Source of the DNA: a virus
IMG/VR virus record: IMGVR_UViG_3300014913_000011
Coordinates: 1-64,000 of that record
Direction: 5' to 3' (one strand)
Length of the DNA: 64,000 bases
In this document: one piece after another, positions 1 through 64,000 of the stretch
Numbering within the stretch: the stretch's first letter is position 1
How the letters are laid out: every line of letters begins with the position of its first letter
Made by a program: the position numbers and the translations under genes
The notes under the pieces: generated by a model
The model's database searches: none
What the model saw: the letters and a program-made list of their open reading frames with translations, nothing else
Told to the model about the DNA's origin: nothing

Positions 1-303
1 AGCATTAGTGACTGTAAGTCCTGAAACCGTTGCAATATCTGCAGTGTTATCAGAGATGTCAGAAGCATTGTCAGAGATGTCTCCAGCATTAGTGACTGTA
101 AGTCCTGAAACCGTTGCAATATCACTTGCATTAGAGTCAATGTCACTTCTAATGTCTGATGCATCTAATGTAAAGGCTGCTGTGCCTGACGTTTGTGTTA
201 CCGATACATCGGAATCACCTGTTATAGAAAGTTTCTCTTCTACAAAGTCAGCACCATCATACCTACCTACAATTAGTCCATCAGTACTAAAATCAAAAGC
301 CAT
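1..303 (-). CDS. Repeat-containing fibre-type virion protein (N-terminal part)
   Basis: The frame is open from an ATG at 303 to the window edge (101 codons), so the C-terminus lies outside. An SD-like AAGAGGTA sits about 9 nt upstream. The protein begins MAFDFSTDGLIVGRYDGADF, then passes into repeats built on S-D-I-x-x-N-x-x-D-I-A-T-V-S-G-L with a 28-residue period. Two DNA copies share an identical 39-nt block (1-39 and 85-123). Asn/Asp/Ser heptad-like repeats of this kind are typical of trimeric phage fibre shafts. It is the last leftward gene seen and lies downstream of the tail genes, which fits a tail fibre. The function is inferred from composition and position only. Confidence 0.6.
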   Translation of the reverse strand, partial: MAFDFSTDGLIVGRYDGADFVEEKLSITGDSDVSVTQTSGTAAFTLDASDIRSDIDSNASDIATVSGLTVTNAGDISDNASDISDNTADIATVSGLTVTNA

Positions 304-408
304 ATTTTGGGTACCTCTTTTTTATTTTATTTTATTAATATATATATATCGAGCATTGTGAAATGTGTCCTATACTTTAAGTATACGAAACCTACAATAC
401 TACAGTTT

Positions 409-418
409 AAATAGTATA
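409..418 (-). promoter_or_regulatory. Late-type promoter motif (TATACTATTT)
   Basis: On the minus strand it reads TATACTATTT, two bases from the recurrent motif, about 105 nt upstream of the fibre-like gene starting at 303. A short inverted repeat (TATACTTTAAGTATA) lies between. Confidence 0.4.
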
Positions 419-433
419 GTTTATTGAAAATAA

Positions 434-622
434 TTAATTTTTTTGTAGTACTATGGGAATGTTACAAACAGGACAAATAGCTGCTATGGTACGTGTTTTA
501 CAGATAGTACATTCTCTGGCTACACTTCCAGGATTTACTCTACTAGTTTTAACTGCTGAAGAATATTGAATAATTTTCATATTATCTTTTTTTGTCTTTA
601 CTTTCTTTCCACAACAACCCAT
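434..622 (-). CDS. Small zinc-ribbon-like protein
   Basis: A 62-residue protein starting at an ATG with the SD AGAGGGAT close upstream. It starts MGCCGKK and has two CxxC knuckles (CTIC and CPVC, near residues 38-53), the spacing expected of a small zinc ribbon. The basic N-terminus could bind nucleic acid or protein. It sits among tail-tip and fibre genes. I do not recognise a specific family, and the zinc binding is inferred from the four cysteines. Confidence 0.6.
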   Translation of the reverse strand: MGCCGKKVKTKKDNMKIIQYSSAVKTSRVNPGSVARECTICKTRTIAAICPVCNIPIVLQKN

Positions 623-633
623 AAATATCCCTC

Positions 634-918
634 TTAATCTACTATTGTACCCAAAACACTTATCCTGTGTTCTATATATCCAGTTCCAGGTATTTCTTGA
701 GGTGAATCTCCTACTATGTACCCTTCAAATGATTGGCCGTTTCCTAAATCGAAGATGCAGTCGCCTACTATAGTACCTGCTCCCTTCTGAGTTACAGTAA
801 CTGAAAGTGTAGATAATCCTTGGTTATTAATTTCAATTGTTAACGTTCCAGTATCTACCATTACCTCCGGTGGATAACCAGTGTCACCTTCTTCTCTTTG
901 TACACAGCTTAAAATCAT
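634..918 (-). CDS. Hypothetical small beta-rich protein
   Basis: 94 residues, ATG start with AAGGAT 7 nt upstream. The sequence is rich in Val, Thr and Gly in an alternating pattern (TLTIEINNQGLSTLSVTVTQ), suggesting a beta-sandwich. There are no membrane segments and no catalytic motif. It lies between two small genes downstream of the tail hub genes, so a minor virion or tail-tip role is possible but unproven. Confidence 0.55.
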   Translation of the reverse strand: MILSCVQREEGDTGYPPEVMVDTGTLTIEINNQGLSTLSVTVTQKGAGTIVGDCIFDLGNGQSFEGYIVGDSPQEIPGTGYIEHRISVLGTIVD

Positions 919-927
919 ATAAAATCC

Positions 928-1260
928 TTAAAATGATATAATACTACAAGCATTTCCACCGCCCTCGCATTGGAATTCTGAGTCTCCATATATACTTGTC
1001 TTAGAGGTAATAGTCGAATTATAAACGACCTTACCCCGCTTATCCTTCTCCTGTAAGGCCCTATAACTAGCTGAATAGTATGGACCTCCGGTTAAACAAA
1101 ATTGATCTGATGTAACGACCTCAGTTGCGTTGGAGCATGTTTCCACCCTCTTACATTCTGCACCGAAAGTATACTGAACTAACCCAGTTGAAGTAGCTCC
1201 CTCACCTAGGACTGGCATTGGTCTACCTACTCGTTTGTTATATATCTTAACTATACTCAT
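928..1260 (-). CDS. Hypothetical cysteine-containing tail-region protein
   Basis: 110 residues, ATG start preceded by AGAGGTAG. It has six cysteines in a short soluble protein (CKRVETC, FCLTGG, FQCEGGGNACS), unusual for a cytoplasmic phage protein and suggestive of metal binding or disulfides in the mature particle. A TAGTACTATAT-type promoter motif lies just upstream at 1278-1287, so it may have its own promoter. No family is recognised. Confidence 0.55.
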   Translation of the reverse strand: MSIVKIYNKRVGRPMPVLGEGATSTGLVQYTFGAECKRVETCSNATEVVTSDQFCLTGGPYYSASYRALQEKDKRGKVVYNSTITSKTSIYGDSEFQCEGGGNACSIISF

Positions 1261-1277
1261 AACTACCTCTAAATATT

Positions 1278-1287
1278 ATATAGTACT
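1278..1287 (-). promoter_or_regulatory. Late-type promoter motif (AGTACTATAT)
   Basis: On the minus strand this reads AGTACTATAT, a one-base variant of the recurrent T(G/A)TACTATAT motif. It lies 17 nt upstream of the ATG at 1260, with an SD between. No -35 element is visible. Confidence 0.45.
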
Positions 1288-1291
1288 AACA

Positions 1292-1921
1292 CTAACTCTC
1301 ACAATCTAATATAAACTGCCAGGTATATGATACTTTTGCAGGCAAATTTGGATAATCTATATCTAATGAGAATCCACTTAAGAAACAATTTGGAGTATTA
1401 AGTACAGTATAAGGTTGTTTGTCTGGAAAACTAACTGGTAAAGGATTTCCATCAAAACTCAATTCATGTCCGACTACTGTTCTCATAGCCGTTCCGACTG
1501 TTACAGAGCCTGCTACCAATTGAGAAGTGAAGGATTGTGTTTCACAATCTGTCACCATCTCTACACCTTCAGGATACTCTCCTGTAATTTGACAGCTATG
1601 ATTGGAAGATGGCAATACATAATACTGATCAGTCCTCCCATCATACTTCATTAAATTAGATTGATTAGCCTGTACCTTAGAACTACATCTTACCCCTAAC
1701 CACATGTCTTCTGACTCACTGTTGAAGGCATATGCTTGTAAGTTAACTGTTCCAGTAACAGGTCCTAGAACATACTGTGCCCCGGCCTCACCATTTACTG
1801 GATTATCACAGTCTCCACCTAAAGACTTTACCTGTCCTTGAGTATTCCACTGGATAGATATTAAGCCAGTATCATCTCCACAACCAAAATCAACACATTT
1901 TTCACATATCTCAAACGCCAT
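1292..1921 (-). CDS. Putative tail or virion protein, cysteine-rich
   Basis: 209 residues. The ATG abuts the stop codon of the homing endonuclease gene upstream. The N-terminus has paired cysteines (CEKC and FGCG within the first 15 residues), and the rest is Gly/Ser/Val-rich with a predicted beta-strand pattern, as in phage structural proteins. The downstream neighbour at 928 is also cysteine-containing. The SD is weak. The homing endonuclease insertion just upstream separates it from the other tail genes. A minor tail or adhesin-like role is inferred from location alone. Confidence 0.5.
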   Translation of the reverse strand: MAFEICEKCVDFGCGDDTGLISIQWNTQGQVKSLGGDCDNPVNGEAGAQYVLGPVTGTVNLQAYAFNSESEDMWLGVRCSSKVQANQSNLMKYDGRTDQYYVLPSSNHSCQITGEYPEGVEMVTDCETQSFTSQLVAGSVTVGTAMRTVVGHELSFDGNPLPVSFPDKQPYTVLNTPNCFLSGFSLDIDYPNLPAKVSYTWQFILDCES

Positions 1922-3169
1922 CTATCTTAACTTATCCCACTTTCTCTCTAATACTGGTAAATTGTGCTTATCTATAGTTTCTAGTAAGTAGGTTCTAAAT
2001 ACTCTTTTTCCACATCCAAAAGTACACATAGTAGGTCTATCATTACGTTTTCTTGGATTGGGAATATTAAGATCCAGTAAGTCTTTAAAAATAGAAATCA
2101 ACTGTTCAAACCAACTTAACCACTCTATTCTAGCTTCAATACCTATCCTGTTTCTTGATATCCAACCATCTCCATCTATAAAACCTATAAATAAACAAGT
2201 AAGTAGTTCAATATCGAACTGTTTATATATCTCTACATCGGGTGGATCATAAGTTTTTCTAGGTTTTAAATCAAATTTAGCAATTATTTTGGATAAAAGG
2301 TATTTGTTATGTATACCTATTCTTACTACCCTACTAAGTTTTTTATAATCTTTTAGTCCAAATTTTGAATCTCTCTCACGTAAGTTAGAAGTACACTTAA
2401 CATACTTACAGAACTTCTTTAGATGTTCTATATCCTTTACAGACAGTGATACTGATAACTTTTTATCAGTTATGTGCCCATCTGCTAATAAAAATCCTAC
2501 CCAATAAAAAGTTTCAGGTGTATCCTTTAATAAAATACCTACTCTTGATTTTAATTTATCCCTATAAATATATGCAGTATTTCTCTTTAATTTTAACTCT
2601 TGAGCTTTTCCTTGAATACTTTTCCACGTATGTTTAGGTAATAAACTACTTAACTTTTCTGCTTTTAACTCGGAGTAATACTTTTTTAAAGTATCTAACT
2701 CTATTTGTGAGAAGCTTCTAGGATCCTCTCTGGACAGACCTAAAGAGCTAGCCTTAGCTTGAATACCTTGCCAGTTTCTGCGCTCTAGATTTGTTAAAAT
2801 ATCTTCTTTACTGCCAGTGTGATAGTTTTTCTTTAAAAACCTTACCTCACTTTCAGAGTAAGAAGCCTCTCTAGTCTCTAGTACTTCTCGCTTTATCTTA
2901 CATTGAGAGGCTTTACGTCTTAGTAGTTCTATAGATCTATTAGGAAAAAGTTCCATTAGACTTTCATGTGAGGATGTAGGATACTTCTCTATTAACAGAG
3001 CCTTCTCCTCTCTAGAGAAATCTGGGGGCTTAATTCTAACAAAAACATTGTTAGCTTTTAAATAGCTATCCAATGCACCTCTGGATACTCCATAAAGTTT
3101 AGCTATACTGACCTTAGTTTCCCCTTCTTTAAGAAGTTTAAGAATATTTTCTAAATTTAATTTTTTCAT
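1922..3169 (-). CDS. Free-standing LAGLIDADG homing endonuclease with SANT-like repeats
   Basis: 415 residues. An N-terminal helix-turn-helix of resolvase type (about 6-40) is followed by three Myb/SANT-like repeats of about 45 residues (51-94, 104-148, 153-196), each of form [FY]S..E...L...Y followed by W/L..I..KA..L.L.R. The C-terminal half carries two LAGLIDADG motifs, WVGFLLADG (223-231) and FIGFIDGDG (327-335), each with the catalytic acidic residue. It is therefore a single-chain endonuclease that would cut a tail-region target and spread its own gene. It is wedged between tail genes, touches the next ATG, and has its own sigma70-like promoter (3176-3204). The SD is weak. Confidence 0.9.
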   Translation of the reverse strand: MKKLNLENILKLLKEGETKVSIAKLYGVSRGALDSYLKANNVFVRIKPPDFSREEKALLIEKYPTSSHESLMELFPNRSIELLRRKASQCKIKREVLETREASYSESEVRFLKKNYHTGSKEDILTNLERRNWQGIQAKASSLGLSREDPRSFSQIELDTLKKYYSELKAEKLSSLLPKHTWKSIQGKAQELKLKRNTAYIYRDKLKSRVGILLKDTPETFYWVGFLLADGHITDKKLSVSLSVKDIEHLKKFCKYVKCTSNLRERDSKFGLKDYKKLSRVVRIGIHNKYLLSKIIAKFDLKPRKTYDPPDVEIYKQFDIELLTCLFIGFIDGDGWISRNRIGIEARIEWLSWFEQLISIFKDLLDLNIPNPRKRNDRPTMCTFGCGKRVFRTYLLETIDKHNLPVLERKWDKLR

Positions 3170-3175
3170 AACTCT

Positions 3176-3204
3176 ATTATAACAAAAATTACCTACAAAA
3201 GCAA
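3176..3204 (-). promoter_or_regulatory. Sigma70-like promoter of the homing endonuclease gene
   Basis: On the minus strand, TTGCTT (3199-3204), a 17-nt spacer, then TATAAT (3176-3181), 6 nt before the ATG at 3169. It differs from the T(G/A)TACTATAT motif in front of other leftward genes, fitting an acquired self-expressed gene. Confidence 0.55.
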
Positions 3205-3243
3205 TAGTATTAATTTAACTTAACCTACTGGTATTACTAGCAA

Positions 3244-3924
3244 TTACTTAATCCCGTATACTCCTTTAGCACTGCCTCCACCATGAACGCCTGTTAAATC
3301 TAAACTAGAGTGATCATGTAGTCCTATATCTCCACCACCACCTAACGAATGATCATAACTAGTAACAATATCTGTGTTCTTAGCAACTGGATGTAATGAT
3401 GCATTCGTATTACTCTGTCCACTATCAAACAATCTATTTCTTACATCCCAATAACTTTCCCCATCTAAAGAGAAAGGAGACTGCCCTCCTGATATGTCTT
3501 GCAGACTATTAGGGTCATCAAATCCAACATCTGGCCTCTTATGAATGGAGGTTATAAAGGCTAAGGGACCTAAACCATTTCTCTTCTGTCTTCTATTCAT
3601 TCTCTTGTTTATTAACTTGTACATTATGTCCTCCGCCTGCACTCTAATTATAAACTCATTAGCACATTCCATAGATGGAGATACATTTACTCTTTTCGCA
3701 TATCCTGTAAAAATTACTTCTTTTTGAAAAGCTATTACTACATTTACTCCACTACCTGCTGCATTAGTATCTCCAGACCATCTGAAAGAAAAACTGGCCT
3801 TTCCTACTATTTCACCTCTCGCTCTTGAGACGTTAATACTGGTAATAAATGGTGTTTGAATGTGGATTCCTCCCATCACTATAGTAGCTAATGCTTTTTC
3901 TTCTGTTAATTCTATTCTTGGCAT
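3244..3924 (-). CDS. Putative tail hub or baseplate-associated protein
   Basis: 226 residues, ATG with the SD GGAGAGAT. The first half (IHIQTPFITSINVSRARGEI ... FTGYAKRVNVSP) has the strand pattern seen in the first barrel of gp27/gpD-type tail hub proteins, where a small ligand-like field is evaluated with '[IV]FTGY[IA]..V'. The tail end is Gly/His/Asp-rich (GLHDHSSLDLTGVHGG), as in tail-tip proteins. It directly follows the 668-residue hub-like gene downstream of the tape measure, the usual place for hub components. The exact subunit cannot be assigned. Confidence 0.5.
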   Translation of the reverse strand: MPRIELTEEKALATIVMGGIHIQTPFITSINVSRARGEIVGKASFSFRWSGDTNAAGSGVNVVIAFQKEVIFTGYAKRVNVSPSMECANEFIIRVQAEDIMYKLINKRMNRRQKRNGLGPLAFITSIHKRPDVGFDDPNSLQDISGGQSPFSLDGESYWDVRNRLFDSGQSNTNASLHPVAKNTDIVTSYDHSLGGGGDIGLHDHSSLDLTGVHGGGSAKGVYGIK

Positions 3925-3925
3925 A

Positions 3926-5932
3926 TTATCTCTCCACCGGATAATTTAAAATCTTAACTTCTACTTTATCTCCTACATGTACAGAATCGATAACGCCATT
4001 TAAGGCATCATAAGTTCCCAATCCTTCAATATACACTGAGAACTTGCCCTGTGCTGAATTTGATCCTATAACCGTACCTGTCTTATTTAGTGTCTCTGAT
4101 CTCTTTATATAAGTTGAGTCTGATCCTGCGCTTCCCGGTTGGTAAAACCTAGGACCAGTAGTAACAGTAGTTATTTGACTGTCTCTATCTGAATACGAAA
4201 ACTCTATAGTGTGAATTATTTGTCCCTTGTATAGCATACCAGGAAAAACATTATATCCACCTTTCTTATAGGTATAAGATCCTGATTCATCTTCTTCAGC
4301 GGATAATCTTATCTGTGTTAAGATATTAGAACAAAACTGATTGACTTGACTATTGGTTAAAAATGGACAGGAAATCTCCATTATACTACCTTCCAATGTA
4401 TCTAATAAAGTATCTGGACAATAAGAATCTTCTGGGTTATTTGGGGGAGTTGGGGGTGGATCTGAAATTCCGTTAACTGAAGGTATAGGTGGTTTTTCTT
4501 GCACTATTATGGCTGTCTGAAGAATCCCATGTTGAGCACAGTGATTAGCGATTGAAAATGCATCGTTTTGTTGTGACCTTATTTGCATTGAAGATTTTTG
4601 TTTTGTTATATTTAAATCTAAGGAGAATACCTCCATCCCGTAGTTTCCACCAAATCCTGCTACCAAGTTTCCATGTAAGGAAGCTGCCTGGAATACGTTT
4701 GTATCTGTTGACATTAAGGGATAGTTAATATTGCCAGCACCTGGACCTGTTGCTATAGCATTAAATACATCCTGCCAACTACTTATGTACCTGTTGTTTG
4801 CCCTATATGAATCATTAAATGCAAGAGAATTCCCACTTTCAAAAGTAGATAATGCTCCACCAAAAGCTGCTGCTGATACTGCACTTCCTTCAGACTCACG
4901 TACAGCTATTCTAGCCGAATAAGGATCTCCACCTACTGGCAATATCCACCAATTTTGGCCTCTAGGTAAACTATTCAAACCACATTCACTGCAGAGTAAG
5001 GTATAATAAGAATTATTATCTAAAGCATCTTCTTCAGTTTGTGAACTAAATGCCGAATATCCTAACTGTGATGCCATTTTAACAAGTTCTGCCTTTGTCT
5101 TTATATCAAGTACTGGAGCTGAAGTCATGCTAATACTTGATATATCTGTTATCTGTCCTGTATCCGGTTCATTATTTGATATACTAACAGTTGTATCTGA
5201 CCATCCTACATTTGGTAACTTTATTGTGTTAGGTGAGGTTTGTGCTACAGAAACTGTTGCATATCTAGGAATGCTCGGAAAATTGACTCTATAGCCAACT
5301 AGTTGTTCCCACTTACTTCTTCTAACTAAACCTCTTAGTTGTTCCTTTATTATATCATTTTGTGGAGATAATCCAAATTCTGCCCAGGCTTCCTTACCGA
5401 AGGCAGCATTTTTCGAATTATTTAAATCCAGTAAACAGTCGAATCTGAGTTGTGAAGCAAAACCTCCATTCGGACCCATTATATTTACAGTGCCTCCGGT
5501 ATATCTTGTAGGAATCGGTTTTCTAGGTCTACATACTACATAATCAATATAGGGCTGTGAAGACTTAAGTACATTTGTAAAAAGTAGATCGTCTTCATCA
5601 AGTCCCTCTGCTTCACTCGTTCCAACTTCAACCTGTCTAGCTCTCCCCTTACCGTTTCCGTATACCTCGAAGAATTTTGAGCCATCAGAATCTGCTAATA
5701 GAGATAGTCTAAGGGTGGACATTGCATCTTGCGACTTTATATCCATACCTTGTAAGATAGATCCTGCTGTTACATCGGAAGGTATTTCAAATCTTTCAAG
5801 TACATAATTGGCTAAACTACCTTCAACTTTGGTTTCGTATTCAGAACCACAGTATCCACCTCCAAAGCCTTCTCCGTCTCCCCAGAAGATTGAGTTTCCA
5901 TATGTAGGTGATACATTAAATCCTCTAGCCAT
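3926..5932 (-). CDS. Large tail hub-like protein
   Basis: 668 residues, starting MARGFNVSPTYGNS right after the tape-measure stop. It probably starts by translational coupling, since the SD is weak. The C-terminal third (VFPGMLYKGQIIHTIEFSY, then TTVTTGPRFY) resembles the field typical of tail hub proteins that set out a 'pG...G.I..I.Y.Y.D..S..T.VTTGP' pattern, followed by a small OB-like domain (FSVYIEGLGTYDALNGVIDS). A CSECG cysteine cluster occurs mid-protein. The gene order tape measure - this gene - 226-residue hub-like gene matches tail-tip assembly modules. The family assignment is inference. Confidence 0.55.
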   Translation of the reverse strand: MARGFNVSPTYGNSIFWGDGEGFGGGYCGSEYETKVEGSLANYVLERFEIPSDVTAGSILQGMDIKSQDAMSTLRLSLLADSDGSKFFEVYGNGKGRARQVEVGTSEAEGLDEDDLLFTNVLKSSQPYIDYVVCRPRKPIPTRYTGGTVNIMGPNGGFASQLRFDCLLDLNNSKNAAFGKEAWAEFGLSPQNDIIKEQLRGLVRRSKWEQLVGYRVNFPSIPRYATVSVAQTSPNTIKLPNVGWSDTTVSISNNEPDTGQITDISSISMTSAPVLDIKTKAELVKMASQLGYSAFSSQTEEDALDNNSYYTLLCSECGLNSLPRGQNWWILPVGGDPYSARIAVRESEGSAVSAAAFGGALSTFESGNSLAFNDSYRANNRYISSWQDVFNAIATGPGAGNINYPLMSTDTNVFQAASLHGNLVAGFGGNYGMEVFSLDLNITKQKSSMQIRSQQNDAFSIANHCAQHGILQTAIIVQEKPPIPSVNGISDPPPTPPNNPEDSYCPDTLLDTLEGSIMEISCPFLTNSQVNQFCSNILTQIRLSAEEDESGSYTYKKGGYNVFPGMLYKGQIIHTIEFSYSDRDSQITTVTTGPRFYQPGSAGSDSTYIKRSETLNKTGTVIGSNSAQGKFSVYIEGLGTYDALNGVIDSVHVGDKVEVKILNYPVER

Positions 5933-5933
5933 A

Positions 5934-8900
5934 TTAGGTATTACCTACTTGAGTTACTGCTCCTTGAAGTCCTTTAACCTCAGCTTCTAAAGTGTTTACT
6001 TGACTATACAAAGCTACTAAACCTTGAGCTAAAGATATAGTATTTGTATCTAATTGATTCAATTTGACTAGATCTTCATTTAGACTGTTCTTTTCTAATT
6101 CTCTATTAGTAACTTGTCTATCTATTTTTTCATCTGTCTTGACTAACTCATTCATGAATTCTGCTTTATTTAACCCGGCATCTTTATTTATCTTGTCCAA
6201 CTTTGCTGACATTTCTTCGTACCTGTTTTCTACATCTAAGTAAGCTGCCGTTATGTCTGCAGTATTAGCTCCCTTACCACCAACTCCATTTGTTCCATTG
6301 TTTCCTTGATTAGCTGACAACCCTTCTTTTATAGCAGCTACAAGCTGTTGTTGAAAACTAGCATCTAATTTTGCTACTAACTGTGATTTCTCTAAGGTTG
6401 TCTTTAAAGTCTCTCCACTGTCTGTGAAGGCTCCAGTAATAGCACTGCTAATGGCATCTGTATCAATCTCAAGTTTTTTATCAGTTCCCTGAGCTGCTCT
6501 TTCCTTTGCTGCCAAGTCTGCTACATTACTTGAGTTTTCAGTTGCCTTCTTAATTTCATTTAAAGTATTCTTATTCTCTTCCATAGGCTTTTTAACTACT
6601 TCCTTAGATTGTTCTAACTTTCTTGTAGAATTAGTAAAAGCTTTTAACTTATTTAATCTTTGCTCGTCATTATATTGTGGATCTTCGGTTGAATATAAGC
6701 TTTGAGGTCCTTTAGTTCTAAATTCAGGTGTTGCTAGTTTATTTCCATCTTTATCTGTATAGGTATATAGAGAATCATTTAAAGCTGACTTTTCAGAGCT
6801 GGCTCTATCTAATAAATTTGTTCTTTTCTTAGCTTCTACATTTGCTGGGAAGGTACCTGTTAAAGGAGTTTCTAATCCCCTAGGTTGTACTGTATTCTGA
6901 GATAAGGATTCATTAAGTTTATTTCCATCCATTATATAGGTAGGATTAACTGATGTGATTCCTCTACTTGAGTTCATTGCCTGCGCTTGTTGCTGTTTTA
7001 TTTGTGCTTCAGCTTGTGACTTTGCCTGTGCTTCAAGAAATTTTCTTCTAGCTTGAATAGAGCTTGACTGTGCTTGTTGCTTACTAGGTTCTGAGTTGGA
7101 GTATAAATCTTTTACCGCATTTACTACGTTACTTACTGGGTTGGATCCTTCTTTACCTATAATAGCTTTTAAAATTTGAGATAATAGAGTTGTTTGAGGT
7201 TTTAATGCCTCTACTACTGGTTTTGATTTAGCTTCGTTTCTTTTATCCTGTTCTGACTGTCCGGTTTCTTTATCTATTTGACCTGACTCTATCATGGATT
7301 CTAAATTTTTTGAAGATACTGTACTAGGATCTTGCTTAAATCTTTCACCTACTAACTTCGCTACTGCTTCCTTACCCATTAGTGAAGCTAGGGCACTTAG
7401 AGAGCTTGAGTCTAATTTTAAAGCCTGGATCTTACCTTTTGCGTCCCTGGAAGTTACTCCTATAATGCTTTGTAATTGCTTAGGTATATTGTCTAGTGCA
7501 GTAAAAGAGCCACCTTTAAACTGTCCTCTACGATTTATAAAAGATTCTTGTGGCTTATTTGCTAATGAATCTAAACTACTAATTAGTCCTTGTAAACTTG
7601 CATTAGTTTTTCCTGATAGTCCCGCAGTCTTTATTATGTTCTGTAAGCTTCCTCTGGTGCTTAATAGTTGCTGAAACTTAGAAGATAGCAATCCCCTAGA
7701 TTTTTCTATAGTTTGACTCTGCCCAGCCTTCCTAGCTTCTATATTTATGCCTTGAATTCTTTCATCTCTTTCTTTTGCACTTATAGCTTGTACTCTATTT
7801 CTATTCTTATCAAATATTTCAACTCTACCAGACTGTACTCCCTCAGAAGATAGCAGTCTAGCCATGCTCTTCTGAAATTCAAACTTGTCTTTACCTTCTC
7901 CAGATCTAATCTCTTGTAAGGGTCCACCTCTAGCTCCCTTCCTGAAGAAAGTCTCTGCATTAGGTCCTAAGTTAGAAAACGGAGACTTACCTAAAGCTTC
8001 TTCTATACCTTTAAATTGTGGTAAAGTGGACATATCCTCAAAAGCTCTTTGTGCTTTCTCTGCAGATACTATAACAGCTGACAGTGCTTGTGCAGTTGCT
8101 GTGGCTGGTTCGTTTATAGTTAGTATTTTAGTTAAGGCGTTTGCTGCTGAATCTACTGTGGTATCTAGTTCTGAGAATCTTGCAGTTAACTTTGTAAATA
8201 ACTCTGTTCTTAGTTTTTTCTCTTGCTCTGGTGTCTGTGGTCCTTTTTCTACTGAAGTTAAATCATTGAATATTTTTTTAAGATCCTCTGCTTGTTTAGA
8301 AGATTCTTTTCCAACTTCTCCACCAAATCCTTCCTTAGTTCCAGTCAAGATTTTATCTAAGGTATCAATATCAATTGATTTAATTGTATCTATACCTGCT
8401 CCAGAAACTATCTCACCTAAGTTTTGCATACCACCTAGTATATTCTTCTTAATTCCTTGAATTAATCCTTGAGCTTCTTGTGCATTTGCCTGTGCATTAA
8501 ACAAGTTCGGTGCAGCTATCTGTGCTCTCTCACCTGCTCCCAACTGTTCTAATGTTTTACCTATTTTCAACTGTCTTGCTTGAGAACCTTCTAAACCTGA
8601 AAATAGTTTTGCTTCTCTAGGACTAATAGGTGCTCTTTCTTTTGCCTGCCTATCAAATCTCCCTTTTAATAGTTTCTGAGATGCTGATTCAAAAGATTTA
8701 ACTGCTGAACCGAACATTTCAGCTGCCTTGGCAATTAAACCTACTGCCTCTATTTGTCTAGATGCTTCCTTTTTACCGACATCTCTACCTCTATCTACTA
8801 TCTCTACTGAATCTTTAGATGTATCAAGGATTTCTTTTCTAAGCCTTACTCTCTCTGATTCTGCTGTCGTTAAAAACTGCCTTAAACCTTTATTAAATTT

Positions 8901-11900
8901 AGGTGTTCCATCCCTTCCACCGTCTCCAGTTCTCTTTAAGAACGTTCCTGCTAATTGATCTGAAAAATCTAACAGAGAGTTTGCTCCTGATTTAAAGTCT
9001 TTACCTAGTATTGCCTGTCCTGCTCCAAAACCTGTAGTTGCTAAGTTATTAAAACTGCTAAATAGTTTTTCTGCAGCTGAGGCTACTTTTGTTAGGCTTA
9101 CTTTAGTTCCTACCAACTGTTTTTCTAATTCATCGAGTGAGATTGTCTTTACAGATGCTAGTCTCTCTTTTTCTGACTTTGCAGTAGTATCTCGTGATAT
9201 AAAAGTTCTATCATCCCCTTCTCCCTGTATTCTTCCTTCTACTCCTTTAAACCTAATAATATCATTTACTGAGAGTTTATCTTTAAGGTTTCCAAAAGTA
9301 TCTTCTAGTGAGTCTCTTCCTTCTAAATCTCTAGCTATATCATTAAGTCCTGCTGCATAACTTATTACTCCCTTTGCCTGAAGCTCTCCACGTTGTTTCT
9401 TTCCTACAAGACCTTCACCTGCTATTGCTTTACTTGCTGCATCAGCTATATCTTGGTTCTCTGATATTAAATCCTTAGCTAATAGAACACCTAATTGACT
9501 TCTACTACTTCCTCCACCACTTCCACCTAGTTTAAAGGACTTCTGAACATACTCGTTCACTATTGCATCAAATCCACCTTTAGTACCTAATCCACCTATG
9601 GCTGCGTTCGCTTGACTTGAAAAGGCAGTTCTCTGAAGCTTAGATCTCTTTTCATCATCTAATAGGTTAGTTCTATCAAAAGCATCTAAGTCATTAAGTG
9701 TGCCCTTTCTATCAACTTGACCTGTAAAAAATCCTTTAGCACTTAATTTTCTTGTAGTATCATTGAGTAGTTTTAATTCATCTGATGAATCTATCTTCTC
9801 TGAAAACTTATCAAATTGCTTACCTAACACAGCTGTAGTTGTTCTGAGTCTAGTCTGTTTAGCGAGAGTTGTTGCTACTTTATTAATAGCTTCCATACCT
9901 TCTTCAGACTCTGCAGCTTCTGTTGAAATTTCTACACCTTCGAAGGTTACCTTATTACGATCTGATATTTTTAATCCATCAATTTTTAAGCCTTCTTTTC
10001 CACTTACTGTTTTTATTATTGAGGATCTAAAATCCTTTACTGCTTCTTTACGTTGTTTTGACAGATCTTCTTCGGTTATTGAGATGTCTCCAGCTTCTTT
10101 GGCCTTCCTCTGCCTTTCTAAACTATCTTTGCCTGTAAATCTATCTTTAATTAAGGCTCCCCTCTCATCTATAGTTTTAATTTTATCTCTAAACTCACCT
10201 ATAGATGAAGTTAAGTCTTTTGAACTTTTAATTTCTGCATTTACTCCAGTTCTTTGGGATCTTTCTTCGGATGTTTCTGTTAATCTTCCAAGTATTTTAC
10301 TTAATGCTGCAAATCCTAGAGTTATTACTGCTAAAGGAGCTATAAATCTTGATAGTATTAATCCAGCTCCTGTTAGGAATTTCATAAATGGACCACCCTT
10401 AGCAGCTACACCAGTAAAGAATTTAGTAAGCTTATCAGCACCTACTAACTTTCCTGCCCCACTAAATAATTTGGAAACTACTCCAGTGGCTGCTGCTCCG
10501 GCTGCTCCTGCTGCTCCTGCTATACCTCCACCTGCTGCTGCTCCACCTGCTGCTCCACCTGCTGCTGCTCCACCTCCTAGGACTTTACTACCTAAATATG
10601 TTGCTAATAATGCACTACCAGTACCAGTTAAAGCAGTTCCAGCTGTTTCACCTACTGTAACATCTAATACAGGTATTTTAAATTCTCCTATTTCAGTAAG
10701 TACTGATGCAAACTTTTCTGCTAATCTTAAAGCTGTAGTTAATGGTTTTACTAAACCTGCTCCCACTGAAAGTGCTAATCCTTGAAAAGCTGTTGAAGTT
10801 TTAGATGCTTGCTTAGAAAGACTTTGCATTATTTTTGCATTTCTCTCTTGTGCAGTTCCTTGTGCGTCTTGAGACTGTGCAGCTACAACGCTAACCTTAC
10901 TATAGTTCTTCATTAATGCTAAGAATTCACTTACAAATCTAGTACCAGCCGTTGATACCGCTACATTTCTTTGTTGTCTTTTTGTAAGTGTTGGGAAAAC
11001 TTTAGCTAAGTCAGCTAAAATCTCTGGGGCATCTTTTAAATCTCCCCCTACACCTGCTATATCTACACCTACAGACTTTAAGGTAGGGGCTGCTGTACTA
11101 AAGATATTTTTAGTTAAGAATCTTATTGTCCTAGATATACGGGATCCACCTGCTCTAGTACTCTCTTGTATTACAGTAGTCATTGCATTTAACTGATCAA
11201 AACTTATTCCAGCATTCTCGGCTGCTGCACCTACTCTTTTAACTACTTCAGATAGGTCTCCGGCTGTTACAGCATTTTGAGACTCAACAGCTACGAATGA
11301 ATCTATTAATCTTTCTGCACTATTATTTACATCTTTTCCATAAACTTTTAAACCTGCAGTAATAGTCTCTGCAGCTCCTTCAGCATTTAACGTACTAACG
11401 TTTGTTGCTAGAGATACTATTCTACCACGTTCTTTAACTTGTTCAGCTGGTAAACCTTGTTGTGCGAATACTCTGTAACCTCTTAGAACTTCTCCTACAC
11501 TATTACCAAATTCTTTTCCAGTACTTATTGCTGATTTCTTAAGGCTGTCTAACATGCTAGTGCTAGTTGCTAAAACTTTATTTAACTCTGCTAATTCTTT
11601 ATCAACTTCCACTATAGTGTCAAATCCTGATCTTAATCCCTCGAAGGTACCCATTACAACTCTTGATGCTACTGCATATTCAGCTACTGATTTTATCCTA
11701 GTTCCAAAACCACCTGCTCTATCTCCACCTGCTGTAGATCCAATGAATCCACCTCTTCCACCACCTGGGGGTGTTCCTCCACCTGCTCCTCCAGAACCTC
11801 CTCCAGTGGTTGCAGTTTTTATTTGAGCTACGGACTTAGGAACACTTTTTAGTGCATCATTAGCCCTTCTAGTTGACTTACTTAACCCTATTAACTCTCT

Positions 11901-12212
11901 TGAATGCTTCTGGTTTATCTTAGATAGAGCTTCGGTATTTTTTGCTAGGGTGCCAAGCATCGAATTTGCTTTTCTAGTGTCTATGAAACCTGCCCCAGTT
12001 CCTCCCTTACTTCCAACTGCCGGACTAGAACCTGCTTGATGACTTGACTTGATCTTTGATACCTTACTACCTGCTCCTGCTAAGTTAGTTTGCAAGGCTC
12101 CTAAAGAAGTGGCTATCTTTTTGATTGACATCTCAAGTCTTTGTAATTTAGCTATAGCTGCAGTATCCATTACGTCAAGCTTAATTGAGAGAGTCTTCGA
12201 GTTTCCTGGCAT
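5934..12212 (-). CDS. Tail tape measure protein
   Basis: 2092 residues, the longest gene in the window, starting at an ATG with AGGA about 11 nt upstream and overlapping the chaperone gene end. The N-terminal 700 residues fit the TP901-type tape-measure core (a helical domain with MSTTIQES-like segments such as AMTTVIQESTRAGGSRISRT). Next comes a Gly/Ala-rich hydrophobic stretch (about 545-650), likely the part that interacts with or crosses the membrane. The rest is mostly long helix and coiled coil with charged Lys/Glu/Ser repeats, ending in a heptad-rich coiled coil. Tape-measure length sets tail length in the family. A long low-complexity GCT/GGA repeat in the DNA (about 10490-10570) encodes the Gly/Ala tract. 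Confidence 0.93.
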   Translation of the reverse strand: MPGNSKTLSIKLDVMDTAAIAKLQRLEMSIKKIATSLGALQTNLAGAGSKVSKIKSSHQAGSSPAVGSKGGTGAGFIDTRKANSMLGTLAKNTEALSKINQKHSRELIGLSKSTRRANDALKSVPKSVAQIKTATTGGGSGGAGGGTPPGGGRGGFIGSTAGGDRAGGFGTRIKSVAEYAVASRVVMGTFEGLRSGFDTIVEVDKELAELNKVLATSTSMLDSLKKSAISTGKEFGNSVGEVLRGYRVFAQQGLPAEQVKERGRIVSLATNVSTLNAEGAAETITAGLKVYGKDVNNSAERLIDSFVAVESQNAVTAGDLSEVVKRVGAAAENAGISFDQLNAMTTVIQESTRAGGSRISRTIRFLTKNIFSTAAPTLKSVGVDIAGVGGDLKDAPEILADLAKVFPTLTKRQQRNVAVSTAGTRFVSEFLALMKNYSKVSVVAAQSQDAQGTAQERNAKIMQSLSKQASKTSTAFQGLALSVGAGLVKPLTTALRLAEKFASVLTEIGEFKIPVLDVTVGETAGTALTGTGSALLATYLGSKVLGGGAAAGGAAGGAAAGGGIAGAAGAAGAAATGVVSKLFSGAGKLVGADKLTKFFTGVAAKGGPFMKFLTGAGLILSRFIAPLAVITLGFAALSKILGRLTETSEERSQRTGVNAEIKSSKDLTSSIGEFRDKIKTIDERGALIKDRFTGKDSLERQRKAKEAGDISITEEDLSKQRKEAVKDFRSSIIKTVSGKEGLKIDGLKISDRNKVTFEGVEISTEAAESEEGMEAINKVATTLAKQTRLRTTTAVLGKQFDKFSEKIDSSDELKLLNDTTRKLSAKGFFTGQVDRKGTLNDLDAFDRTNLLDDEKRSKLQRTAFSSQANAAIGGLGTKGGFDAIVNEYVQKSFKLGGSGGGSSRSQLGVLLAKDLISENQDIADAASKAIAGEGLVGKKQRGELQAKGVISYAAGLNDIARDLEGRDSLEDTFGNLKDKLSVNDIIRFKGVEGRIQGEGDDRTFISRDTTAKSEKERLASVKTISLDELEKQLVGTKVSLTKVASAAEKLFSSFNNLATTGFGAGQAILGKDFKSGANSLLDFSDQLAGTFLKRTGDGGRDGTPKFNKGLRQFLTTAESERVRLRKEILDTSKDSVEIVDRGRDVGKKEASRQIEAVGLIAKAAEMFGSAVKSFESASQKLLKGRFDRQAKERAPISPREAKLFSGLEGSQARQLKIGKTLEQLGAGERAQIAAPNLFNAQANAQEAQGLIQGIKKNILGGMQNLGEIVSGAGIDTIKSIDIDTLDKILTGTKEGFGGEVGKESSKQAEDLKKIFNDLTSVEKGPQTPEQEKKLRTELFTKLTARFSELDTTVDSAANALTKILTINEPATATAQALSAVIVSAEKAQRAFEDMSTLPQFKGIEEALGKSPFSNLGPNAETFFRKGARGGPLQEIRSGEGKDKFEFQKSMARLLSSEGVQSGRVEIFDKNRNRVQAISAKERDERIQGINIEARKAGQSQTIEKSRGLLSSKFQQLLSTRGSLQNIIKTAGLSGKTNASLQGLISSLDSLANKPQESFINRRGQFKGGSFTALDNIPKQLQSIIGVTSRDAKGKIQALKLDSSSLSALASLMGKEAVAKLVGERFKQDPSTVSSKNLESMIESGQIDKETGQSEQDKRNEAKSKPVVEALKPQTTLLSQILKAIIGKEGSNPVSNVVNAVKDLYSNSEPSKQQAQSSSIQARRKFLEAQAKSQAEAQIKQQQAQAMNSSRGITSVNPTYIMDGNKLNESLSQNTVQPRGLETPLTGTFPANVEAKKRTNLLDRASSEKSALNDSLYTYTDKDGNKLATPEFRTKGPQSLYSTEDPQYNDEQRLNKLKAFTNSTRKLEQSKEVVKKPMEENKNTLNEIKKATENSSNVADLAAKERAAQGTDKKLEIDTDAISSAITGAFTDSGETLKTTLEKSQLVAKLDASFQQQLVAAIKEGLSANQGNNGTNGVGGKGANTADITAAYLDVENRYEEMSAKLDKINKDAGLNKAEFMNELVKTDEKIDRQVTNRELEKNSLNEDLVKLNQLDTNTISLAQGLVALYSQVNTLEAEVKGLQGAVTQVGNT

Positions 12213-13340
12213 CTATCTTTTGTTCCTGTTCTTTCTTCTACTTCGATTTCTATTTCTAATTTCTCTTGCTTCTTTTATCTCACTGTATTGACTTGAATCT
12301 GAGTCGTTAGCTATTCTACCTTTAATGATTTCTGGATCACTGTATACGTCATTCTTATGAAAAGATACATATTGATTCGACTCTGCAGTTACTACAACTT
12401 GATCCTTGTCCAATGCACTGGAGCTGAGATTTCCTCTAGATCTATTTTCTTTCTTTCTAGATACTTCTGCTTCTGCAGACATTCTTCTAGTATACTCTTC
12501 CATAAACTGGTCTAGTTTAGTATCATTTTCTATTACCTCATCAGAAGGTCTATCACTAGTTAACATCTCTGATATATTATTATAATACATTGTCCAAGAC
12601 ATTAGTTGTAGTAATAACATTGATACATCTTTTGCACTCACCTCTGTTAGATTAAATATTCCACTCTTTGCAGATAAATAAATTACCCTCCAATGACCGC
12701 TTCTTGCTATTTTTCTAACAATCTCGGTACTATATCCCCAATAAAAATCTAAAAATGCATTTAATAACTTATATACAAATTCAGCTGTGTTCTTCTCCAG
12801 AAGGTTATTATAATCTTCCCAGACTAATTTATTATCTAATGAATAAGTACATTGACTTAATAAGTACATATACTTTTCCTCTCTAGATTTGTACTCTGCA
12901 GAGTATTGGCTAGTACTTCCCTTTTTAATAAGTAATGACTCTTTTTCACTTTTTAAATTCTCGATCCCCTCTAAGTCCCTAATATAAATATCAGTTCCTT
13001 TTATTCTTTTCTTTAATACTAAGCTCAATCCCTCAATTTTTTTCTCCACTTCCTGAAGCCTTTCAGCCTCTTCTATAGAAAAAACTTCCTCAGCTAATTC
13101 TTCAGGAAGATTATCTTCAGATAAATACCCTTCTTCTAAAGCAATTTCAATTAGTTGGTTCTCAAGAAAAATGGAGCGTTGTCTTAGCTTATTTAAAGGA
13201 TACTTAAATATATAAGTATTATTATCAACTGAGACTACCCTCTCTCCAGACAATATCTCTCCAATAATTGTCTGCATCTTCTCCTCATCCAGCTCATCCA
13301 GCTCATCTAAACTGTTTAAATCTGTATCCACATATTCCAC
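12213..13340 (-). CDS. Putative second tail assembly chaperone
   Basis: 375 residues from a GTG start with AAGGAA about 10 nt upstream. It is acidic and helical at the N-terminus (LDELDELDEEK), with a central aromatic helical part (WGYSTEIVRKIARSGHWRVIYLSAKSG) and a strongly basic end (RNRNRSRRKNRNKR). It lies immediately before the tape measure, where the second, frameshift-linked tail chaperone of many phages is found. Here it is in the same frame as the preceding gene and separated from it by one TAA plus two codons, so readthrough or reinitiation are both possible. The chaperone role is inferred from position. Confidence 0.5.
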   Translation of the reverse strand: MEYVDTDLNSLDELDELDEEKMQTIIGEILSGERVVSVDNNTYIFKYPLNKLRQRSIFLENQLIEIALEEGYLSEDNLPEELAEEVFSIEEAERLQEVEKKIEGLSLVLKKRIKGTDIYIRDLEGIENLKSEKESLLIKKGSTSQYSAEYKSREEKYMYLLSQCTYSLDNKLVWEDYNNLLEKNTAEFVYKLLNAFLDFYWGYSTEIVRKIARSGHWRVIYLSAKSGIFNLTEVSAKDVSMLLLQLMSWTMYYNNISEMLTSDRPSDEVIENDTKLDQFMEEYTRRMSAEAEVSRKKENRSRGNLSSSALDKDQVVVTAESNQYVSFHKNDVYSDPEIIKGRIANDSDSSQYSEIKEAREIRNRNRSRRKNRNKR

Positions 13341-13346
13341 AGTTGT

Positions 13347-14138
13347 TTATTCCTTAACAACTATTTTCTTCTTTGCTGCTGCTGCTTTCTTCTTTGCTGC
13401 AGGTTTCTTCTTAGTTGTGGTTTTTTTCTTAGTAGAAGCCTTCCTAGTCACTTTCTTAATTACCTTTTTTTCTTTCTTAGCTTCTTCATTCTTTTTTAAC
13501 TCTTTAGCCTTCTCTTCTGCTACAGCCCTTAGCTCCTTTGCTTTCAAAATAGCCTTAGCTTCAGGTAATTCCTCCTGCCAAGTAGGGTCTAAATTATATT
13601 CCCAACAAATAAGCTGGTACTTACAGTGGTCAAAAAACTCATATGTATTAGTTTCTAGGAAGTCCTCATAACTTTCTGCTAGTCTATTACCTTTGGTGTC
13701 TCTAATCATTGCATATGCAAGGTAAGAATTTCTCTCCTCTTCTGCCATCTCATCACAAGTACTAGAAAATAGTGTCCGCATCATCTGTTCTTGATCTACT
13801 AGGTGTGCTCTATAAAGAGTAACTATATTAGATAAGCTTTCTAGGATATCTGGATCTTCAGTTATCTCTATTTCCTTCTCGGTTTCATTTATCTCATCTA
13901 CAACAGATTGTCTGCCTTCATTGAAATCTTTAAAAAATTCTGGATTATCTGCTTCAAGTTCTTTCTGCATTCTACTTCTAGTAAAGATTCCATCCTTTAA
14001 TCCCTGAGTAAATGCTTTATTATGTTTGAATTTTGCTTCTCTAACAGCTGCTGCTGAGGGTTCTATAAGAGTGTACTCCTCTTCTCCAAACTTAAATTTA
14101 CAAATTTCTTTTAATTTGCTAGTAGTTACCTTTTCCAT
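13347..14138 (-). CDS. Putative tail assembly chaperone with Lys/Ala-rich tail
   Basis: 263 residues, ATG with a strong SD (AGAGGA). The N-terminal domain (FKFGEEEYTLIEPSAAAVRE) resembles small tail-chaperone domains that begin 'F.fgg..y.l..Ps...v.ea', and it sits between the tube gene and the tape measure, the standard chaperone position. The last 60 residues are a histone H1-like Lys/Ala/Thr run (KKTTTKKKPAAKKKAAAAKK), which could bind nucleic acid or negatively charged tape-measure helices. An A-rich slippery-like stretch in the DNA encodes it. The chaperone assignment is by position plus N-terminal pattern. Confidence 0.55.
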   Translation of the reverse strand: MEKVTTSKLKEICKFKFGEEEYTLIEPSAAAVREAKFKHNKAFTQGLKDGIFTRSRMQKELEADNPEFFKDFNEGRQSVVDEINETEKEIEITEDPDILESLSNIVTLYRAHLVDQEQMMRTLFSSTCDEMAEEERNSYLAYAMIRDTKGNRLAESYEDFLETNTYEFFDHCKYQLICWEYNLDPTWQEELPEAKAILKAKELRAVAEEKAKELKKNEEAKKEKKVIKKVTRKASTKKKTTTKKKPAAKKKAAAAKKKIVVKE

Positions 14139-14436
14139 TTTTTCCTCTTCCTTTTCCTTTCCTTTTATAATCTATGTTATTAAGTCCTTTAGTACCTATT
14201 ATAACTACATCCTCACACTCAGTTGAGGGTGTATATTCTATATCATAATTTAAGTCTAAGTCTAATTCCATACTCCTTCGGATATCATTAGTGACACCCA
14301 GCACCTTTCTTCTAAATTGTTGATATTGATCTTTATTAGAAATAACAAGTTCAGCATAATCTAAAACTTGTTTTTGAATTGATTTAATCTCTTGTTTGAG
14401 TTTGGTCTTTAATTTTTCCTTTCCTTTGTCAGTCAA
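14119..14436 (-). CDS. Hypothetical small basic protein of the tail module
   Basis: 105 residues, starting at a TTG with the strong SD GGAGGGG 8 nt upstream. Lys-rich helical N-terminus and a Gly/Lys-rich C-terminus (KRKGKGRGKNGKG). It overlaps the following chaperone gene by about 20 nt, indicating coupled translation. No family is recognised. By position between tube and chaperone it may help tail assembly. Confidence 0.5.
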   Translation of the reverse strand: MTDKGKEKLKTKLKQEIKSIQKQVLDYAELVISNKDQYQQFRRKVLGVTNDIRRSMELDLDLNYDIEYTPSTECEDVVIIGTKGLNNIDYKRKGKGRGKNGKGNY

Positions 14437-14455
14437 ACTGATCCCCTCCAGTGTA

Positions 14456-14489
14456 TCAAAGTAGGAGCCTCCATAAGAAAGACTCCTAC
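14456..14489 (-). terminator. Weak terminator-like hairpin after the tail tube gene
   Basis: A 9-bp stem (14461-14469 with 14481-14489, one G-U pair) with an 11-nt loop. On the minus strand it is followed by only three Ts. It lies just after the stop of the tube gene, so it may attenuate transcription into the chaperone genes. Confidence 0.4.
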
Positions 14490-14500
14490 CAGATAACTAT

Positions 14501-16768
14501 TTATTCACCTTGTGATTCAATTACTTTAACTACGTAATCAACATCAATAAAGCCTCTTACCACTGCTAGAGAATTGGTTCCTCTGTAAGAGAAACTTTGA
14601 GTTGCATTATCTCCTTGAGCTAAGCTATACTCCTCATCAGTAGGTCTAAGGTCTTGAAGTACAACAGTCTTTAACGGATATTCTCTAAGAGAGCCATCTG
14701 TTGCTGAGTATACTTCTCTAACGCCATCTACATAGTATTCGTCACCGAACATATCAGGTGCGAGAACTCTACGGTTACGTCCATTCCCACCAGCTTCTTT
14801 ATCAGTCTGCTGGTAGATTTGGGCTACTAGAACCATGTTGTCTTTTGCAAGAAGGTCAGCTAAATCCAAGTCTGTCAATGTTCCAGCCTTGTACTTATTT
14901 TCCTTGCCAGCAAATTTGGCAAATAATTCTAAATCACCTGCTGTAGTTTCCATAGCCACTGTAAACTCAATTGGTAGAGTTAACGGTCTTGCATATGGAT
15001 CTAAGTGACCAAGTTCTTTCAGAGCCTCTCTGGAGAGATCTGCTGAAATATCTACTGATTGAAGTCTCAGTGACAATTCATAATCACCAATTCTCATAGT
15101 AGAATTTACGGTAGGTTCTGCACTAACTAATACTTGACCACCATCGTCTGCTACATCTGATAAGGGAGCTGCTAGAGTAATTTCACTTCCAACAACTGCT
15201 GCAATAGTAGAGGATTCAAGACTTCCACTTACTGCTACTTCTATATCAGAACCAACATATTCTGCAGTTACTGAACATGCATCTGCAACAAATACTCCTG
15301 AAGCAGTAGATACTTGATCTAAGTCCTCAGATAATGAAATAGATGCCCAATCAGCTCCTCCTAAGGTTAGTGTTCCATTGTTATAATCACCTGCCAGTAC
15401 GTTACTAGCTGCTACGATTTCACGAGCTGGACCACCTACACCTGGACCTGCAGTTATTACAACTGGTAATCCTATGAAGTTAGTTAGGTCAATACTGTTA
15501 GCTACAGTATCATTAAATGTAATTTCGTCTGCTAAGATTGTTGCACCAGTTAAGGCTGCTGAGAGGATTAAATCTGGATCTACCAAATAAATCTCTACTT
15601 GACCTTGACGTGTTCCACCAATATCTTCAACATCCTCTGTTCCGATAGGAGCAAAGTATTTAGCATTTACATATGTTGCTTCTTTAGCACTCTCATCTGC
15701 GAAAGCATCAGCAGCATATACCACACTAATTTTATCTCCAGTCTCAAAGCTTGCTCTTCCTGCAGGAAGTACTTCATCCAATGAATCAGCTAAACCATTA
15801 GCAAAAAATTGCAGTTCGTTGGTTATACTGTCATAAATGAAGTATTCTACTACATTACTAGGAATACAAGCGACACTATTGAATACGGGAACTAGTTTTA
15901 CTTCTGGTTGAGTTAATCCACCAAGTCTAGCAAATCTGAAGTGAACAGCTGGTTGACCAGTCTCGTCTCTTTTCATAAATGCTAAAGAAGTATCTTCTAA
16001 AGTTGCCACAGTATTAGCAGTATCTAGAGCTAATGTTAGCTCAGTTTTTGCATTCATTGTTACTGCAGAAAATTGATCAGCAAGATCACCTACAAGCCAC
16101 TCTTCCCAAGAAACAAATCTAGCAGAGTTTAGTAACCAAGTCTTAGTCTCAGTTTCTCCACCATAATTTTCAGAAGAAGTATCGTCTGAACTATAACTTA
16201 AGTCCATTGAATTAACGAATACATCACTCAAATATTTTGTAAAGTCAACATCGGCGTTAGCTGTTCCTAGAGAACACTCGCCTTGTATTGGGCTATAAAT
16301 TTCTAACCCACCTGGTACACACTCTTTACCAAAATCTGGCAGATATACACCATGAAAATACCTTAAAGCATTTCCACCTGATACATCTCTAACTACTACG
16401 TTAGCAGATCCTGTAGAACCGGATGTTTGTGGTCCTGCACCAATATCTCCAGTGCTAGTATCTTCACCATTAACTTCACCAGTAAATGTTAGACCATCTA
16501 TTTGTCTAATATTATCGTTTAAGTTATGTGTTGGTACTTTTGCAAGCGTGGCCATTGTATAGATTGAACCGTAGTCCATTCCCTCCAAAGTTACAGTTAC
16601 TTCAGGAGCATCATCAACAACATCAGTTAAGTTTAACTGACCTATTTGAAACATATCAGTTGTATTGAAAGTAGTTGAACTTCCAAACGTTTGAATTCTG
16701 TAAAGGATGCGTCCTTCTGCAAAAACTGACTGAGAAGCATAAATTATCCTATTCCTTCTATTAGCCAT
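14501..16768 (-). CDS. Putative major tail tube protein with large insertion
   Basis: 755 residues, ATG with a strong SD (AAGGAGAAA). The ends carry the tube-like signal: the first 60 residues (FQIGQLNLTDVVDDAPEVTV) and the C-terminal part (LRLQSVDISADLSREALKEL, then TLPIEFTVAMETTAGDLELF) form the kind of split beta-barrel used by tail tube proteins. The middle is a Thr/Ala/Val-rich beta region likely to be added Ig-like domains on the tail surface. There is no sheath-type N-terminus. It stands upstream of the chaperones and tape measure. A tail sheath or other major tail protein is the alternative. Confidence 0.6.
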   Translation of the reverse strand: MANRRNRIIYASQSVFAEGRILYRIQTFGSSTTFNTTDMFQIGQLNLTDVVDDAPEVTVTLEGMDYGSIYTMATLAKVPTHNLNDNIRQIDGLTFTGEVNGEDTSTGDIGAGPQTSGSTGSANVVVRDVSGGNALRYFHGVYLPDFGKECVPGGLEIYSPIQGECSLGTANADVDFTKYLSDVFVNSMDLSYSSDDTSSENYGGETETKTWLLNSARFVSWEEWLVGDLADQFSAVTMNAKTELTLALDTANTVATLEDTSLAFMKRDETGQPAVHFRFARLGGLTQPEVKLVPVFNSVACIPSNVVEYFIYDSITNELQFFANGLADSLDEVLPAGRASFETGDKISVVYAADAFADESAKEATYVNAKYFAPIGTEDVEDIGGTRQGQVEIYLVDPDLILSAALTGATILADEITFNDTVANSIDLTNFIGLPVVITAGPGVGGPAREIVAASNVLAGDYNNGTLTLGGADWASISLSEDLDQVSTASGVFVADACSVTAEYVGSDIEVAVSGSLESSTIAAVVGSEITLAAPLSDVADDGGQVLVSAEPTVNSTMRIGDYELSLRLQSVDISADLSREALKELGHLDPYARPLTLPIEFTVAMETTAGDLELFAKFAGKENKYKAGTLTDLDLADLLAKDNMVLVAQIYQQTDKEAGGNGRNRRVLAPDMFGDEYYVDGVREVYSATDGSLREYPLKTVVLQDLRPTDEEYSLAQGDNATQSFSYRGTNSLAVVRGFIDVDYVVKVIESQGE

Positions 16769-16807
16769 TTAGTTAATTTCTCCTTTTTATCATACTAGTA
16801 TGCGTAT

Positions 16808-17857
16808 CTAAGACGAGTAATTCTTTAATACTAGAGAATCAAATCCACCTGGAGGTGGCTTGAGTCCACTGAATTTACCTACTAGATCTGGATCCCGATC
16901 ACTGTAAGTTCTAGTCTTAAACACAATTTTCCCCATGTGCCTTGTAATGTCAGATCGAGAAGATCTGGCAAACGCATCATGTTGGACCTCTATATTGACA
17001 AAGTACAAACTTTGGCCATTACCTGGGTTCAAAGTCAAATAACTTCGATAGGTCTGACCATCATAAGCTATGTCTTGTATAAAGTCTTCATTCACTACTC
17101 CCCACTGTTTTAGTGGTTCACCTATGCGATTGAAGTCTATTACCGGAGCACTTCTATTATATAAAGCATTCTTTAATAAATTCAGTATATTACGCTTTTC
17201 GGCGTTGTTGGAAGCAAATATATCTATTGCGTATTTATTGTGGTATTCTGCTCCAGGTCCTATCTGTAGTCCTTCAGTATTTTCGTTCATTGGATATATA
17301 CATACAATTGGTAAGGTTGATGGATCACTGTCTGTAGGATATCCATCATATAAGGAGACCATGTGAAATCTATGATCTATACTTGTTGGTATTTTAGTTA
17401 AGGCTACTCCACTTGGAGTAGTATTAGATGGCCACCTTATTCTACAGTCTTTATAGTCCACTCTATAATAATCTCTTGGAATAACATCATCATTTTGGTC
17501 TCTTACTATAATTAAAGAACTTTCTCTTTCAGTTGGAATTGAGTATGGTGTGTTATAGAACTCTGTTCCATAAGTTGAAACAAATCCACTAGTAGTTTTA
17601 TCATAAATTTCGCATGGATTTATATCTGACAGTTCAAAGCTTAGCCATCCACGGCCCTTAGTGGACTGTAAATCGCCGTAGGCGCTATCTTCTGAATTTA
17701 TCAGGTAAACCCTGGCTGCTGCATTTCCGTCCACTCCTGGACGTATATCACGCTTTAATGTATCATTCTGAACCTCGACTGAGAATTCGTGTGCTAGTAC
17801 ACCTTCTTTTAAGTAATGAAATATTGATTGAAATTCAAGTTCTGATCTCTCTAACAT
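16808..17857 (-). CDS. Putative tail completion or head-tail joining protein
   Basis: 349 residues from the ATG at 17857, chosen because an AAGGTGG SD lies about 11 nt upstream; a GTG five codons earlier falls inside that SD. The protein is soluble with mixed alpha/beta pattern; the segment IDIFASNNAEKRNILNLLKN and a following strand run look like the small domain of tail terminator/completion proteins. The gene is immediately upstream of the tube gene, the usual place for such proteins. The assignment is weak and positional. Confidence 0.45.
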   Translation of the reverse strand: MLERSELEFQSIFHYLKEGVLAHEFSVEVQNDTLKRDIRPGVDGNAAARVYLINSEDSAYGDLQSTKGRGWLSFELSDINPCEIYDKTTSGFVSTYGTEFYNTPYSIPTERESSLIIVRDQNDDVIPRDYYRVDYKDCRIRWPSNTTPSGVALTKIPTSIDHRFHMVSLYDGYPTDSDPSTLPIVCIYPMNENTEGLQIGPGAEYHNKYAIDIFASNNAEKRNILNLLKNALYNRSAPVIDFNRIGEPLKQWGVVNEDFIQDIAYDGQTYRSYLTLNPGNGQSLYFVNIEVQHDAFARSSRSDITRHMGKIVFKTRTYSDRDPDLVGKFSGLKPPPGGFDSLVLKNYSS

Positions 17858-17887
17858 AGAGAGTTGTACCACCTTATGGTCTTATTT

Positions 17888-18259
17888 TTATAATAATGCT
17901 GGTAAAAATTTAATAAGTGCAAGTACAACACTCCCTGTAACAGCATACCAAGTGATCCTTTTGAGTCCCTTGTTTTTTTCCTTATACTTTATTACGTCCT
18001 GCCTAGCTGTAATTACTTCTTTAGTTAAGTTATTGATTTTCTTATCTTTATGTTCAATCTCATCATATAAATCTTTCACTAATTTCTCACAATTACTTAA
18101 TAAATCAAGATCTCTCTCTGAAGCATCAAGTAATGTTATAATATCAACAGCATCACTACCACTAACACATACAACATCTTCAGCATATACCCTACAAGGT
18201 ACAAAAAGCAGTAACAAAAATACTACACTTAATATAAAGTACTGTTTTAACATATTCAT
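17888..18259 (-). CDS. Secreted coiled-coil protein with C-terminal membrane anchor (spanin-like)
   Basis: 123 residues with an N-terminal signal sequence (ILSVVFLLLLFVPCRVYA, likely cut after the Ala-x-Ala-type site VYA), a soluble region with a coiled coil (about 55-95) and a C-terminal membrane segment (ITWYAVTGSVVLALIKFLPA). That is the membrane-spanning order of one-piece spanins, but there is no canonical lipobox around the only N-terminal Cys. It overlaps the next spanin-like gene by 4 nt and is part of a three-gene membrane cluster. A role in outer-membrane disruption at lysis is inference. Confidence 0.5.
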   Translation of the reverse strand: MNMLKQYFILSVVFLLLLFVPCRVYAEDVVCVSGSDAVDIITLLDASERDLDLLSNCEKLVKDLYDEIEHKDKKINNLTKEVITARQDVIKYKEKNKGLKRITWYAVTGSVVLALIKFLPALL

Positions 18260-18687
18260 TTAATGGACCTCTTCCGCATCAATCTCTTTTTATATCCTAG
18301 TAATAAATTTCTCTTTTGTTCCAGAGATAGGTTGGAAAGTTTGCTTCTAAGTTCCCTATTCAGCCTTTCAGCATCTTCCTTATTTGACTGTAACTTATTC
18401 AATTTTCTCTGTAATTCTAAAGTTCTTGTTTGTTCCATTACTAAGTCGTCTTGTAATTCTACTATCCTAGCCTTATCTACTTGCTCTCTTAAACTATCTA
18501 TTTGCAACTTATAGTAATAACCACTGAACATTATTACAAAAAATAGAAATACAGATACTTTATTTGTAAACATCCACTTTAATATAAGTCCAGTAGCTGT
18601 AGAATTTTCAATGTTAACAATATTTTGCGCTCGTTTCTTCTCTGCAAACTCTCCTAGTTTCTTAGTCGTATTTTCTAGTTTATTCAT
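18256..18687 (-). CDS. Putative inner-membrane spanin (Rz-like)
   Basis: 143 residues, ATG with AAGAG upstream. A short cytoplasmic N-terminus is followed by one membrane segment (about 43-57, VSVFLFFVIMFSGYYY) and a long periplasmic coiled coil (60-130) with a very basic end. This is the Rz/i-spanin layout. It sits between the holin-like gene and the secreted anchor protein, forming a plausible holin-spanin cluster. The endolysin is far away (44322-44978). The assignment rests on topology and neighbours, not on sequence similarity I can see. Confidence 0.5.
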   Translation of the reverse strand: MNKLENTTKKLGEFAEKKRAQNIVNIENSTATGLILKWMFTNKVSVFLFFVIMFSGYYYKLQIDSLREQVDKARIVELQDDLVMEQTRTLELQRKLNKLQSNKEDAERLNRELRSKLSNLSLEQKRNLLLGYKKRLMRKRSIK

Positions 18688-18692
18688 AATTA

Positions 18693-19091
18693 TTAACTCT
18701 TAGGAAGGAATTTCTTCAATCCTCCATCCTCTATATCTTTTCTATCCATTTTATTTATTAATACTTTCTCTTTACTTGCATCGTTCCAATCACCAAAACC
18801 CTTTATTGCTATTATAGCGACTAATACACTAATACCGAAAGTAGATACATGTCCCAAAGTAGAATCAAACAACACCTTCTGTGCGTTAGACAGTAGCTCT
18901 GCAAGTTGTTTACTATCAATATATCCACTATCATGTAACTCTGTAATTACCCTAACAGTAGTATCAAGACTTCTCTGAACACTTAACCAAGCTCCAACAA
19001 GAAGTATAGTCAGTGTTACAAAAGACATAACTTTAAAGGATATCAACATCCACATCAACTTAGAGAGCCACTGCTTAACGCTTAGAAACAT
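18693..19091 (-). CDS. Putative holin
   Basis: 132 residues, ATG with AAGGAT. Two hydrophobic helices, about 18-38 (FKVMSFVTLTILLVGAWLS) and 82-97 (STFGISVLVAIIAIKGF), separated by a charged loop and followed by a charged C-terminus (KEKVLINKMDRKDIEDGGLK). The size, number of membrane segments and position just upstream of the spanin-like gene fit a class II-type holin that would permeabilise the inner membrane. No sequence family could be named. Confidence 0.5.
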   Translation of the reverse strand: MFLSVKQWLSKLMWMLISFKVMSFVTLTILLVGAWLSVQRSLDTTVRVITELHDSGYIDSKQLAELLSNAQKVLFDSTLGHVSTFGISVLVAIIAIKGFGDWNDASKEKVLINKMDRKDIEDGGLKKFLPKS

Positions 19092-19095
19092 ACTA

Positions 19096-20277
19096 CTAGT
19101 ATCCTTTAGCTCTTAATTTCTGTATTCTCAGGTCTACAGCATTAATTAGATCCTGCTTTCCTTGATTACGTAAAACACTTTTTGCTACTTTCAGAGTGCC
19201 ATAATCAGTACATTTATTAATACTTTCAATGGCTTCCTTTGTAGTAGCTGCTCTTATAATATGATCCTGTGTAATTGTTTCTGGTGTAGCTGTACCTTGA
19301 AATACTTGAGTACCTTTCCCAGTAGTTATTACTTGATCTACACTCCTAGCGGTTGATTGTAAATTGTCGCCAGTTATTACCTGAACTCTGTCTCCATTTG
19401 CGCCTTCAGCTGTGACAACTGGTCCTGGGCCACTTATTGAGCTAATACTCTCAACTGTTTCGGAACTTGGTTCAGTTATTTCTACAACTTTGTGAGTAAC
19501 TGGTACCTCTTGTGTTGTAATAACACCTGTTTGTCCAGTTGAAACTACTTCAGTTAGGGAAGCATTTGGATTTGGTGCTGGATTAGCCATAAATGAGTTA
19601 GGCTGTTCAATCTCTATTACATTAATTTCGCTACTTTCGTCTGGAATATTTTGAACAGGTGTTACAGCATAGCTATTACCATTAAGCTGTGTATAACTAT
19701 TAGTATCTAGATCATCCCCAGTCATTACATTATCATCAATGTACTGATTCTTATTCATCTCTTTCACAGACTGTACAGACATAGCCTTTGACGTGCTCAT
19801 ATCAGGTGTATCTACTACTACTTGTCCTTCTAGGCTTTTCTCTGAATTCACTGCCGATGTAGTTTGTTTTACTATCTCTGGCACTGGTTTAGTATGGACT
19901 GTATTTACTTGACTCTTACGAAGTGCCTCCATAGCCTGTTCCTGGGAGTCTGCTACTTGTACCTCTCCCGATTCTACTAACTCTACTTCTGGCTCCGCTG
20001 ATTTTAGTACTTCTTCACTGACAGTTTTATTTTGATAGAATCCCCTATCGAAATGTGCTACAAACTTACCTTTAAATCTGTCTAAATATTTACCTTGTAA
20101 CCAAACTACGAATTCTTCTCCACATTCTTTGACAGGGCTGCGATCTTTAAAAAACTTAAATATGCTGGTTAATGGAATATCTCTGTATTCCTTCCCAATA
20201 CCTGGGTGCCAGTCATGCCCCAACGCCCTAACAGGACTATTACCATGATATCTTATAAAACTTCTATCTTTTGCCAT
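19096..20277 (-). CDS. Hypothetical Thr/Val/Ser-rich protein
   Basis: 393 residues, ATG with a strong SD (GAGGAG). The N-terminal 80 residues are basic and aromatic (FKFFKDRSPVKECGEEFVVW), the middle is a long low-complexity region rich in Thr, Val, Ser, Gln and Glu, and the C-terminal 45 residues form a helical domain (AKSVLRNQGKQDLINAVDLR). The layout suggests a flexible linker between two small domains. It lies between the membrane cluster and a DUF1360-like gene. I do not recognise the family. Confidence 0.5.
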   Translation of the reverse strand: MAKDRSFIRYHGNSPVRALGHDWHPGIGKEYRDIPLTSIFKFFKDRSPVKECGEEFVVWLQGKYLDRFKGKFVAHFDRGFYQNKTVSEEVLKSAEPEVELVESGEVQVADSQEQAMEALRKSQVNTVHTKPVPEIVKQTTSAVNSEKSLEGQVVVDTPDMSTSKAMSVQSVKEMNKNQYIDDNVMTGDDLDTNSYTQLNGNSYAVTPVQNIPDESSEINVIEIEQPNSFMANPAPNPNASLTEVVSTGQTGVITTQEVPVTHKVVEITEPSSETVESISSISGPGPVVTAEGANGDRVQVITGDNLQSTARSVDQVITTGKGTQVFQGTATPETITQDHIIRAATTKEAIESINKCTDYGTLKVAKSVLRNQGKQDLINAVDLRIQKLRAKGY

Positions 20278-20282
20278 TTAAT

Positions 20283-20645
20283 TTACTCCTCTGTAAAAAT
20301 ATTAATATATCTACGATCTTTATCCTTATCAAAATACTTATCAATAGCGCCATGAAGTATGTTGCTTAACCTATGCAGTATAATCCAAGAAAGTAAAAAA
20401 TTAACATAAGAGGGACATCCCTCTATTAAATTTAAATCAGGATCAATATTAACATTAAAACAAACTAGTACATTCAATGAAACCCAAAAAGAAAAACAAT
20501 ATCCACAAGATAGTAATTCATTTAAGAAATTACAAGAATCTTTCAATAAAGTCCTGAGTTTATCAAACAAGCCTGCATTTAATATAGCATAAGTTATCGC
20601 TTCTATTGCGATAACCAATAATACTATATCACAAAATACTTTCAT
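20283..20645 (-). CDS. DUF1360-like membrane protein
   Basis: 120 residues with three hydrophobic stretches (residues 5-22, 43-64 and 80-97). The second contains CGYC followed by SFWVS, the 'C..C..FW' signature of the DUF1360 membrane family found in phages and spore formers. SD TTAGGTAT lies upstream. The function of DUF1360 is unknown. It is grouped with the lysis-type membrane genes, so a role in membrane modification is possible but unproven. Confidence 0.6.
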   Translation of the reverse strand: MKVFCDIVLLVIAIEAITYAILNAGLFDKLRTLLKDSCNFLNELLSCGYCFSFWVSLNVLVCFNVNIDPDLNLIEGCPSYVNFLLSWIILHRLSNILHGAIDKYFDKDKDRRYINIFTEE

Positions 20646-20680
20646 GTATATATGATACCTAATTTAAACGTAATTGTCAA

Positions 20681-21379
20681 TTATTTTGAGTTTTTAAATG
20701 AAACTCTTTCTAGAGCTGCATCACGAGCGGGTAGTTGAATCAAACTATAAATGTCATCAGGATTTATTACATTGTATATTTCGAACCAATCTTTCGGTGG
20801 TTTTCCTGACTGTGGATGAATAACTGCATCTCCATACTTAGATACTAGAGCCTTACCATACTTAGAATCTGTACGAATAAGGTATCCAGCTCCAAATCTA
20901 CCAAGATTGGAAATACTTTCATTTTTAGACTTTTTAGCTAACTCTTTATTATACCAAATTAAATTTTTAGTATAAATTAAACTAGACTCTGGAGAGCCTT
21001 GAATAAAGTATGCTGCCCATTTAATAGGTGAACTATCACCTGGTCCTACATTTTCTCCTATACCTAAAAATTCATTAGATAATACTGTTATTGTAACCTC
21101 TCCACTATCTGTAACACTGCTAGCTGATTTGGTTAATTGAGATTTAACTTCCTCTTGGATAATTTCTGAAAAGTTTAAAAACCTAGTAGGGTCGTCTTCT
21201 GCCTCTCCCCCCCAATATTCCTCCTGCATTCCTTGAAACATTTGCATGACTTTTACAGTAAAAAACTGATGAACTTGATCTGATTTTAACCTCCTTCTAA
21301 CCTCTTGATAATAGGCCCTACTCAGATCTCTCTTTAAATCTCTTATCCCTTTTTTAGCTTTCTCTAAGTCCTTTACCAT
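20681..21379 (-). CDS. Putative neck or tail-joining protein
   Basis: 232 residues, starting with a basic helical segment (LEKAKKGIRDLKRDLSRAYY), then a beta-rich region with a membrane-free hydrophobic core (IKWAAYFIQGSPESSLIYTK). It overlaps the intein-bearing gene at its start (ATG inside the previous stop region). Position in the neck cluster fits an HK97 gp10-type joining protein; the sequence is too diverged for a firm assignment. Confidence 0.45.
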   Translation of the reverse strand: MVKDLEKAKKGIRDLKRDLSRAYYQEVRRRLKSDQVHQFFTVKVMQMFQGMQEEYWGGEAEDDPTRFLNFSEIIQEEVKSQLTKSASSVTDSGEVTITVLSNEFLGIGENVGPGDSSPIKWAAYFIQGSPESSLIYTKNLIWYNKELAKKSKNESISNLGRFGAGYLIRTDSKYGKALVSKYGDAVIHPQSGKPPKDWFEIYNVINPDDIYSLIQLPARDAALERVSFKNSK

Positions 21380-23172
21380 GGCCCATCATCGCTAGGTATA
21401 GTGGGAGGATCATTTGGAGTTCCTGAATCTGCTTGATCCGAACTAGATCCATGTATATTCTTTATAATTCTCGGGTCTGTATCATAATGATCTGATACGC
21501 TCTTATCTGTTTTTACTGTAAGTGTATAAAATTCCACTATATGATCTGCTCCTAGTCCTTTAGTTCTTGGTGGAGATGTTAAAGCACATTCCACTCCATC
21601 TATTATAAACTTTTTTGCATCTCTACACAAGGCATAATTACATTTAAAAGTTTTTATTCTACAAACATTCTCACCATCCCAACCAGCGGATAAGTCTAAA
21701 AAGTCTCCTTTAGGGTTCCAAGTTACCAGACCTTTTATACATTCAAATCTTTTTTCAGTTAGTATACCCTGTCCTTTACATACTGGACATATTGAAGTTC
21801 TTAAGATTTTTGGATTATCTAATGAAGGGTCATACTGTATCCCTGCAGGTGCTGACTCAACATTGAAAGGCTGTGGGTAAACCTTCCGCTCGACTGAAGA
21901 TCCAACAAAGATATTAACAGGTCTGATAAATTCTGAATAATATATATTAGTTGATTTACCTCTAACAGTATCAAAGATGCAATTATTAACACTTATACCT
22001 TCAGCTATGTAGCTATGTTCATTAGTAACTTCAATATTATAAACAGTTGTTTCTTTTTTAAAGGAGTCTAAGGATTTTACCACCTGAAATAGTTTATTAC
22101 CATCCTGAAGAGATCCTCTCAAGTTATACTCCTTATCATTCCAGTATCTTATCTGGTAGCTATCTCTATGCTTTACTTTATTTTTATCAATAAATGCATT
22201 AGTTTTTCTTATACTAACTTTATATCCACAAGATAAAAGTAGATTATATACTTGATATGCTAATTTTTTAGAAATTGTAGTTAACACATTAGCATTAAGG
22301 TTCTTTTCAAAATGTCCATCTCCAGTATAAAGACCAGAAATTAAAGACATAGTTTGCTCCTCATTTAATGTGTAATATAGTTCTTCTGGGATCTTCTTAT
22401 TTCCTGCTAAGTGTCCGCACCACCTATCTAGTAAATCAGCTAGCTTAGAACTGTACATTTCAAAAACTAGATTCTTACTATTAGGTCTATCTTGTATTCC
22501 ATAGTTTAAATCGCAGACTTCTGACCATAAGTCACATACTTTAATACCTACATCTCTCTCTGAGTTATTTAAACAGTAAAGTATACTTCTACCTTTTGAC
22601 GTTACTCCTTCTGCTATGTATAATCCTATTGCAAATAGCAAATCATTAGATAATTGTAATTTTTCTGGTGAGGTTTTCTTTGGGCCTGTGAGATTCTCTT
22701 TCCACTTTATCTTCCTCTCAACTAATCTCTCCTTTGGTAACTCTCTTATACTTTTAAACACTAAGTCACCTTTTTGAATATCACTTATGGACTTTTCTAC
22801 CTGTTTTCCAATTATTGGTTTATAATTTGTACCTAAGTTAGAATATACCTTTAATTTATGATTGGAAGTAGCAGATATACCTACACTGTTTCCATACATA
22901 TGAATAGTATTAAAGTTAAACGTCCCTCCCTTGATAAAAGTTTTTGAAACCTGCTGAAGGTTACCTAACCCATCTATAACTTGATCACCTGGCACAAAAT
23001 CTTGAATTTCTTTCAATCCATTACCTGTCTCTATTAAAGTACCATATTCAAAACAATTGGGACAGTCTACTTCATATGGATCCATAATTACGGCTAAAGA
23101 TCTTCCCATCTCCTTAATGTAACTGTTCATACCTTTGTGAAACTGTTTCTTTAGATCTTTAGGTATTTTCAT
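21373..23172 (-). CDS. Intein-containing zinc-knuckle neck protein
   Basis: 599 codons; SD AAGGTT. Codons 40-397 are an intein, so the mature protein would be about 241 residues. The extein begins MKIPKDLKKQFHKGMNSYIK and has a zinc-knuckle region made of CPNC (37-40 after splicing) and a later CPVCKGQG, giving a CxxC...CxxC ribbon. The spliced Cys398 would become the fourth ligand in the first knuckle. The rest is beta-rich and ends in a Pro/Asp/Ser-rich tail. It lies among neck genes next to a head-completion type gene. The specific role in head-tail joining is inferred from position. Confidence 0.75.
   Translation of the reverse strand: MKIPKDLKKQFHKGMNSYIKEMGRSLAVIMDPYEVDCPNCFEYGTLIETGNGLKEIQDFVPGDQVIDGLGNLQQVSKTFIKGGTFNFNTIHMYGNSVGISATSNHKLKVYSNLGTNYKPIIGKQVEKSISDIQKGDLVFKSIRELPKERLVERKIKWKENLTGPKKTSPEKLQLSNDLLFAIGLYIAEGVTSKGRSILYCLNNSERDVGIKVCDLWSEVCDLNYGIQDRPNSKNLVFEMYSSKLADLLDRWCGHLAGNKKIPEELYYTLNEEQTMSLISGLYTGDGHFEKNLNANVLTTISKKLAYQVYNLLLSCGYKVSIRKTNAFIDKNKVKHRDSYQIRYWNDKEYNLRGSLQDGNKLFQVVKSLDSFKKETTVYNIEVTNEHSYIAEGISVNNCIFDTVRGKSTNIYYSEFIRPVNIFVGSSVERKVYPQPFNVESAPAGIQYDPSLDNPKILRTSICPVCKGQGILTEKRFECIKGLVTWNPKGDFLDLSAGWDGENVCRIKTFKCNYALCRDAKKFIIDGVECALTSPPRTKGLGADHIVEFYTLTVKTDKSVSDHYDTDPRIIKNIHGSSSDQADSGTPNDPPTIPSDDGPW
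21982..23055 (-). mobile_element. Intein with LAGLIDADG endonuclease in the neck protein gene
   Basis: Encodes residues 40-397 (358 residues). Block A starts CFEYGTLIETGNGLKEIQDF; block B is SATSNHKL; two endonuclease motifs are AIGLYIAEG (181-189) and ISGLYTGDG (278-286); block F/G is VYNIEVTNEHSYIAEG, then ISVNN before Cys398. Cys at position 1, Asn at the end and Cys at +1 form a standard class 1 splicing set. The penultimate residue is Asn instead of the usual His, which is seen in some active inteins. The DNA insertion lies within the codons for a zinc-knuckle, a conserved site. Confidence 0.93.
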
Positions 23173-23174
23173 GG

Positions 23175-23810
23175 TTATTCAACCTTGTAGACTGGTAGAC
23201 TCATCATCTTACATCCACTCTTAATTTCTAATGAATGTTTAAGCTCTTTTCCAACTATGTTCATAAATGTGGCTAACGATTGTGGTCTCCTACTAGCATC
23301 AAATTTGCTATCACTGTCTTCTAAGTTAACTGCCTCACTAATATACTTAGACATATCTTTACTTAAAAGTACATAAGCCGTAGAGAGGGATAATAAATCT
23401 TCCCCCAAATCCGTATCTGATAAAGAACATTGACCTGTCAGGAAGGTATGTGCAGAAGTATCGTATGTATTTATTATCTCTAAATCTGAATGTCTGAACT
23501 TATCGTACACTACTGTTAAACTAATCCCTGAAACCAAGGGTCCTGGTACTGTATCCCACTGTAAGTACTCATGATTCAGAACCTGTACTCCACTTGTTAC
23601 TATAGCTCCACCAATTACAATGTCAGTTGGCCAACCTTTTGGCTCCTCTAATCCATACATAGAACCTTGTAATTTTACATTAGCACAGTAATCTACTGAG
23701 GTGATATCATCTACTACAGTTCTCTTCTCATCACCTATTAGTTGACGTATTCTAAAGACTATTACTTCTTCTGGTTGTGTTAAACTTATCTCTTCAGTAA
23801 ATGTAGCCAT
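23175..23810 (-). CDS. Putative head completion or connector protein
   Basis: 211 residues from the ATG at 23810. That start is preferred because it lies 4 nt after the upstream stop with AAGGAT adjacent; a GTG at 23834 is the alternative. The protein begins MATFTEEISLTQPEEVIVFR, is soluble, and combines helices and strands in a pattern common to connector adaptors (for example LVSGISLTVVYDKFRHSDLE, then a helix-rich end). It is between the pseudo-receiver gene and the intein-bearing neck gene. Assigned by neighbourhood only. Confidence 0.5.
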   Translation of the reverse strand: MATFTEEISLTQPEEVIVFRIRQLIGDEKRTVVDDITSVDYCANVKLQGSMYGLEEPKGWPTDIVIGGAIVTSGVQVLNHEYLQWDTVPGPLVSGISLTVVYDKFRHSDLEIINTYDTSAHTFLTGQCSLSDTDLGEDLLSLSTAYVLLSKDMSKYISEAVNLEDSDSKFDASRRPQSLATFMNIVGKELKHSLEIKSGCKMMSLPVYKVE

Positions 23811-23814
23811 ATCC

Positions 23815-24162
23815 TTAACTTGCCATGATCTCACTTATATATGTACTAAAGTCCTCTGAGTTGGTGGTCTTACTAATTATCCCAGAAATTCCATTGTAAG
23901 AGGGTCTTAATACATCCTCTCCCTTACAACACGTAATTACTATATCTCCATCATATCCTTGACTTCTTAGGCTATCATAAACTTCAATACCATTTCTATT
24001 CCTTAATAGATGACTAACTATCACTAAATCATAGTTGTTTAAATCCTTATCTAGATCTTCATTTAACGTTTCTATAAACTTGATATCAGACTCTATTGTC
24101 AGTAGCTTCCTTCTATACATTGTTTCATAACTCTTGGAATCAATTACTAATAGTTTTGACAT
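23815..24162 (-). CDS. CheY-like pseudo-receiver protein
   Basis: 115 residues, ATG with the SD AGGAG. It aligns end to end with a CheY receiver domain: LLVIDSKSYETMYRRKLL (strand 1/helix 1), NNYDLVIVSHLLRNRNGIEV (strand 3 loop), DIVITCC (strand 4 with the conserved Thr) and GISGIISKTTNSEDFSTYIS (strand 5 with the conserved Lys). The phosphoacceptor Asp is replaced by Ser (VIVS), and only one of the N-terminal acidic pair remains, so ordinary phosphorylation is unlikely. It is embedded among neck genes, without a partner kinase in the window. It might be a structural adaptor or a decoy for host signalling. Confidence 0.75.
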   Translation of the reverse strand: MSKLLVIDSKSYETMYRRKLLTIESDIKFIETLNEDLDKDLNNYDLVIVSHLLRNRNGIEVYDSLRSQGYDGDIVITCCKGEDVLRPSYNGISGIISKTTNSEDFSTYISEIMAS

Positions 24163-24171
24163 ATTAAACTC

Positions 24172-24558
24172 CTATATATATCCTAACTGTTTAGCTATTA
24201 CCAGACCTGCTAATACAGTTGCTGCCACAGTCTTTATAATAAAAGATAGTTTACTATTTTTGATATTAGTAACTTCAGTATCTAAATCTTCGAAACTATC
24301 AGTTGCTTTTCTTAATTTTGCCTTCATATTCTCTAACTTTTCTAAATATAGTTCAGAGTGCTCCTCAAAAGCTATTCGGGTCTTCTCTGCGACATAGAAT
24401 GTATCTCGCATTTCTTCACTTTTTTTCTTTAGTTCTTCACTTAATTTCCTGTGTTCAGTTCTAAGGTCTTTAAGACTATCTTTGATATACTCAATATCTT
24501 TGAATGCTTGAATTAATTGTACATACTCTTCCGCTTCTAACTTATGGAAATCATTCAC
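24172..24558 (-). CDS. Coiled-coil protein with C-terminal membrane segment
   Basis: 128 residues, ATG with GGAGG about 12 nt upstream. Almost all of it is a charged amphipathic coiled coil (10-100, Lys/Glu/Leu heptads); the end (KLSFIIKTVAATVLAGLVIA) is hydrophobic and could insert in a membrane. This resembles the XhlA-type haemolysin-like accessory proteins of phages, in topology only. A promoter motif (24606-24615) lies upstream. Its place between pseudo-receiver and fibre-like genes gives no further hint. Confidence 0.5.
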   Translation of the reverse strand: MNDFHKLEAEEYVQLIQAFKDIEYIKDSLKDLRTEHRKLSEELKKKSEEMRDTFYVAEKTRIAFEEHSELYLEKLENMKAKLRKATDSFEDLDTEVTNIKNSKLSFIIKTVAATVLAGLVIAKQLGYI

Positions 24559-24605
24559 TGAGGTACCTCCACCTGGATATTATATCTAATAGACCTTCTT
24601 ATATA

Positions 24606-24615
24606 CAATAGTACA
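24606..24615 (-). promoter_or_regulatory. Late-type promoter motif (TGTACTATTG)
   Basis: On the minus strand it reads TGTACTATTG, followed by TATATAAG. It lies in the 81-nt gap upstream of the coiled-coil gene that starts at 24558 and matches the recurrent motif at eight of ten positions. Confidence 0.4.
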
Positions 24616-24639
24616 AATTAGTGTAGTTACTATAGTTCA

Positions 24640-25668
24640 TTAGAATTTCTGGAAATTTGACCTTACCCAGAATGCCCCAGTGTGGTAATACATGAAGTTA
24701 CGATCCCAACGTACCTCACCTTCTTCACCTAGTTCTGCTGAGGATATTGGTGAAGATCCTGATGTAGTTATTAATACCCCACTAATTGTAAGTTTATTTT
24801 TTACTGCAACTTCATTACCATCACACCATAGTGCGTCTGTTGCTGCAAATCCTGACCCATTGTGATGTAAGGTATCCCCATAGTTGCCAGCAATTGATGC
24901 AGAGCCTCCACCAAATGAACCAATGTATCTAAAAGCCTCTATGTATAGCGGTTTGGAATATCCCAAATCATCTGCTGTAAATCCAGAACCAAAAAGTATA
25001 AGTCCTTGCTGCCAGTTCGGTATCCAAGCTCCTTGAGTGGTAAAAATTTCGGTGCCATCTGCTTCATATAGTCTAATAGCATACCCAGTGCCAAACCTAG
25101 CATTTGGTATAAAATTTTTGATATTGTTAGAAAATGTATTGCCTGCTTCGTCTTTAGTAAACCAAGCAAGTCCGTTTGATGCTAAATCCTCTGTTAGATA
25201 TATCCTACTCTGTAACACAGCAGAGCCAGCAGAAACACCTGAGTTACTATTTAAAGTTATAGTATAACTTCCCCCACCATTATCTACTGCATTTATTATA
25301 GATTTAATATAAGTTGCATTAGGATGTACATCTGTAACTTGATATCCGATTTGTGGAATTATTGTAGTAGTAAGAATGTCCCAATCAAGTCCATTAGCTA
25401 CAAGAGTAATACCCTCCCCCTGACTACGATCTTCTACTATAGAACCAGAAGCAGTTGCTGCAGCCTGAGCTTGAGCTTGAGTAGTTGTTACTGGAATTAA
25501 ACTTGAATTTGCCCAGATATCCTCTGGATAAATTATATGTGTTGAAGGTACTTTCTCCTCGTACCACATCTTACCACCAGCATTTGGGTCAGTATTGACA
25601 GTACCCTGCAGACCAAACAAGTGTTTGAAATTAATATTTAACTTTTCGGTATCTGAAAAATCAGCCAT
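24640..25668 (-). CDS. Fibre-like virion protein
   Basis: 342 residues. The C-terminal end (GEEGEVRWDRNFMYYHTGAF, then WVRSNFQKF) matches the short tip domain common in phage fibres, 'GEIR.D.NFLYV...G.W.RS'. The centre is a Gly/Thr/Ser-rich beta region (ASIAGNYGDTLHHNGSGF), and an Ala/Gln-rich segment (TTQAQAQAAATASGS) near residue 65 could be a helical shaft. It is part of a pair with the 617-residue protein upstream. The gene is far from the tail-tip genes, next to head and neck genes, so a head fibre is possible. Confidence 0.5.
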   Translation of the reverse strand: MADFSDTEKLNINFKHLFGLQGTVNTDPNAGGKMWYEEKVPSTHIIYPEDIWANSSLIPVTTTQAQAQAAATASGSIVEDRSQGEGITLVANGLDWDILTTTIIPQIGYQVTDVHPNATYIKSIINAVDNGGGSYTITLNSNSGVSAGSAVLQSRIYLTEDLASNGLAWFTKDEAGNTFSNNIKNFIPNARFGTGYAIRLYEADGTEIFTTQGAWIPNWQQGLILFGSGFTADDLGYSKPLYIEAFRYIGSFGGGSASIAGNYGDTLHHNGSGFAATDALWCDGNEVAVKNKLTISGVLITTSGSSPISSAELGEEGEVRWDRNFMYYHTGAFWVRSNFQKF

Positions 25669-25671
25669 AAA

Positions 25672-27525
25672 TTATGTCCAGTTAATAATCTCCATTCTGG
25701 TAATAACAGTTGAAACGGCTTCAGGATTTTTTAAAGTCACTCTTGCTTCTATAGCTTTATTCTCAGCAAATGCTGTAGAAAAACCACCAAACGTAAATTC
25801 AAATTCGGGGGCTAGGTATCCACCAGTGTTTACAAAACAACCATCTCCAACATCACCTGTAAATGTTCCAATATTATAAGGGTCATTTAAGCTAAGCCAG
25901 TCAGTCCCTTCATTTCCGGGGCCTTGTACCCCATTTCCAGGTATATGAGTTCCAACTACTCTAATCTCTACTAACACCTCCTTAGAGGTTCTTTGGACTT
26001 CTGTAAGTCCAGCAATTCTAAATACTCCATTGGTTCTAGAAACACCAGATGAATCCTTAAACTGTCTAATGTAAACCTTATCAGTTCCCTCCCCCACAAT
26101 ACTAGTATAATCTCTATTAGCCAGGGGATCCATACTAGAAAAGTCAACCTGAGGAAACACTAATAAACCATTTATTACTTGCAATCCAGTACCCGAAATT
26201 AACGTCATAGTTGAGTCCCAAGACCTAGCACCTCTAGATGGGCCATTTATTCCTACCACTGATCCACTCGCATTAGTCATGCGATAATCTTCATCTAAAA
26301 ATAACTCTAAAGTATCCGTTGACTGATTTCCAAATGTATTTATAAGTATTTCAGGGTTCGCACTAAATAAGGAACCATTACTCGTAAAAAATGGATCTCT
26401 TACCACATAACGCATCTGTGCAAAATTATTGTCCTCATCAGGATTAATTACATCGTTGTTTATACTCTTAGTACCACTATATATAAAATCATCTGCATGT
26501 TCAAAAGGTAGTACTGGAGGATTTACACCTTCACTAGTAACATCTACATTATTATAATTTATTACGAAGTTGTTTATACCATATTCAATTGAATTAACTA
26601 GAATAGGATCTGTTCTGTACGTATCTTTCCATACCTCCAAAGCATCTAAGTAAAACTCTACTGATGATCCTTGACCTGCAAACTTAATGCCACTTAACCA
26701 TTTAATTGCAACTGCATCCATTTTTAAATTTTGAGAATTAATACTAGGTGCTGTTCCAGTATCCAAAAAATAATCTATTACCTGTGAGTAGGAAGCTGAA
26801 TCAACAATGTGTTCTACTACTATTTGTACATAACCTGTTCCACCTAATAAGCTAAATGCGGGTAAAGAAACTTCTACAAATCCTTCTATCCTATCAAAGT
26901 TCCTTTGTAAAGAATTTATCTCTAAGTATCCTTGTGGCGTACTTACTTGGTCATTTAAGGAACCATCTAAACTTAAAGTCTCAGTATGAATTAGCACATT
27001 GTTACCATTGTAATATTTTACAGTTACTTCTCCTGATTGAAGATCTGTTATTTTCTGTCCAGTGTCTAAGTTCCAGTCTAAAGTATTAGTTCTAGTTATA
27101 TCTCTGTTAGTATCATTGTCCCAGGAGTTTGTATAGAAAGGAACTCCTAAAGAATCTGGACTTGCAACTCTACCTATAGTAAAAAATGGGGAGACTAATA
27201 GTCCATTAGTATTACCATCTAGACTTCCAATGTGACTTGCATAACTTCCAGACACAACAGGGGGCACACTTCCTGAAAAGCAAATCCATTGCATATTATC
27301 TGGATCACTTAATTGTAAACACCCTGTAGTTTTATTATAAATTAAAACGCCATGCTGAGTAGGTACATCCGTTATATCTAAAAAATCTGATTGTTCAACT
27401 AAGGGTACATATCCAATTATATCCCTATTGCCGTTTTCTGCATAGAGATATCCTTGATCTATGAATCTAGCATCTGAACTCTGTGCAACCCTAGATCTGG
27501 GTCTTTTTTTATCTCCTTGAACCAA
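25672..27525 (-). CDS. Fibre-like or adhesin-like virion protein
   Basis: 617 residues from a TTG start with AGGA about 5 nt upstream; no ATG lies near the N-terminus. A basic start (KKRPRSRVAQ) is followed by a short GYVPLVEQSDFLDITDVP... CLQLSDPDNMQWICFSGSVP segment with the layout of fibre-base domains, then a long beta-rich body with Thr/Ser/Asn repeats. A carbohydrate-binding or jelly-roll fold is suggested by the pattern, not by a family match. It starts a two-gene unit with the fibre-like gene downstream, set off from the capsid genes by a terminator and a promoter motif. Confidence 0.5.
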   Translation of the reverse strand: MVQGDKKRPRSRVAQSSDARFIDQGYLYAENGNRDIIGYVPLVEQSDFLDITDVPTQHGVLIYNKTTGCLQLSDPDNMQWICFSGSVPPVVSGSYASHIGSLDGNTNGLLVSPFFTIGRVASPDSLGVPFYTNSWDNDTNRDITRTNTLDWNLDTGQKITDLQSGEVTVKYYNGNNVLIHTETLSLDGSLNDQVSTPQGYLEINSLQRNFDRIEGFVEVSLPAFSLLGGTGYVQIVVEHIVDSASYSQVIDYFLDTGTAPSINSQNLKMDAVAIKWLSGIKFAGQGSSVEFYLDALEVWKDTYRTDPILVNSIEYGINNFVINYNNVDVTSEGVNPPVLPFEHADDFIYSGTKSINNDVINPDEDNNFAQMRYVVRDPFFTSNGSLFSANPEILINTFGNQSTDTLELFLDEDYRMTNASGSVVGINGPSRGARSWDSTMTLISGTGLQVINGLLVFPQVDFSSMDPLANRDYTSIVGEGTDKVYIRQFKDSSGVSRTNGVFRIAGLTEVQRTSKEVLVEIRVVGTHIPGNGVQGPGNEGTDWLSLNDPYNIGTFTGDVGDGCFVNTGGYLAPEFEFTFGGFSTAFAENKAIEARVTLKNPEAVSTVITRMEIINWT

Positions 27526-27616
27526 TCCTTTCCTATCTCCGAGTTTTGAAACTCTTATTTGATTGTTACCTTATTCCTTCAAAGTAAATCTTATACTTAC
27601 CTAGTATACCATAGTT

Positions 27617-27626
27617 ATATAGTATA
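27617..27626 (-). promoter_or_regulatory. Late-type promoter motif (TATACTATAT)
   Basis: On the minus strand it reads TATACTATAT, in the 178-nt gap between the capsid gene terminator and the fibre-like gene starting at 27525. It gives the two fibre-like genes and following genes their own probable promoter, with a leader of about 90 nt. Confidence 0.5.
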
Positions 27627-27641
27627 GTCTATACCTAGTTA

Positions 27642-27674
27642 CAAAAAAAATGCCCACTATATTTCAAGTGAGCA
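27642..27674 (-). terminator. Rho-independent terminator after the major capsid gene
   Basis: On the minus strand, an 8-bp stem (UGCUCACU with AGUGGGCA, one G-U) with an 8-nt loop is followed by eight Ts. It is 30 nt after the capsid stop codon and separates the capsid operon from the fibre-like genes. Confidence 0.85.
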
Positions 27675-27703
27675 TTATAGTAAAATTAATTACTTATCGG
27701 CAA

Positions 27704-28777
27704 CTAGGCGCGATTTATGATTCCCATACTTATCATACGAGGATCAAGGACTGCGATTCCTAGTTCTTCCCAACCATAGAAGCCCTGAAGCTGTTCTCTA
27801 TGTAGTGTTGGATCGTCAAAGAATCTCATTTCTTCTCTAATTGGCATAACCAAGGAGTCATCAGATGTTAGATCGAAACCGTAAATCTGAGTCTCTCCAG
27901 CTGTAACCAAGTTCAAGTTGGCATCAACCTTATTAGCGTCTGTAGGTGCGTAATCATTAAACTGACCACCACTACCGACTTTAAATAGACCGCCTTCGCT
28001 GTCGTTAGAGTTGATATTGTACCTTCCAGTCATACCTAATTGATGTACTTCGTGAAGTTTAACCTTCCAAAGCTCATCCATTCCACCAGATACAAAGATT
28101 TCTCTTCTAGTAGTATCGTCAACCTGTGAACCAGACCATTCTCTCTGATCTGCCATATCTTCTGGAGATACATAGAGGTCAGTTAGAGTGCGTCTTGTTC
28201 TTTTCATTTTAACGATCATCTGGTTAACTAGTTCCTTACTGAAGAAGCCTGCAGCGGGTCCACCGGCAATTTCAACAATAGGAGCTGGACGTGCAGGAAG
28301 AAGTCCTTTGCCTGGGAAGGCAGAGGTTGCAGCTGGAGCTAAAAGTCTCCATGCGCTTTCTTCTTCATAATCGACTACTGAACGAGCAGCTGTACGCATA
28401 CAACGTTCTGCAATATCAATACGACCATCACGAGCATACTTAAGTGCCCACTCACAGGAAGTACCTATTTTAAACGTTGGAACTACGATTTCTTCACCAG
28501 CTAGCTCTACGAAATTACGTGGAACTGCACCAACCTTAGGTAGTACAAATACTGGTACGTCAAAATCATCAGCTATTGGGTAACTAGCCTGAGCACCGGG
28601 GTCTAAGACCTGAACTGCGAACAGTTGACGTGCTAAAGACTCATCACGAACTAGCTGTAGAATTGGAACTTGAATAGCTTGGGCTACTGCTTTACGAACC
28701 TGTGGATCATCATAGTTCGCTGCAACAGCTTTCATTAGTGCTTTAAATTGTTCCTTATTTTTGATTAATTCAATCAT
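27704..28777 (-). CDS. Major capsid protein (HK97-fold)
   Basis: 357 residues, ATG with a strong SD (AAAGGAGAGAAAA). The features are those of HK97-fold major capsid proteins: a helical N-terminus (EQFKALMKAVAANYDDPQVR), the segment LFAVQVLDPGAQASYPIADD, and a C-terminal EQLQGFYGWEELGIAVLDPR typical of the capsid P-domain. It follows scaffold and decoration genes and is closed by a terminator, the classic arrangement. Its codons are visibly richer in G and C at third positions than the neighbours, consistent with high expression. It would form the icosahedral head. Confidence 0.88.
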   Translation of the reverse strand: MIELIKNKEQFKALMKAVAANYDDPQVRKAVAQAIQVPILQLVRDESLARQLFAVQVLDPGAQASYPIADDFDVPVFVLPKVGAVPRNFVELAGEEIVVPTFKIGTSCEWALKYARDGRIDIAERCMRTAARSVVDYEEESAWRLLAPAATSAFPGKGLLPARPAPIVEIAGGPAAGFFSKELVNQMIVKMKRTRRTLTDLYVSPEDMADQREWSGSQVDDTTRREIFVSGGMDELWKVKLHEVHQLGMTGRYNINSNDSEGGLFKVGSGGQFNDYAPTDANKVDANLNLVTAGETQIYGFDLTSDDSLVMPIREEMRFFDDPTLHREQLQGFYGWEELGIAVLDPRMISMGIINRA

Positions 28778-28795
28778 CTTATTTTCTCTCCTTTA

Positions 28796-29311
28796 TTACA
28801 GCTTTAGCTGAATTAAGAGTGCTTGTCCTGCAGCAACTTGCTCTGCTGTCAGTGGCTCTTGTACAATCGCACAAGGCACAGGAACACCTGCAACATTTAC
28901 TGCAACGTCCTGAGATGATCCATCATCATTTATTAATTTTCCATTGTTAGCAGTATCGTTAACTTGACAGTATAGAACTGTACCAGCTGCAACACCAGCG
29001 CCTCCGATTATATTGTAATTCTCTGTATGGTAAATTCCACCTTCTTGATAAAGAAGAATAGGGTCACCAAGTCTTGCATCACTTGCTCCGATTTCACCAG
29101 GAAACTCGTAGTTTTGTGGGAGATTTGCAGACTGAGCCTTTACACGCTGAAAAGAAATAGCGTAAGGTACGTTACCGGAAACGGCTACGCACTTAGCAGC
29201 TTTACCTTCAGCAGTTAGATACACAATAGCACCAGGTTCCATAGCTCCACTTGCTTCGTCATGAACGAGCATTGTGTTCTGTATACCTGGATGTCTAGGA
29301 ATCAAAGCCAT
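28796..29311 (-). CDS. Head decoration-like protein
   Basis: 171 residues, ATG with AAGGATGGGA. A small soluble Gly/Ala/Val-rich protein of beta type (AIVYLTAEGKAAKCVAVSGN, VAAGTVLYCQVNDTANNGKL), the usual composition of the head decoration/stabilisation proteins encoded between scaffold and capsid genes. It would bind the expanded capsid surface. Codon use resembles that of the capsid gene. The role is inferred from position and composition. Confidence 0.65.
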   Translation of the reverse strand: MALIPRHPGIQNTMLVHDEASGAMEPGAIVYLTAEGKAAKCVAVSGNVPYAISFQRVKAQSANLPQNYEFPGEIGASDARLGDPILLYQEGGIYHTENYNIIGGAGVAAGTVLYCQVNDTANNGKLINDDGSSQDVAVNVAGVPVPCAIVQEPLTAEQVAAGQALLIQLKL

Positions 29312-29355
29312 AACTATATTCCCATCCTTTTATAATTTTATATTATATAAAAATA

Positions 29356-30144
29356 CTAAAAACAATTAACTAAATCGTTAACTAGTTTTCTAGCGTCGAG
29401 TTTACTAGAATTACACGAAGCTTCTTCTTTAACTTCTTCTGATTCTTCTAAAGATTTCTCTTCTTCGGTCTCTTCAGCTAGTTTTTCATCTTCCTGCTTT
29501 TCTGTCTCCGTTTTAGGAGCCTCTTCTTCCTCTGTTTCCAGAAGTTTTTCATTTGAAAGAATTTTTTTCAATTTCTCAGTGACTTCTTCGGCAGAGGCTG
29601 CTGCTTCAGCATCGCCCTGTACAATTTCGTCTACTTTGGAATCGATCTCCTCTTCCTTAGCCTCTTCTTCATGGGCCTTAGAAGTTGTTGAGATTCTTTC
29701 TTTAATGTCAGTAAGGTCTTCGACGTAAGCCTCAAACTCTTCTATTGACATTTTGGAAATACGTTCCGCTTGCGCCACAAGCTTGTCTTCTCCTGAACGA
29801 AGAATATCATTCTCCTTCAAAATACTAACACGCTCTGCGATCATAGCTGCTTCCTTCATAGCGTCAAGCTCTTCCTGAGCTTTTGCTGCTACTTCAAGAG
29901 CTGCTGCTAACTTTTCCTCTAAATCCTTTACAGTTGCCTGGGACTCAGATAATTCCTTATCTTTTAGTTCAGCCTCTGTATGAAGGGTTTCGATTTCTGT
30001 TGCTTGATCGGCTACATCAACGGTTAACTGCTGAACGTCTTCCAAAGTCGCTTCTACTTTGGCTTTGATACTTTCTGAATTATCAGTAGTACTTTCTTCC
30101 TCAGTAACTTCAACTTCTTTAGTCTCAAGCTGTTCTTTTACCAT
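29356..30144 (-). CDS. Capsid scaffold protein
   Basis: 262 residues from the ATG at 30144, chosen because AGGAGG lies about 9 nt upstream; an upstream ATG at 30210 lies inside the previous gene. It is highly acidic (Glu/Asp-rich), forms long coiled coils (about 35-130) and ends in a charged acidic region with a short Cys/Asn-containing tail (SCNSSKLDARKLVNDLVNCF). Such acidic coiled-coil proteins between protease and capsid genes act as removable scaffolds in capsid assembly and are cut by the maturation protease. Confidence 0.75.
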   Translation of the reverse strand: MVKEQLETKEVEVTEEESTTDNSESIKAKVEATLEDVQQLTVDVADQATEIETLHTEAELKDKELSESQATVKDLEEKLAAALEVAAKAQEELDAMKEAAMIAERVSILKENDILRSGEDKLVAQAERISKMSIEEFEAYVEDLTDIKERISTTSKAHEEEAKEEEIDSKVDEIVQGDAEAAASAEEVTEKLKKILSNEKLLETEEEEAPKTETEKQEDEKLAEETEEEKSLEESEEVKEEASCNSSKLDARKLVNDLVNCF

Positions 30145-30157
30145 TAATTGAAACCTC

Positions 30158-30532
30158 CTAGTTTCTGGTTTTGTCTCTTTCAAGACTTTTCTTAGATAGA
30201 TATTGCTCAAACTTACTATTAAATCCCATAGTACAAATCTCGTAAGATTCTGCTACTTTTAAGATTTTTTTATAAGCTTCCTCTATTTCCTGCTCTGAAA
30301 CCTTCTTTACTTTTAAGAGATGCTCCATTGCAGATAAAACTTGACGCTTACCATCTAGTGGTAATTTCTTAAGATTAGTAAAAGCATATTCTTTAGCTAT
30401 CTTTATTTTTTTCTTATTTAACTTCTTGTAATTACTAACTTTTTCCTCAGTTGAACTAGGTTTAGCCTTTAGGTCTTTATCCTGTACCTTGTCCTTTAGT
30501 TCTTGGGGGAATGACTCGAATAATTTAACCAT
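30158..30532 (-). CDS. Small protein with a protease-associated repeat module
   Basis: 124 residues starting at an ATG that overlaps the protease stop (TAATG), indicating coupling. A Lys-rich N-terminus is followed by a module (49-99, YAFTNLKKLPLDGKRQVLSA ... LKVAESYEI) that is also found twice at the C-terminus of the protease. The pattern resembles DUF6582, a small helical module seen in phage capsid-protease proteins. It may be a free-standing copy that binds the assembling head. Confidence 0.6.
   Translation of the reverse strand: MVKLFESFPQELKDKVQDKDLKAKPSSTEEKVSNYKKLNKKKIKIAKEYAFTNLKKLPLDGKRQVLSAMEHLLKVKKVSEQEIEEAYKKILKVAESYEICTMGFNSKFEQYLSKKSLERDKTRN
30236..30388 (-). repeat. Third copy of the DUF6582-like module
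   Basis: Encodes residues 49-99 of the 124-residue protein. Shared positions with the protease copies include LPLD, the run QVLSAM, and a terminal helix ending in AESYEI/AATFGI. Confidence 0.55.
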
Positions 30533-32319
30533 TACTTTTTAGTTGCCTGTTTCTTAACGGCTTTTGTTTTTAATGCCCTCTGTTTAAAAGAATTTGTATT
30601 TATCCCAAAAGTTGCTGCTGCTTTTAATATATTAACTACTAACATTTCTCTCTCATAGGAACTCATTTTAACTTTAAGTCTAGAAAACTTGCTCATAGCA
30701 GATATTACTTGCTCTCTAGTATCCAAAGGAAACATTTCTAACCTTGGTAGCCCATACTTTGCGCTATAGTCAATTTCTGCAGCAAATTCAAGATCTTCTA
30801 CTGACTCTTCGAAAGTTTCTGTAGATATACCTAACTTTATTCCCGCTATTACTAAATTATTGAAGAACTCTTTCTGATCCTTCTCCTCAAGTGTCTTACT
30901 AATATATTGAAATAACTTCATATTTGCATGAATCCTGTCTTTCGAGTGAATTGGGTACTTCCTTTCCTGTCTCAATCCGAAAGAGGTATGTGACAACTTC
31001 TTTCTCTCTTTAGTAGTGGTACCCTTTACTCTTGGTACTTTAAGTTTGTCTATTTTCTCAACTGCCTTACCGACTGGGAACTCTTTTTCTTCTTTAAATT
31101 CAGTTTCATCAGACTTATCTACTATTTTAAATAGTGATTCTATTTGCTCAACTGCCTTTTGATCTACCTTATCTGATCCCGCCTCTAAAACTGCTTCAAG
31201 TTCGTCGTCTCCTTCTGACTTCTTCTCTGCTTCAACTATAAATGAAACTTTACTACTACCTACTATCTCATAAGATTCACTGTCAGTATGGATAACCGTA
31301 TCGCTTACTTCTGACTCGGCCAATTCTTCTGCCCTTAGAAAGGAACAATTTAACTCAGCTAATCTAACGACTATACCATCACTTGCCATCTCCACTGATC
31401 TAATTTTTGCCTCTTCATAAGTGCTATAATGATGTTTAATCTCAGATCCGACAATCAGTACAAATCCAGTGTCTTTCCTTTCGGCTACTTTGAATTCTTT
31501 CCTATTTTTTACTTCATTAATTGAATCTTTTTCTAACTTATCCAAGTCCACTAATATTAAACTCATTTTAGCTGCTTCTGGTAGGTTCTTCGCTGTCCTC
31601 ACTTGACTAGCAGCCTCAAGTATTAGAGATCTGTTATTGGCTGGATTACCTACAATAGCTACACCACAGAACCTAACTCCTCTTAACATTCTGGCAATCC
31701 TTTCGTTTCCAAGACACTTACCTTTTGCTACATCTCTAACTTCTCTATTTATTGTGGAATCAGCCTTATCATAAACAGCTGCTTCATTCTTGGATAGGAT
31801 AACATCATCTACTTGGACATCAAAATCATCATAATAACATTCCATGGATACTTTCCACTTGCCCATCTCTATTTCTTCAGAAATTTCTGGGAAGTTGGCT
31901 CTATAGACTGCACAGATAATTCCAATATCCATTTCCATCTTGTCTAACTCGGCTATAGCTTCCTTTCTCTCCTTCTCATCAGAGTGTGTAGCTTTAGCGT
32001 ATAGCTCTTTATCGTCTAATACATTACCAACTTGATCCATGAAAATCCATGACGTAATATGTCCTATAACATCTTTAGATTCATGAGAAATGTTAACTGG
32101 TTTTTGTGTAATGGATTCCCTGGCTAATACTAATTCTGATCCTAGGAAACCTGCACCATTCTTATTTACTCCAGTAGAGACTAGAATAGCTGACATAAAC
32201 ATGAGGTCTTTTTGATTATTCTGGGGTAGTTCTAATTTTTCAGCAATTTCTTTTTTACGTTTATCAGATAACTCCTGATGTACGTTTAAAATTGCTTCTA
32301 ACAATAATTTTTTACTCAT
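30532..32319 (-). CDS. Capsid maturation (prohead) protease with C-terminal repeats
   Basis: 595 residues from the ATG at 32319, chosen because GGAGAGG lies 7 nt upstream; a TTG five codons earlier lies in that SD. The N-terminal 250 residues match the phage prohead protease pattern: NKNGAGFLGSELVLA, ITQKPVNISHESKDVIGHIT (with the His used by serine-type capsid proteases) and GVAIVGNPANNRSLILEA at the end of the catalytic domain. A Lys/Glu-rich linker follows, then two helical modules (about 447-498 and 522-573). It lies between the portal and the scaffold, as expected for the enzyme that cuts scaffold and capsid proteins during maturation. The catalytic Ser is not certain from inspection. 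Confidence 0.75.
   Translation of the reverse strand: MSKKLLLEAILNVHQELSDKRKKEIAEKLELPQNNQKDLMFMSAILVSTGVNKNGAGFLGSELVLARESITQKPVNISHESKDVIGHITSWIFMDQVGNVLDDKELYAKATHSDEKERKEAIAELDKMEMDIGIICAVYRANFPEISEEIEMGKWKVSMECYYDDFDVQVDDVILSKNEAAVYDKADSTINREVRDVAKGKCLGNERIARMLRGVRFCGVAIVGNPANNRSLILEAASQVRTAKNLPEAAKMSLILVDLDKLEKDSINEVKNRKEFKVAERKDTGFVLIVGSEIKHHYSTYEEAKIRSVEMASDGIVVRLAELNCSFLRAEELAESEVSDTVIHTDSESYEIVGSSKVSFIVEAEKKSEGDDELEAVLEAGSDKVDQKAVEQIESLFKIVDKSDETEFKEEKEFPVGKAVEKIDKLKVPRVKGTTTKERKKLSHTSFGLRQERKYPIHSKDRIHANMKLFQYISKTLEEKDQKEFFNNLVIAGIKLGISTETFEESVEDLEFAAEIDYSAKYGLPRLEMFPLDTREQVISAMSKFSRLKVKMSSYEREMLVVNILKAAATFGINTNSFKQRALKTKAVKKQATKK
30601..30756 (-). repeat. Second copy of the DUF6582-like module in the protease
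   Basis: Encodes YGLPRLEMFPLDTREQVISA ... LKAAATFGI, near the C-terminus of the protease and 75 residues after the first copy. The copies share the F/Y-G-L start and the terminal AA..(F/L)GI. Confidence 0.6.
30826..30981 (-). repeat. First copy of the DUF6582-like module in the protease
   Basis: Encodes FGLRQERKYPIHSKDRIHAN ... VIAGIKLGI. It shares the start [FY]GL, a YPI/FPL step and a terminal helix ending in GI with the other copies. Confidence 0.6.
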
Positions 32320-32351
32320 ATCTAACCTCTCCAAAGAGTTTTATAATTTTT

Positions 32352-32882
32352 CTAAGAAGTAATAGTAACTGATCCTGCAGATCTTAATGCAGTTCCAACA
32401 ACTTCTCCTTCCTTTTCTGCTGAGTCTACTTCTATGTAAAGTACTGGGTTTCTATCTGTACCTACTCTTGTTAACTCAAACTCACTATTTTCATTCTTAA
32501 AGGTATGAAAATTAGTAACTGTCTTCTTCACTACTTCTGTATGTATGGATACTACTTTACCTTTCCAGGCACCTAAGTGGTCTGTCCAACTTACTTTTAC
32601 TCCTGCCTGAACTGAGGCTTTCTCTATAGCCTGCTCACAGAATGCACTTGATTTAAAATCGTCAACTAAATATAAAAGCTGTTCCTTTTTATACTCTTCA
32701 TTAATTATTAACTGTACTTCCATCACCATTGCATTCATCTGTGCTTGCCACTGTAATACAAATTCAAGAGTGGGTGTTCCAGCCATGTATTCTATAGAGT
32801 CGCTAAGAACTTTAGCAATACCAAGCAAAATTATCTCCATTGCTTCTCTTTTTGCATATAATGTGTCTATTAAGTCACTCAT
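32352..32882 (-). CDS. Hypothetical protein between portal and protease
   Basis: 176 residues, ATG with a strong SD (GGGAGGATTT). The first 95 residues are helical (YAKREAMEIILLGIAKVLSD ... WQAQMNAMVMEVQLIINEEY); the rest is beta-rich (KVSWTDHLGAWKGKVVSIHT, LTRVGTDRNPVLYIEVDSAE). No membrane segment or catalytic motif is visible. Genes here usually make head-assembly or portal accessory proteins, but I do not recognise this one. Confidence 0.5.
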   Translation of the reverse strand: MSDLIDTLYAKREAMEIILLGIAKVLSDSIEYMAGTPTLEFVLQWQAQMNAMVMEVQLIINEEYKKEQLLYLVDDFKSSAFCEQAIEKASVQAGVKVSWTDHLGAWKGKVVSIHTEVVKKTVTNFHTFKNENSEFELTRVGTDRNPVLYIEVDSAEKEGEVVGTALRSAGSVTITS

Positions 32883-32958
32883 TTTATAAATCCTCCCTAT
32901 TATTGTTTAAATTAGAATCTCTTCTTAAATAGATAAAGTACAGAAACATATCCCATTG

Positions 32959-35103
32959 TTATTTCTTGGATTTTAGTAATGTGATTAACCTCTTTTTCTC
33001 ACCTTCTGGTAACTCTCTAATATTACTAATTAAACCTTCTACTTCTACATCTATATTAGTATTGTCCGAAGCTTTGGTTCTGGTTTGTTTTTGTTGAGTA
33101 GGACTATCTACCTTAGTTTTTTTTGTAACTGTTTTAGTATTATCTACTGGTTTCTTGTTTCCAGTTGGTTGTCCTTTTGGTCTACCCTGGTCTCCAGATG
33201 TTTGTTGAAAAGGACTCCCAGGTATTCCTATACCCTCTGCTTCCAACTTTAACTCTTCTCGCATCTTCTCTACTTCTGCTTCTGGATCAAATCCCAAGAC
33301 TTGCATAGTGGTATGTCTGGAAACTAGTTTTCTATCAATCATTTGCATCATGGAAGCTCTAGTAACTGCATCACTGTCTGTTGTAATAACTGATTGTTGC
33401 CATCTCACTACCGGATAAGAATTAAAGCCATTTTGTTCTGCTATTAGCTTATATTGCTTATAAATCCAGGCAGTTATTGCTCTTCTAACGACATCTATCT
33501 GACTTTGAGTTGACTTAGAAGATAGTACTGCTGCTGCATTTTGTATAGAGCTGCCGTCAATTATGGCTCTAGATATACCTAAACCTGCTTGAATGTCCAT
33601 CTCTACTTGCTCATACTTGGCCTTTCCAAGGATGGCACCTATATCGGGGGTAGTTATTTTCTCAATATCCAAAGTATGATTCCATACTACAGAGAATGCC
33701 TTTTGAGGGGTGTTAAAGGCTTCTGCTAGATCTTCTAGAACCTTTAGATCAGTAACTGGGTGGTCCTTATCCCCTACAGTTACCTTTAGAATATAGTTAA
33801 AAATTCCATCTAAGGTAGCAAAATCGGCTGCTACTAGTTCGTCCTTATAATCGATGGCATCAAAAATCCTGGATCCTCTAGGTTTCGCATAAGCTTCATG
33901 GTCATCCTTACGAAAAAATATGACATCTAATTCATCACCCGTGAATAGGTAGTCATCTCCCCCTATAGCGGAAGCTTTCATTTTGGTGGGGACCATTCCT
34001 ATTAACTGTTTCTCCTCTGGACTCATTTCTCTCTTCTTTTGTCTCTCTACTGATTCCTTCAAACCAGATAAACCTTTAGAGGTGTAAGTGTAAGTAGCCC
34101 CACCAAAAAACCCTGAACTCTCTACATTCATATGTTTAGGATTTAATAGAGTATAAGCTATTGGCATCTTCCCGGATGCTTTTTTAGCTGCCACCTCTAT
34201 TTCCCTCGCAATCGCTGCATCATACCTTTTCTTATCCTGTTTGGTCCATTTTTTTCCAGTTACTTTTTCATAAACATCTCTAGATAGTCGAAGAAGGGTT
34301 GCCTTCTCTTTTTGTTTTTTCTTAGTATTAGTGGGTATTTTCCCAGGCAATGATGAGATTCCACCTGTATTTGGCTCATAACTACCTGTTCCTGGCATGA
34401 CATACGCTATACCATACTTGAATAGGTTATTAATTATCTTGTCTACTGTCTTCAAAAAGTTAGTATCTAAAATCCAAGAATCATAAAACTCCTTTATAGC
34501 CTCATCTGCTATTTCGTTTACGAACCCTGTTGATGTGAAGTCTGTGAGTGCGTCTATAGCTGATCCATATATTCCAGATCTGTAATATTCAACTTCAGAC
34601 CTTTCATATAGTTCAACTGCGTTCGCTTCGTCAGGTGTTTTCTCTCTGAGATCTAGTTCCTCATTGCTCAGAGGTGTACGGTATCTTTGATTCAGGGAGG
34701 CCATTTCTAGGGAAGCCATTTCTTTGTTGGTCTGTTTGACCTGCTTCACTACTTCTTCTATTCCTTTACCATTCTCTACTGCTTTAGCTATATCTCTTAA
34801 ACCTGCTATCTCTATCTGTCGAAGAAAGTTATCTCTTGTCTTGTTTAAATTTAATTTATGATATAGACTACCTCTATTAACCTGTCTCTCTGTAACTAGT
34901 TTATTTAATTGATCTTTATTTGCAAAAAAATTTCTATCAGCATCAAATTCTGAAATACTTAACTCTGCCGATAATTTTCCGTCCTTTATGTCACTAACCT
35001 TACTAATTTGGATACCTTTAGGTTTTAATGACTTATTAACTTTTGAAATTATGGCTGCTTTATCTATCTTTTTATTCTTATCGTCGTCTTTTTTTTCTAC
35101 CAC
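32959..35103 (-). CDS. Portal protein
   Basis: 714 residues, GTG start overlapping the terminase end by 26 nt; GGAGGAG lies about 15 nt upstream, slightly far. The N-terminus is Lys-rich. The core YERSEVEYYRSGIYGSAIDA ... LFKYGIAYVMPGTGSYEPN is a portal signature ('yyrsp.v.~Ai...~~~v...G.~y..~'), and later YEQVEMDIQAGLGISRAIID plus AVLSSKSTQSQIDVVRRAIT match the portal clip/crown region. The C-terminus is Lys/Gln/Thr-rich. It follows the terminase and precedes the protease. It would form the dodecameric DNA channel at one capsid vertex. Confidence 0.82.
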   Translation of the reverse strand: MVEKKDDDKNKKIDKAAIISKVNKSLKPKGIQISKVSDIKDGKLSAELSISEFDADRNFFANKDQLNKLVTERQVNRGSLYHKLNLNKTRDNFLRQIEIAGLRDIAKAVENGKGIEEVVKQVKQTNKEMASLEMASLNQRYRTPLSNEELDLREKTPDEANAVELYERSEVEYYRSGIYGSAIDALTDFTSTGFVNEIADEAIKEFYDSWILDTNFLKTVDKIINNLFKYGIAYVMPGTGSYEPNTGGISSLPGKIPTNTKKKQKEKATLLRLSRDVYEKVTGKKWTKQDKKRYDAAIAREIEVAAKKASGKMPIAYTLLNPKHMNVESSGFFGGATYTYTSKGLSGLKESVERQKKREMSPEEKQLIGMVPTKMKASAIGGDDYLFTGDELDVIFFRKDDHEAYAKPRGSRIFDAIDYKDELVAADFATLDGIFNYILKVTVGDKDHPVTDLKVLEDLAEAFNTPQKAFSVVWNHTLDIEKITTPDIGAILGKAKYEQVEMDIQAGLGISRAIIDGSSIQNAAAVLSSKSTQSQIDVVRRAITAWIYKQYKLIAEQNGFNSYPVVRWQQSVITTDSDAVTRASMMQMIDRKLVSRHTTMQVLGFDPEAEVEKMREELKLEAEGIGIPGSPFQQTSGDQGRPKGQPTGNKKPVDNTKTVTKKTKVDSPTQQKQTRTKASDNTNIDVEVEGLISNIRELPEGEKKRLITLLKSKK

Positions 35104-38035
35104 TTTTCTGTGTTATAACTCCTCCGTTCCTTATTCTACGAATCCCGCTTGATCTTTGCTCTTGCATGAACTCCTGAGGTGTACAAACTAGTCTACCTTG
35201 TTGTATCATACCAACATCTGGGCCAGATGTCAAACTTTGTTCGTTTATTTCCCTTATTATACCTGTTGTAGGTACACTTAAATCTTCTCCGGGCTTAAAC
35301 CCCCGATCATACGCACATTTACCTGCTAATATGAAGGCTGTATATAAATCCTTTGTGTTCTTGTCCAGATTTGATTTTCGCGCTGCATTACTGCTGTTTG
35401 CATTTTTAGGTAAATCATACCTTGGAAGTTCTTTAACACCTGAACTAGTTATGATGATTGAAGCTATTTGATCTATCATCTTCTGAACTAAATCTATTGT
35501 TTTTATCCTTCCTTTTGCGTCTGGTGAGCTTTGTACTTCTATTGGATTATTAGATTGAGGTAATTTTAATAAACCTTGCTCTAATAATGCCTTAGTATTA
35601 TTATTAGCATCACCTATAAATTCACTTACAAAATTACACATAGTAAGAATTCTCTTTCCTGTCATAAAAGGGCTTGACTCTTTCTCAATAATCTTTGTTT
35701 TTAGATGATCTCCCACGTCTAATTGACTTGGATCTGCTAGTAGATCCTGTAAAGTTCTACCTCCACCTCCAGAATCCATGTAAATTTCCTCAGGACTGAA
35801 TTTGAATATTAAATCAAGGATAGTTTTTGCCTGATCCTGGAAAGAGGCAGTGCCCCCTGGAATTTCTACTATATGAACTACCTTACATACGAACCCTAGC
35901 TCCATAATTACTATTGCTGTAGAATCTCTATCCCTAGCCACGTCAATTCCGAATACGTATTTGGTGTTTTTATGTTTATTTAAATCTCTCTCTGAATATG
36001 GAACTAGATCCACTTCCCTACATGCAGAAAGTAAAGCCATCGGAAATGCACCTGCTGAGTCTGCAATCCACTCAGCACACCACTCTGTAAGGAACATATG
36101 CGAAGGATCGTTATTCATTGCATTATCAATTAGGTCTTGCTCTAAAAAACCTTCAGGTATATCATTCCAAGGAACAAAATTTAAGGAGTGCTTATTACTT
36201 CCTGCTTTCATCTGTTGCCAAAATTTTTGAATAGTAGCCCACCAGTAATTAAATTGGTAATATCCAGAAGTAATCGCGATATATCCATTATCAGTGGAGA
36301 GTAAGTTTTCTATTAACTGTATATTATTTTTTCCTGACTCCTTATACTCGTTCTTAAGTTTTTCTAATTCTATTACCCTACCCATAGGATCAACTGATGT
36401 GGCAAGCATAGGTAGAATTACACTACTTAGAATTACCTCAGGGAGCTGAACACACTCATCAATTAATATCTCACTAAAACGTAGCCCTCTAATTTTTGCT
36501 CCATCTGTTCCTACTGGCAAAGCATTTAAGTAACTAGACTGATAACCCGTTGCAGGTGGTTTGAGTATACACTTACAAGCATCATTACCTTCAGTTGGCT
36601 CTTTAAGAATGCATTCTGCTAATAAAGGACTATCATCTACAAACTTTGTAAACTCTTTAAAAATAAGTTTTGACTGCCTGTAGGAAGGACCGAATACTCC
36701 CATTCTTGAGTTTGGATATAATAACATTTTAAGTGCTAAGTATACAGCACATAGGAACGTATTATGAGTAACGATATAATCATCGGTTACATATAGTTCT
36801 TCAGGATCATCTATCTTTATGCAGGTTGCATAATCTTTCTTTCCCGTAAACTCTATTGATTCTATCCTAAGACCAAAATTTTTTTCTGAATATTGATCTG
36901 TTTCTTTAAATCTCTCTAATTTTCTAGGTGATGAAACCAGTTCTCTTTTATCTTTATACCTAATACCTAATCTATAAGACTTTCTTCCTTTAACCTTGTC
37001 TCCATACTTATCCGTATACTTAGTTACTCTCGCCTGTATTGTACATATTCCACCCAATTTCCAAATTAAGGTTTGCACTTGTGTAGCCAACTCTTTACTT
37101 GTCGTTGTGTAGGTTATACTTCCACCTTTCACAGTTGTTCTATCTGTATCTATTAAACCCTGGATTAATTCGATGGTTTGTTTTCTTGATAGATTCATGT
37201 AGGCTTCAGGTATACTTTTGTCTTGGGACTTTTTACCAAAAATATTTAACCTTTTTAGTTCTTCTTTTAGAGTGTTTATATGAACTCTGCCTAAATTTCT
37301 TAGTTTTTTATGAACTATTACATAGTCATACTTACCTCTCTTGGAAAGTTCTAAATCTTCAGGTAGTGCCTTTGATACTTTCTCTAGTATAAAACCATCA
37401 GCTGAAGTAAATCCTACGTGATGTGTCATACATCCATCTCCAACTAAAGCCCCCAATAGGTACGGATGTATGTATAATTCTTTATCCACTTCTAATACTA
37501 CATTCTCTGCGACAGGTATTCTAGGATACCTATGATTTCTCTTAGCTTTACCACTACCAATATACTCTTTAATATCCTCTGTTTCTAATACTTCATACTG
37601 CCCAGATCCATTTACCCCTCGGACTGTCCATAAGTGTTCTTTAGTACACTCACAGGTTCTTCCATCATAGAAGTTTACTTTATAGATGTCTTGCTTACCC
37701 TGTGGAAATATACCTATGACATTACTTAAGCTGCCTTTAGGAGTAATAACTTGGTCACCGATTTTAATATCTTCAATTTTTACCCAACCATTAACTGTTA
37801 ATACTTTAGATCCATTAACAGTCGCTTTACCAAATCCTCTAGAAGCAGTAAGTTGGTTGAACTTGCTCTGCCACCAATCCATTAAAATCTTCCCCTGCAC
37901 TGGTAATAATGTCACAGGTCTACCATCTCTTACTAATAAATGATTAGCAGCTATTATAGGATTCTGCCTATAAAAATGAATTAATCTTGTTATATCGTCT
38001 GGTAAAGTATTACTTCTAGATTGAATTAAAACCAT
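35078..38035 (-). CDS. terL: Terminase large subunit containing an intein
   Basis: 985 codons; codons 71-425 are an intein. The mature protein (630 residues) packages DNA into the head. The ATPase Walker A is split: TASRGFGK (63-70) joins TFLC (426-429) after splicing. Walker B is LRFSEILIDEC. The C-terminal RuvC-type nuclease has GIDVARDRDSTAIVI (first Asp), IYMDSGGGGRTLQDLL (second) and further acidic residues downstream. It ends in a basic run (GRKKRRR). Upstream is a small-subunit candidate and downstream the portal, the canonical order. It starts by coupling (TTAATG) with no clear SD. Confidence 0.95.
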   Translation of the reverse strand: MVLIQSRSNTLPDDITRLIHFYRQNPIIAANHLLVRDGRPVTLLPVQGKILMDWWQSKFNQLTASRGFGKATVNGSKVLTVNGWVKIEDIKIGDQVITPKGSLSNVIGIFPQGKQDIYKVNFYDGRTCECTKEHLWTVRGVNGSGQYEVLETEDIKEYIGSGKAKRNHRYPRIPVAENVVLEVDKELYIHPYLLGALVGDGCMTHHVGFTSADGFILEKVSKALPEDLELSKRGKYDYVIVHKKLRNLGRVHINTLKEELKRLNIFGKKSQDKSIPEAYMNLSRKQTIELIQGLIDTDRTTVKGGSITYTTTSKELATQVQTLIWKLGGICTIQARVTKYTDKYGDKVKGRKSYRLGIRYKDKRELVSSPRKLERFKETDQYSEKNFGLRIESIEFTGKKDYATCIKIDDPEELYVTDDYIVTHNTFLCAVYLALKMLLYPNSRMGVFGPSYRQSKLIFKEFTKFVDDSPLLAECILKEPTEGNDACKCILKPPATGYQSSYLNALPVGTDGAKIRGLRFSEILIDECVQLPEVILSSVILPMLATSVDPMGRVIELEKLKNEYKESGKNNIQLIENLLSTDNGYIAITSGYYQFNYWWATIQKFWQQMKAGSNKHSLNFVPWNDIPEGFLEQDLIDNAMNNDPSHMFLTEWCAEWIADSAGAFPMALLSACREVDLVPYSERDLNKHKNTKYVFGIDVARDRDSTAIVIMELGFVCKVVHIVEIPGGTASFQDQAKTILDLIFKFSPEEIYMDSGGGGRTLQDLLADPSQLDVGDHLKTKIIEKESSPFMTGKRILTMCNFVSEFIGDANNNTKALLEQGLLKLPQSNNPIEVQSSPDAKGRIKTIDLVQKMIDQIASIIITSSGVKELPRYDLPKNANSSNAARKSNLDKNTKDLYTAFILAGKCAYDRGFKPGEDLSVPTTGIIREINEQSLTSGPDVGMIQQGRLVCTPQEFMQEQRSSGIRRIRNGGVITQKSGRKKRRR
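36761..37825 (-). mobile_element. Putative class 3 intein with LAGLIDADG endonuclease in terL
   Basis: Encodes residues 71-425 (355 residues), inserted inside the Walker A P-loop. It starts with Ala (ATVNGSKVLTVNGWVKIEDI) instead of Cys/Ser. Block B is TKEHLW with Trp136; block F is ATCIKIDD with Cys405; it ends VTHN before Thr426. Trp at block B, Cys at block F and Thr at +1 are the W-C-T set that defines class 3 inteins, in which the internal Cys replaces Cys1 as the first nucleophile. Two endonuclease motifs are visible: LLGALVGDG (193-201) and IQGLIDTDR (291-299). Splicing is required to make a working packaging ATPase. Confidence 0.9.
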
Positions 38036-38679
38036 TAAGGTGTATTTACCTTTATCTTTTTTTTACTTTTATCTTTTTTACTTTCTACCACTTCTAAAGC
38101 TGAATGTAAAGTCATATACTCATCTACATCGGTGTGATCACTATTTTCATACTTATCTAATATTTTTTGCTGCTGTTTATCAAACATTGCGAATAATTTA
38201 GGTTCTTGTTTAAATTTTCCTAACATATCCATCATTGTCATTTCTCTTCTATTCTTTCTTTCCTCTTGTCTAGATGATGCTGTAATTTTCAGACTTTTTT
38301 GAAGAGTATCTACCTGTTTTGAAATATTAACAATGTCATTCATCGTTGTCTTATCAGGTGATCCTGCACAGACTGTAAGTACTTTATACATTTCATCTCT
38401 TCTGATAATATCACGGTAAAGGGTCGCTATATCTTTTATCTCTGTCTCTGTAAGTTCCTTCGAACCTAACTCTATTATTAGTTTATCACATAATTTTAAA
38501 AATCTATTTCTTTCTTCCAATTTTAAAGTATTTTCAGGTACATATAGATACAAATCATCTGAGGTGATCTCAGCATTCTGCATAGAGTACTGCTTGTACC
38601 GTTTCTTAGTTACTTTAGTGTACTTTTCTTTTGTAGAATCTTGCTCTACTATCTCTAACTCTTCTTCTTTATTGCTCAT
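38035..38679 (-). CDS. Putative terminase small subunit
   Basis: 214 residues, immediately upstream of terL and overlapping it by one base. It is charged and helical (LEERNRFLKLCDKLIIELGS, ETEIKDIATLYRDIIRRDEM), with a Lys-rich C-terminus (KDKSKKKIKVNTP) suited to DNA binding. Small subunits are poorly conserved and usually recognised by position; that is the main ground here. It lacks a clear HTH to the eye. Confidence 0.5.
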   Translation of the reverse strand: MSNKEEELEIVEQDSTKEKYTKVTKKRYKQYSMQNAEITSDDLYLYVPENTLKLEERNRFLKLCDKLIIELGSKELTETEIKDIATLYRDIIRRDEMYKVLTVCAGSPDKTTMNDIVNISKQVDTLQKSLKITASSRQEERKNRREMTMMDMLGKFKQEPKLFAMFDKQQQKILDKYENSDHTDVDEYMTLHSALEVVESKKDKSKKKIKVNTP

Positions 38680-39037
38680 CGTCTAATTCACTTATTAACC
38701 TATCTTTCAACTCTGATGAAAAAGAATTTAATTCTCCACAGTAAAGACAACACTTTCTGGCACTATTAGATCCTACAGTAATAAGTTCTCCACACTTAAT
38801 ACACGGCACTTCACCTATTGTATGACTCACACAACTAGCACTAGTACTAACTATAGATTTATTAGGATCTGTACCACTTATTTCGTGATAGTACATTCCA
38901 GTTTTGGGATCTCTTCTACCAGCCTTGTATTTATCATAATGCTGATTTTGTTTCTCTATCATCTTAAAGTACTTCTTGTCGCCCATCTCTGCCCTGAGAG
39001 GGGTGTCTTTAGCCTTGGGTGCTTCTTTTAATGTCAT
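38669..39037 (-). CDS. Zinc-ribbon protein upstream of the terminase genes
   Basis: 122 residues, ATG with AGGAAG. The N-terminus is basic (KEAPKAKDTPLRAEMGDKKY). Two knuckles, CIKC (about 79-82) and CLYCG (about 97-101) with an extra adjacent Cys, make a probable zinc ribbon. It overlaps the small-subunit candidate by about 11 nt, suggesting joint expression with packaging genes. The partner is unknown. Confidence 0.6.
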   Translation of the reverse strand: MTLKEAPKAKDTPLRAEMGDKKYFKMIEKQNQHYDKYKAGRRDPKTGMYYHEISGTDPNKSIVSTSASCVSHTIGEVPCIKCGELITVGSNSARKCCLYCGELNSFSSELKDRLISELDDEQ

Positions 39038-39038
39038 C

Positions 39039-39680
39039 TTATCTTCCTATCAAATTATCTAATATTCTACTAAATTTTGTCAATATATTTTCCTCTAAGC
39101 TTTTGTAATCTGGATTTCCTAAGATCTTTGTTATAAGAGAAGAGGTATGATATTTGGCCTCACATTTTGACCATACAGGTTCAGAGTGATCGTCTTCTAC
39201 ATCCAGCATATCCATCACATAATGTTGCACTTCGTGTCTCCAGGTAATTCTGAGATCTTCTACCCGCTGTCTTACCATGAATACTTGCTTTGTCTTGTAG
39301 GTATAAAATCCTAACACACGCCCGCCTGAAGGTCTAAGCCTAATGTAGTTAATTCTTTTTCCAGAATATACATCAGGTGAACTTAATTCAAGTATATTAC
39401 ATTCAGGAATTTTTAGCAACTTTCCTGGATTTGCCAAAAACTTGTCATATAGTTTTTTATCAGAAGCCAAAGTGCAGTTTACGGATTTTATATATTCTTC
39501 CTTAACTCTAATATATTTTGAACATGGGGAAACATCCTCACTACCAGTAAAGTGTAGTTTCGGATAGACCTCTGGATTTGTAATAGGAATATATTTAAAA
39601 TTAGTTATAATTGCTTGTAAGAATACAATAAAAAGAAAACTAACAAAACAAGTCTTTAATATGTCCAATAGTACTCTCAT
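39039..39680 (-). CDS. Membrane-anchored zincin-like protein (HEVQH)
   Basis: 213 residues with an N-terminal hydrophobic helix (residues 8-26, ILKTCFVSFLFIVFLQAII), so anchored in the membrane with the bulk outside the cytoplasm. A zinc-protease HExxH motif, HEVQH (149-153), is followed by a possible third ligand His165 in DDHSEPVW, as in compact metallopeptidases. It might cut a periplasmic or cell-wall protein. There is no SD; a promoter motif (39689-39698) sits 8 nt before the ATG, so the mRNA may be leaderless. Activity is inferred from motif only. Confidence 0.6.
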   Translation of the reverse strand: MRVLLDILKTCFVSFLFIVFLQAIITNFKYIPITNPEVYPKLHFTGSEDVSPCSKYIRVKEEYIKSVNCTLASDKKLYDKFLANPGKLLKIPECNILELSSPDVYSGKRINYIRLRPSGGRVLGFYTYKTKQVFMVRQRVEDLRITWRHEVQHYVMDMLDVEDDHSEPVWSKCEAKYHTSSLITKILGNPDYKSLEENILTKFSRILDNLIGR

Positions 39681-39688
39681 ATATTATG

Positions 39689-39698
39689 ATAAAGTACA
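39689..39698 (-). promoter_or_regulatory. Late-type promoter motif (TGTACTTTAT), 8 nt before the ATG
   Basis: On the minus strand it reads TGTACTTTAT, one base from the recurrent motif. The spacing of 8 nt to the ATG at 39680 and the absence of an SD suggest a leaderless message. Confidence 0.4.
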
Positions 39699-39716
39699 AA
39701 AATTGACTATTGGCCA

Positions 39717-39962
39717 TTATTTTCTTGTTCTGACAGCACCTCTTCTTCTCTGACGTTCAGCATCGTTTGCTGGATAATCCTCAGGTATCTTAGGTCCTAC
39801 CCACTGCTCTACACCATTAGTAGCTACGACTTCTTCTCTCTTGCCATCAATTATCACTGTAGTAACTCCAAGGATTTCAGGCTCTTCTACTAATGTTGGA
39901 TTAGTTCCAGATATCGCTTGAACTTCATTATTATAAAATGTAAAAAATGTTTTTCCTGCCAT
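39717..39962 (-). CDS. Small hypothetical protein
   Basis: 81 residues, ATG with AGAGGTAA. It begins MAGKTFFTFYNNEVQAISGT and ends in a basic Arg-rich run (ERQRRRGAVRTRK). It is preceded by the promoter motif at 39980-39989, so it is probably transcribed separately. It resembles in size and start the other single-promoter small proteins at 50893 and 60921. The function is unknown; abundant small virion-associated protein is one guess. Confidence 0.55.
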   Translation of the reverse strand: MAGKTFFTFYNNEVQAISGTNPTLVEEPEILGVTTVIIDGKREEVVATNGVEQWVGPKIPEDYPANDAERQRRRGAVRTRK

Positions 39963-39979
39963 AATTACCTCTATATAAA

Positions 39980-39989
39980 GTATAGTACA
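39980..39989 (-). promoter_or_regulatory. Late-type promoter motif (TGTACTATAC)
   Basis: On the minus strand it reads TGTACTATAC, followed by a short leader with the SD AGAGG and the ATG at 39962. Confidence 0.55.
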
Positions 39990-39990
39990 T

Positions 39991-40614
39991 TTAGTACTTT
40001 GTTTTCCTTAATTTATATCCACCCATTGGATAATGAATGTTAGGCTCCACTGGAGACATATACCCATCAGATCGCCATCTTATATTAAATTGAGCTGAAG
40101 TGTTTATAGGTATATACGGGTATCTAGGAGTGAATTGAAATTGTTGAGCTGGAAATTCTGTGTACCAAAACTCAGCAATAGCTGGATCGCTGTTATCATT
40201 TTCCCATTCATCATTTATAATACCTGGGACATCAAGAGGATATCCCTGTTGTGGTCCAATAGTAAACGGTGGGTCTGTTAAAGGTTCAATACCACTAGAC
40301 GTTGCTATATATCCTGGCTCTAGTTTTAGACCGTCTGAAGCTCGATTGATATACCTATTCTTGCTACTGTCTAGTGGCCTAGCCAGTCTAATACTAAGCT
40401 CATCGTGTCCTAGAGGTATAATTGGTGCTCTCCCTCCCCACTCCCTGTGTAATGTCGGATCTTTAAAGGGAACATTAGATTCTACTTTTCTATCGTAATT
40501 CATAGGGAATTTTGCCCTACTTCTCTGATAGGTTGGTTTATTTACTCTGCCTGGATACCAAGATGCTGCTGACTTATCTGTAGTATATGTTGGTGCCTTC
40601 TCTCTATTTGCCAC
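39991..40614 (-). CDS. Hypothetical Pro/Tyr-rich protein
   Basis: 207 residues, GTG start with AGGAG 10 nt upstream. It is rich in Pro, Tyr, Arg and Asn with few hydrophobic core positions (MNYDRKVESNVPFKDPTLHR; FTPRYPYIPINTSAQFNIRW), so it is probably extended or a structural protein that wraps around others. It has its own promoter motif upstream (40654-40663). No family is recognised. Confidence 0.5.
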   Translation of the reverse strand: MANREKAPTYTTDKSAASWYPGRVNKPTYQRSRAKFPMNYDRKVESNVPFKDPTLHREWGGRAPIIPLGHDELSIRLARPLDSSKNRYINRASDGLKLEPGYIATSSGIEPLTDPPFTIGPQQGYPLDVPGIINDEWENDNSDPAIAEFWYTEFPAQQFQFTPRYPYIPINTSAQFNIRWRSDGYMSPVEPNIHYPMGGYKLRKTKY

Positions 40615-40648
40615 TAATTGTGTCTCCTAAATAACTATTCCCAATTAC

Positions 40649-41317
40649 TTAAAATATAGTACAATTAGTAGGTAAGTGCTGTGTAAGTACTTCCTTAGCC
40701 CTATCTTCAAGGTCTTCTAATGACCCATCGTTTAGTATAGTATCTGTCCAATATTTAAAATCGTTTAAATCATTTTCACTAATATCACCTGCAGCAGTTT
40801 TTGACTTTATATTGGGTCTATTTACTTTGACCATCTGTAAGGTGTTAAAATCACTAGAGGATTCCCATTTCTTAGCTACTATAGCTTCATTCTTAAACCT
40901 AAAGTCAGTAATTAAAAATCTTGAAATACCTTCCTCTTCTATCATGTAAGGTATCCGAACATTAAATATATAATCTGCCCAAATAGTTGGATTTATTGAT
41001 CTTTGATCCTGTCCAAATAATTGTAATACTCTTCTAGGTGTAAAATAGGGTAAGTAGTCTGGATTAGGATCCAGCTCACCAACTACATCTGCAATAAACT
41101 CTAAATCACGATTATTAGAATATCTAAGATCTAGAATGTCCTTCTCATCTCCAAACATTTGTTCTTCAGAGAAGTCATATAGGTCTGCCACCGTATACTT
41201 AAGTTTATCTGCAAACGCTAGTCTTTTAAATCCCATCTCCTTACCGATGATGTCATATATAGTATCTTTACCTGATTGACTTTTATGTCCTAACATAACT
41301 ACTTGAATTTGTTTCAT
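40649..41317 (-). CDS. Deoxynucleoside monophosphate kinase
   Basis: 222 residues, ATG with GGAG. The N-terminal P-loop GHKSQSGKDT (10-19) precedes the LID-type arginine region; RRVLQLFGQDQRSINPTIWA and FLITDFRFKNEA are hallmarks of phage dNMP kinases of the T4 gp1/T5 Dmk family. It phosphorylates dNMPs, including modified bases in some phages, to supply DNA precursors. It is a nucleotide-metabolism gene set within the leftward operon. The stop codon region contains the promoter motif for the next gene. Confidence 0.85.
   Translation of the reverse strand: MKQIQVVMLGHKSQSGKDTIYDIIGKEMGFKRLAFADKLKYTVADLYDFSEEQMFGDEKDILDLRYSNNRDLEFIADVVGELDPNPDYLPYFTPRRVLQLFGQDQRSINPTIWADYIFNVRIPYMIEEEGISRFLITDFRFKNEAIVAKKWESSSDFNTLQMVKVNRPNIKSKTAAGDISENDLNDFKYWTDTILNDGSLEDLEDRAKEVLTQHLPTNCTIF
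40654..40663 (-). promoter_or_regulatory. Late-type promoter motif (TGTACTATAT)
   Basis: An exact copy of the motif on the minus strand, embedded in the last codons of the dNMP kinase gene, 39 nt upstream of the GTG at 40614. Confidence 0.55.
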
Positions 41318-41544
41318 TATTTACTCCATTTTTCTGCTGCTGCTGTTAACCCTCTTAACTCTTTACTTACTTTTTTAAACTTCTTCTCTACTTTTTTAAC
41401 ATTATAACCTACTGACTTTCCAGATCCGAGTCTCTCTATTGTTACGATTACAGGAATATCCTCATCCGAAGTTGGACACTTACTGAGTATCCAATTATCT
41501 TCCTTCCCATTCCAATATGCTGCAAAGTTTATATTATTTTCCAT
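41317..41544 (-). CDS. Hypothetical small protein
   Basis: 75 residues, overlapping the dNMP kinase start by one base. Aromatic N-terminal half (FAAYWNGKEDNWILSKCPTS), basic helical C-terminus (KKVEKKFKKVSKELRGL). It overlaps the gene upstream by 11 nt. SD weak. No family is recognised. Confidence 0.5.
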   Translation of the reverse strand: MENNINFAAYWNGKEDNWILSKCPTSDEDIPVIVTIERLGSGKSVGYNVKKVEKKFKKVSKELRGLTAAAEKWSK

Positions 41545-41971
41545 CTTTTAAACATTTTAATATTAAAGATACATACTTATGAGATAAACCTCCAGTTGGA
41601 TTTCCAACCGAATCTACTCCACCTACTTGCTCCTTCAGTATAACAGAAGCAGTTGCTAAATTACAATTGTTTGATAGTAGGAGTTTTAGAAATAGATCAA
41701 AAAGAGCCTCCTTAATTAATACAGAGATAGTACTTCGAAGTTGTTCTCTTTTTTCTTTCTGTTTGGTTTTATTAGCTTCTTCATAAGCTTTCTTAATTAG
41801 CAAACTTACTACTTCTAGTCTTAATCTTAAACTATCTACAGATAGAGCTGCCAATTCACTAGTTCTTTCAACTAGTTGATCTGTAACAGGATCCTCCAGT
41901 TTTAAAAGTATGTTTAAATCGTTTTCCAAACTTTCTATTTCTTTTAATAATGCTAATATAGTAGATTCCAT
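41534..41971 (-). CDS. Hypothetical helical protein
   Basis: 145 residues if the ATG at 41971 is used. An earlier ATG at 41989 lies upstream of the promoter motif (41978-41987) and would not be transcribed from it. Mostly helical Leu/Glu/Lys-rich (LLKEIESLENDLNILLKLED), with a C-terminal conserved-looking GGLSHKYVSLILKCLKDGK. There is no SD. With the motif 6 nt from the ATG, the message would be leaderless. The function is unknown. Confidence 0.45.
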   Translation of the reverse strand: MESTILALLKEIESLENDLNILLKLEDPVTDQLVERTSELAALSVDSLRLRLEVVSLLIKKAYEEANKTKQKEKREQLRSTISVLIKEALFDLFLKLLLSNNCNLATASVILKEQVGGVDSVGNPTGGLSHKYVSLILKCLKDGK

Positions 41972-41977
41972 ACTAGT

Positions 41978-41987
41978 ATATAGTATC
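41978..41987 (-). promoter_or_regulatory. Late-type promoter motif (GATACTATAT), 6 nt before an ATG
   Basis: On the minus strand it reads GATACTATAT. The distance to the ATG at 41971 equals the usual gap between a -10 box and the start site, implying a leaderless transcript. Confidence 0.45.
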
Positions 41988-42009
41988 ATAAAAACATTAA
42001 AAAATAAAG

Positions 42010-42045
42010 AAAAAAAATCTGAGCCTTCAGTAAAGAAGACTCAGA
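42010..42045 (-). terminator. Rho-independent terminator
   Basis: On the minus strand, an 11-bp stem (one G-U) with a 6-nt loop is followed by eight Ts. It lies after the 113-residue gene that ends at 42086 and before the next leftward gene. Confidence 0.85.
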
Positions 42046-42085
42046 CTACAAGCGTCCATTAAGTTAAGTTAAGTTAACTAACTAA

Positions 42086-42427
42086 CTACTCAACAATTGT
42101 AACAGGTCTAGTGCGTGTTTGGGACGCACCAGGAGCTGGGAATGGATTACTCTTAGGAGCAGATGAAACACCTGTCTTATGAATAACGCCCTTTCCAGAA
42201 GTGTTACGACTAGCCACAGGACTACCATTAGGTGTTCCACCTAAGAAGCTTGGAACGCCAGCTACACTACCAGCAGCCCCATCAGGGTTGTTGAAAGGTA
42301 GTCCGTCTATTGCATTAAGTAATGCTGTTCCATCTTCTTCTGCTAGATACTGAATGCCAGTTGACTTATCAGTTCCATCTAACTCTTGAGTGGCACCTGC
42401 TTTATGGGGTTTTCCGACTAAGATCAT
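42086..42427 (-). CDS. Hypothetical Gly/Pro/Ser-rich protein
   Basis: 113 residues, ATG with a strong SD (AGGAGG). Low-complexity, disordered-looking sequence (GTPNGSPVASRNTSGKGVIH, PKSNPFPAPGASQTRTRPV). It has its own promoter motif (42523-42532) and its own terminator, a monocistronic arrangement suggesting abundant expression. No family is recognised; a virion or linker protein is possible. Confidence 0.5.
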   Translation of the reverse strand: MILVGKPHKAGATQELDGTDKSTGIQYLAEEDGTALLNAIDGLPFNNPDGAAGSVAGVPSFLGGTPNGSPVASRNTSGKGVIHKTGVSSAPKSNPFPAPGASQTRTRPVTIVE

Positions 42428-42522
42428 ATATATTTTCCTCCTAGTTAATATTAACTAGAGCATTTCTATCTAAACTCGATTTGCTATCTACAACAAACCA
42501 AAAGTCTGTAAGTTCAAATAGA

Positions 42523-42532
42523 ACATAGTACA
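42523..42532 (-). promoter_or_regulatory. Late-type promoter motif (TGTACTATGT)
   Basis: On the minus strand it reads TGTACTATGT, about 95 nt before the ATG at 42427. One base differs from the consensus. Confidence 0.5.
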
Positions 42533-42542
42533 GATATTAAAA

Positions 42543-43355
42543 TTAAGTTAAAATTACTGGGCCAGTATTAAGTATAAATACTTGATTTTCATAGTGGGAG
42601 GAAGGCTTCCTATCAGAAGTATAGAACTGACTCACGCCTTTTACTGAAATATTCAATACTTTTGATGACTTATATATGATTACTGGTTCAATACAGATGC
42701 ACATACCGGGTATTAGTGGGTGTCCAGAGCCGGGTTTCCCTTTGTTAGGTACGTTAGGTGCTTCGTGTAGGTCTAACCCAATACCATGTCCCTGAAAAGA
42801 CTCAAATATTTTAAACGAAGATCCTGAGTCCCAATCTTCATCCTTTCTAAGCTTTATTACTTCTTTATTTACAGCATGTCCTATATCAGATGTTGTATTT
42901 CCAGGTATGGACTTCTCAAATCCCTGGTAGAAAGCCTCTTTAGCTAATTTAACTAGTTCTTTGTGTTTGGATCTTCCGTCTTCTCCTATAATAACAGTCC
43001 TTGCTGAGTCAGTGCAATAACCATTTTTATGTCTAAGGCCAAAATCTATGGATAAGACATCTCCTTTTTTAAGTTTCTTATTATTTGGAAATCCATGTAC
43101 TATCTGTTCTCGATTTGATACACACGTACAATATGGGTATCCATACATTCCTTTGAAAAGCGGTGTTCCACCCGACTTTTCAATAAGATCTTCGGCTAAA
43201 TTCTCTATATCTTCAGTGGTGTTGCCTTCAACAGCTTGAGTAATTAGTTTATTTCTTATATCTTTACCTAGAATTCCAGCTTCTTTCAGTTTTTCGAGTG
43301 CGTCCTTACTGTAGATATTTACTCCGGTTTTTAAAGTGATTACCTCTTGTCCCAT
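42543..43355 (-). CDS. map: Methionine aminopeptidase (type I)
   Basis: 270 residues, close to the usual type I length. All catalytic positions are visible: His87 (VHGFP), Asp104 (SIDFG), Asp116 (CTDSART), His190 (QGHGIGLDLHE), Glu223 (CIEPV) and Glu256 (HYENQVF), which bind two metal ions. Between Asp104 and Asp116 there is one extra residue compared with typical members. It removes the initiator Met from nascent proteins. There is no SD upstream of the ATG at 43355. It is between the small Gly-rich gene and a fibre-type gene, behind a terminator. Phage copies are uncommon. Confidence 0.92.
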   Translation of the reverse strand: MGQEVITLKTGVNIYSKDALEKLKEAGILGKDIRNKLITQAVEGNTTEDIENLAEDLIEKSGGTPLFKGMYGYPYCTCVSNREQIVHGFPNNKKLKKGDVLSIDFGLRHKNGYCTDSARTVIIGEDGRSKHKELVKLAKEAFYQGFEKSIPGNTTSDIGHAVNKEVIKLRKDEDWDSGSSFKIFESFQGHGIGLDLHEAPNVPNKGKPGSGHPLIPGMCICIEPVIIYKSSKVLNISVKGVSQFYTSDRKPSSHYENQVFILNTGPVILT

Positions 43356-43375
43356 TATTATATACTATCAGTAAT

Positions 43376-43404
43376 AAAAAAAGGAGTCAAGTAATCTTGA
43401 CCCC
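43376..43404 (-). terminator. Rho-independent terminator after the fibre-type gene
   Basis: On the minus strand, a 9-bp stem (GGGGTCAAG with CTTGACTCC, one mismatch) and a 4-nt loop are followed by seven Ts. It sits between the fibre-type gene (ending at 43439) and map. Confidence 0.85.
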
Positions 43405-43438
43405 TCAGAGCATAAATGACAATGTAAGCTTATTGTTA

Positions 43439-44308
43439 TTATCTACCTACTATATTCCAAGACTTTCCATTAAACACTAGTCTAACAAATCCGTAATTTT
43501 CCCTTATGAATATTTTAGACTGTCCATCTACTGTTTCCTGCTTACCTTCAGGTAATTTAAACCCTTCTATAACTATGGATGCAAAATAACTACTTCCACT
43601 TCCATCCTTAATTACTAACTCGTGTCCTTTCTCACCCTTTGGGAGCTTAACTCCAAATAGGGCACTAGAAGAGTTGTTTACTATTACATTTCTATCTGAT
43701 CTAACTACTACTGCAGGTGCAGAATTTATGACTCTAATTGATGGTCTCTCAATACAATCCTCTGTCTTTAGGGCCTTACCATTTACTGTTAAGGCTCCTT
43801 TTACCTCTAAGTGACCAATTATCTCTTGTTTCTCTTTTTTTCTAAGTACAGCAAGTTCAGTCTTTAGAAAGCTATCTAATTCTTCTCTGGCTACTCGACC
43901 TTCTAATCCCTTCTTAGTTGCGAATTCAGCTAACTTATTAGGATTAACTATCTTAGCCAATTGCTCTTCGGTAACTAGTTTTTCTAATTCCCGCCTACTT
44001 GCTAGATCTTTTAATTCACACTTTGTCGCTAACTGCCCTAAACCTAAACTATCTATTACTGCTCTTAGATACTCTTTAGATATTAAATCTGTCAAGTTTT
44101 TCTTTAAGGCGAAGCCATTTAGGTCTACAGTTAAATTTGCAGCGTTTAATTCTTCCTTAGTTGCATACTTAGCCAGTTCTTCTCTTTTAGCTAAAGGTGC
44201 TAAGTCTGCCTTTTTAGCAAATCCACCTAATTCCTTTCTAGTTACCGCATCAGGATCTGCCTGTGCTGCGGGCTGTGAAGGTATTGTTTTCTTCTTATAG
44301 TCTATCAT
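43439..44308 (-). CDS. Fibre-type protein with helical repeats
   Basis: 289 residues, ATG with GGGAG. The N-terminal 150 residues are repeats of a 12-14-residue unit such as LAPLAKREELAKYATKEEL, LKDLASRRELEKLVTEEQL and LAEFATKKGLEGRVAREEL, predicting a coiled trimeric shaft. The C-terminal 90 residues (VKLPKGEKGHELVIKDGSGS ... YGFVRLVFNGKSWNIVGR) match the beta-helical tip domain found at ends of phage fibres. It precedes the endolysin, unlike the other fibre genes, and might be a head or tail fibre. Confidence 0.6.
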   Translation of the reverse strand: MIDYKKKTIPSQPAAQADPDAVTRKELGGFAKKADLAPLAKREELAKYATKEELNAANLTVDLNGFALKKNLTDLISKEYLRAVIDSLGLGQLATKCELKDLASRRELEKLVTEEQLAKIVNPNKLAEFATKKGLEGRVAREELDSFLKTELAVLRKKEKQEIIGHLEVKGALTVNGKALKTEDCIERPSIRVINSAPAVVVRSDRNVIVNNSSSALFGVKLPKGEKGHELVIKDGSGSSYFASIVIEGFKLPEGKQETVDGQSKIFIRENYGFVRLVFNGKSWNIVGR

Positions 44309-44321
44309 TGTTTTATACTCC

Positions 44322-44978
44322 CTACTTATTTAAATACTCTTTTATACCAAAGAAGATTGCATCTGCTATCTCCTCATGCTTATCTGTCAGGAACTTTACC
44401 TGATCAGGGTGATTAATAAACTCACACTCTACTAAACAACATGCCTGTACTAAGTGTTTTCTTAGCACATAAAACTTACTACCATTCTTTATTCCACGAT
44501 CTTTATGCTTAGGAAAATCAAGTATTAAGTTATTTTGTATACATGCAGCTAACTTTTTTGATTCAGGTCTGGATTTATTGAAGAAAGTTTCTATACCTTG
44601 GGCTGGTGTTCCATCATTTGAATTTGCATGAATAGAAATGAAGATATTAGGATTTTCTTTTTTAATAATTGCTACCTTGTCTCTTAAATGTGATAAAGTA
44701 TTATTATCAATCCTAGTCATAACTACCTTATAACCAGCCTCATCTAATTTATATGCTAGTTGTTCTGAAATATCAAGTACGGTATCTCTTTCGTACACCA
44801 GCTCACCTTCTAGCTTTCCTACTGCTCCTGGATCCCTTTTTCCGTTCCTACCCCCGTGTCCAGGATCAATCACTATCTTTATATTTGAATGACTTTTAGT
44901 ATTCTTGGATACTTCAGTAACTGACTGCCTTTTAAAGATCAAAAATATATTCTTTATTAAGTCTAGAAAAGTGTTCAT
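44322..44978 (-). CDS. N-acetylmuramoyl-L-alanine amidase endolysin (Amidase_3)
   Basis: 218 residues, ATG with GAGGAT. The zinc amidase motifs are present in order: IDPGHGG (37-43), EGELVYERDTVL (zinc Glu), ISIHANSNDG (catalytic zone His) and LVECEFINHP (general-base Glu). It cleaves the amide bond linking peptide to glycan in peptidoglycan. A short N-terminal hydrophobic stretch (MNTFLDLIKNIFLIFK) lies ahead of the catalytic domain and could be a signal-arrest or membrane-attachment segment. No cell-wall binding repeat follows. It is the endolysin; the holin and spanin candidates are 25 kb away. Confidence 0.88.
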   Translation of the reverse strand: MNTFLDLIKNIFLIFKRQSVTEVSKNTKSHSNIKIVIDPGHGGRNGKRDPGAVGKLEGELVYERDTVLDISEQLAYKLDEAGYKVVMTRIDNNTLSHLRDKVAIIKKENPNIFISIHANSNDGTPAQGIETFFNKSRPESKKLAACIQNNLILDFPKHKDRGIKNGSKFYVLRKHLVQACCLVECEFINHPDQVKFLTDKHEEIADAIFFGIKEYLNK

Positions 44979-44980
44979 AG

Positions 44981-46060
44981 TTATTCATCCTCTGCAGCTA
45001 AGGCTATAAATGCTCCCTCAGCAACTGCCTCCAATGGCCTTCTCGCATGACAAACTTCTTTAACTTTAAAAGGTAATTTACTTTCTATTTTTTCAAACTC
45101 TTCCTTAAAAACCTCTAGAAAGTCTCCAGCTAAGGAGGTACCTCCAGATACTACAATTTTAACTGGCTCTAAAAACCTAGGCTTAGATTCTAACGAATCA
45201 ATTTTATTAACTATACTTTCTACCATATACTTAATTAAAGCTTTGTAATAGGAAGAGATAGCTATTTCAGCCATTTCATTTCCTGGATTCTTAATACTAA
45301 TTCCACTCTCTTTAGTGTAAGTCATTAAACTGGGAGTAATATCACTTGCTTTTGGGTCCTTAGGATCATATCCTAAACTTGTCGCAGCGGAGTAATCTAC
45401 ATAGTCGCCTCCTTTACTTACTGAGAAGGTGGTAATAACTTCAGCCATGTTAGTTATACATACGTTTGTCATGCCTGACCCACAACTTATTGCTATTCCA
45501 GTGTAGTCCTCTTCTTCTAATTCACAGAATACAATTGCTTGAGCTTCATTTATAGCCTTTCCTATAAAACCTAAATCTGCTAGTACTCTTTCGATTACAT
45601 TCTTATGATACTCAATATCAAATGGAGCGTCCTCAGGTGAAGCTGGTACACTATATACTACTAACTCGTTTGGTACAACAGGTTCTCCTAGTAACTCTTT
45701 TAATAATATTTTGAAGAGTGGAAGTGCCTGAGCCTCTCTCGGAGAAATTACACCTTTATGCATTGGCCTTCTTACAGTCATTTGTTTCTCTATAGCTACA
45801 TTTAAAGAATCATTTCCTAAGATATGGAGTTTCTTATCTTCTTGGATATAACTTACACCTGATTTATCTAAACCTTTTTTCATCATTTTAAAAACTAAGT
45901 CACCTCTAGGTTGAAGTTCTAGAAAGGAATCCCTTACTGATTTTGTCTCTACATCCCCAGATTCTAACATTCTACTCTCCACTAGGAAACCTGTCCCAAC
46001 GTCTAGCCCTCTCCCTGGTAAATACTTTTTAGCTTCCATAGGTTTATTTTCCTTTTCCAT
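44981..46060 (-). CDS. Actin-like ATPase (MreB/ParM/Alp type)
   Basis: 359 residues from the ATG at 46060; SD AAGGAG. Actin-fold nucleotide motifs are visible: phosphate-1 GLDVGTG (about 18-24), connect-1-like VYSVPASPED, phosphate-2 IAISCGSGMTNVCI and adenosine motif IVVSGGTSLAG. It would polymerise in an ATP-dependent way. Phage-borne actins (Alp family) have been linked to DNA or virion positioning in the cell. It overlaps the nuclease gene upstream by 17 nt and precedes the amidase gene. Hsp70-like ATPase is less likely given the length. Confidence 0.78.
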   Translation of the reverse strand: MEKENKPMEAKKYLPGRGLDVGTGFLVESRMLESGDVETKSVRDSFLELQPRGDLVFKMMKKGLDKSGVSYIQEDKKLHILGNDSLNVAIEKQMTVRRPMHKGVISPREAQALPLFKILLKELLGEPVVPNELVVYSVPASPEDAPFDIEYHKNVIERVLADLGFIGKAINEAQAIVFCELEEEDYTGIAISCGSGMTNVCITNMAEVITTFSVSKGGDYVDYSAATSLGYDPKDPKASDITPSLMTYTKESGISIKNPGNEMAEIAISSYYKALIKYMVESIVNKIDSLESKPRFLEPVKIVVSGGTSLAGDFLEVFKEEFEKIESKLPFKVKEVCHARRPLEAVAEGAFIALAAEDE

Positions 46061-46454
46061 CTTCAATAAGTCTCCTTTTCCTGTAAACTAAGTTACCCTT
46101 GTTTATTTCTGATATCGCCTTTAATATAGTATTTTTTACACTTTTGGCATTGTCTTTTAACTCACAGCTACAAAATCTAAGTATACTTAAGTTATATCTT
46201 TTATGGTATGCAATACAAGCTATGTCTTTCTTTATCCTAAGTAGCTGTCTATCTGTAGGTTTTTTTTGAATCTTACATTTAAAACAGTATGAATGAAAGT
46301 AATTTCCATCTGCTTGAATACTTAATTTATAACTTGGAAGGTAAGCATCAACATTATAAGTTCCAAGTCTATATTCCCTAACATAAGGTATACCCTCATC
46401 AGCTAAGATGTCTAACAGAATTTTCTCTATATCAGTAAGTTTTCTATTGGTCAT
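46044..46454 (-). CDS. Vsr/DUF559-like PD-(D/E)xK nuclease
   Basis: 136 residues, no strong SD. The core GTYNVDAYLPSYKLSIQADG, then NYFHS matches the Vsr/DUF559 fold ('VDfylP.yklaIEvDG..H'), with Gln where the usual catalytic Glu stands; the downstream DRQLLRIKKDIACIAYHKRY matches the following helix. A CFKC pair sits near His. In phages such nucleases are often site-specific nicking or homing enzymes. It overlaps both neighbours. The Gln substitution leaves its activity in doubt. Confidence 0.65.
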   Translation of the reverse strand: MTNRKLTDIEKILLDILADEGIPYVREYRLGTYNVDAYLPSYKLSIQADGNYFHSYCFKCKIQKKPTDRQLLRIKKDIACIAYHKRYNLSILRFCSCELKDNAKSVKNTILKAISEINKGNLVYRKRRLIEDGKGK

Positions 46455-47049
46455 TTTTTAATGCCTTCAGCCTTTTAATCCTATCCTTAATATCTGAAGA
46501 TCCTTTCTTAGACTCAATCTTAATCTTAGGCTTCAGATTACTCACCCTAGTTTCGTCTATTGGATTGACAAACACTCCATCAGACTTATTATTAATATTA
46601 TCAATTGGATATGACTCTTGTGTGTCCTTATTTATTACTACAGTGGTATTCTTAGATTTTAACTCTTTAACCTCTTCTTTCATACTCCTTAATTCATTCA
46701 GAATTTCTAGATTTAAATCCTGAGATTGTTTTGACTGTTCAGATACTATATCTTTGATGCCTCTTAAATCTGAGTTACTTCTATGTATATTAATCTCCTG
46801 AATCTGGACATTTTTTAAATCTATATCCAACTTATTCTTAACCCTATCTAATAGTAATTGAACTGACATGGGTTTCTGTCTTACTGAATATGTTTTAAGT
46901 AATTGATTTTTCAGTGTATTTAATATTTGTATGTAGTCAGCTTCTAATACATATCCACCTAAAACAGCACTCTGAAACTCTGTAAGTGGGCCTGAATCGA
47001 TTCCTAATTGTTGAATTTGTTGAACTAACTTATTTAAGTCTATACGCAT
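46444..47049 (-). CDS. Hypothetical coiled-coil protein
   Basis: 201 residues, mostly helical (QILNTLKNQLLKTYSVRQKP) with a coiled coil (105-140) and a Lys-rich end. There is no SD. The motif TATACTATAT at 47057-47066 lies 7 nt before the ATG, which predicts a leaderless message. Function unknown. Confidence 0.5.
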   Translation of the reverse strand: MRIDLNKLVQQIQQLGIDSGPLTEFQSAVLGGYVLEADYIQILNTLKNQLLKTYSVRQKPMSVQLLLDRVKNKLDIDLKNVQIQEINIHRSNSDLRGIKDIVSEQSKQSQDLNLEILNELRSMKEEVKELKSKNTTVVINKDTQESYPIDNINNKSDGVFVNPIDETRVSNLKPKIKIESKKGSSDIKDRIKRLKALKNDQ

Positions 47050-47056
47050 ATACAGT

Positions 47057-47066
47057 ATATAGTATA
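47057..47066 (-). promoter_or_regulatory. Late-type promoter motif (TATACTATAT), 7 nt before the ATG
   Basis: An exact TATACTATAT on the minus strand. The 7-nt gap to the ATG and the missing SD suggest that transcription starts at the initiation codon. Confidence 0.5.
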
Positions 47067-47120
47067 CTAAGAAAAAAATACTTATATGTTAGGTAGTTAA
47101 CAAATAGATTATAGTGCTAC

Positions 47121-47342
47121 TTAATCTGGTGAGTCTAATAGTTCTTCAGGGTCTTCTAGCTCGTATATTAAATCACCAAAAAACACAATAGCTTCTTCTT
47201 TTGATGTAAAATAATACCAACCTTCTATCGGATAGGTATAGGAGCTGTGGTCAGCTATTGCTAAAGTATATGAACTACTTTTTACCTCATTTGGAGCAAT
47301 ATACAACTGCCCTTCTATTACTTTAAAGAATGCCTGTATCAT
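47121..47342 (-). CDS. Hypothetical small protein
   Basis: 73 residues from the ATG at 47342, selected because AAAGGG lies 8 nt upstream; an in-frame start 30 nt earlier lacks an SD. Aromatic and acidic (IEGWYYFTSKEEAIVFFGDL, ELEDPEELLDSPD). Transcribed from the promoter motif at 47466-47475, giving a leader of about 120 nt. No family is recognised. Confidence 0.55.
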   Translation of the reverse strand: MIQAFFKVIEGQLYIAPNEVKSSSYTLAIADHSSYTYPIEGWYYFTSKEEAIVFFGDLIYELEDPEELLDSPD

Positions 47343-47465
47343 GAGATTTCCCTTTATAAAACTACAGTCCAAGTCTATTACAAATGTTATAACAGTTTCT
47401 ATAAGTATAACTACCTATAGGTAATGATGTACAATTAATTAGGCAACTATAGTAAATCACTTTAA

Positions 47466-47475
47466 ATATAGTACA
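47466..47475 (-). promoter_or_regulatory. Late-type promoter motif (TGTACTATAT)
   Basis: An exact copy on the minus strand in a 198-nt gap without genes. Apart from this motif I see only AT-rich sequence and a TTTACTATAG variant nearby. Confidence 0.5.
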
Positions 47476-47540
47476 ATTGTCTAATTTTCAATATAACTGA
47501 ATAATTAAACTAAAATCTCTATAGTTGCATTAAATATAAT

Positions 47541-47888
47541 TTAGTACCTAAACAACTTAACTGGCTTATCTAATTTTGTCATAGCACTTAGCATGGATCT
47601 ACTTCCAGGACTTTTTCCATCCCAAAACAATAGTAACATGTCTCCATAGTCTGCCATTGATTTATTTCTAATAGGTCCAGCTGACGTTCCGTATGTTTTC
47701 CAGTCCGGTTCAAAATTTGTTATCTGTATTTTACTTAAATTTGCCCAACATTCTCCTAAACTATCAGCTCCCTTAGCTGCTCCTGATACTATCTCTGATA
47801 TTTTGATCTCCTTTGATATGTCATTTAACGCTGCAAATAATAACCTAGCATCATCAAAATCTCGTCCACCTGCTACAATAACTTTCAT
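47541..47888 (-). CDS. SLOG-domain protein of the DUF2493/YspA family
   Basis: 115 residues, ATG with AGGTG. Motifs in order are VAGGRDF (4-10), IVSGAAKGADSLGECWA, FEPDWKTYG..AGPIRNKSM and LLLFWDGKSPGSRSML, which identify the SLOG DUF2493 family. SLOG domains bind nucleotide-derived ligands such as ADP-ribose, and some act in phage-host conflict signalling; the ligand of this one is unknown. It overlaps neither neighbour and lies in a cluster of small genes next to replication genes. Confidence 0.82.
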   Translation of the reverse strand: MKVIVAGGRDFDDARLLFAALNDISKEIKISEIVSGAAKGADSLGECWANLSKIQITNFEPDWKTYGTSAGPIRNKSMADYGDMLLLFWDGKSPGSRSMLSAMTKLDKPVKLFRY

Positions 47889-47891
47889 ATA

Positions 47892-48077
47892 CTAACACCT
47901 GTATTCTATAAAATACCCGCACTTATTACATGTACACCTATAGTATTTAAGATTTGGGAATTTGATTTTGTTTTCTTCACCTAGTAATCTGGGCCTGTAT
48001 GGTTCTTCTATCTCTTCCGAATATAGGTCTTTGCTTTTACATTTATCGCAATAATAATTTTTCAGGTCTATACTCAT
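47892..48077 (-). CDS. Small zinc-ribbon protein
   Basis: 61 residues, ATG with AGAG. CDKC (10-13) and CNKCG (50-54), plus nearby Cys48 and Cys61, are consistent with a zinc ribbon; the middle is charged. Overlaps the delta-like gene by 4 nt, suggesting expression with the clamp-loader genes. Function unknown. Confidence 0.6.
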   Translation of the reverse strand: MSIDLKNYYCDKCKSKDLYSEEIEEPYRPRLLGEENKIKFPNLKYYRCTCNKCGYFIEYRC

Positions 48078-48946
48078 AGTCTTCTCTCTTGTATAAAGTA
48101 TATTAATTTAGTTAAACGCAGAAAAGAATTATCGGAATCTAAAAAATTAGAAAAAACTTTGTCGATGTAGTCAGTTATATCTAATAAATTTTGGAAACCA
48201 TATCTATTAGCTACAGCTCTATCTTGAGATATGAAATACCCATTCCTGTCCCAGTGTATTTTTGCCTGGTCTAAGCTACCTAATGATAGGGCTATGTAAG
48301 AGTTTAATCGCTTTATTAGTGTAGCCCTTAGTACTTGTATCGGTACAGTCTCTATTTTCTTTGCAAATAAATAACAATCTTCTCTGCCTTCAAATAGGGA
48401 TGTTATGAAATCCAATACATCAAAATTTGCTTTATAAATAGATACAGATCCCAAAGCCTCTTCTTCGGACATTACTTCTAAAGCTGTACTGAATCTTCTC
48501 AGTTCATTATGTACACTCTGTTTATTATCGGATGAAACCATTGTAAAAAAATCTAGGTGTTTAACCGATATATTAAATTCCTTAAATAATTTCTTTAAGA
48601 ACGCCTTTTTAGACTTCTTTACAGATAAATCTACACATTCCTCAAGATTTGATAACCTTTTTAATCTTTTATAGAGCTTCTTTCGTTTATCTAATTTCCC
48701 TACTACCCAAATAACTTCAGTCTGAAAAGGTGCTTCTAGTATTGATAATAATTTAACTGCATCAAACTTATCTACCCCAACAAAACCTGTAACTCCTGAG
48801 GTGTTAAGTAAGTTAGGCTGATGCATTAAGACAAATTGCTCAAAAGACAAATCTGAGCAGTACTGTAATTTAATATTTTCAAAGTCATTCCTTACTTCAA
48901 ACAATGAACTATCCAATGACTCAGATATAAAAACTTTTTTAAGCAT
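48074..48946 (-). CDS. Clamp-loader delta-like subunit (HolA-like)
   Basis: 290 residues directly after and overlapping the clamp-loader ATPase gene by 8 nt. It has the HolA plan without Walker motifs: an alpha/beta N-terminus, the VVGKLDKRKKLYKRL segment before the adapter region, a mid-domain helix bundle and a C-terminal collar-like helical domain (DITDYIDKVFSNFLDSDNSF). Delta subunits open the sliding clamp. Similarity is only by pattern and by the partner gene, so confidence is moderate. Confidence 0.6.
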   Translation of the reverse strand: MLKKVFISESLDSSLFEVRNDFENIKLQYCSDLSFEQFVLMHQPNLLNTSGVTGFVGVDKFDAVKLLSILEAPFQTEVIWVVGKLDKRKKLYKRLKRLSNLEECVDLSVKKSKKAFLKKLFKEFNISVKHLDFFTMVSSDNKQSVHNELRRFSTALEVMSEEEALGSVSIYKANFDVLDFITSLFEGREDCYLFAKKIETVPIQVLRATLIKRLNSYIALSLGSLDQAKIHWDRNGYFISQDRAVANRYGFQNLLDITDYIDKVFSNFLDSDNSFLRLTKLIYFIQERRL

Positions 48947-50012
48947 CCTTCCACAACCTAGCTAATTCCACTGGTATCATGTCCACTACTGCAGACTTGT
49001 TACTAGTTTTTTTAAGTTTAAGTTCTATATCTAAGGATTTTTCCCAAAGTTTGTGAACCCTGTTTCCTATGAAAGCTTGAAAGGCTTTATCACTCATATT
49101 ACATTCCGGGAACTTGGCCCATATTTTTCCGAGTAAATCGTCAATGTTACTCTTTAGTTCGGGAACTAAGTCTTTAGCTGCAAACCCAAGTCTTAAATCT
49201 GCAGTAAACTGTTGCAACCTATGAATACCTTGTACTGGATCTACAATTTCTGGACTAAATACCTTAGATTGTTTTCTCATTTCGAAAAAGTCTTGAAATA
49301 AATATGCGTACATGAGGCTTGATAAGTTCTTTGAACTTACTACTCCTAAAGTCTTTGTGATGTCTAATTCAGTTTCGTCATTTGCATGTAAGGTTAAAAT
49401 CTTCTGGAGAGCCACGATAGCCCCCCGCATAGATCCTTCTCCAGATTCTACAGCCAAATCAATTAAAGCTTGAGGTAGTTTCTTTTTCTCTAATTTTAGT
49501 ATCTCTTTTAACCTAATATCAATTATACTATTAGGTATTCGGTTAAATCTATGTAATTCACATCTTGACTGAACAGTGCTAGGTATCTTCTCTTTCTCAG
49601 TAGTAATGAAGATGAACCTAACTCCTGGTGGAGGTTCCTCTATGGTTTTTAAAAGTGAGTCAAATCCAGCTGCACTGATTCTATGGGCTTCATCAAAAAT
49701 GTAAGTTTTACAATCACCTTCTATCGGATGATGTACTATCTCCAGTTTTAATGCACGAATATTATCTATTTTACCGTCACTAGCAGAATCCTTCTCAATT
49801 GTTCCGCAGGGATGTTCATTTAACACTTTACCTATAATCCTACCTAAGGTCGTTTTCCCTGTTCCTGGAGGTCCATACAGTAAGATACTCTTAGGAAGTA
49901 CATTTTCCTTTAAATATTGCTTTATTACTTTAGTGACACTTTCTTGGCCTGAAATATCTCCTAAATTGTCTGGGCGATATTTAAGATCTAAATCCAACTC
50001 AAATTCTGACAT
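48939..50012 (-). CDS. Clamp-loader ATPase (DnaX/RFC-small-like)
   Basis: 357 residues, ATG with GGAG. The order of motifs is that of AAA+ clamp loaders: KYRPDNLGDISGQESV at the N-terminus, Walker A YGPPGTGKTT (46-55), Walker B YIFDEAH, sensor 1 FITTEKEKIP and the SRC arginine finger (TVQSRCELHRF). Unlike bacterial DnaX, the four-cysteine zinc module is absent, making it more like RFC small subunits or phage clamp loaders. Together with the delta-like gene it would load a sliding clamp onto DNA for replication. The clamp and polymerase are outside the window. Confidence 0.9.
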   Translation of the reverse strand: MSEFELDLDLKYRPDNLGDISGQESVTKVIKQYLKENVLPKSILLYGPPGTGKTTLGRIIGKVLNEHPCGTIEKDSASDGKIDNIRALKLEIVHHPIEGDCKTYIFDEAHRISAAGFDSLLKTIEEPPPGVRFIFITTEKEKIPSTVQSRCELHRFNRIPNSIIDIRLKEILKLEKKKLPQALIDLAVESGEGSMRGAIVALQKILTLHANDETELDITKTLGVVSSKNLSSLMYAYLFQDFFEMRKQSKVFSPEIVDPVQGIHRLQQFTADLRLGFAAKDLVPELKSNIDDLLGKIWAKFPECNMSDKAFQAFIGNRVHKLWEKSLDIELKLKKTSNKSAVVDMIPVELARLWKDA

Positions 50013-50074
50013 GCTAGCTCCAATTAGTAAAACTAAAGTTAGTATACCTGAATTCTAAAGTTAAATCAACTTGA

Positions 50075-50602
50075 CTATTGCAATAATTTTATATTTCGGA
50101 ACTTTGTTAGAATACTTTCTGGCTTAATATCTAAGGAGATAACTGCATGTCCGTCTCCAGTAGATTTCTCATGTATGACAGCTTTCTGTCCGGGATTAAT
50201 TGCCTTTAGAGCCATATATTCCTCATCTGGATCAAAAAATAATTTTAATCCAATAGTGGTATCTTTTGAACCATTTTTTTCTTCAGTAATATCTAGTACT
50301 TGTCTCTTTTTTAAGTAAAATGCATCTGAAATTTGAGTCGAATAAAGATCTAGTTCTTTCTCCCAAGTACTTATTCCCAAATCTTCTTGAAGTGCTTTAG
50401 CTATTCCCACACTTAGGAACAATCTTCCAATAACTAAATAGAGTGGCCTTAATCCTCTTTCTTCGGATGTTCTAATTAATTCATCAAGATCTGAAATAAT
50501 TTCAGATTCTAACTCTTTTGAACCTAATAATTTTAAACTGGGCTGGAATTCCTCTAATTCATTTGAAACTGCAATTTCTACTTTACAAGCATCTTCTTTC
50601 AT
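50075..50602 (-). CDS. Hypothetical protein near the clamp-loader genes
   Basis: 175 residues. Helical N-terminal half (SEIISDLDELIRTSEERGLRP), then a mixed region with DPDEEYMALKAINPGQKAVI and a Lys/Ile-rich end. It overlaps a zinc-ribbon gene that ends at 50603 (adjacent). No signature is recognised. SD weak, so coupling with the zinc-ribbon gene is likely. Confidence 0.5.
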   Translation of the reverse strand: MKEDACKVEIAVSNELEEFQPSLKLLGSKELESEIISDLDELIRTSEERGLRPLYLVIGRLFLSVGIAKALQEDLGISTWEKELDLYSTQISDAFYLKKRQVLDITEEKNGSKDTTIGLKLFFDPDEEYMALKAINPGQKAVIHEKSTGDGHAVISLDIKPESILTKFRNIKLLQ

Positions 50603-50836
50603 TTATTCAGACTCTAGCCTATCAGGGATTTTGCCTTCTTCTACAAATCTTGTATATGTTTCTGGTGAAATTTTCCAACTCTTGGTTATCTTATCAAGGC
50701 ACCAGACACCTTCGCAGGTGTTGCATACAAACCACTTTCGTGTACCATCATATGTTAACAACGTACTTTTATACTCTGGATGAGTACTAGGTAAAAGGTC
50801 TAAGTCATTATCGCAATATGGACATTTTAACTCCAT
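50603..50836 (-). CDS. Small zinc-ribbon protein
   Basis: 77 residues, ATG with AGGT. CPYC (5-8) and CNTCEGVWC (38-46) form a ribbon of the kind found in small transcription-factor-like phage proteins. The acidic C-terminus (EEGKIPDRLESE) is soluble. It is the first gene of a mini-operon with the 175-residue gene. Confidence 0.6.
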   Translation of the reverse strand: MELKCPYCDNDLDLLPSTHPEYKSTLLTYDGTRKWFVCNTCEGVWCLDKITKSWKISPETYTRFVEEGKIPDRLESE

Positions 50837-50852
50837 TAGTTGTTACCTACCT

Positions 50853-50881
50853 TAAAAGTACCCTCTAATTAAAGAGGGTAC
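50853..50881 (-). terminator. Rho-independent terminator
   Basis: A perfect 9-bp stem (GTACCCTCT with AGAGGGTAC), 6-nt loop, then TTTT on the minus strand. It follows the 80-residue gene ending at 50893. Confidence 0.75.
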
Positions 50882-50892
50882 CTATCATATTC

Positions 50893-51135
50893 TTAGCTGT
50901 ATACTGCACTTGATATATAAGCACCAGCGACAACAATTTTCATCTTACTCTCAGTTGAATCAAAGACCGTACTTCCCTCAGGAAGCTTAGCTGGATCTGG
51001 AAGATCTGCAGTAGCTGCTACTAGAATTAACCCCGTAGCCTTACTTTGTATTCCACCTTCAGCTTGTACAACGCCTTTAATCTTTCTTACAGTTGATTCA
51101 GGTCTAACACCTTTGTAATCTTGATTACCTGCCAT
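50893..51135 (-). CDS. Small protein of unknown function
   Basis: 80 residues, ATG with AGGAG. It begins MAGNQDYKGVRPESTVRKIK and is Gly/Ala/Val-rich with a charged middle. It has its own promoter motif (51220-51229) and own terminator, like the other short proteins at 42086 and 60921. A small beta-type structural or regulatory protein is possible. No family is known to me. Confidence 0.55.
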   Translation of the reverse strand: MAGNQDYKGVRPESTVRKIKGVVQAEGGIQSKATGLILVAATADLPDPAKLPEGSTVFDSTESKMKIVVAGAYISSAVYS

Positions 51136-51219
51136 AATTATGTACTCCTAAAATTTTCTATATATAGAATCACTTCTTACACTGCATTTACAGTTTCAGA
51201 AGTTCAATATTCAGTATTC

Positions 51220-51229
51220 ATATAGTACA
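51220..51229 (-). promoter_or_regulatory. Late-type promoter motif (TGTACTATAT)
   Basis: An exact copy on the minus strand, 84 nt upstream of the ATG at 51135, overlapping the end of no gene but lying just below the stop at 51238. Confidence 0.55.
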
Positions 51230-51237
51230 CAAATGTT

Positions 51238-51498
51238 TTATTTGGGACGTTTTGATAATTCGTGATTTACTGCATCTTTAACTTGTTTAGTTAATTCAAG
51301 TAGTTGCTCTTCTGAGAGTTGTGAGAGGAACTCGATTCTATCTCGTATAATAAGCATAGTGCCAGCTTCCACTTGGTTACCTTCAGCATCTAATACCAGA
51401 TACTTACTATCTGCCCATTGAACTATAAACCCATTCGTATAGTCCTTATCATATTTTGGACATCTTTGTACAATAGTTGTTGTTTTAGTTTCTTTCAT
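51238..51498 (-). CDS. Hypothetical small protein
   Basis: 86 residues; SD not evident. Mixed alpha/beta, with Tyr/Asp-rich part (YDKDYTNGFIVQWADSKYLV) and helical C-terminus with Gln/Leu/Lys (LSEEQLLELTKQVKDAVNHE). It follows directly after the gene ending at 51502. Function unknown. Confidence 0.5.
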   Translation of the reverse strand: MKETKTTTIVQRCPKYDKDYTNGFIVQWADSKYLVLDAEGNQVEAGTMLIIRDRIEFLSQLSEEQLLELTKQVKDAVNHELSKRPK

Positions 51499-51501
51499 AT
51501 T

Positions 51502-51759
51502 TTAATAATCTTCAATAAAAAGAAAATCTATATCTTCAGCTACTTTAAATAGTTCTATCCACTTACGTTTGATTTCCAATTTCTCTTTAGTAGGTAACTT
51601 TCGCACCTTACCAGACATGCTGTCTTCGAAATTTTTAAATTTTCTTCTCCCTTCTAATCTATCAAGATCAGCACAAAGTGAAACAATGTTATCAAAAGTG
51701 GATTCAACCTCATTAAGATCATAATCATTGAACTTTTCTAGTAGTCTTTGTCCTAACAT
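51502..51759 (-). CDS. Hypothetical small helical protein
   Basis: 85 residues, almost wholly helical and charged (NEVESTFDNIVSLCADLDRL). No SD. The motif TATACTATAT (51770-51779) is 10 nt before the ATG, so the transcript may be leaderless. Function unknown. Confidence 0.5.
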   Translation of the reverse strand: MLGQRLLEKFNDYDLNEVESTFDNIVSLCADLDRLEGRRKFKNFEDSMSGKVRKLPTKEKLEIKRKWIELFKVAEDIDFLFIEDY

Positions 51760-51769
51760 ATTAATTGTT

Positions 51770-51779
51770 ATATAGTATA
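51770..51779 (-). promoter_or_regulatory. Late-type promoter motif (TATACTATAT), 10 nt before the ATG
   Basis: An exact copy on the minus strand. Short distance to the ATG at 51759 without an SD suggests a very short or absent leader. Confidence 0.5.
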
Positions 51780-51794
51780 ATTTAATTTGCTTCT

Positions 51795-52616
51795 TTAGTC
51801 AACATGTAAAATTTTATGAACCTTTTTACAAGACCTATACATTTGATTTTTAATAGAATATTGAGTTAAACTGGGTAGTTCCAGACACGTAATAGAGCCT
51901 TTAGGCCGAAAACTTTTAGTATCAATGCCAATTCGATCATACTTAGGAGTACCTGTCCTCGACTTTATAAAACGAGGTTTGTTGTAAGAGGTATGTCCAT
52001 GAATCACCGTTTTTCCAAAATCTAAATCAGATATTAAAAAACTATTCCTTATCCATAATAAATCCTCAGAAGCTTGATCTTCAACTTTTACACCTGGCAT
52101 AAGACCAGCATGTACAAAAATATAATCATCAGTCTCTAACATTAGATTTAGACTATTTAAAAATTTTAAATGATCTATAGGAAATTTCTTACGCATAGTT
52201 TTTGGTGAATCTAGATGCATAATACTCTCACCAGTGTGGTAACACATTCCAACTTTGCCTTGAAGTCCATAACTCTTATAGAACATGTCTCCACCATTTA
52301 CCATATGCCATTGACCGAAAGTTTCTCCAGGGTATCCTAAAAACCCAAGTGCCATTGACTCATGATTACCTTTTAAAAAATAAGCAGAACTACCTAATTC
52401 TTTCTTTACCTTTAATAATATATCTATTACATTAGAAGAACTAGGACCTCTATCAATATAATCACCCAGAAAAACCAGTAAATCTTCACCTACTTTAAAC
52501 TTTTCTGTATTAACTACATGATCTAATAAAATACTTAACTCTATAAATTGGCCATGAATATCTCCAATAGCAAATATTCTACCTTTAGGGTTTGGTAGTC
52601 TGATACGACTGTTCAT
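51795..52616 (-). CDS. PPP-family (lambda-type) protein phosphatase
   Basis: 273 residues. The metallophosphoesterase motifs are in order: GDIHG (18-22), GDYIDRG (51-57), GNHE (83-86), FVHAG and VIHGHTSY. They match the two-metal PPP phosphatases similar to phage lambda NinI. It would remove phosphate from Ser/Thr/Tyr or nucleotide substrates. It overlaps the zinc-ribbon paralogue by 4 nt. SD is weak; likely coupled translation. The substrate in the host is unknown. Confidence 0.9.
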   Translation of the reverse strand: MNSRIRLPNPKGRIFAIGDIHGQFIELSILLDHVVNTEKFKVGEDLLVFLGDYIDRGPSSSNVIDILLKVKKELGSSAYFLKGNHESMALGFLGYPGETFGQWHMVNGGDMFYKSYGLQGKVGMCYHTGESIMHLDSPKTMRKKFPIDHLKFLNSLNLMLETDDYIFVHAGLMPGVKVEDQASEDLLWIRNSFLISDLDFGKTVIHGHTSYNKPRFIKSRTGTPKYDRIGIDTKSFRPKGSITCLELPSLTQYSIKNQMYRSCKKVHKILHVD

Positions 52617-52867
52617 TTTCTATATTGCCAGTATCCTTCAGATGGTTTAAATCTCCACCAGGTATATTCTTTAGTAGTTATCCATCTTCTAGATTTTTCA
52701 CTGCAATATACAGTAGTTGCTGCACTTGGATGTTTGAATCCACAGTATGGACACATGCCTATAGAGTAAAACTCTTCATGATCAGTTAGAATAGTATCAC
52801 ATTCTATGCAGCATGAAACTAATTGCCAACATCCTACCTTAATTGCATCTTTTGGCACTTCTTTCAT
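52613..52867 (-). CDS. Zinc-ribbon protein, paralogue 1 (WW-rich)
   Basis: 84 residues. It has CCIEC (19-23) and CPYCG (39-43) knuckles and a C-terminus rich in Trp/Tyr (RWITTKEYTWWRFKPSEGYW). It is a clear tandem paralogue of the adjacent gene at 52864: both share 'CIEC', 'C.YC' and 'GYWQ' spacing. Overlaps by 4 nt at both ends with its neighbours. Function unknown. Confidence 0.65.
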   Translation of the reverse strand: MKEVPKDAIKVGCWQLVSCCIECDTILTDHEEFYSIGMCPYCGFKHPSAATTVYCSEKSRRWITTKEYTWWRFKPSEGYWQYRK

Positions 52868-53163
52868 AAGAATTTTCCATACTTAGTAATTTTTACAATA
52901 TCTCTATCCCAATTTTCGTCTAGTCTAGATTTAACTTGCCAGTATCCCATGTTATTCCATTTCCAGAATTTCCATAAGGGTTCAGTTCTTATAAACCTCT
53001 TAGATGAGTGGAATACCTTATCACCCACAAATTTTGAAATACATCCACAATATCTGCAGACTTCCTGAGCATGGTAGATTTCATTATAGGTTAAGTGATG
53101 ATTGCATTCAATACAAGCTCTAGTATCTCGCCATTTGCCAATTTGATAAATTTTTTCTGTCAT
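52864..53163 (-). CDS. Zinc-ribbon protein, paralogue 2 (WW-rich)
   Basis: 99 residues from the ATG at 53163, chosen because GAGGGA lies 7-8 nt upstream; ATG codons at 53181 and 53178 lie ahead of it. CIEC and CRYCGC knuckles are followed by WKFWKWNNMGYWQVKSRLDE. The shared 'IGKW/VGCW ... C-x-x-C ... GYWQ' pattern with the next gene marks a gene duplication. Probable zinc-stabilised nucleic-acid or protein binder. Confidence 0.65.
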   Translation of the reverse strand: MTEKIYQIGKWRDTRACIECNHHLTYNEIYHAQEVCRYCGCISKFVGDKVFHSSKRFIRTEPLWKFWKWNNMGYWQVKSRLDENWDRDIVKITKYGKFL

Positions 53164-53186
53164 ATTTATTTCCCTCATCAAAAGAA

Positions 53187-53273
53187 ATACACGGACACAG
53201 TGCTAACACACTTGGAATTAATAGGAGCTGATAGATGATGAGGAATTAAGTAGTCTTTCCTGCCCCCGTGTAT
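53187..53273. other. 87-nt element closed by an 8-bp perfect helix
   Basis: The 8-mer at 53187-53194 (ATACACGG) is the exact reverse complement of 53266-53273. The segment lies in the 165-nt gap between 53163 and 53329. It contains the short inverted repeat AGTG/CACT and two copies of GAATTAA. I see no tRNA D- or T-arm, so it is an unassigned structured region or coincidence. Confidence 0.3.
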
Positions 53274-53328
53274 GTTATTAGAATAACCTTTCTAGAGCTA
53301 CTTGTCAAGTGTTCTTAAGTGAATAATT

Positions 53329-53592
53329 TTATTTTATTTCTTCGTCATCTGCTTGAAGTGGGATACTGCGAGTTGAGGCAGTATTTTTATGAATTTTTAC
53401 TCCGTAGGAAGAAACATCAATCGACTCGGAGTGACTTAAAATTTTATGGAAAGCTTTTATTAGTTCAGATTTAATTTGATTATCTGACATGCCTTCAGGA
53501 AATATTTCTAAATCACCTAGGTTAATTCTTGCTGAAATTGAAAATTCTACTAAGATTTCATCTGAAATTATGTAAGATTTTTTATTTGACAT
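53329..53592 (-). CDS. Hypothetical small protein, first leftward gene
   Basis: 87 residues, ATG with the SD AGGGGA. It is acidic/amphipathic with a beta-like first half (YIISDEILVEFSISARINLG) and a helical second half. It is the most upstream leftward gene, directly below the promoter motif at 53613-53622, and faces the divergent region. Function unknown. Confidence 0.55.
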   Translation of the reverse strand: MSNKKSYIISDEILVEFSISARINLGDLEIFPEGMSDNQIKSELIKAFHKILSHSESIDVSSYGVKIHKNTASTRSIPLQADDEEIK

Positions 53593-53612
53593 AGATTGTT
53601 CCCCTGTATTGT

Positions 53613-53622
53613 ATATAGTACA
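53613..53622 (-). promoter_or_regulatory. Late-type promoter motif (TGTACTATAT) at the start of the leftward genes
   Basis: An exact copy on the minus strand, 20 nt upstream of the ATG at 53592, at the head of the whole leftward gene set. An SD lies between. No -35 visible. Confidence 0.6.
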
Positions 53623-54031
53623 TGGATTAGTTGAGATTTACCTAATTAATTTAACTAGTTATACCTATAAAATCTATAAGTATTTAATATCATTAGGAAT
53701 TCACACTTATTTTATATTAAATAATATTAAATATAAATAAATAATACTAATATGTTTTATATAGCTTTCGATTTTTTACTGGACCCATACTAAGTACTTG
53801 ATTTTAGGTAGGTTATAAAGATATTCATCATTTAGAGTAACTTATCCCGATTTTATACTAATTTTAATAATATTTCGTATTTTGTATTGAGCGTTCATGC
53901 TTGGTTTTCTTAAATTCGCTCATATTTGCCTTCTATGGTCCTTTTGTGGATTCTACATTGTCCGGGGTAGGTTTACAAGTTTCTCCTTGATAGCAGTAGA
54001 CAGGGGACTGATTTAGTGCTATCATTGGATC
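53623..54031. other. AT-rich divergent intergenic region
   Basis: About 400 nt between the leftward and rightward gene sets. The first part (53640-53760) is almost pure A/T with runs of AATATTAAATA; the second part is less extreme. It could hold regulatory sites or an origin, but I see no iterons, no clear promoter and no convincing gene. A short inverted repeat GAGCG/CGCTC lies near 53889-53919. Confidence 0.5.
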
Positions 54032-54241
54032 ATGTTTAAAGCATATTCCGTATTCATATCCGAAGCTCGAAGGGAGGGAGCCTACTTGGTGAGCTGTCCA
54101 GAACTGTTTAATGATTGGCTTGAGATAGATCCTGAAAAGCAAAGTATATTTGAGGCTATTGAGCTGGTTTTAATAGCTAATTTAGAAATTGAAAACTTTA
54201 GTTTAGTATTTTTTGGTGAGACCTATTCATTAGCTATTTGA
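54032..54241 (+). CDS. HicB-like small protein (uncertain)
   Basis: 69 residues. MFKAYSVFISEARREGAYLV, followed by SCPELF and a helix EKQSIFEAIELVLIANLEIE, resembles the HicB antitoxin fold ('Y.v....e..G.y.v..Pel.gc...G.t..eAl.n..eAi'). No HicA-like toxin gene is adjacent. The SD is weak (GGAT) and the coding case rests on the pattern. It lies just before the rightward promoter at 54248, so it may be read from another start. Confidence 0.4.
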   Translation: MFKAYSVFISEARREGAYLVSCPELFNDWLEIDPEKQSIFEAIELVLIANLEIENFSLVFFGETYSLAI

Positions 54242-54247
54242 AAATAG

Positions 54248-54276
54248 TTGACTTAATTGCTTTTTGTAAGTATACT
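54248..54276 (+). promoter_or_regulatory. Sigma70-like promoter of the rightward operon
   Basis: TTGACT (54248-54253), a 17-nt spacer and TATACT (54271-54276), close to the sigma70 consensus. It is followed by an SD GGAG (54297) and the ATG at 54308. Best promoter candidate in the window. Confidence 0.75.
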
Positions 54277-54307
54277 AGCTTTAATCAGTGTATAATGGAG
54301 ATGATAG

Positions 54308-55015
54308 ATGGTTAAGAAAAGAAAACTAAGAACAAATTTCACGCATCCAATAGTGGTATTCGATACTGAAACGGGGGGGTTAAATTCAGATGTAGAAGTT
54401 AATTGGAACCTGAATCTAGCATCAAAAATAGAAAAAGGGACAAAGATTGAAGGTACGGTTGCTAACCCTGCAGCCCCCGTTTTAGAAATAGCAGCTGTCG
54501 TTCTAAGTCCAATAACCTTAAAAGAGATTGATTATTTTCACACCTATGTCGGACCAGACAACGGTCAGACTTTAGAAGAGTATTTAAATTTATGCCATCC
54601 AAAGGCTTTAAGTGTTAATGGATTCAATAAAGGCGAGAGACGAGAAGCCCTAAAGAACGCTCCCACAGCAAAGGAGGCTTTAAAGGACTGGGTTAATTGG
54701 CTACAATTTGGTCATAGCTCACCACAAAAATTTCTACCTTGTGGACAGAACGTTCGTTTTGATATTGACATGATTAACTCTCTCGCTATGCGAAGTGGTG
54801 TGGATTTTCAATTTAGAACTAATCACATACTCGAATTAATTGCCTACTCATTAATTTATTTTTCACTTCCTAATACAGGTACTGTGGCTAATTATAAGTT
54901 AACTACAATAGCAGAATGTTTGGGAATCCCCACAGATCAAGCACACACTGCATTAGCAGATGTACGTATGACTGCGGATTGTTTACGCATTTTCCTAAAG
55001 GAGTTCACTGGATAA
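54308..55015 (+). CDS. DnaQ-type (DEDDh) 3'-5' exonuclease
   Basis: 235 residues, ATG with GGAG 7 nt upstream. ExoI is FDTETGG (Asp19, Glu21); ExoII region GQNVRFDIDM; ExoIII is HTALADVRMT (His213, Asp218), all in the right order for the proofreading DEDDh family. It would remove 3' nucleotides from DNA, as a free proofreading unit or a nuclease acting on host DNA. It starts the rightward operon, TAATG-coupled with the next gene. Confidence 0.88.
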   Translation: MVKKRKLRTNFTHPIVVFDTETGGLNSDVEVNWNLNLASKIEKGTKIEGTVANPAAPVLEIAAVVLSPITLKEIDYFHTYVGPDNGQTLEEYLNLCHPKALSVNGFNKGERREALKNAPTAKEALKDWVNWLQFGHSSPQKFLPCGQNVRFDIDMINSLAMRSGVDFQFRTNHILELIAYSLIYFSLPNTGTVANYKLTTIAECLGIPTDQAHTALADVRMTADCLRIFLKEFTG

Positions 55016-55245
55016 TGAGTAATGAGCCTATGGACTTAGACGATCACGAGGTAATGTTCACCTGGACTGATGATAGGTCACTTGTTATTGAGCTTATAGG
55101 AGCCGACGGGTCTCTAGTACAATATGAAATGGATCCTTCAGAAATACGTAGTCTTTTCAACTTCCTAAAAGAAAAAATGGAACCAATCGAAAAAATAACT
55201 AAAGTTCTGGGCACAATTGCCGATAATAAACTTACAGACAAATAA
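55015..55245 (+). CDS. Hypothetical small acidic protein
   Basis: 76 residues from an ATG overlapping the exonuclease stop (TAATG); AAAGGAG lies about 11 nt upstream. It begins MSNEPMDLDDHEVMFTWTDD, is acidic in its first half and beta-to-helix in pattern, with a Lys-rich end. Probably produced with the exonuclease. Function unknown. Confidence 0.6.
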   Translation: MSNEPMDLDDHEVMFTWTDDRSLVIELIGADGSLVQYEMDPSEIRSLFNFLKEKMEPIEKITKVLGTIADNKLTDK

Positions 55246-55287
55246 ACTTTAGTTTTACATAATTTAAAAATTTAAGGAACTAGAAAG

Positions 55288-56853
55288 ATGAGTTTAGATT
55301 TAACGAAATATAGAGCATCTACAATTGGACTTCATGGATTAGAAGACGAGTTTAAGCTTTGTCATATCCCATTCCTAGTAGTTAATGATGTCTATGGAGC
55401 CATTGCTCTTGAGGGTTCTTCAGGATCAGGTAAGACAACTCTTATTGATCGCCTAGGCAAACTAAATGCTCTGACTGAAGGGGGAGGCCCAGTTGGTATC
55501 TTCTCAGCAGATAAGGCTAGGTATGAAGATTTCATAGGATGTCCTATTCCCAACTTAGAAACTGGTCAGATGAAGATTTATCCGATGCCTAAATCTGTAA
55601 CTACAATGCAAACTCTACTAATTGATGAAATCAACAGAGCTTCCTATGAGAATCAAGAAAAATGGCTCTCCCTTCTCGCTAGTAGAAGAGTAGATGGACA
55701 TGATACTCAGTGTAAGTATCTATTTGCAGCGATGAATCCAGTAGCTGGTGAGGGTGGAGATCAGTATGAAGGTACACAACCACTAGACAAGGCACTAGGT
55801 GAGAGAATTATGCTGTTAATTCAAATGCCTAAATTTAGTGACCTTCCGGCAAAAGACAAGATCAATATTATGACCGCATGTAAAAATCAAGTTCACTGGT
55901 CACCAACACCTGAACTAGTAAGCTTACATACAGAGTTTCTAAAAAGAGCCAGGGATTTTTATGAAGAATACAAGGCAACTATTACTGATAAAGTAGCTAA
56001 CTATATTTGTATGGTAGACAGTAAGATTGCAGCAGAATCTAGGGGAGAAGGAGGTCTAAAATTAGAAGGAAGAAGGGCACAGTTCATCTTAACAAATATT
56101 ATTGCTAACCATGCTTTAAATAAAGTATACTATGATACAGCTAGCTTGGAAAATTCTGCTCTAGAAGCACTTATCAAGAGTTTTCCAAATGTACTTTGGC
56201 AGGCTTCTGTAAATACAGTAGCTTTAAAGCAAGCCCATGATCTCTCTAGGGATATCCTCAACATGGATTCTGAAGAGCGGATTAAAGCACCTAATAACTA
56301 CGATGGTTTAGAAGGCCCTCTAAAGGTAATTAAGAAAGCAGCTGAGGATGGAGAAAGTACCGAGCAACTATCAAAAATTATTAACCAAGAATGGCCTAGT
56401 AAAAAACTTGATCCAATTAACTACTATCTGTTTGCCATTGCTGCATCTATAGGCTTGGCGAAAAGTGAGGATTCTGATACCTCAAAGCCTGTGATAAAGA
56501 AAAACGAGTATGCCAGACTTGAAAAAATATATAAAAGCCTACTTACTACTGAAGCATATCTTGAGATGGATAAAGTTGTAGAGTATGCTAATAAAAATTC
56601 AGGAAGTTTTCCTACGGATTACACTAGACCCGACTTCATAGAAAGAGACATTGATCCTGAAGCAATGGGCCTATTTGACCAGACCCTTGGAAACCTAGGA
56701 GTTGGGGGATATGCTTGCCTGGCAGTTTCGATAAGTGCTGAAGAATTAGTACATATTAAAGGTCTTCAAGATTATTTTCACATACTAAAAAAGATGTCTA
56801 CATCAATTCGGGCATTTCAAAAGATTAAAATAACTGTAAATAGTAGAGGTTAG
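55288..56853 (+). CDS. MoxR-type AAA+ ATPase (CobS-like)
   Basis: 521 residues. The AAA+ core is at residues 15-190: Walker A LEGSSGSGKTT (41-51), Walker B TLLIDEINRAS, sensor FAAMNP, and a later ALGERIMLLIQMP typical of MoxR proteins. The rest is helical (about 200-520). It is followed within one base by the VWA/metallopeptidase gene, so the two proteins probably form a MoxR-VWA pair: an AAA+ ring that remodels or activates a metal-site partner. Phage copies are often called CobS, which I consider a naming carry-over. Confidence 0.9.
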   Translation: MSLDLTKYRASTIGLHGLEDEFKLCHIPFLVVNDVYGAIALEGSSGSGKTTLIDRLGKLNALTEGGGPVGIFSADKARYEDFIGCPIPNLETGQMKIYPMPKSVTTMQTLLIDEINRASYENQEKWLSLLASRRVDGHDTQCKYLFAAMNPVAGEGGDQYEGTQPLDKALGERIMLLIQMPKFSDLPAKDKINIMTACKNQVHWSPTPELVSLHTEFLKRARDFYEEYKATITDKVANYICMVDSKIAAESRGEGGLKLEGRRAQFILTNIIANHALNKVYYDTASLENSALEALIKSFPNVLWQASVNTVALKQAHDLSRDILNMDSEERIKAPNNYDGLEGPLKVIKKAAEDGESTEQLSKIINQEWPSKKLDPINYYLFAIAASIGLAKSEDSDTSKPVIKKNEYARLEKIYKSLLTTEAYLEMDKVVEYANKNSGSFPTDYTRPDFIERDIDPEAMGLFDQTLGNLGVGGYACLAVSISAEELVHIKGLQDYFHILKKMSTSIRAFQKIKITVNSRG

Positions 56854-56854
56854 A

Positions 56855-58351
56855 ATGTCTGCAGACAAGGTTGGTAAAGAAACTAAGAAGAAAAAGGATG
56901 AAGTGGTAACTTACAAACTTCCGAGGGAAGCGGAAGACTTTCTAGAAACTATAATTAACAATTATCCGGTACATCATGATAAGAATACTCTTCGTAAAGT
57001 GATGAGTCTTGGTAAGGTTGTTTACTCTGACAGTAAAGGGATGACTGCTGCTGTTATGAATACTAAACCCTATACCTTAATTTTTGGTAAGCAGTTTATG
57101 TCTACTAAAATGGATAGGATAGAGGATTGTGTCTGGGTTTTATCTCACGAACTTACACACCTTGTATTAGATCATTTTGCCTGTGATATTCTTGAACTCT
57201 TTAAGGATAAAAAATTAGGACAGAGGGCAGGACACATTGTAGTTGATGCACAAGTAAATGCTACGGTTTATCACTCCTTAAAAGATGAAAAGTATTTGGA
57301 TATTCCAAAAAAGCTATACTCCCAAACTGAAATGCCTGACTGTATGCTTCGTCCAGACGGTGAGCCAGAGGAAGAAGTCTATAAAGAACTTCATAGGGAG
57401 CTATATTCAGTAGAGGGAATAACTAATGAGGATCTAATTGATGGTTTAATGCCCTGGTTTAAAAAGAATCAAGATAAAATCGACGAGATGAAAGAAAGGT
57501 TAGTTGGTAATCATGAAGATCTGTTCGAGGACAGTAGTAGGATGGATGATCCAAGTGATGACCTGTCAGATCTCACTGAACATATGGCCAACCAAATGTC
57601 TGACTGGTTAGATGACGATGAAGAAAAGGGAAAAAGTTCCGGTGAAGAAGAGGACGCTGATAGTAATGAGGAAAAGCATAATGGGAAAAAACCAGGAAAG
57701 GGAACTAATGTAAGGAAAAAACAAGTAAGAACTTGCTTAGATAAAATAGCCTACGCAAAACGACTCAAGAAACAGTTAAATAGATTCTATGAAAAAAGTC
57801 CCAGTGCTAGAATTCATGAAGCTATAGAAGATCTAAATCCTAAATACCCCACTAGAAGTCCAGTCCCTAATTTCCAGGATAGGAGGGCTGCAGCTATGTT
57901 TGCGGTAGGTAAACTACCTATATTTTATCAACGAATACAAACAGGTTCCAAAGTAAGGGTACCTTGCTATGTAGATGTTAGTGGTTCTCAGAGTATGGTT
58001 ATACCTTATGTACAGCCAGTAGTATCCAGGCTCAAAAACATCATAGGTGAGTATGTAAACTGTTTCTCTAACTACGTAAATCCTTGTAGAGTTGCAGATT
58101 TTGCAAAGGGGATTTACGAATCAAGTGGTGGGACTGACTTTGACCCAGTAATGGAGGACATCCTTAAGAATAATTATACTTCAGCTGTTATTCTTACTGA
58201 CGGTCAAGCCTATATAAGAGATGATTTAATTCATAGAATTAAGTCCAGAAATATAAAGATTACAGTGGGTTGGACTATTGATGCACCAGACGTGGAGCCT
58301 TTAAATCAAGTGGCAACTAAGACCTTTTACTTGTTTAAGGGAAGAGCTTAG
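56855..58351 (+). CDS. Metallopeptidase-like plus VWA protein (DUF2201-like)
   Basis: 498 residues, start 1 nt after the AAA+ stop. N-terminal zinc-peptidase domain with HELTH (98-102) in SHELTHLVLDHF; Ser/Glu/Asp/Lys-rich linker (225-280); C-terminal VWA-like domain with the MIDAS motifs DVSGS (374-378), Thr427 in SGGTDFD and Asp449 in LTDG, so metal binding looks intact. The order matches DUF2201 proteins that partner MoxR ATPases. It may cleave or act on an assembled or membrane complex. The peptidase activity and target are unknown. Confidence 0.85.
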   Translation: MSADKVGKETKKKKDEVVTYKLPREAEDFLETIINNYPVHHDKNTLRKVMSLGKVVYSDSKGMTAAVMNTKPYTLIFGKQFMSTKMDRIEDCVWVLSHELTHLVLDHFACDILELFKDKKLGQRAGHIVVDAQVNATVYHSLKDEKYLDIPKKLYSQTEMPDCMLRPDGEPEEEVYKELHRELYSVEGITNEDLIDGLMPWFKKNQDKIDEMKERLVGNHEDLFEDSSRMDDPSDDLSDLTEHMANQMSDWLDDDEEKGKSSGEEEDADSNEEKHNGKKPGKGTNVRKKQVRTCLDKIAYAKRLKKQLNRFYEKSPSARIHEAIEDLNPKYPTRSPVPNFQDRRAAAMFAVGKLPIFYQRIQTGSKVRVPCYVDVSGSQSMVIPYVQPVVSRLKNIIGEYVNCFSNYVNPCRVADFAKGIYESSGGTDFDPVMEDILKNNYTSAVILTDGQAYIRDDLIHRIKSRNIKITVGWTIDAPDVEPLNQVATKTFYLFKGRA

Positions 58352-58432
58352 TTATAAACATAAAAAATGCTAAAATTATATGAAATAATAACGATAATAT
58401 ATTTATAAGAATCATTTAAAGGAATTACTAAT

Positions 58433-58699
58433 ATGCCAACAAGAGAAGAAAAAGCAAAAGCTTCAATGAAGGGGCTTAGATATGCACTTCTTAGCGTAAT
58501 TATAGGGTTAGCCATGGCTATAGGTTTTACGAATAAGTACATTCCAGAATCTAACATGTTTGTGGGATTGTTTCTTTGGTATGTATTTTCAGTTATTTCC
58601 AGGAGGATAATTAACTGGGCATATAGTGAAGAAGTAGCTAAGATACGTGAAATAGTCTTCGCACCTGAAGACGACGATGATGAAGAACCCTTTTACTAG
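58433..58699 (+). CDS. Small membrane protein with acidic tail
   Basis: 88 residues, ATG with AAAGGA about 8-10 nt upstream. Two hydrophobic helices (about 17-35 and 42-62) and an acidic C-terminus (FAPEDDDDEEPFY). The basic N-terminus suggests a cytoplasmic start. It overlaps nothing upstream but the acidic end reads into the next gene region. Function unknown; small early membrane proteins of phages often modify host membrane systems. Confidence 0.6.
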   Translation: MPTREEKAKASMKGLRYALLSVIIGLAMAIGFTNKYIPESNMFVGLFLWYVFSVISRRIINWAYSEEVAKIREIVFAPEDDDDEEPFY

Positions 58700-58712
58700 G
58701 GAGTATTTAATA

Positions 58713-58994
58713 ATGATTAGTAAAATCAAAAAGTTACTGTCTGTTTTAATTATGTTTAGTGTACTAGGTCTAGTAGGTCTAGCTGCTGGAAAGAGCTTAG
58801 TGGCATTAAATGCCACTATGAAAAGCAGACCTCAGTATCTTGAACTGGAGTGTATGAAATCCTGTGATATGCCTGTAAGAGGTGATGGATTCTCTGTTAA
58901 GTTCAAAGAATGCGTAGCAGGTTGTATGGAAAAGAAAGGATATATTGAGTACTACTTAAAGGGATGGATAAAAGTGGATGGTAAGGTAGACTAA
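58713..58994 (+). CDS. Secreted protein with twin CX3C motif
   Basis: 93 residues from the ATG at 58713, chosen because AGGGAG lies 9 nt upstream. It has a signal-like hydrophobic start (LLSVLIMFSVLGLVGLAAGK) and then CMKSC and CVAGC, a twin CX3C pattern compatible with a small disulfide-linked helical hairpin outside the cytoplasm. It lies between the small membrane protein and a zinc-ribbon gene. Function unknown. Confidence 0.55.
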   Translation: MISKIKKLLSVLIMFSVLGLVGLAAGKSLVALNATMKSRPQYLELECMKSCDMPVRGDGFSVKFKECVAGCMEKKGYIEYYLKGWIKVDGKVD

Positions 58995-59015
58995 ACCTAA
59001 AAAATTTAGTATACT
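58987..59015 (+). promoter_or_regulatory. Sigma70-like promoter (TAGACT-17-TATACT)
   Basis: TAGACT (58987-58992), 17 nt, TATACT (59010-59015), followed by the SD TAGGAG and the GTG at 59035. The predicted start lies at or near the SD, so the leader is very short. Confidence 0.55.
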
Positions 59016-59034
59016 GTTGTTAGGAGTATAAACT

Positions 59035-59349
59035 GTGCCGATTAAAGAATATAAATGTATAAATGAAAATTGTTCAAATTTCTTTGGATTCGAACATTTG
59101 CATATTAGGTCTACAGATACTCAATTAGAGACTTGTGATAAATGCGGTGCCCCACTGGAGGTTCAAATGTCTACATTTTCAGCTAAGTTTACTGGAAGTG
59201 GGTTCTATGAAACTGACTACAAGTCAAAGAAAAAGAAGAATAAAAAAGTTGAAGTTACTGGTGAGACTAAAACAGTAACTGATAAACAAGAAATCAAGAA
59301 GATTAAAAAGGAAGCGAAGAAACGGAGAAATAAGCGTGACAACAGTTAG
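59035..59349 (+). CDS. FmdB-like zinc-ribbon protein
   Basis: 104 residues from a GTG with TAGGAG 8 nt upstream. The N-terminus YKCINENCSNF...CDKCGAPLEV and the follow-on FTGSGFYETDYKSKKKK match the FmdB family layout: Cys pairs, then 'F.GSGFY.TDY'. The basic tail is Lys-rich. FmdB is a small zinc protein of uncertain role (regulatory). Overlaps the next gene by 14 nt. Confidence 0.75.
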   Translation: MPIKEYKCINENCSNFFGFEHLHIRSTDTQLETCDKCGAPLEVQMSTFSAKFTGSGFYETDYKSKKKKNKKVEVTGETKTVTDKQEIKKIKKEAKKRRNKRDNS

Positions 59350-59662
59350 ATTTAAATTAATATTACTGCTTTTATTTCAGCCATTGGATGGCTTGTTTAC
59401 CTATATTGGTATACAGAGGGCTGATAGTATATATGTTGAAGGTAATCCGATATTACTTTGGTTGCTAGAAAACAATTCTAGTGAGGCTTTGATTCTATTT
59501 TTTACCAAGCTAATAGCCTGTATCTTCGTATTATTTATATATTTAACATTAAAAGAAGAGCCTACAAAGTTATTTCGGTATGTTATAAACATTTGTTTAC
59601 TAATATATACTTATGTAATTTTGACTTGGTTATATGTTTTAACTATTGGAGCACTATCATGA
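59336..59662 (+). CDS. DUF5658-like membrane protein
   Basis: 108 residues, GTG start inside the preceding gene. Three to four hydrophobic segments; PLDGLFTYIGIQ and YVEGNPILLWLL match the DUF5658 membrane family pattern ('D..fT..g...g..E.NP'). It ends in the start codon of the next gene. Function unknown. Confidence 0.6.
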   Translation: MTTVRFKLILLLLFQPLDGLFTYIGIQRADSIYVEGNPILLWLLENNSSEALILFFTKLIACIFVLFIYLTLKEEPTKLFRYVINICLLIYTYVILTWLYVLTIGALS

Positions 59663-60219
59663 AAAAGTTTATTGAGTTTATTTTAAAATTATTAGGATTT
59701 AAGAGGGAAGAGTCTGAATCAGGTGGTACCTATACTCCCTCAGAGCCATCAGCTCCCAGTCCACCACCTATGGAAGTTAAAGAAGAAGGTGAACTAGAGG
59801 TAAAGGAACCTAAAGAAGAAGAAATAGAACAGTCTAGAATAGAACCAAAGAAAACTAAGAAAAAGGGTACAGTAGATACCTTCCTCTGGAAACCTAAAGC
59901 AGATCATAGTAACCTTCCAGTTGTAGTAGTTTCTGCTGATAACTTTAAGTCAGAAGATCTATTTGTAGAGATTGTGGGAAAAGGTAAGAAGGTTCTAAAA
60001 ATAGATATTAGAAACTCAGCTAGAGCAAATATGTTACCTGGCTTTGAATTTGGAAGAATTCATTTTAGAATTAACAGATCTGGGAAAGAACTTAATAAGA
60101 GCGCACCTTTAAAAGTACGCTTCTACAGGAAAGAAGGTGGAGAGAAAATACCTGTAAAAGTTAGAGGTAGGAAGAGTATAACTATTAAAAAACCTACTCA
60201 TAGGAAAGATTTAAAATAG
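59659..60219 (+). CDS. Hypothetical protein with Pro/Glu-rich linker
   Basis: 186 residues from an ATG overlapping the previous stop (ATGA), with GGAG 7 nt upstream. Short amphipathic start (MKKFIEFILKLLGFKR), then a Glu/Pro/Lys-rich linker (28-85), then a soluble beta-type domain (VVVVSADNFKSEDLFVEIVG to the end) with Lys/Arg-rich strands. A small Ig-like domain on a flexible arm is suggested. Function unknown. Confidence 0.5.
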   Translation: MKKFIEFILKLLGFKREESESGGTYTPSEPSAPSPPPMEVKEEGELEVKEPKEEEIEQSRIEPKKTKKKGTVDTFLWKPKADHSNLPVVVVSADNFKSEDLFVEIVGKGKKVLKIDIRNSARANMLPGFEFGRIHFRINRSGKELNKSAPLKVRFYRKEGGEKIPVKVRGRKSITIKKPTHRKDLK

Positions 60220-60222
60220 CAT

Positions 60223-60251
60223 TTGATTTCTGTGGGTCATTCGTGTATACT
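60223..60251 (+). promoter_or_regulatory. Sigma70-like promoter (TTGATT-17-TATACT)
   Basis: TTGATT (60223-60228), 17 nt, TATACT (60246-60251), upstream of the SD AAAGGAG and the ATG at 60285. Confidence 0.65.
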
Positions 60252-60284
60252 TACAATATTAAATTTATTTAAAGGAGCAATGAA

Positions 60285-60599
60285 ATGTTAGTACCAATAT
60301 TAACAACAATAGTAGCAGCAGGACTTGGGTTTTTTCTTGGAAGAAAGTTAAGAGAAGAGAAGAAACAAAAAAGCATTGCAGAAGTATTAACTACAGCTAC
60401 ACCTATTACACTTAGTTTAGTAGAAATTGAAGAAGCAGGTTTTAGTGCTCTAATAAAAGACCTAACTAAGTTTAAAATACTTGTAGATACTACTAGTGGA
60501 GAGAAATTCGTGGAAATACCCCTGGAAGACCTACTTCAGGTAATAGTACAAAAATTTAGACAGTTGAATCTAGAAATTGAAGACTTAGCTAAAAGGTAA
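60285..60599 (+). CDS. Membrane-anchored small protein
   Basis: 104 residues, ATG with AAAGGAG. A single N-terminal hydrophobic helix (LVPILTTIVAAGLGFFLG) followed by Arg/Lys-rich residues, so N-out/C-in is likely. The cytoplasmic part is a small mixed domain with a helical end (LLQVIVQKFRQLNLEIEDLAK). It pairs with the similar gene 9 nt downstream. Function unknown. Confidence 0.55.
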   Translation: MLVPILTTIVAAGLGFFLGRKLREEKKQKSIAEVLTTATPITLSLVEIEEAGFSALIKDLTKFKILVDTTSGEKFVEIPLEDLLQVIVQKFRQLNLEIEDLAKR

Positions 60600-60607
60600 T
60601 AATCCAG

Positions 60608-60886
60608 ATGTTATTACTATTCTTAGCCGTCTTCGTACTTGCTTTGGCTAGTACTGTGTTTGATAAGATAGATCTTAAGACACCAACTGGTGAAGATCTT
60701 TATATATCTCTATCAGTAAGGACTATTATAGAGAATGATCTCGCTCAACATATTAAGAAATTAGAGACAGTACATACCTACAAATCAGAAAGTGGAGTAG
60801 ATATGTTACAAATCAATTTGTTTGATTATGTAAAGATCCTAGAGCTGGAAGTAGAGAGGGTAATAAAAAAGGCCAAATCAGTTTAG
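60608..60886 (+). CDS. Membrane-anchored small protein
   Basis: 92 residues with an N-terminal hydrophobic helix (LLLFLAVFVLALASTVF), then a soluble domain ending in a helix (YVKILELEVERVIKKAKSV). Similar layout to the 104-residue neighbour, suggesting a pair that acts together at the membrane; no sequence family is recognised. Its end overlaps the leftward terminator. Confidence 0.5.
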   Translation: MLLLFLAVFVLALASTVFDKIDLKTPTGEDLYISLSVRTIIENDLAQHIKKLETVHTYKSESGVDMLQINLFDYVKILELEVERVIKKAKSV

Positions 60887-60894
60887 ATTTAGCC
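60865..60894 (-). terminator. Rho-independent terminator of the leftward small gene
   Basis: On the minus strand, a 9-bp stem (GGCTAAATC with GATTTGGCC, one G-U), 6-nt loop and six Ts. It closes the leftward gene 60921-61151 and overlaps the stop codon region of the rightward gene. Confidence 0.8.
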
Positions 60895-60920
60895 TCTAGA
60901 CCTAATTAAGTAGTTAAAAC

Positions 60921-61151
60921 TTAAGCAGGAAATTTCGTACTAACAGCTATAGCAGTAGCTTCCAGCTTAGAACTTCCCACACCTTGAAAAAGCTCCGACT
61001 CATCTGAACTCATACAAAAAGTAATTTTGACTGAGACTCCATTTAGTTGTTCGAAATTTTTTATTTTCTTTCTTACACCTAAATTAGAGTTTGCATACTC
61101 TATGATAGCTGATGTACTACCTAAGTCCAACATTGCTTGTTTACTTGGCAT
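60921..61151 (-). CDS. Small leftward protein inside the rightward region
   Basis: 76 residues from the ATG at 61151, chosen because GGAGG lies 8 nt upstream. It begins MPSKQAMLDLGSTSAIIEYA and is Ser/Ala/Leu-rich with one Cys. It is the only leftward gene right of 53.6 kb and has its own promoter motif (61187-61196) and terminator. The same promoter type and size as the small genes at 39717 and 50893 suggests a late-expressed protein; function unknown. Confidence 0.65.
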   Translation of the reverse strand: MPSKQAMLDLGSTSAIIEYANSNLGVRKKIKNFEQLNGVSVKITFCMSSDESELFQGVGSSKLEATAIAVSTKFPA

Positions 61152-61186
61152 TATGAATACCTCCAATTTGTTATATAACATCTAGA

Positions 61187-61196
61187 ATATAGTACA
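61187..61196 (-). promoter_or_regulatory. Late-type promoter motif (TGTACTATAT)
   Basis: An exact copy on the minus strand, 36 nt upstream of the ATG at 61151, in a divergent 132-nt gap with a rightward promoter. Confidence 0.6.
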
Positions 61197-61202
61197 TTTA
61201 AT

Positions 61203-61218
61203 CTACCATCACTGGTAG
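61203..61218. promoter_or_regulatory. Short inverted repeat between divergent promoters
   Basis: CTACC and GGTAG with a 6-nt loop, located between the leftward motif (61187-61196) and the -35 of the rightward promoter (61216-61221). It could be an operator. No protein partner is known. Confidence 0.35.
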
Positions 61219-61244
61219 ACTTCAATACCGTACTATGGTATACT
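61216..61244 (+). promoter_or_regulatory. Sigma70-like promoter (TAGACT-17-TATACT)
   Basis: TAGACT (61216-61221), 17 nt, TATACT (61239-61244), followed by an SD (TAGGAG) and the ATG at 61284. Drives the sugar-modification genes. Confidence 0.55.
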
Positions 61245-61283
61245 GGTTGTTATACTAGATGTATATACTTAATAGGAGTTGAG

Positions 61284-62039
61284 ATGTCAAGCAATATACA
61301 AGAATTACTAAATACGTATAAAGATAGATGCAAAACCAACTGTAGACCATACTTAATACTAGGAAGCAATGGACATGCTAGAGAAATGCTACAAACCTCC
61401 AGAAATAGTTTAGGAAATATACAAAACTCAACCTTATATGAGTATTTTGGATTCATATTAGAAAATGAATTAGCAACATTTAATAAAGGATTTCAAGATA
61501 AAAAATACATACTTGAAGAGGAGTTAATAGAAGAATTAATTGAAAAATTTCCACTAAACGCTTCACAAAATAGGAAAGTATACTTAGGCATAGGTATAGG
61601 TAGTCCCAAAATTAAAGAAAAAATTTATAAAAAATATAAAAAAGAACATAGAGTTAACTTTGTAAACATTGTAAGTAATTTAGCTCAAGCAGAAGAATCT
61701 ATAAATGGCTGGGTATTTAAACCAGAGCAGGGTTTGTATATTGCAAATAATGTTAACTTAACTACAAACGTATCCTTAGGAAAGCATGTACATTTAAATA
61801 CAGCTTGCACTGTTTGTCATGATGCTAAGATAGATGACTTTTCAATTGTGTCGCCTGGAGCGATAGTTTGTGGAAACGTGTCTATAGGTAAGAGGTGTTA
61901 CATAGGTGCAGGTGCAGTTATAAGAGATGGGGTGTCTATAGCAGATGACACTACTATAGGTGCGGGTACAGTAGTAGTTAAGGATATAGAGGAAACTGGA
62001 AGAACTTTTATTGGAGTACCTGCAAAAGAATTAAAATGA
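61284..62039 (+). CDS. NeuD/PglD-like sugar O-acyltransferase
   Basis: 251 residues, ATG with TAGGAG. N-terminal Rossmann-like part (PYLILGSNGHAREMLQTSRN) is followed by hexapeptide repeats ([IV]G..V.I...) such as VSLGKHVHLNTACTVCHDAK and ending FIGVPAKELK, which give a left-handed beta-helix. This is the NeuD/PglD family that acetylates sugars on nucleotide or polymer. The gene is transcribed with two glycosyltransferases and overlaps the first by 4 nt, so it likely makes a modified sugar for a cell-surface or phage glycan. Confidence 0.85.
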   Translation: MSSNIQELLNTYKDRCKTNCRPYLILGSNGHAREMLQTSRNSLGNIQNSTLYEYFGFILENELATFNKGFQDKKYILEEELIEELIEKFPLNASQNRKVYLGIGIGSPKIKEKIYKKYKKEHRVNFVNIVSNLAQAEESINGWVFKPEQGLYIANNVNLTTNVSLGKHVHLNTACTVCHDAKIDDFSIVSPGAIVCGNVSIGKRCYIGAGAVIRDGVSIADDTTIGAGTVVVKDIEETGRTFIGVPAKELK

Positions 62040-63085
62040 AATTACTATACATATCAGGATATCATGAGACTTTAGAATATAATGATCTAAGTCTCTTCAC
62101 AGAGATGGGTATAGATTGGTTCTCTACTGGAAAATATAAGGATACTAGTGAACAACTCACTAGCAAGTCCTGGAGACCTAGTATTACTAAGGAGACAGAT
62201 CAGGAACTATTACAAGAATTTAACAGGTTAAACCCTAACCAACAACAGTATGGGAGAGTACAACTAAGTAAGGAATTCGTGGATAAATTTGACATGATAC
62301 TGTGTAGTTTTTGTTTCTTAAGACAAGATATGTTAGACTTAATATGGCCACACTGTAAACACAAACCCTTAGCGTTCTTAACATACTCACAGCAGTTCTC
62401 GAATTTTGAGGTAAGACTTCAAGAATATAGATCTAAAGGTGTGAAGCTAGTAAGGGGGTCTCCCAGAGAGTCTACAATAGATAATTATGCAGGAGAGGAT
62501 GCTATTATTAGATGTTATGTAGATGAAAATGTATTCTCTAAATGGACAGGGGGGAATAGTAAGGTACTTAGTTTTTCAAATGACTTTCCAGCGAGAATTA
62601 ATCATCCAAATTTTAATTGTTATAGAGCATATAATAGGGTCATACAGCAAAAACTTCCATGCTCACTTTTTGGTAACCAGACAGAACCTGCAGGAGGAGG
62701 AGGCTTCATACCCTTTGAAAAACATCTTGAAGAGTATAAGAATTGTAGTTGTTACTTTTCTATAGGATCTCCCCCAGCAACAGTAACCTATAATTTTTTA
62801 GAGGCTTGGATGACTGGGGCACCAGTATTAACTTTTGGAAGTAAAATAGGTAATGGAGTAGATTATAATACCCATGAGCCTCCCTTCCTAATCGAAAATG
62901 ATGTAGATGGTTTCTATTCAGACGATCTCGCAGAACTAATATTAACAGCTAATACATTACTTCTAGACCAAAACTTAGCAAAGAAAGTTGGAGATGCTGG
63001 AAGAAAGAAATGTCTGTCCATCTTTGGGAAAGAAGTAGTTAAAACTAGTTGGGAAGTTTTTTTCAAATCACTAGGGGTTTATTAG
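62036..63085 (+). CDS. Glycosyltransferase (GT-B type) A
   Basis: 349 residues. N-terminal Rossmann half (LLYISGYHETLEYNDLSLFT), linker, and a C-terminal half with ATVTYNFLEAWMTGAPVLTF and VDGFYSDDLAELI, the donor-binding pattern of GT4-like transferases (E..A.G.PV). It is the paralogue of the next gene. It would move a sugar from a nucleotide donor to an acceptor. Overlaps the NeuD-like gene by 4 nt. The acceptor is unknown. Confidence 0.75.
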   Translation: MKLLYISGYHETLEYNDLSLFTEMGIDWFSTGKYKDTSEQLTSKSWRPSITKETDQELLQEFNRLNPNQQQYGRVQLSKEFVDKFDMILCSFCFLRQDMLDLIWPHCKHKPLAFLTYSQQFSNFEVRLQEYRSKGVKLVRGSPRESTIDNYAGEDAIIRCYVDENVFSKWTGGNSKVLSFSNDFPARINHPNFNCYRAYNRVIQQKLPCSLFGNQTEPAGGGGFIPFEKHLEEYKNCSCYFSIGSPPATVTYNFLEAWMTGAPVLTFGSKIGNGVDYNTHEPPFLIENDVDGFYSDDLAELILTANTLLLDQNLAKKVGDAGRKKCLSIFGKEVVKTSWEVFFKSLGVY

Positions 63086-63088
63086 AGT

Positions 63089-64000
63089 ATGAAAAAGAGA
63101 GTTTTTAATATAGTTGGCCATGATATATTAGAGTACAACAACTTAAAACTATTCTCTACATTAGGTTATGAGGTATTTACTCCAAGTGTCTATATGGATC
63201 CTAAAAACCCAGATCCTACTAAACCATACTTACCTAATTTGGATTTAAATGTAAATAAAGAAATACTAGACGAGTTTTTACGCTTAAATCTAGGTGGGTA
63301 TCGGTACCCAAATAAGTTAAAAATATCAAAATCCTTCATTGATAAGTTTGATATAATTCTAGTATCATGGATAAAGGATGTCCTAATAGATGAAGAAGAT
63401 TGGAAGCTAATTAAAGATAAGTTAGTTATATATCAAAGTTTAGGTCAATCTAGTAAAGGTAGAGAGTATCGTATAGCTAAATGGAGAGCAGAAAAGGGAA
63501 TAAAGATAGTAAGAATATCAGATAAGGAGCGTAACTTTCCACTATATGGTGGAGAAGATGCAATCATTGATTTAGACATCGACTGCAATTACTATACTGG
63601 ATGGGTAGGTAATGATTCTAGTGTTCTAACTATTAACTCCTCAGTGTTTCAAAGAAGTCTTGCGTGTAACTCCAATCAATACCTAGAAGTAGTCAATAAG
63701 TTTAATAAAAAATTATATGGAACTGGCAATGACCCTTCAGCTGCTAGTTTTATTAAGGGAACAGCATCCAAAGAAGAATTGCTAGCTGAACTTATAACGT
63801 GTAGAGCTTTCTTTTCACTAGGTACTAAACCTTGTCCAGTGGTTTTGTCTTTTAAGGAAGCCATGTCCACAGGTATACCTGTAGTAACTTGGGGTCCTAG
63901 ATTGGGAGGCCCAACCTATGCAGCATGTGATTACATAGAGAATGGAGTGAATGGTTTTTATTCAGATAATTTAGAGGAACTGAAGAGTTATCTTAGATTG
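63089..64000 (+). CDS. Glycosyltransferase (GT-B type) B, cut by the window end
   Basis: The frame is open from the ATG at 63089 (4 nt after the preceding stop) to the end (304 codons). It begins MKKRVFNIVGHDILEYNNLK, paralogous with the preceding gene's start (ISGYHETLEYNDLS). The C-terminal seen part SFKEAMSTGIPVVTWGPRLG, followed by YIENGVNGFYSDNLEEL, matches the same donor-site pattern. The missing end would hold the last helices. Likely the same pathway as the neighbour. Confidence 0.72.
   Translation, partial: MKKRVFNIVGHDILEYNNLKLFSTLGYEVFTPSVYMDPKNPDPTKPYLPNLDLNVNKEILDEFLRLNLGGYRYPNKLKISKSFIDKFDIILVSWIKDVLIDEEDWKLIKDKLVIYQSLGQSSKGREYRIAKWRAEKGIKIVRISDKERNFPLYGGEDAIIDLDIDCNYYTGWVGNDSSVLTINSSVFQRSLACNSNQYLEVVNKFNKKLYGTGNDPSAASFIKGTASKEELLAELITCRAFFSLGTKPCPVVLSFKEAMSTGIPVVTWGPRLGGPTYAACDYIENGVNGFYSDNLEELKSYLRL

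Follow-up and report, generated by a model that had tools for sequence, protein, structure and literature searches.

The open reading frame at positions 23815–24162 of the window (minus strand; the window is the whole stretch of 64,000 nucleotides analysed, positions 1 to 64,000 of virus record IMGVR_UViG_3300014913_000011) was confirmed, by profile similarity together with a predicted structure, to encode a genuine stand-alone homologue of the receiver domain, in which the position of the phosphoacceptor aspartate is occupied by serine. The gene is accessory and is no core component of the phage neck. Our tentative preference, held at somewhat less than an even chance, is for an aspartate-less receiver that serves as a late accessory, phosphorylation-independent binding module directed at a signalling partner in the host. 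Phage late modules are already known to carry receiver genes, and cells to carry aspartate-less receivers; the aspartate-less variant of the phage late-module receiver appears to be new, and no report of a phage-encoded example was found in a limited search of the open-access literature.

A search of viral contigs using the window's major head protein brought out six related loci. One of these, L007, encodes at the same position as the pseudo-receiver a 129-aa protein which is 39–42% identical to it, depending on the alignment. When searched alone, the window protein matches the Pfam profile PF00072 (Response_reg) with an E-value of 3.5e-4 and 21.1 bits, its best NCBIfam matches are EvgA and NarL, and phmmer gives weak matches to EvgA, ArlR, NarL and CheY. 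The L007 ortholog alone matches PF00072 with an E-value of 1.2e-5 and 25.9 bits, over profile positions 1–105 of 111. Because both scores fall below the curated cut-off of 30.2 bits, the protein is, on sequence, to be filed as a divergent PF00072 homologue and not as an automatic Pfam member. A profile made from the two sequences had, at E≤1, matches to 90 sequences of the PDB, of which the best 60 were almost all receivers, with the best match (2.5e-6) running end to end; the proposal of the sequence-only reading, that the 115-residue protein aligns with a receiver domain over its full length, is thus upheld. A credible family was not found for the open reading frame in a PHROGs search.

Structure prediction with AlphaFold2 from the two-row alignment gave one confident model of five (pLDDT 78.3, pTM 0.75), the remaining four having mean pLDDT values of 38–54, so the fold assignment rests on the best model and on the independent sequence evidence. 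The order of elements in this model is beta-alpha-beta-alpha-beta-alpha-beta-(no helix)-beta-alpha, with the alpha4 slot non-helical, and the predicted protein has the (beta-alpha)5 fold of receivers. Foldseek against the PDB returned receivers as the top matches (best 2.5e-6, prob 1.00), VIA-align superposed the model on receiver domains with Z 13.8–15.2 and rmsd 2.1–2.7 over 108–114 residues, and phage and giant-virus receivers were the best matches in a viral structure library. The predicted fold is therefore receiver-like, as had been supposed from the sequence. A chance resemblance to receivers was rejected, the profile, Foldseek and VIA-align matches being far beyond chance.

The codons of the catalytic pocket, as identified from alignments, are as follows:

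24139..24141, minus strand: Asp8, first residue of the acidic pair, conserved
24136..24138, minus strand: Ser9, where the second acidic-pair position is lost; Ser in the L007 ortholog too
24013..24015, minus strand: Ser50 (AGT), at the phosphoacceptor Asp position; the ortholog likewise has Ser
23932..23934, minus strand: Thr77, at the conserved Thr/Ser position; Val in the L007 ortholog
23869..23871, minus strand: Lys98, at the conserved Lys position, conserved in the ortholog

Asp8, Ser50, Thr77 and Lys98 coincide with the catalytic positions of receivers, and the register of Ser50 against CheY is exact and ungapped to Gly58 (S50..G58 corresponding to CheY D57..G65), which places serine precisely where the sequence-only reading had put it in exchange for the phosphoacceptor. 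That reading had also taken the Lys and the Thr to be kept; Lys98 is found in both phages, while Thr77 is present in the window and absent from the ortholog. The loss of the second acidic residue had not been remarked on. In addition, the switch aromatic three residues before the Lys is lost in the window and L007 proteins (Ile/Leu), and the D-S / S / K pocket is shared by both. With Ser50 in place of Asp and Ser9 in place of the second acidic residue, the protein is no canonical phospho-accepting receiver. Asp phosphotransfer is established receiver chemistry; in this protein it should not occur, because Asp is absent at position 50 and half of the metal site is gone. The protein instead falls within the published definitions of pseudo-receivers and aspartate-less receivers (ALRs; PMC12632262, PMC4395418), a pseudo-receiver being a computationally recognisable receiver without the phospho-Asp or any of five key residues (PMC12632262).

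Judged from codon-position identities between the window and L007 orthologs (0.50/0.68/0.38), the pair show selection on the protein, that is, protein constraint. Identity amounts to 47/115 overall and is higher in residues 44–98 (29/55) than elsewhere (18/60; Fisher p 0.015). The beta4-beta5 segment (LRPxYNG) and the pocket rim rank among the best-conserved stretches, and conservation is lowest in alpha2 and alpha5. Pocket and rim positions are identical at eight of nine, compared with the overall figure (permutation 0.004), which is suggestive, and no stronger than that because the positions were picked after seeing the alignment and from a single pair, of an altered pocket that is maintained and not decaying. 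Single-sequence scans of viral contigs found the L007 ortholog alone, and a two-sequence profile scan of viral contigs, along with searches of annotated phages, gave nothing beyond it. The same profile found no relative in bacterial and archaeal genomes, nor did a profile of the head protein. L007 supplies the one ortholog found.

The gene lies in a minus-strand run with the order major head protein, hairpin, 617-aa protein, 342-aa protein, coiled-coil-like protein and pseudo-receiver, continuing with an adaptor-like protein, an intein-containing 599-aa protein, further genes and a presumed tape measure protein of 2092 aa. The features around it are:

27649..27676, minus strand: terminator-like hairpin after the major head gene (consensus match; 2 found against 1.9 expected, weak alone)
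24640..27525, minus strand: a pair of large accessory proteins, of 342 and 617 aa, that open the gene run and are also present in L007
24172..24558, minus strand: coiled-coil-like protein (128 aa) with a C-terminal hydrophobic segment, co-directional and immediately upstream
24169..24173, minus strand: AGGAG Shine-Dalgarno-like site of the pseudo-receiver gene, sharing bases with the upstream gene's stop codon (sequence)
23815..24162, minus strand: stand-alone aspartate-less pseudo-receiver, 115 aa, ATG start (homology and predicted fold)
23175..23810, minus strand: neck/adaptor-like protein, starting at ATG 23810 and not GTG 23834 (homologue starts and structure matches)

Because the hairpin follows the major head gene, the run carrying the pseudo-receiver probably starts below it. 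A homologue of the coiled-coil-like protein occurs at the same place in L007, and the genes around the pseudo-receiver are near-abutting in both phages. The GTG start at 23834 is an ORF-listing artefact; homologues of the adaptor-like protein start close to the position that matches ATG 23810, so the pseudo-receiver and adaptor-like genes are non-overlapping, the stop codon of the former being 4 nt ahead of the start of the latter. Foreign composition was sought by comparison with neighbouring genes, and as the GC (0.316) and GC3 (0.276) of the pseudo-receiver are both inside their range, recent import is not indicated. The model of the adaptor-like protein is of low confidence (pLDDT 68.7); many phage neck and adaptor proteins are included in its best structural matches, such as T4 gp13 (Z 7.2), the KHP30 tail protein (Z 6.5) and neck proteins of phage 812 and T5 (Z 5–6). 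This weak resemblance to phage neck and adaptor proteins is supportive only, and it makes the earlier label of a neck gene cluster a fair one; the placing is also reasonable in that the cluster lies between the major head and presumed tape-measure genes. It had been stated as well that no kinase is adjacent, and a HATPase_c search found none across the entire 72.4-kb record, which may itself be a fragment.

Within this set of phages, the pseudo-receiver gene is present in the window and L007 only. Nine records possess the adaptor gene and lack the pseudo-receiver (L002, L003, L004, L005 and L035–L039); three pairs of these are near-duplicates (L002/L003, L004/L005 and L036/L037), so they represent about six distinct phages. 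A further record, L006, ends before the relevant place. The slot ahead of the neck-adaptor gene differs in content between lineages. In the phage type of L002/L003 the adaptor comes right after a lone gene of 188 aa; the type represented by L004/L005 has in the slot a coiled-coil-like protein of 145 aa whose C-terminus is hydrophobic; and in the more distant L035–L039 the slot is filled by relatives of genes found downstream in the window. A receiver profile search of the adaptor-bearing related records gave no receiver except the canonical one of G001/G002, described below. A core neck protein is present wherever the neck module is; the pseudo-receiver is not, and because it is missing from these nine records the gene is accessory. 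The same absence argues against an essential structural role.

The sequence-only reading had called such a protein among head-tail joining genes unexpected. This was overstated, because stand-alone CheY-like genes have been published from the late/tail modules of Alteromonas phages V22, A5 and P24, where their authors regard them as auxiliary metabolic genes (PMC10579305, PMC7289586). V22 gp30 and A5 gp11, described as class II genes of that kind, are, like the window protein, single-domain receivers located among accessory genes of a late structural module; theirs lie after tail fibre genes (PMC7289586, PMC10579305). They differ from it in position and in chemistry, since on translation both retain IVDD and the phospho-Asp. 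The resemblance is in fold only, BLASTP of the pseudo-receiver against V22 gp30 giving no alignment at E≤100. Receiver matches in INPHARED beyond the Alteromonas phages were set aside because bacterial contamination seems likely for many of the records concerned. With the ALRs and pseudo-receivers (PMC4395418; PMC12632262) the window protein shares the receiver fold and profile similarity, the replaced phospho-Asp and the retained pocket Lys; unlike them it is phage-encoded, free-standing and in a structural gene run, and has lost the switch aromatic too. The word phage is absent from both of those articles. The cRec domains of jumbo phages are similarly divergent phage receivers that are not tied to two-component kinases, but they keep the catalytic aspartates and sit with NAD/ADP-ribose enzymes (PMC7824862). 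Membership of cRec was rejected for the pseudo-receiver, as the Asp is lost and an NAD/ADP-ribose enzyme is absent among the neighbours tested.

Canonical receivers do occur in the same phage clade. The major head protein of G001 and G002 (L010 and L011; contigs IMGVR_UViG_3300037310_000195 and 3300037851_000542) is 70% identical to that of the window, and these contigs encode a receiver of 152 aa with a histidine-kinase gene on either side, one for a 406-aa protein of PAS-HisKA-HATPase architecture and the other for a 225-aa HisKA-HATPase protein. From sequence, the three genes form an apparent phage-borne two-component system. They adjoin a short ORF resembling a fragment of an endolysin. 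In contrast to the pseudo-receiver, the G001/G002 receiver scores above the Pfam cut-off, stands beside kinases and is located elsewhere in the genome; close descent from it was rejected, the pseudo-receiver profile having no match to it at E≤1.

A host-directed binding role is favoured because the gene is accessory and free-standing and has published counterparts. A single-domain CheY-like protein would have been acquired as an accessory gene in the variable slot between the major head and neck-adaptor genes. Made late, together with the head-tail proteins, and unswitchable by Asp phosphorylation, it would work as a constitutively shaped protein-binding surface, which may engage a host two-component partner (a kinase, phosphotransfer protein or receiver target) and occupy the site of the genuine regulator. 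Consistent with this are the ortholog with the same pocket at the same place, the absence of the gene from other neck-module phages, the late CheY-like genes of the Alteromonas phages, the receiver and kinase genes of the two related contigs, and PIT4 of Pseudomonas phage LSL4. PIT4 is a small phage protein which binds host histidine kinases (PMC10714779), thereby acting on host two-component signalling as is proposed here; it is the product of an early gene, unlike ours, and a receiver fold is not mentioned for it in the part of that report drawn on here, where its authors also state that no phage protein had previously been reported to bind a two-component component directly. Some observations weigh against a host-directed role. 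A protein for host takeover would not be expected to lie among structural genes and so, presumably, to be expressed late; alpha5, part of the usual kinase-docking surface, appears poorly conserved (3/14 identical) although alpha1 is kept (6/11); and the searches yielded a single ortholog.

The structural setting of the gene can also be explained if the receiver fold has been reused in the virion as an accessory neck adaptor or decoration, possibly with the 617/342-aa and coiled-coil proteins. This is unlikely, although it deserves attention: the gene is inside a structural run and abuts the adaptor gene in both phages, and the expanded 617/342-aa proteins are common to these same two phages, but about six distinct phages have the adaptor and do without the pseudo-receiver, and no structural phage protein is among the top receiver-fold matches. 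The sequence-only reading had offered a repurposed structural adaptor or a decoy for host two-component signalling; the pseudo-receiver identity behind both is borne out by homology and fold, an essential structural role is not, and a decoy is plausible. The conservation of the pocket rim and the LRPxYNG segment would equally suit a pseudo-receiver whose altered pocket binds a small molecule, the protein being a sponge or sensor, for which ShkA, which binds c-di-GMP through its pseudo-receiver, is a precedent (PMC7010744). With that conservation read from one ortholog, we consider ligand binding improbable.

Variable accessory slots often carry host-interaction genes, so the protein may act in counter-defence or another host interaction outside two-component signalling, with the receiver fold a mere scaffold; a specific sign of this is absent, and it is rated slightly less probable still than a ligand-binding role. 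A response regulator of phage or host origin, now decaying and without function, would account for the degraded active site and the few phages carrying the gene. This is quite improbable, given that the frame is intact in two phages at 42% identity, with the pocket conserved and coding-type constraint. Least probable of all, and very much so, is that Ser50 is phosphorylated by a Ser/Thr kinase and the protein remains a switch by other chemistry. Ser is a common substitute at ALR sites (15%) and its phosphorylation there has been proposed as possible, but the authors label the idea as speculation and were aware of no example at this site (PMC4395418), and both proteins have Ile/Leu in place of the switch aromatic, with Val for Thr in the ortholog.

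Returning to the preferred host-directed module, a bolder form of it, which we regard as doubtful, is that a phosphorylation-dead phage receiver, produced together with the neck proteins, rewires the two-component signalling of its host, either late in infection or, by riding the virion, at entry. Phage proteins interfering with bacterial two-component signalling are hardly known, and a viral receiver lacking the phosphorylation site would be a natural dominant-negative; if true, such viral pseudo-receiver effectors would be a class not described in the open-access literature searched, and this protein a defined starting point for finding which host pathway is important late in infection. The gene also shows that phage late modules have gained receivers on more than one occasion, some with the phosphorylation chemistry and some lacking it.

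A number of other features of the window were recorded. One 188-aa protein of L002 appears to be the counterpart of the 617- and 342-aa proteins in their N- and C-terminal parts, as if a single gene had been split and much enlarged. A 120-aa/393-aa gene pair lies downstream of the neck genes (window 19096–20645) and has relatives upstream of the adaptor in L035–L039; its place looks like a rearrangement hotspot. The 599-aa neck-region protein (window 21373–23172) contains an intein that carries a LAGLIDADG endonuclease, its intein-less homologues being of ~240 aa. The presumed terminase large subunit (985 aa, window 35078–38035) likewise holds an insert that resembles an intein and has a LAGLIDADG domain; similar sequence occurs within helicases and terminases of Aeromonas, Serratia and Proteus phages. 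The L004 relative of this subunit has 322 aa in the matched part. An actin-like protein (window 44981–46066) matches Pfam Volactin, a family named after a haloarchaeal actin, with an E-value of 3.5e-57, and the adjoining Amidase_3 gene suggests a bacterial host. A SLOG-family (YAcAr) protein of 115 aa (window 47541–47888) is a possible nucleotide-signal or defence-related gene.

Follow-up and report, generated by a model that had tools for sequence, protein, structure and literature searches.

The window, a stretch of 64,000 nucleotides taken from a 72,413-base IMG/VR virus record that also has terminase-like, minor-tail-protein and clamp-loader-type genes, contains two adjacent genes that, judged by their sequences, are a very divergent branch of a gene pair known from phage N4 and its relatives (gp24 and gp25; Schitoviridae). 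The branch is a clade of its own in which a conserved motif of the second protein reads AxHxxxD instead of AxDxxxN. We consider it somewhat probable that the products of the two genes make up an ATP-driven remodelling machine of the N4 gp24/gp25 type, with a built-in protease, that works at the replication stage of infection. The domain make-up of the two proteins, their conserved residues, the conserved pairing of their genes and the replication-gene neighbourhood of N4-type pairs are observations, and are described below.

The gene block and its AAA+ ATPase

The pair lies in a block of three genes on the + strand. The first of these (54308..55015) encodes a DnaQ-type 3'-5' exonuclease of 235 aa (Pfam RNase_T, E 2.3e-12; PHROG 192, E 2.2e-29), and is followed by genes for a MoxR-type (AAA_5) AAA+ ATPase of 521 aa (55288..56853) and a DUF2201-type metallopeptidase-VWA protein of the N4 gp25 family (498 aa; 56855..58351). 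The initial annotation had placed the latter two genes one base apart, and these coordinates are exact, with ATG starts at both genes. Its description of the block as an early-type operon fared less well: a sigma-70-type promoter was not confirmed, as the 25 promoter-like sites found between 53200 and 60700 compare with 25.5 +/- 4.2 in shuffled sequences, so that gene order remains the basis for the label.

The ATPase contains complete Walker A (G43-SSGSGK-T50) and Walker B (LLIDE at 110-114, with D113 and E114) motifs, as initially annotated, together with further conserved AAA+ positions at D81/G84 (DxxG), N150-P151 (the sensor-1 Asn region) and R173, and thus presents the motifs of the MoxR / AAA_5 group. 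Its AAA module spans residues ~37-180, while the C-terminal half is divergent. Consistent with this, Pfam AAA_5 scores just above its cut-off (22.7 bits against 22) and AAA_3 below (21.3 bits against 27), and PDB chain 2r44 is matched with E 7e-4. Of the 203 window frames with at least 60 codons, a profile built from phage ATPases (17 rows, window excluded) matches this protein alone, with E 1.9e-7; the clamp loader that the window also encodes, likewise AAA+, is unmatched in this search. Profile-profile comparison of the first protein with the phage ATPases by hhalign gives a probability of 96.3%. PHROG 1297 matches the AAA module only, with E 0.0021 for the window protein and 1.6e-6 for its counterpart in a close relative, L024. 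In the reverse direction, a three-row ATPase profile of the window clade matches 0/17 of the known phage ATPases, nor that of phage DC4, and the homology of the first gene is therefore argued from the AAA module and the partner gene. Taken together, the first gene appears to encode a MoxR-type ATPase resembling N4 gp24, a very divergent relative with putative homology over the AAA module. Among solved structures, the nearest entries to the phage ATPase profile are Midasin AAA modules (E 2.9e-41).

Several other genes of the window were noted as well. On the - strand, a terminase-like gene (985 aa; 35078-38035) and a gene for a protein of 599 aa (21373-23172) match LAGLIDADG and Hint/intein families, which suggests two inteins, and a NinI-like serine/threonine phosphatase is encoded at 51795-52616 (PHROG 246, E 1.1e-41). 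On the + strand, possible glycan-modifying genes occupy 61284-63085, where a match to a NeuD-like sugar acetyltransferase (E 5e-41, under the model's cut-off) is followed by a weak glycogen-synthase match (E 9.4e-4).

The metallopeptidase-VWA protein and its clade

The 498-aa protein consists of a zincin-like region (~60-150), an acidic linker predicted with low confidence (~216-295) and a VWA domain (~358-498), such that both the MoxR-VWA layout and the metallopeptidase-VWA fusion proposed initially hold. The annotated residues are likewise all present: the putative zinc/catalytic motif HELTH at residues 98-102 (57146..57160, + strand), and the MIDAS formed by DVSGS at residues 374-378 (D374-V-S376-G-S378; 57974..57988, + strand), Thr427 (within GGT; 58133..58135, + strand) and Asp449 (within TDG; 58199..58201, + strand). 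H98, E99, H102, H107, D374, S376, S378, T427 and D449 are identical in 44/44 aligned sequences, the window protein included.

Membership of the family is indicated by several comparisons. PHROG 1314 matches residues 66-454 with E 2.4e-11, and a profile of phage gp25-type homologues (17 rows, window excluded, the phiKT1024 row left out as non-homologous) finds the second protein, and it alone among the 203 window frames, with E 1.8e-11. Since the profiles made from known pairs match only these two of the 203 frames, a chance match is excluded. The hhalign probability against the gp25-type profile is 97.6%, and in the reverse test a three-row second-gene profile of the window clade recovers six gp25-type proteins. 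The Pfam signal of the window protein taken singly is lower (DUF2201, 20.4 bits, under the cut-off of 26.4; DUF2201_N, E 0.065, not significant), and the second-protein profile has weak PDB matches to integrin I domains and to small proteins resembling zinc peptidases. These sequence comparisons identify the second gene as a homologue of N4 gp25, PHROG 1314 and DUF2201, with HExxH and a full MIDAS present.

PHROG 1314 and many RefSeq records of gp25-type proteins bear the name 'HNH endonuclease', and these names are what would favour such an identity for the second protein. At E 0.01, HNH Pfam families match 0/44 family members, versus 44/44 for DUF2201 and 41/44 for DUF2201_N ('putative metallopeptidase'). 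An HNH endonuclease is thus a most improbable identity for this protein, and the label looks like an annotation error that has been passed on within a metallopeptidase-VWA family.

Structure prediction for the second protein gave a mean pLDDT of 65.9 with the 44-sequence alignment and 35.6 from the single sequence. Confidence varies along the chain, with values of ~78-95 at residues 371-490, mostly 53-81 at 60-210 and <50 at 216-295. In the VWA half, where the clustering of the MIDAS residues is at issue, the domain folds confidently: the C-terminal part of the predicted model has a VWA fold, with Z up to 11.7 over 134 residues. Foldseek matches the model to VWA domains (prob 1.00) and to a chain of the NorQD MoxR-VWA complex (prob 0.98, E 4.7e-2), and a viral structure library returns phage VWA proteins including one from the N4-like phage FBKp27. 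The peptidase part is unmatched in two PDB comparisons, the lists of which are filled by the VWA domain.

Two close relatives, L023 and L024, came out of a search with the ATPase segment, and alignment-based scans with either gene gave only these again. Identity to the window is 43% and 41%, respectively, for the ATPase, and 46% and 50% for the second protein. Both relatives (2/2) show the gene order DnaQ-type (RNase_T-family) exonuclease, ATPase, metallopeptidase/VWA, uracil-DNA glycosylase; no counterpart of this glycosylase was detectable in the window record, in a search run without a positive control. The initial annotation had held that homologues occurring only as unrelated separate genes would speak against a joint system, and in both close relatives the pair is kept together. 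With the ATG at 7340 taken as the start, the two genes of L024 overlap, while in L023 a 181-aa ORF between them (L023:7286-7831) repeats part of the C-terminal half of the ATPase (44% over 138 columns, E 5.7e-37) and is apparently a partial tandem duplication. Related-locus searches with the whole window proteins, the VWA segment or a jumbo-phage homologue found nothing, as did a search of a bacterial genome collection for relatives of the pair. Likewise, tblastn of the window proteins against 50,697 phage records gave no match at 1e-5; the weak partial matches seen at E 10 pointed to N4-like and jumbo phages, and thence to N4 gp24/gp25. The branch is thus known from three records in the collections searched.

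A long branch (3.95 changes per column, 100/100) separates the window, L023 and L024 from the other sequences in a tree of 62 second-gene proteins; as the tool warns, long branches meet at this point. The same division is visible in the motif following HExxH, which among the 62 rows reads AxDxxxN in 58, AxHxxxD in three (the window, L023 and L024) and neither in one (DC4). In the window protein this motif is A125-G-H127-I-V-V-D131 (57227..57247, + strand), and the protein is accordingly filed as a variant and not as a strict member of the N4 gp25 group. By analogy with gluzincins, the first variable position of the motif (H127) may be the third zinc ligand, with a possible alternative alignment placing D131 there. 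As the third-ligand motif is changed in the window clade, peptidase activity cannot be assumed.

Pairing and genomic neighbourhood in other phages

Genes of both kinds are widespread: tblastn finds matches to N4 gp25 in 642 of 50,697 phage records and to the phiKT1024 ATPase in 571, many of them near-duplicates. Both genes lie inside the fetched stretch in 16/18 annotated records compared (L009 left out). The exceptions are phiKT1024, in which ~45 kb separate the gp25-like gene from that of the ATPase, and Vibrio phage 1.026.O, in which the annotation has no ATPase closer than 4 kb. Arrangement of the pair varies in some phages. The two genes of Escherichia phage AlexBoehm lie on opposite strands with 3.6 kb between them, and Alteromonas phage AD45-P2 (L020:2682-7346) has them in reversed order, followed by a 2-kb gene labelled COG4676, a possible third component; DC4 also carries the pair. 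Five N4-type proteins used as queries against IMG/VR returned at least 561 relatives, of which the best 80, mostly N4-like through the choice of query, were used for counts of pairing. Of these 80, 67 have an ATPase gene upstream in the same orientation, as do 64 of the 65 with at least 1.5 kb of upstream sequence, the sole miss (L043) having its ATPase at the other end of the record. The same closeness, strand and order hold for the window (one-base gap), L024 (overlap) and L023 (one ORF between).

The surroundings of the pair point to replication. Among the 53 loci of at least 8 kb drawn from the best 80 of the at least 561 relatives, the flank includes a gene for a helicase, a DNA polymerase or nucleotide metabolism in 48, and in none (0/53) a detectable counterpart of any of the seven N4 virion genes sought there; as a positive control, the virion queries were run on two divergent N4-like phages and find 7/7 counterparts in each. 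N4, XC38 and Vibrio phage 1.026.O all carry the gp25-type gene on the strand of the replication genes, opposite to that of the virion genes. Similarly, the available part of a roseophage paper lists gp24 and gp25 homologues, with no assigned function, between RNA-polymerase and DNA-metabolism genes (PMC2784036).

Like N4 gp24/gp25, the window pair has a MoxR-type ATPase gene followed by that of an HExxH-MIDAS protein, the same invariant catalytic and MIDAS residues and a location in a non-virion block. It differs in that the window's second protein is at most 25% and its first at most 20% identical to the N4-type reference set; in that N4-type ATPases are mostly 340-450 aa, as opposed to 521 aa with a poorly aligning C-terminal half; and in having AxHxxxD where N4 gp25 has AxDxxxN, an exonuclease as neighbour and, in the relatives, a glycosylase also.

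Possible functions of the pair

A MoxR ATPase working with a MIDAS-bearing VWA cofactor is the logic of RavA-ViaA, NorQ-NorD and CobS-CobT, and the predicted one of the window pair; the RavA ATPase has a LARA domain, and none of the three systems is known to have an HExxH domain fused to VWA. Midasin / Rea1, whose AAA modules are the nearest of those solved to the phage ATPase profile, pulls on substrates that are held by its MIDAS, which follows a D/E-rich linker, and is one eukaryotic polypeptide with no known peptidase, whereas the window system is encoded by two genes. MoxR-vWA systems have been reviewed, as the available part of that source indicates (PMC7159879), and, according to the part available of a 2021 study, group 2.2 jumbo phages have pairs of a MoxR ATPase and a vWA protein with an N-terminal metallopeptidase, for which virion assembly was proposed (PMC7824862). 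The kind of system is thus already known. The window pair differs from those of the jumbo phages in its setting, beside an exonuclease in a 72-kb record, and in the role favoured, at the replication stage here and in the virion there. The archaeal virus ATV likewise combines a MoxR ATPase, p618, with a VWA partner, p892, with which it interacts, as stated in the accessible portion of PMC4124505; ATV differs in its extracellular tail growth and, by the available text of PMC7824862, in lacking the peptidase domain. Given the homology of the second gene to N4 gp25, the resemblance of the first to gp24, the breadth of the family and the jumbo-phage pair, the initial description of an unassigned system and not a known one does not stand. 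Its accompanying statement that the phage role is not established does hold: in the open-licence literature, no paper testing the function of the phage pair was found beyond genome descriptions and PMC7824862.

Help in maturing head or tail proteins, as a chaperone-protease of virion assembly, is an unlikely function, with these points in its favour: the jumbo-phage proposal, the p618-p892 interaction together with the presence of p618 in the ATV virion (as reported in the available part of PMC4124505), which would bear on the window pair by analogy, the placement of the pair after the virion genes in jumbo phage GAP32, and mass spectrometry notes for the ATPase in PA5oct (gp149, annotated ESI-MS/MS) and DC4 (gp11). 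The DC4 support is a single peptide with one PSM, for which the authors, in the portion of their report available, ask for confirmation (PMC10638138), and both the virion-free flanks of N4-type pairs, found with a working control, and the strand of the gp25-type genes argue against assembly. A pair that dismantles a host machine, as an inactivator of a host complex or a counter-defence factor, would be compatible with a gene block of takeover genes and with the presence of the pair in unrelated phage groups. We nonetheless regard this role, suggested in part by the initial annotation, as doubtful: evidence for counter-defence was not found, there being 0 matches to PADLOC families (which comprise defence, not counter-defence, proteins) for either protein at E 1, and the near-constancy of the pair in the N4-like set would be unusual for counter-defence genes, which are often variable.

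Insertion of a metal or cofactor, in the manner of CobS/CobT, CoxD/CoxE or NorQ/NorD, would have the pair activate a phage metalloenzyme, for example ribonucleotide reductase. Distant similarity to PHROG 249 'porphyrin biosynthesis' (N4 gp24, E 6.8e-7; window ATPase, E 0.047), the NorQD chain among the fold matches and the thymidylate synthase or deaminase genes beside some pairs are in line with this idea, but the fused HExxH domain, kept in 44/44, would have no obvious part in metal insertion and the window's own block has no recognisable metalloenzyme partner gene, leaving such a role quite improbable. A proposal framed around the block itself, in which the pair, encoded with a proofreading-type exonuclease and, in relatives, a uracil-DNA glycosylase, would serve as a dedicated protease of the replication stage and process or dismantle a phage or host replication or repair complex by MIDAS-directed proteolysis driven by ATP, with the zinc site of the clade rebuilt from Asp to His, is tentative and, in that specific form, also doubtful.

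In the broader reading that we favour, in which remodelling is powered by ATP and coupled to a protease domain of the same machine, the first protein would form an ATP-hydrolysing AAA+ ring on which the second docks, and the MIDAS metal of the second may grip an acidic residue of the target, the zinc-peptidase domain being carried on the flexible acidic linker. ATP-driven pulling would then loosen or dismantle the target complex, and the peptidase could cut the parts so exposed. As the pair is encoded with replication genes, such action would most likely fall during takeover or DNA replication and not as part of the virion.

Genes like gp25 occur in hundreds of phage records, and a function test for them was not found in the open-licence literature, which makes the finding useful. 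The retention of the pair, and of its catalytic and MIDAS residues, in another branch that has diverged very far speaks for a genuine biochemical task shared by the two proteins, and the location in a replication module speaks against the published idea of virion assembly for N4-type phages. Dropping the name 'HNH endonuclease' would remove a misleading label, and experiments can now be focused on this gene pair and a small number of residues.
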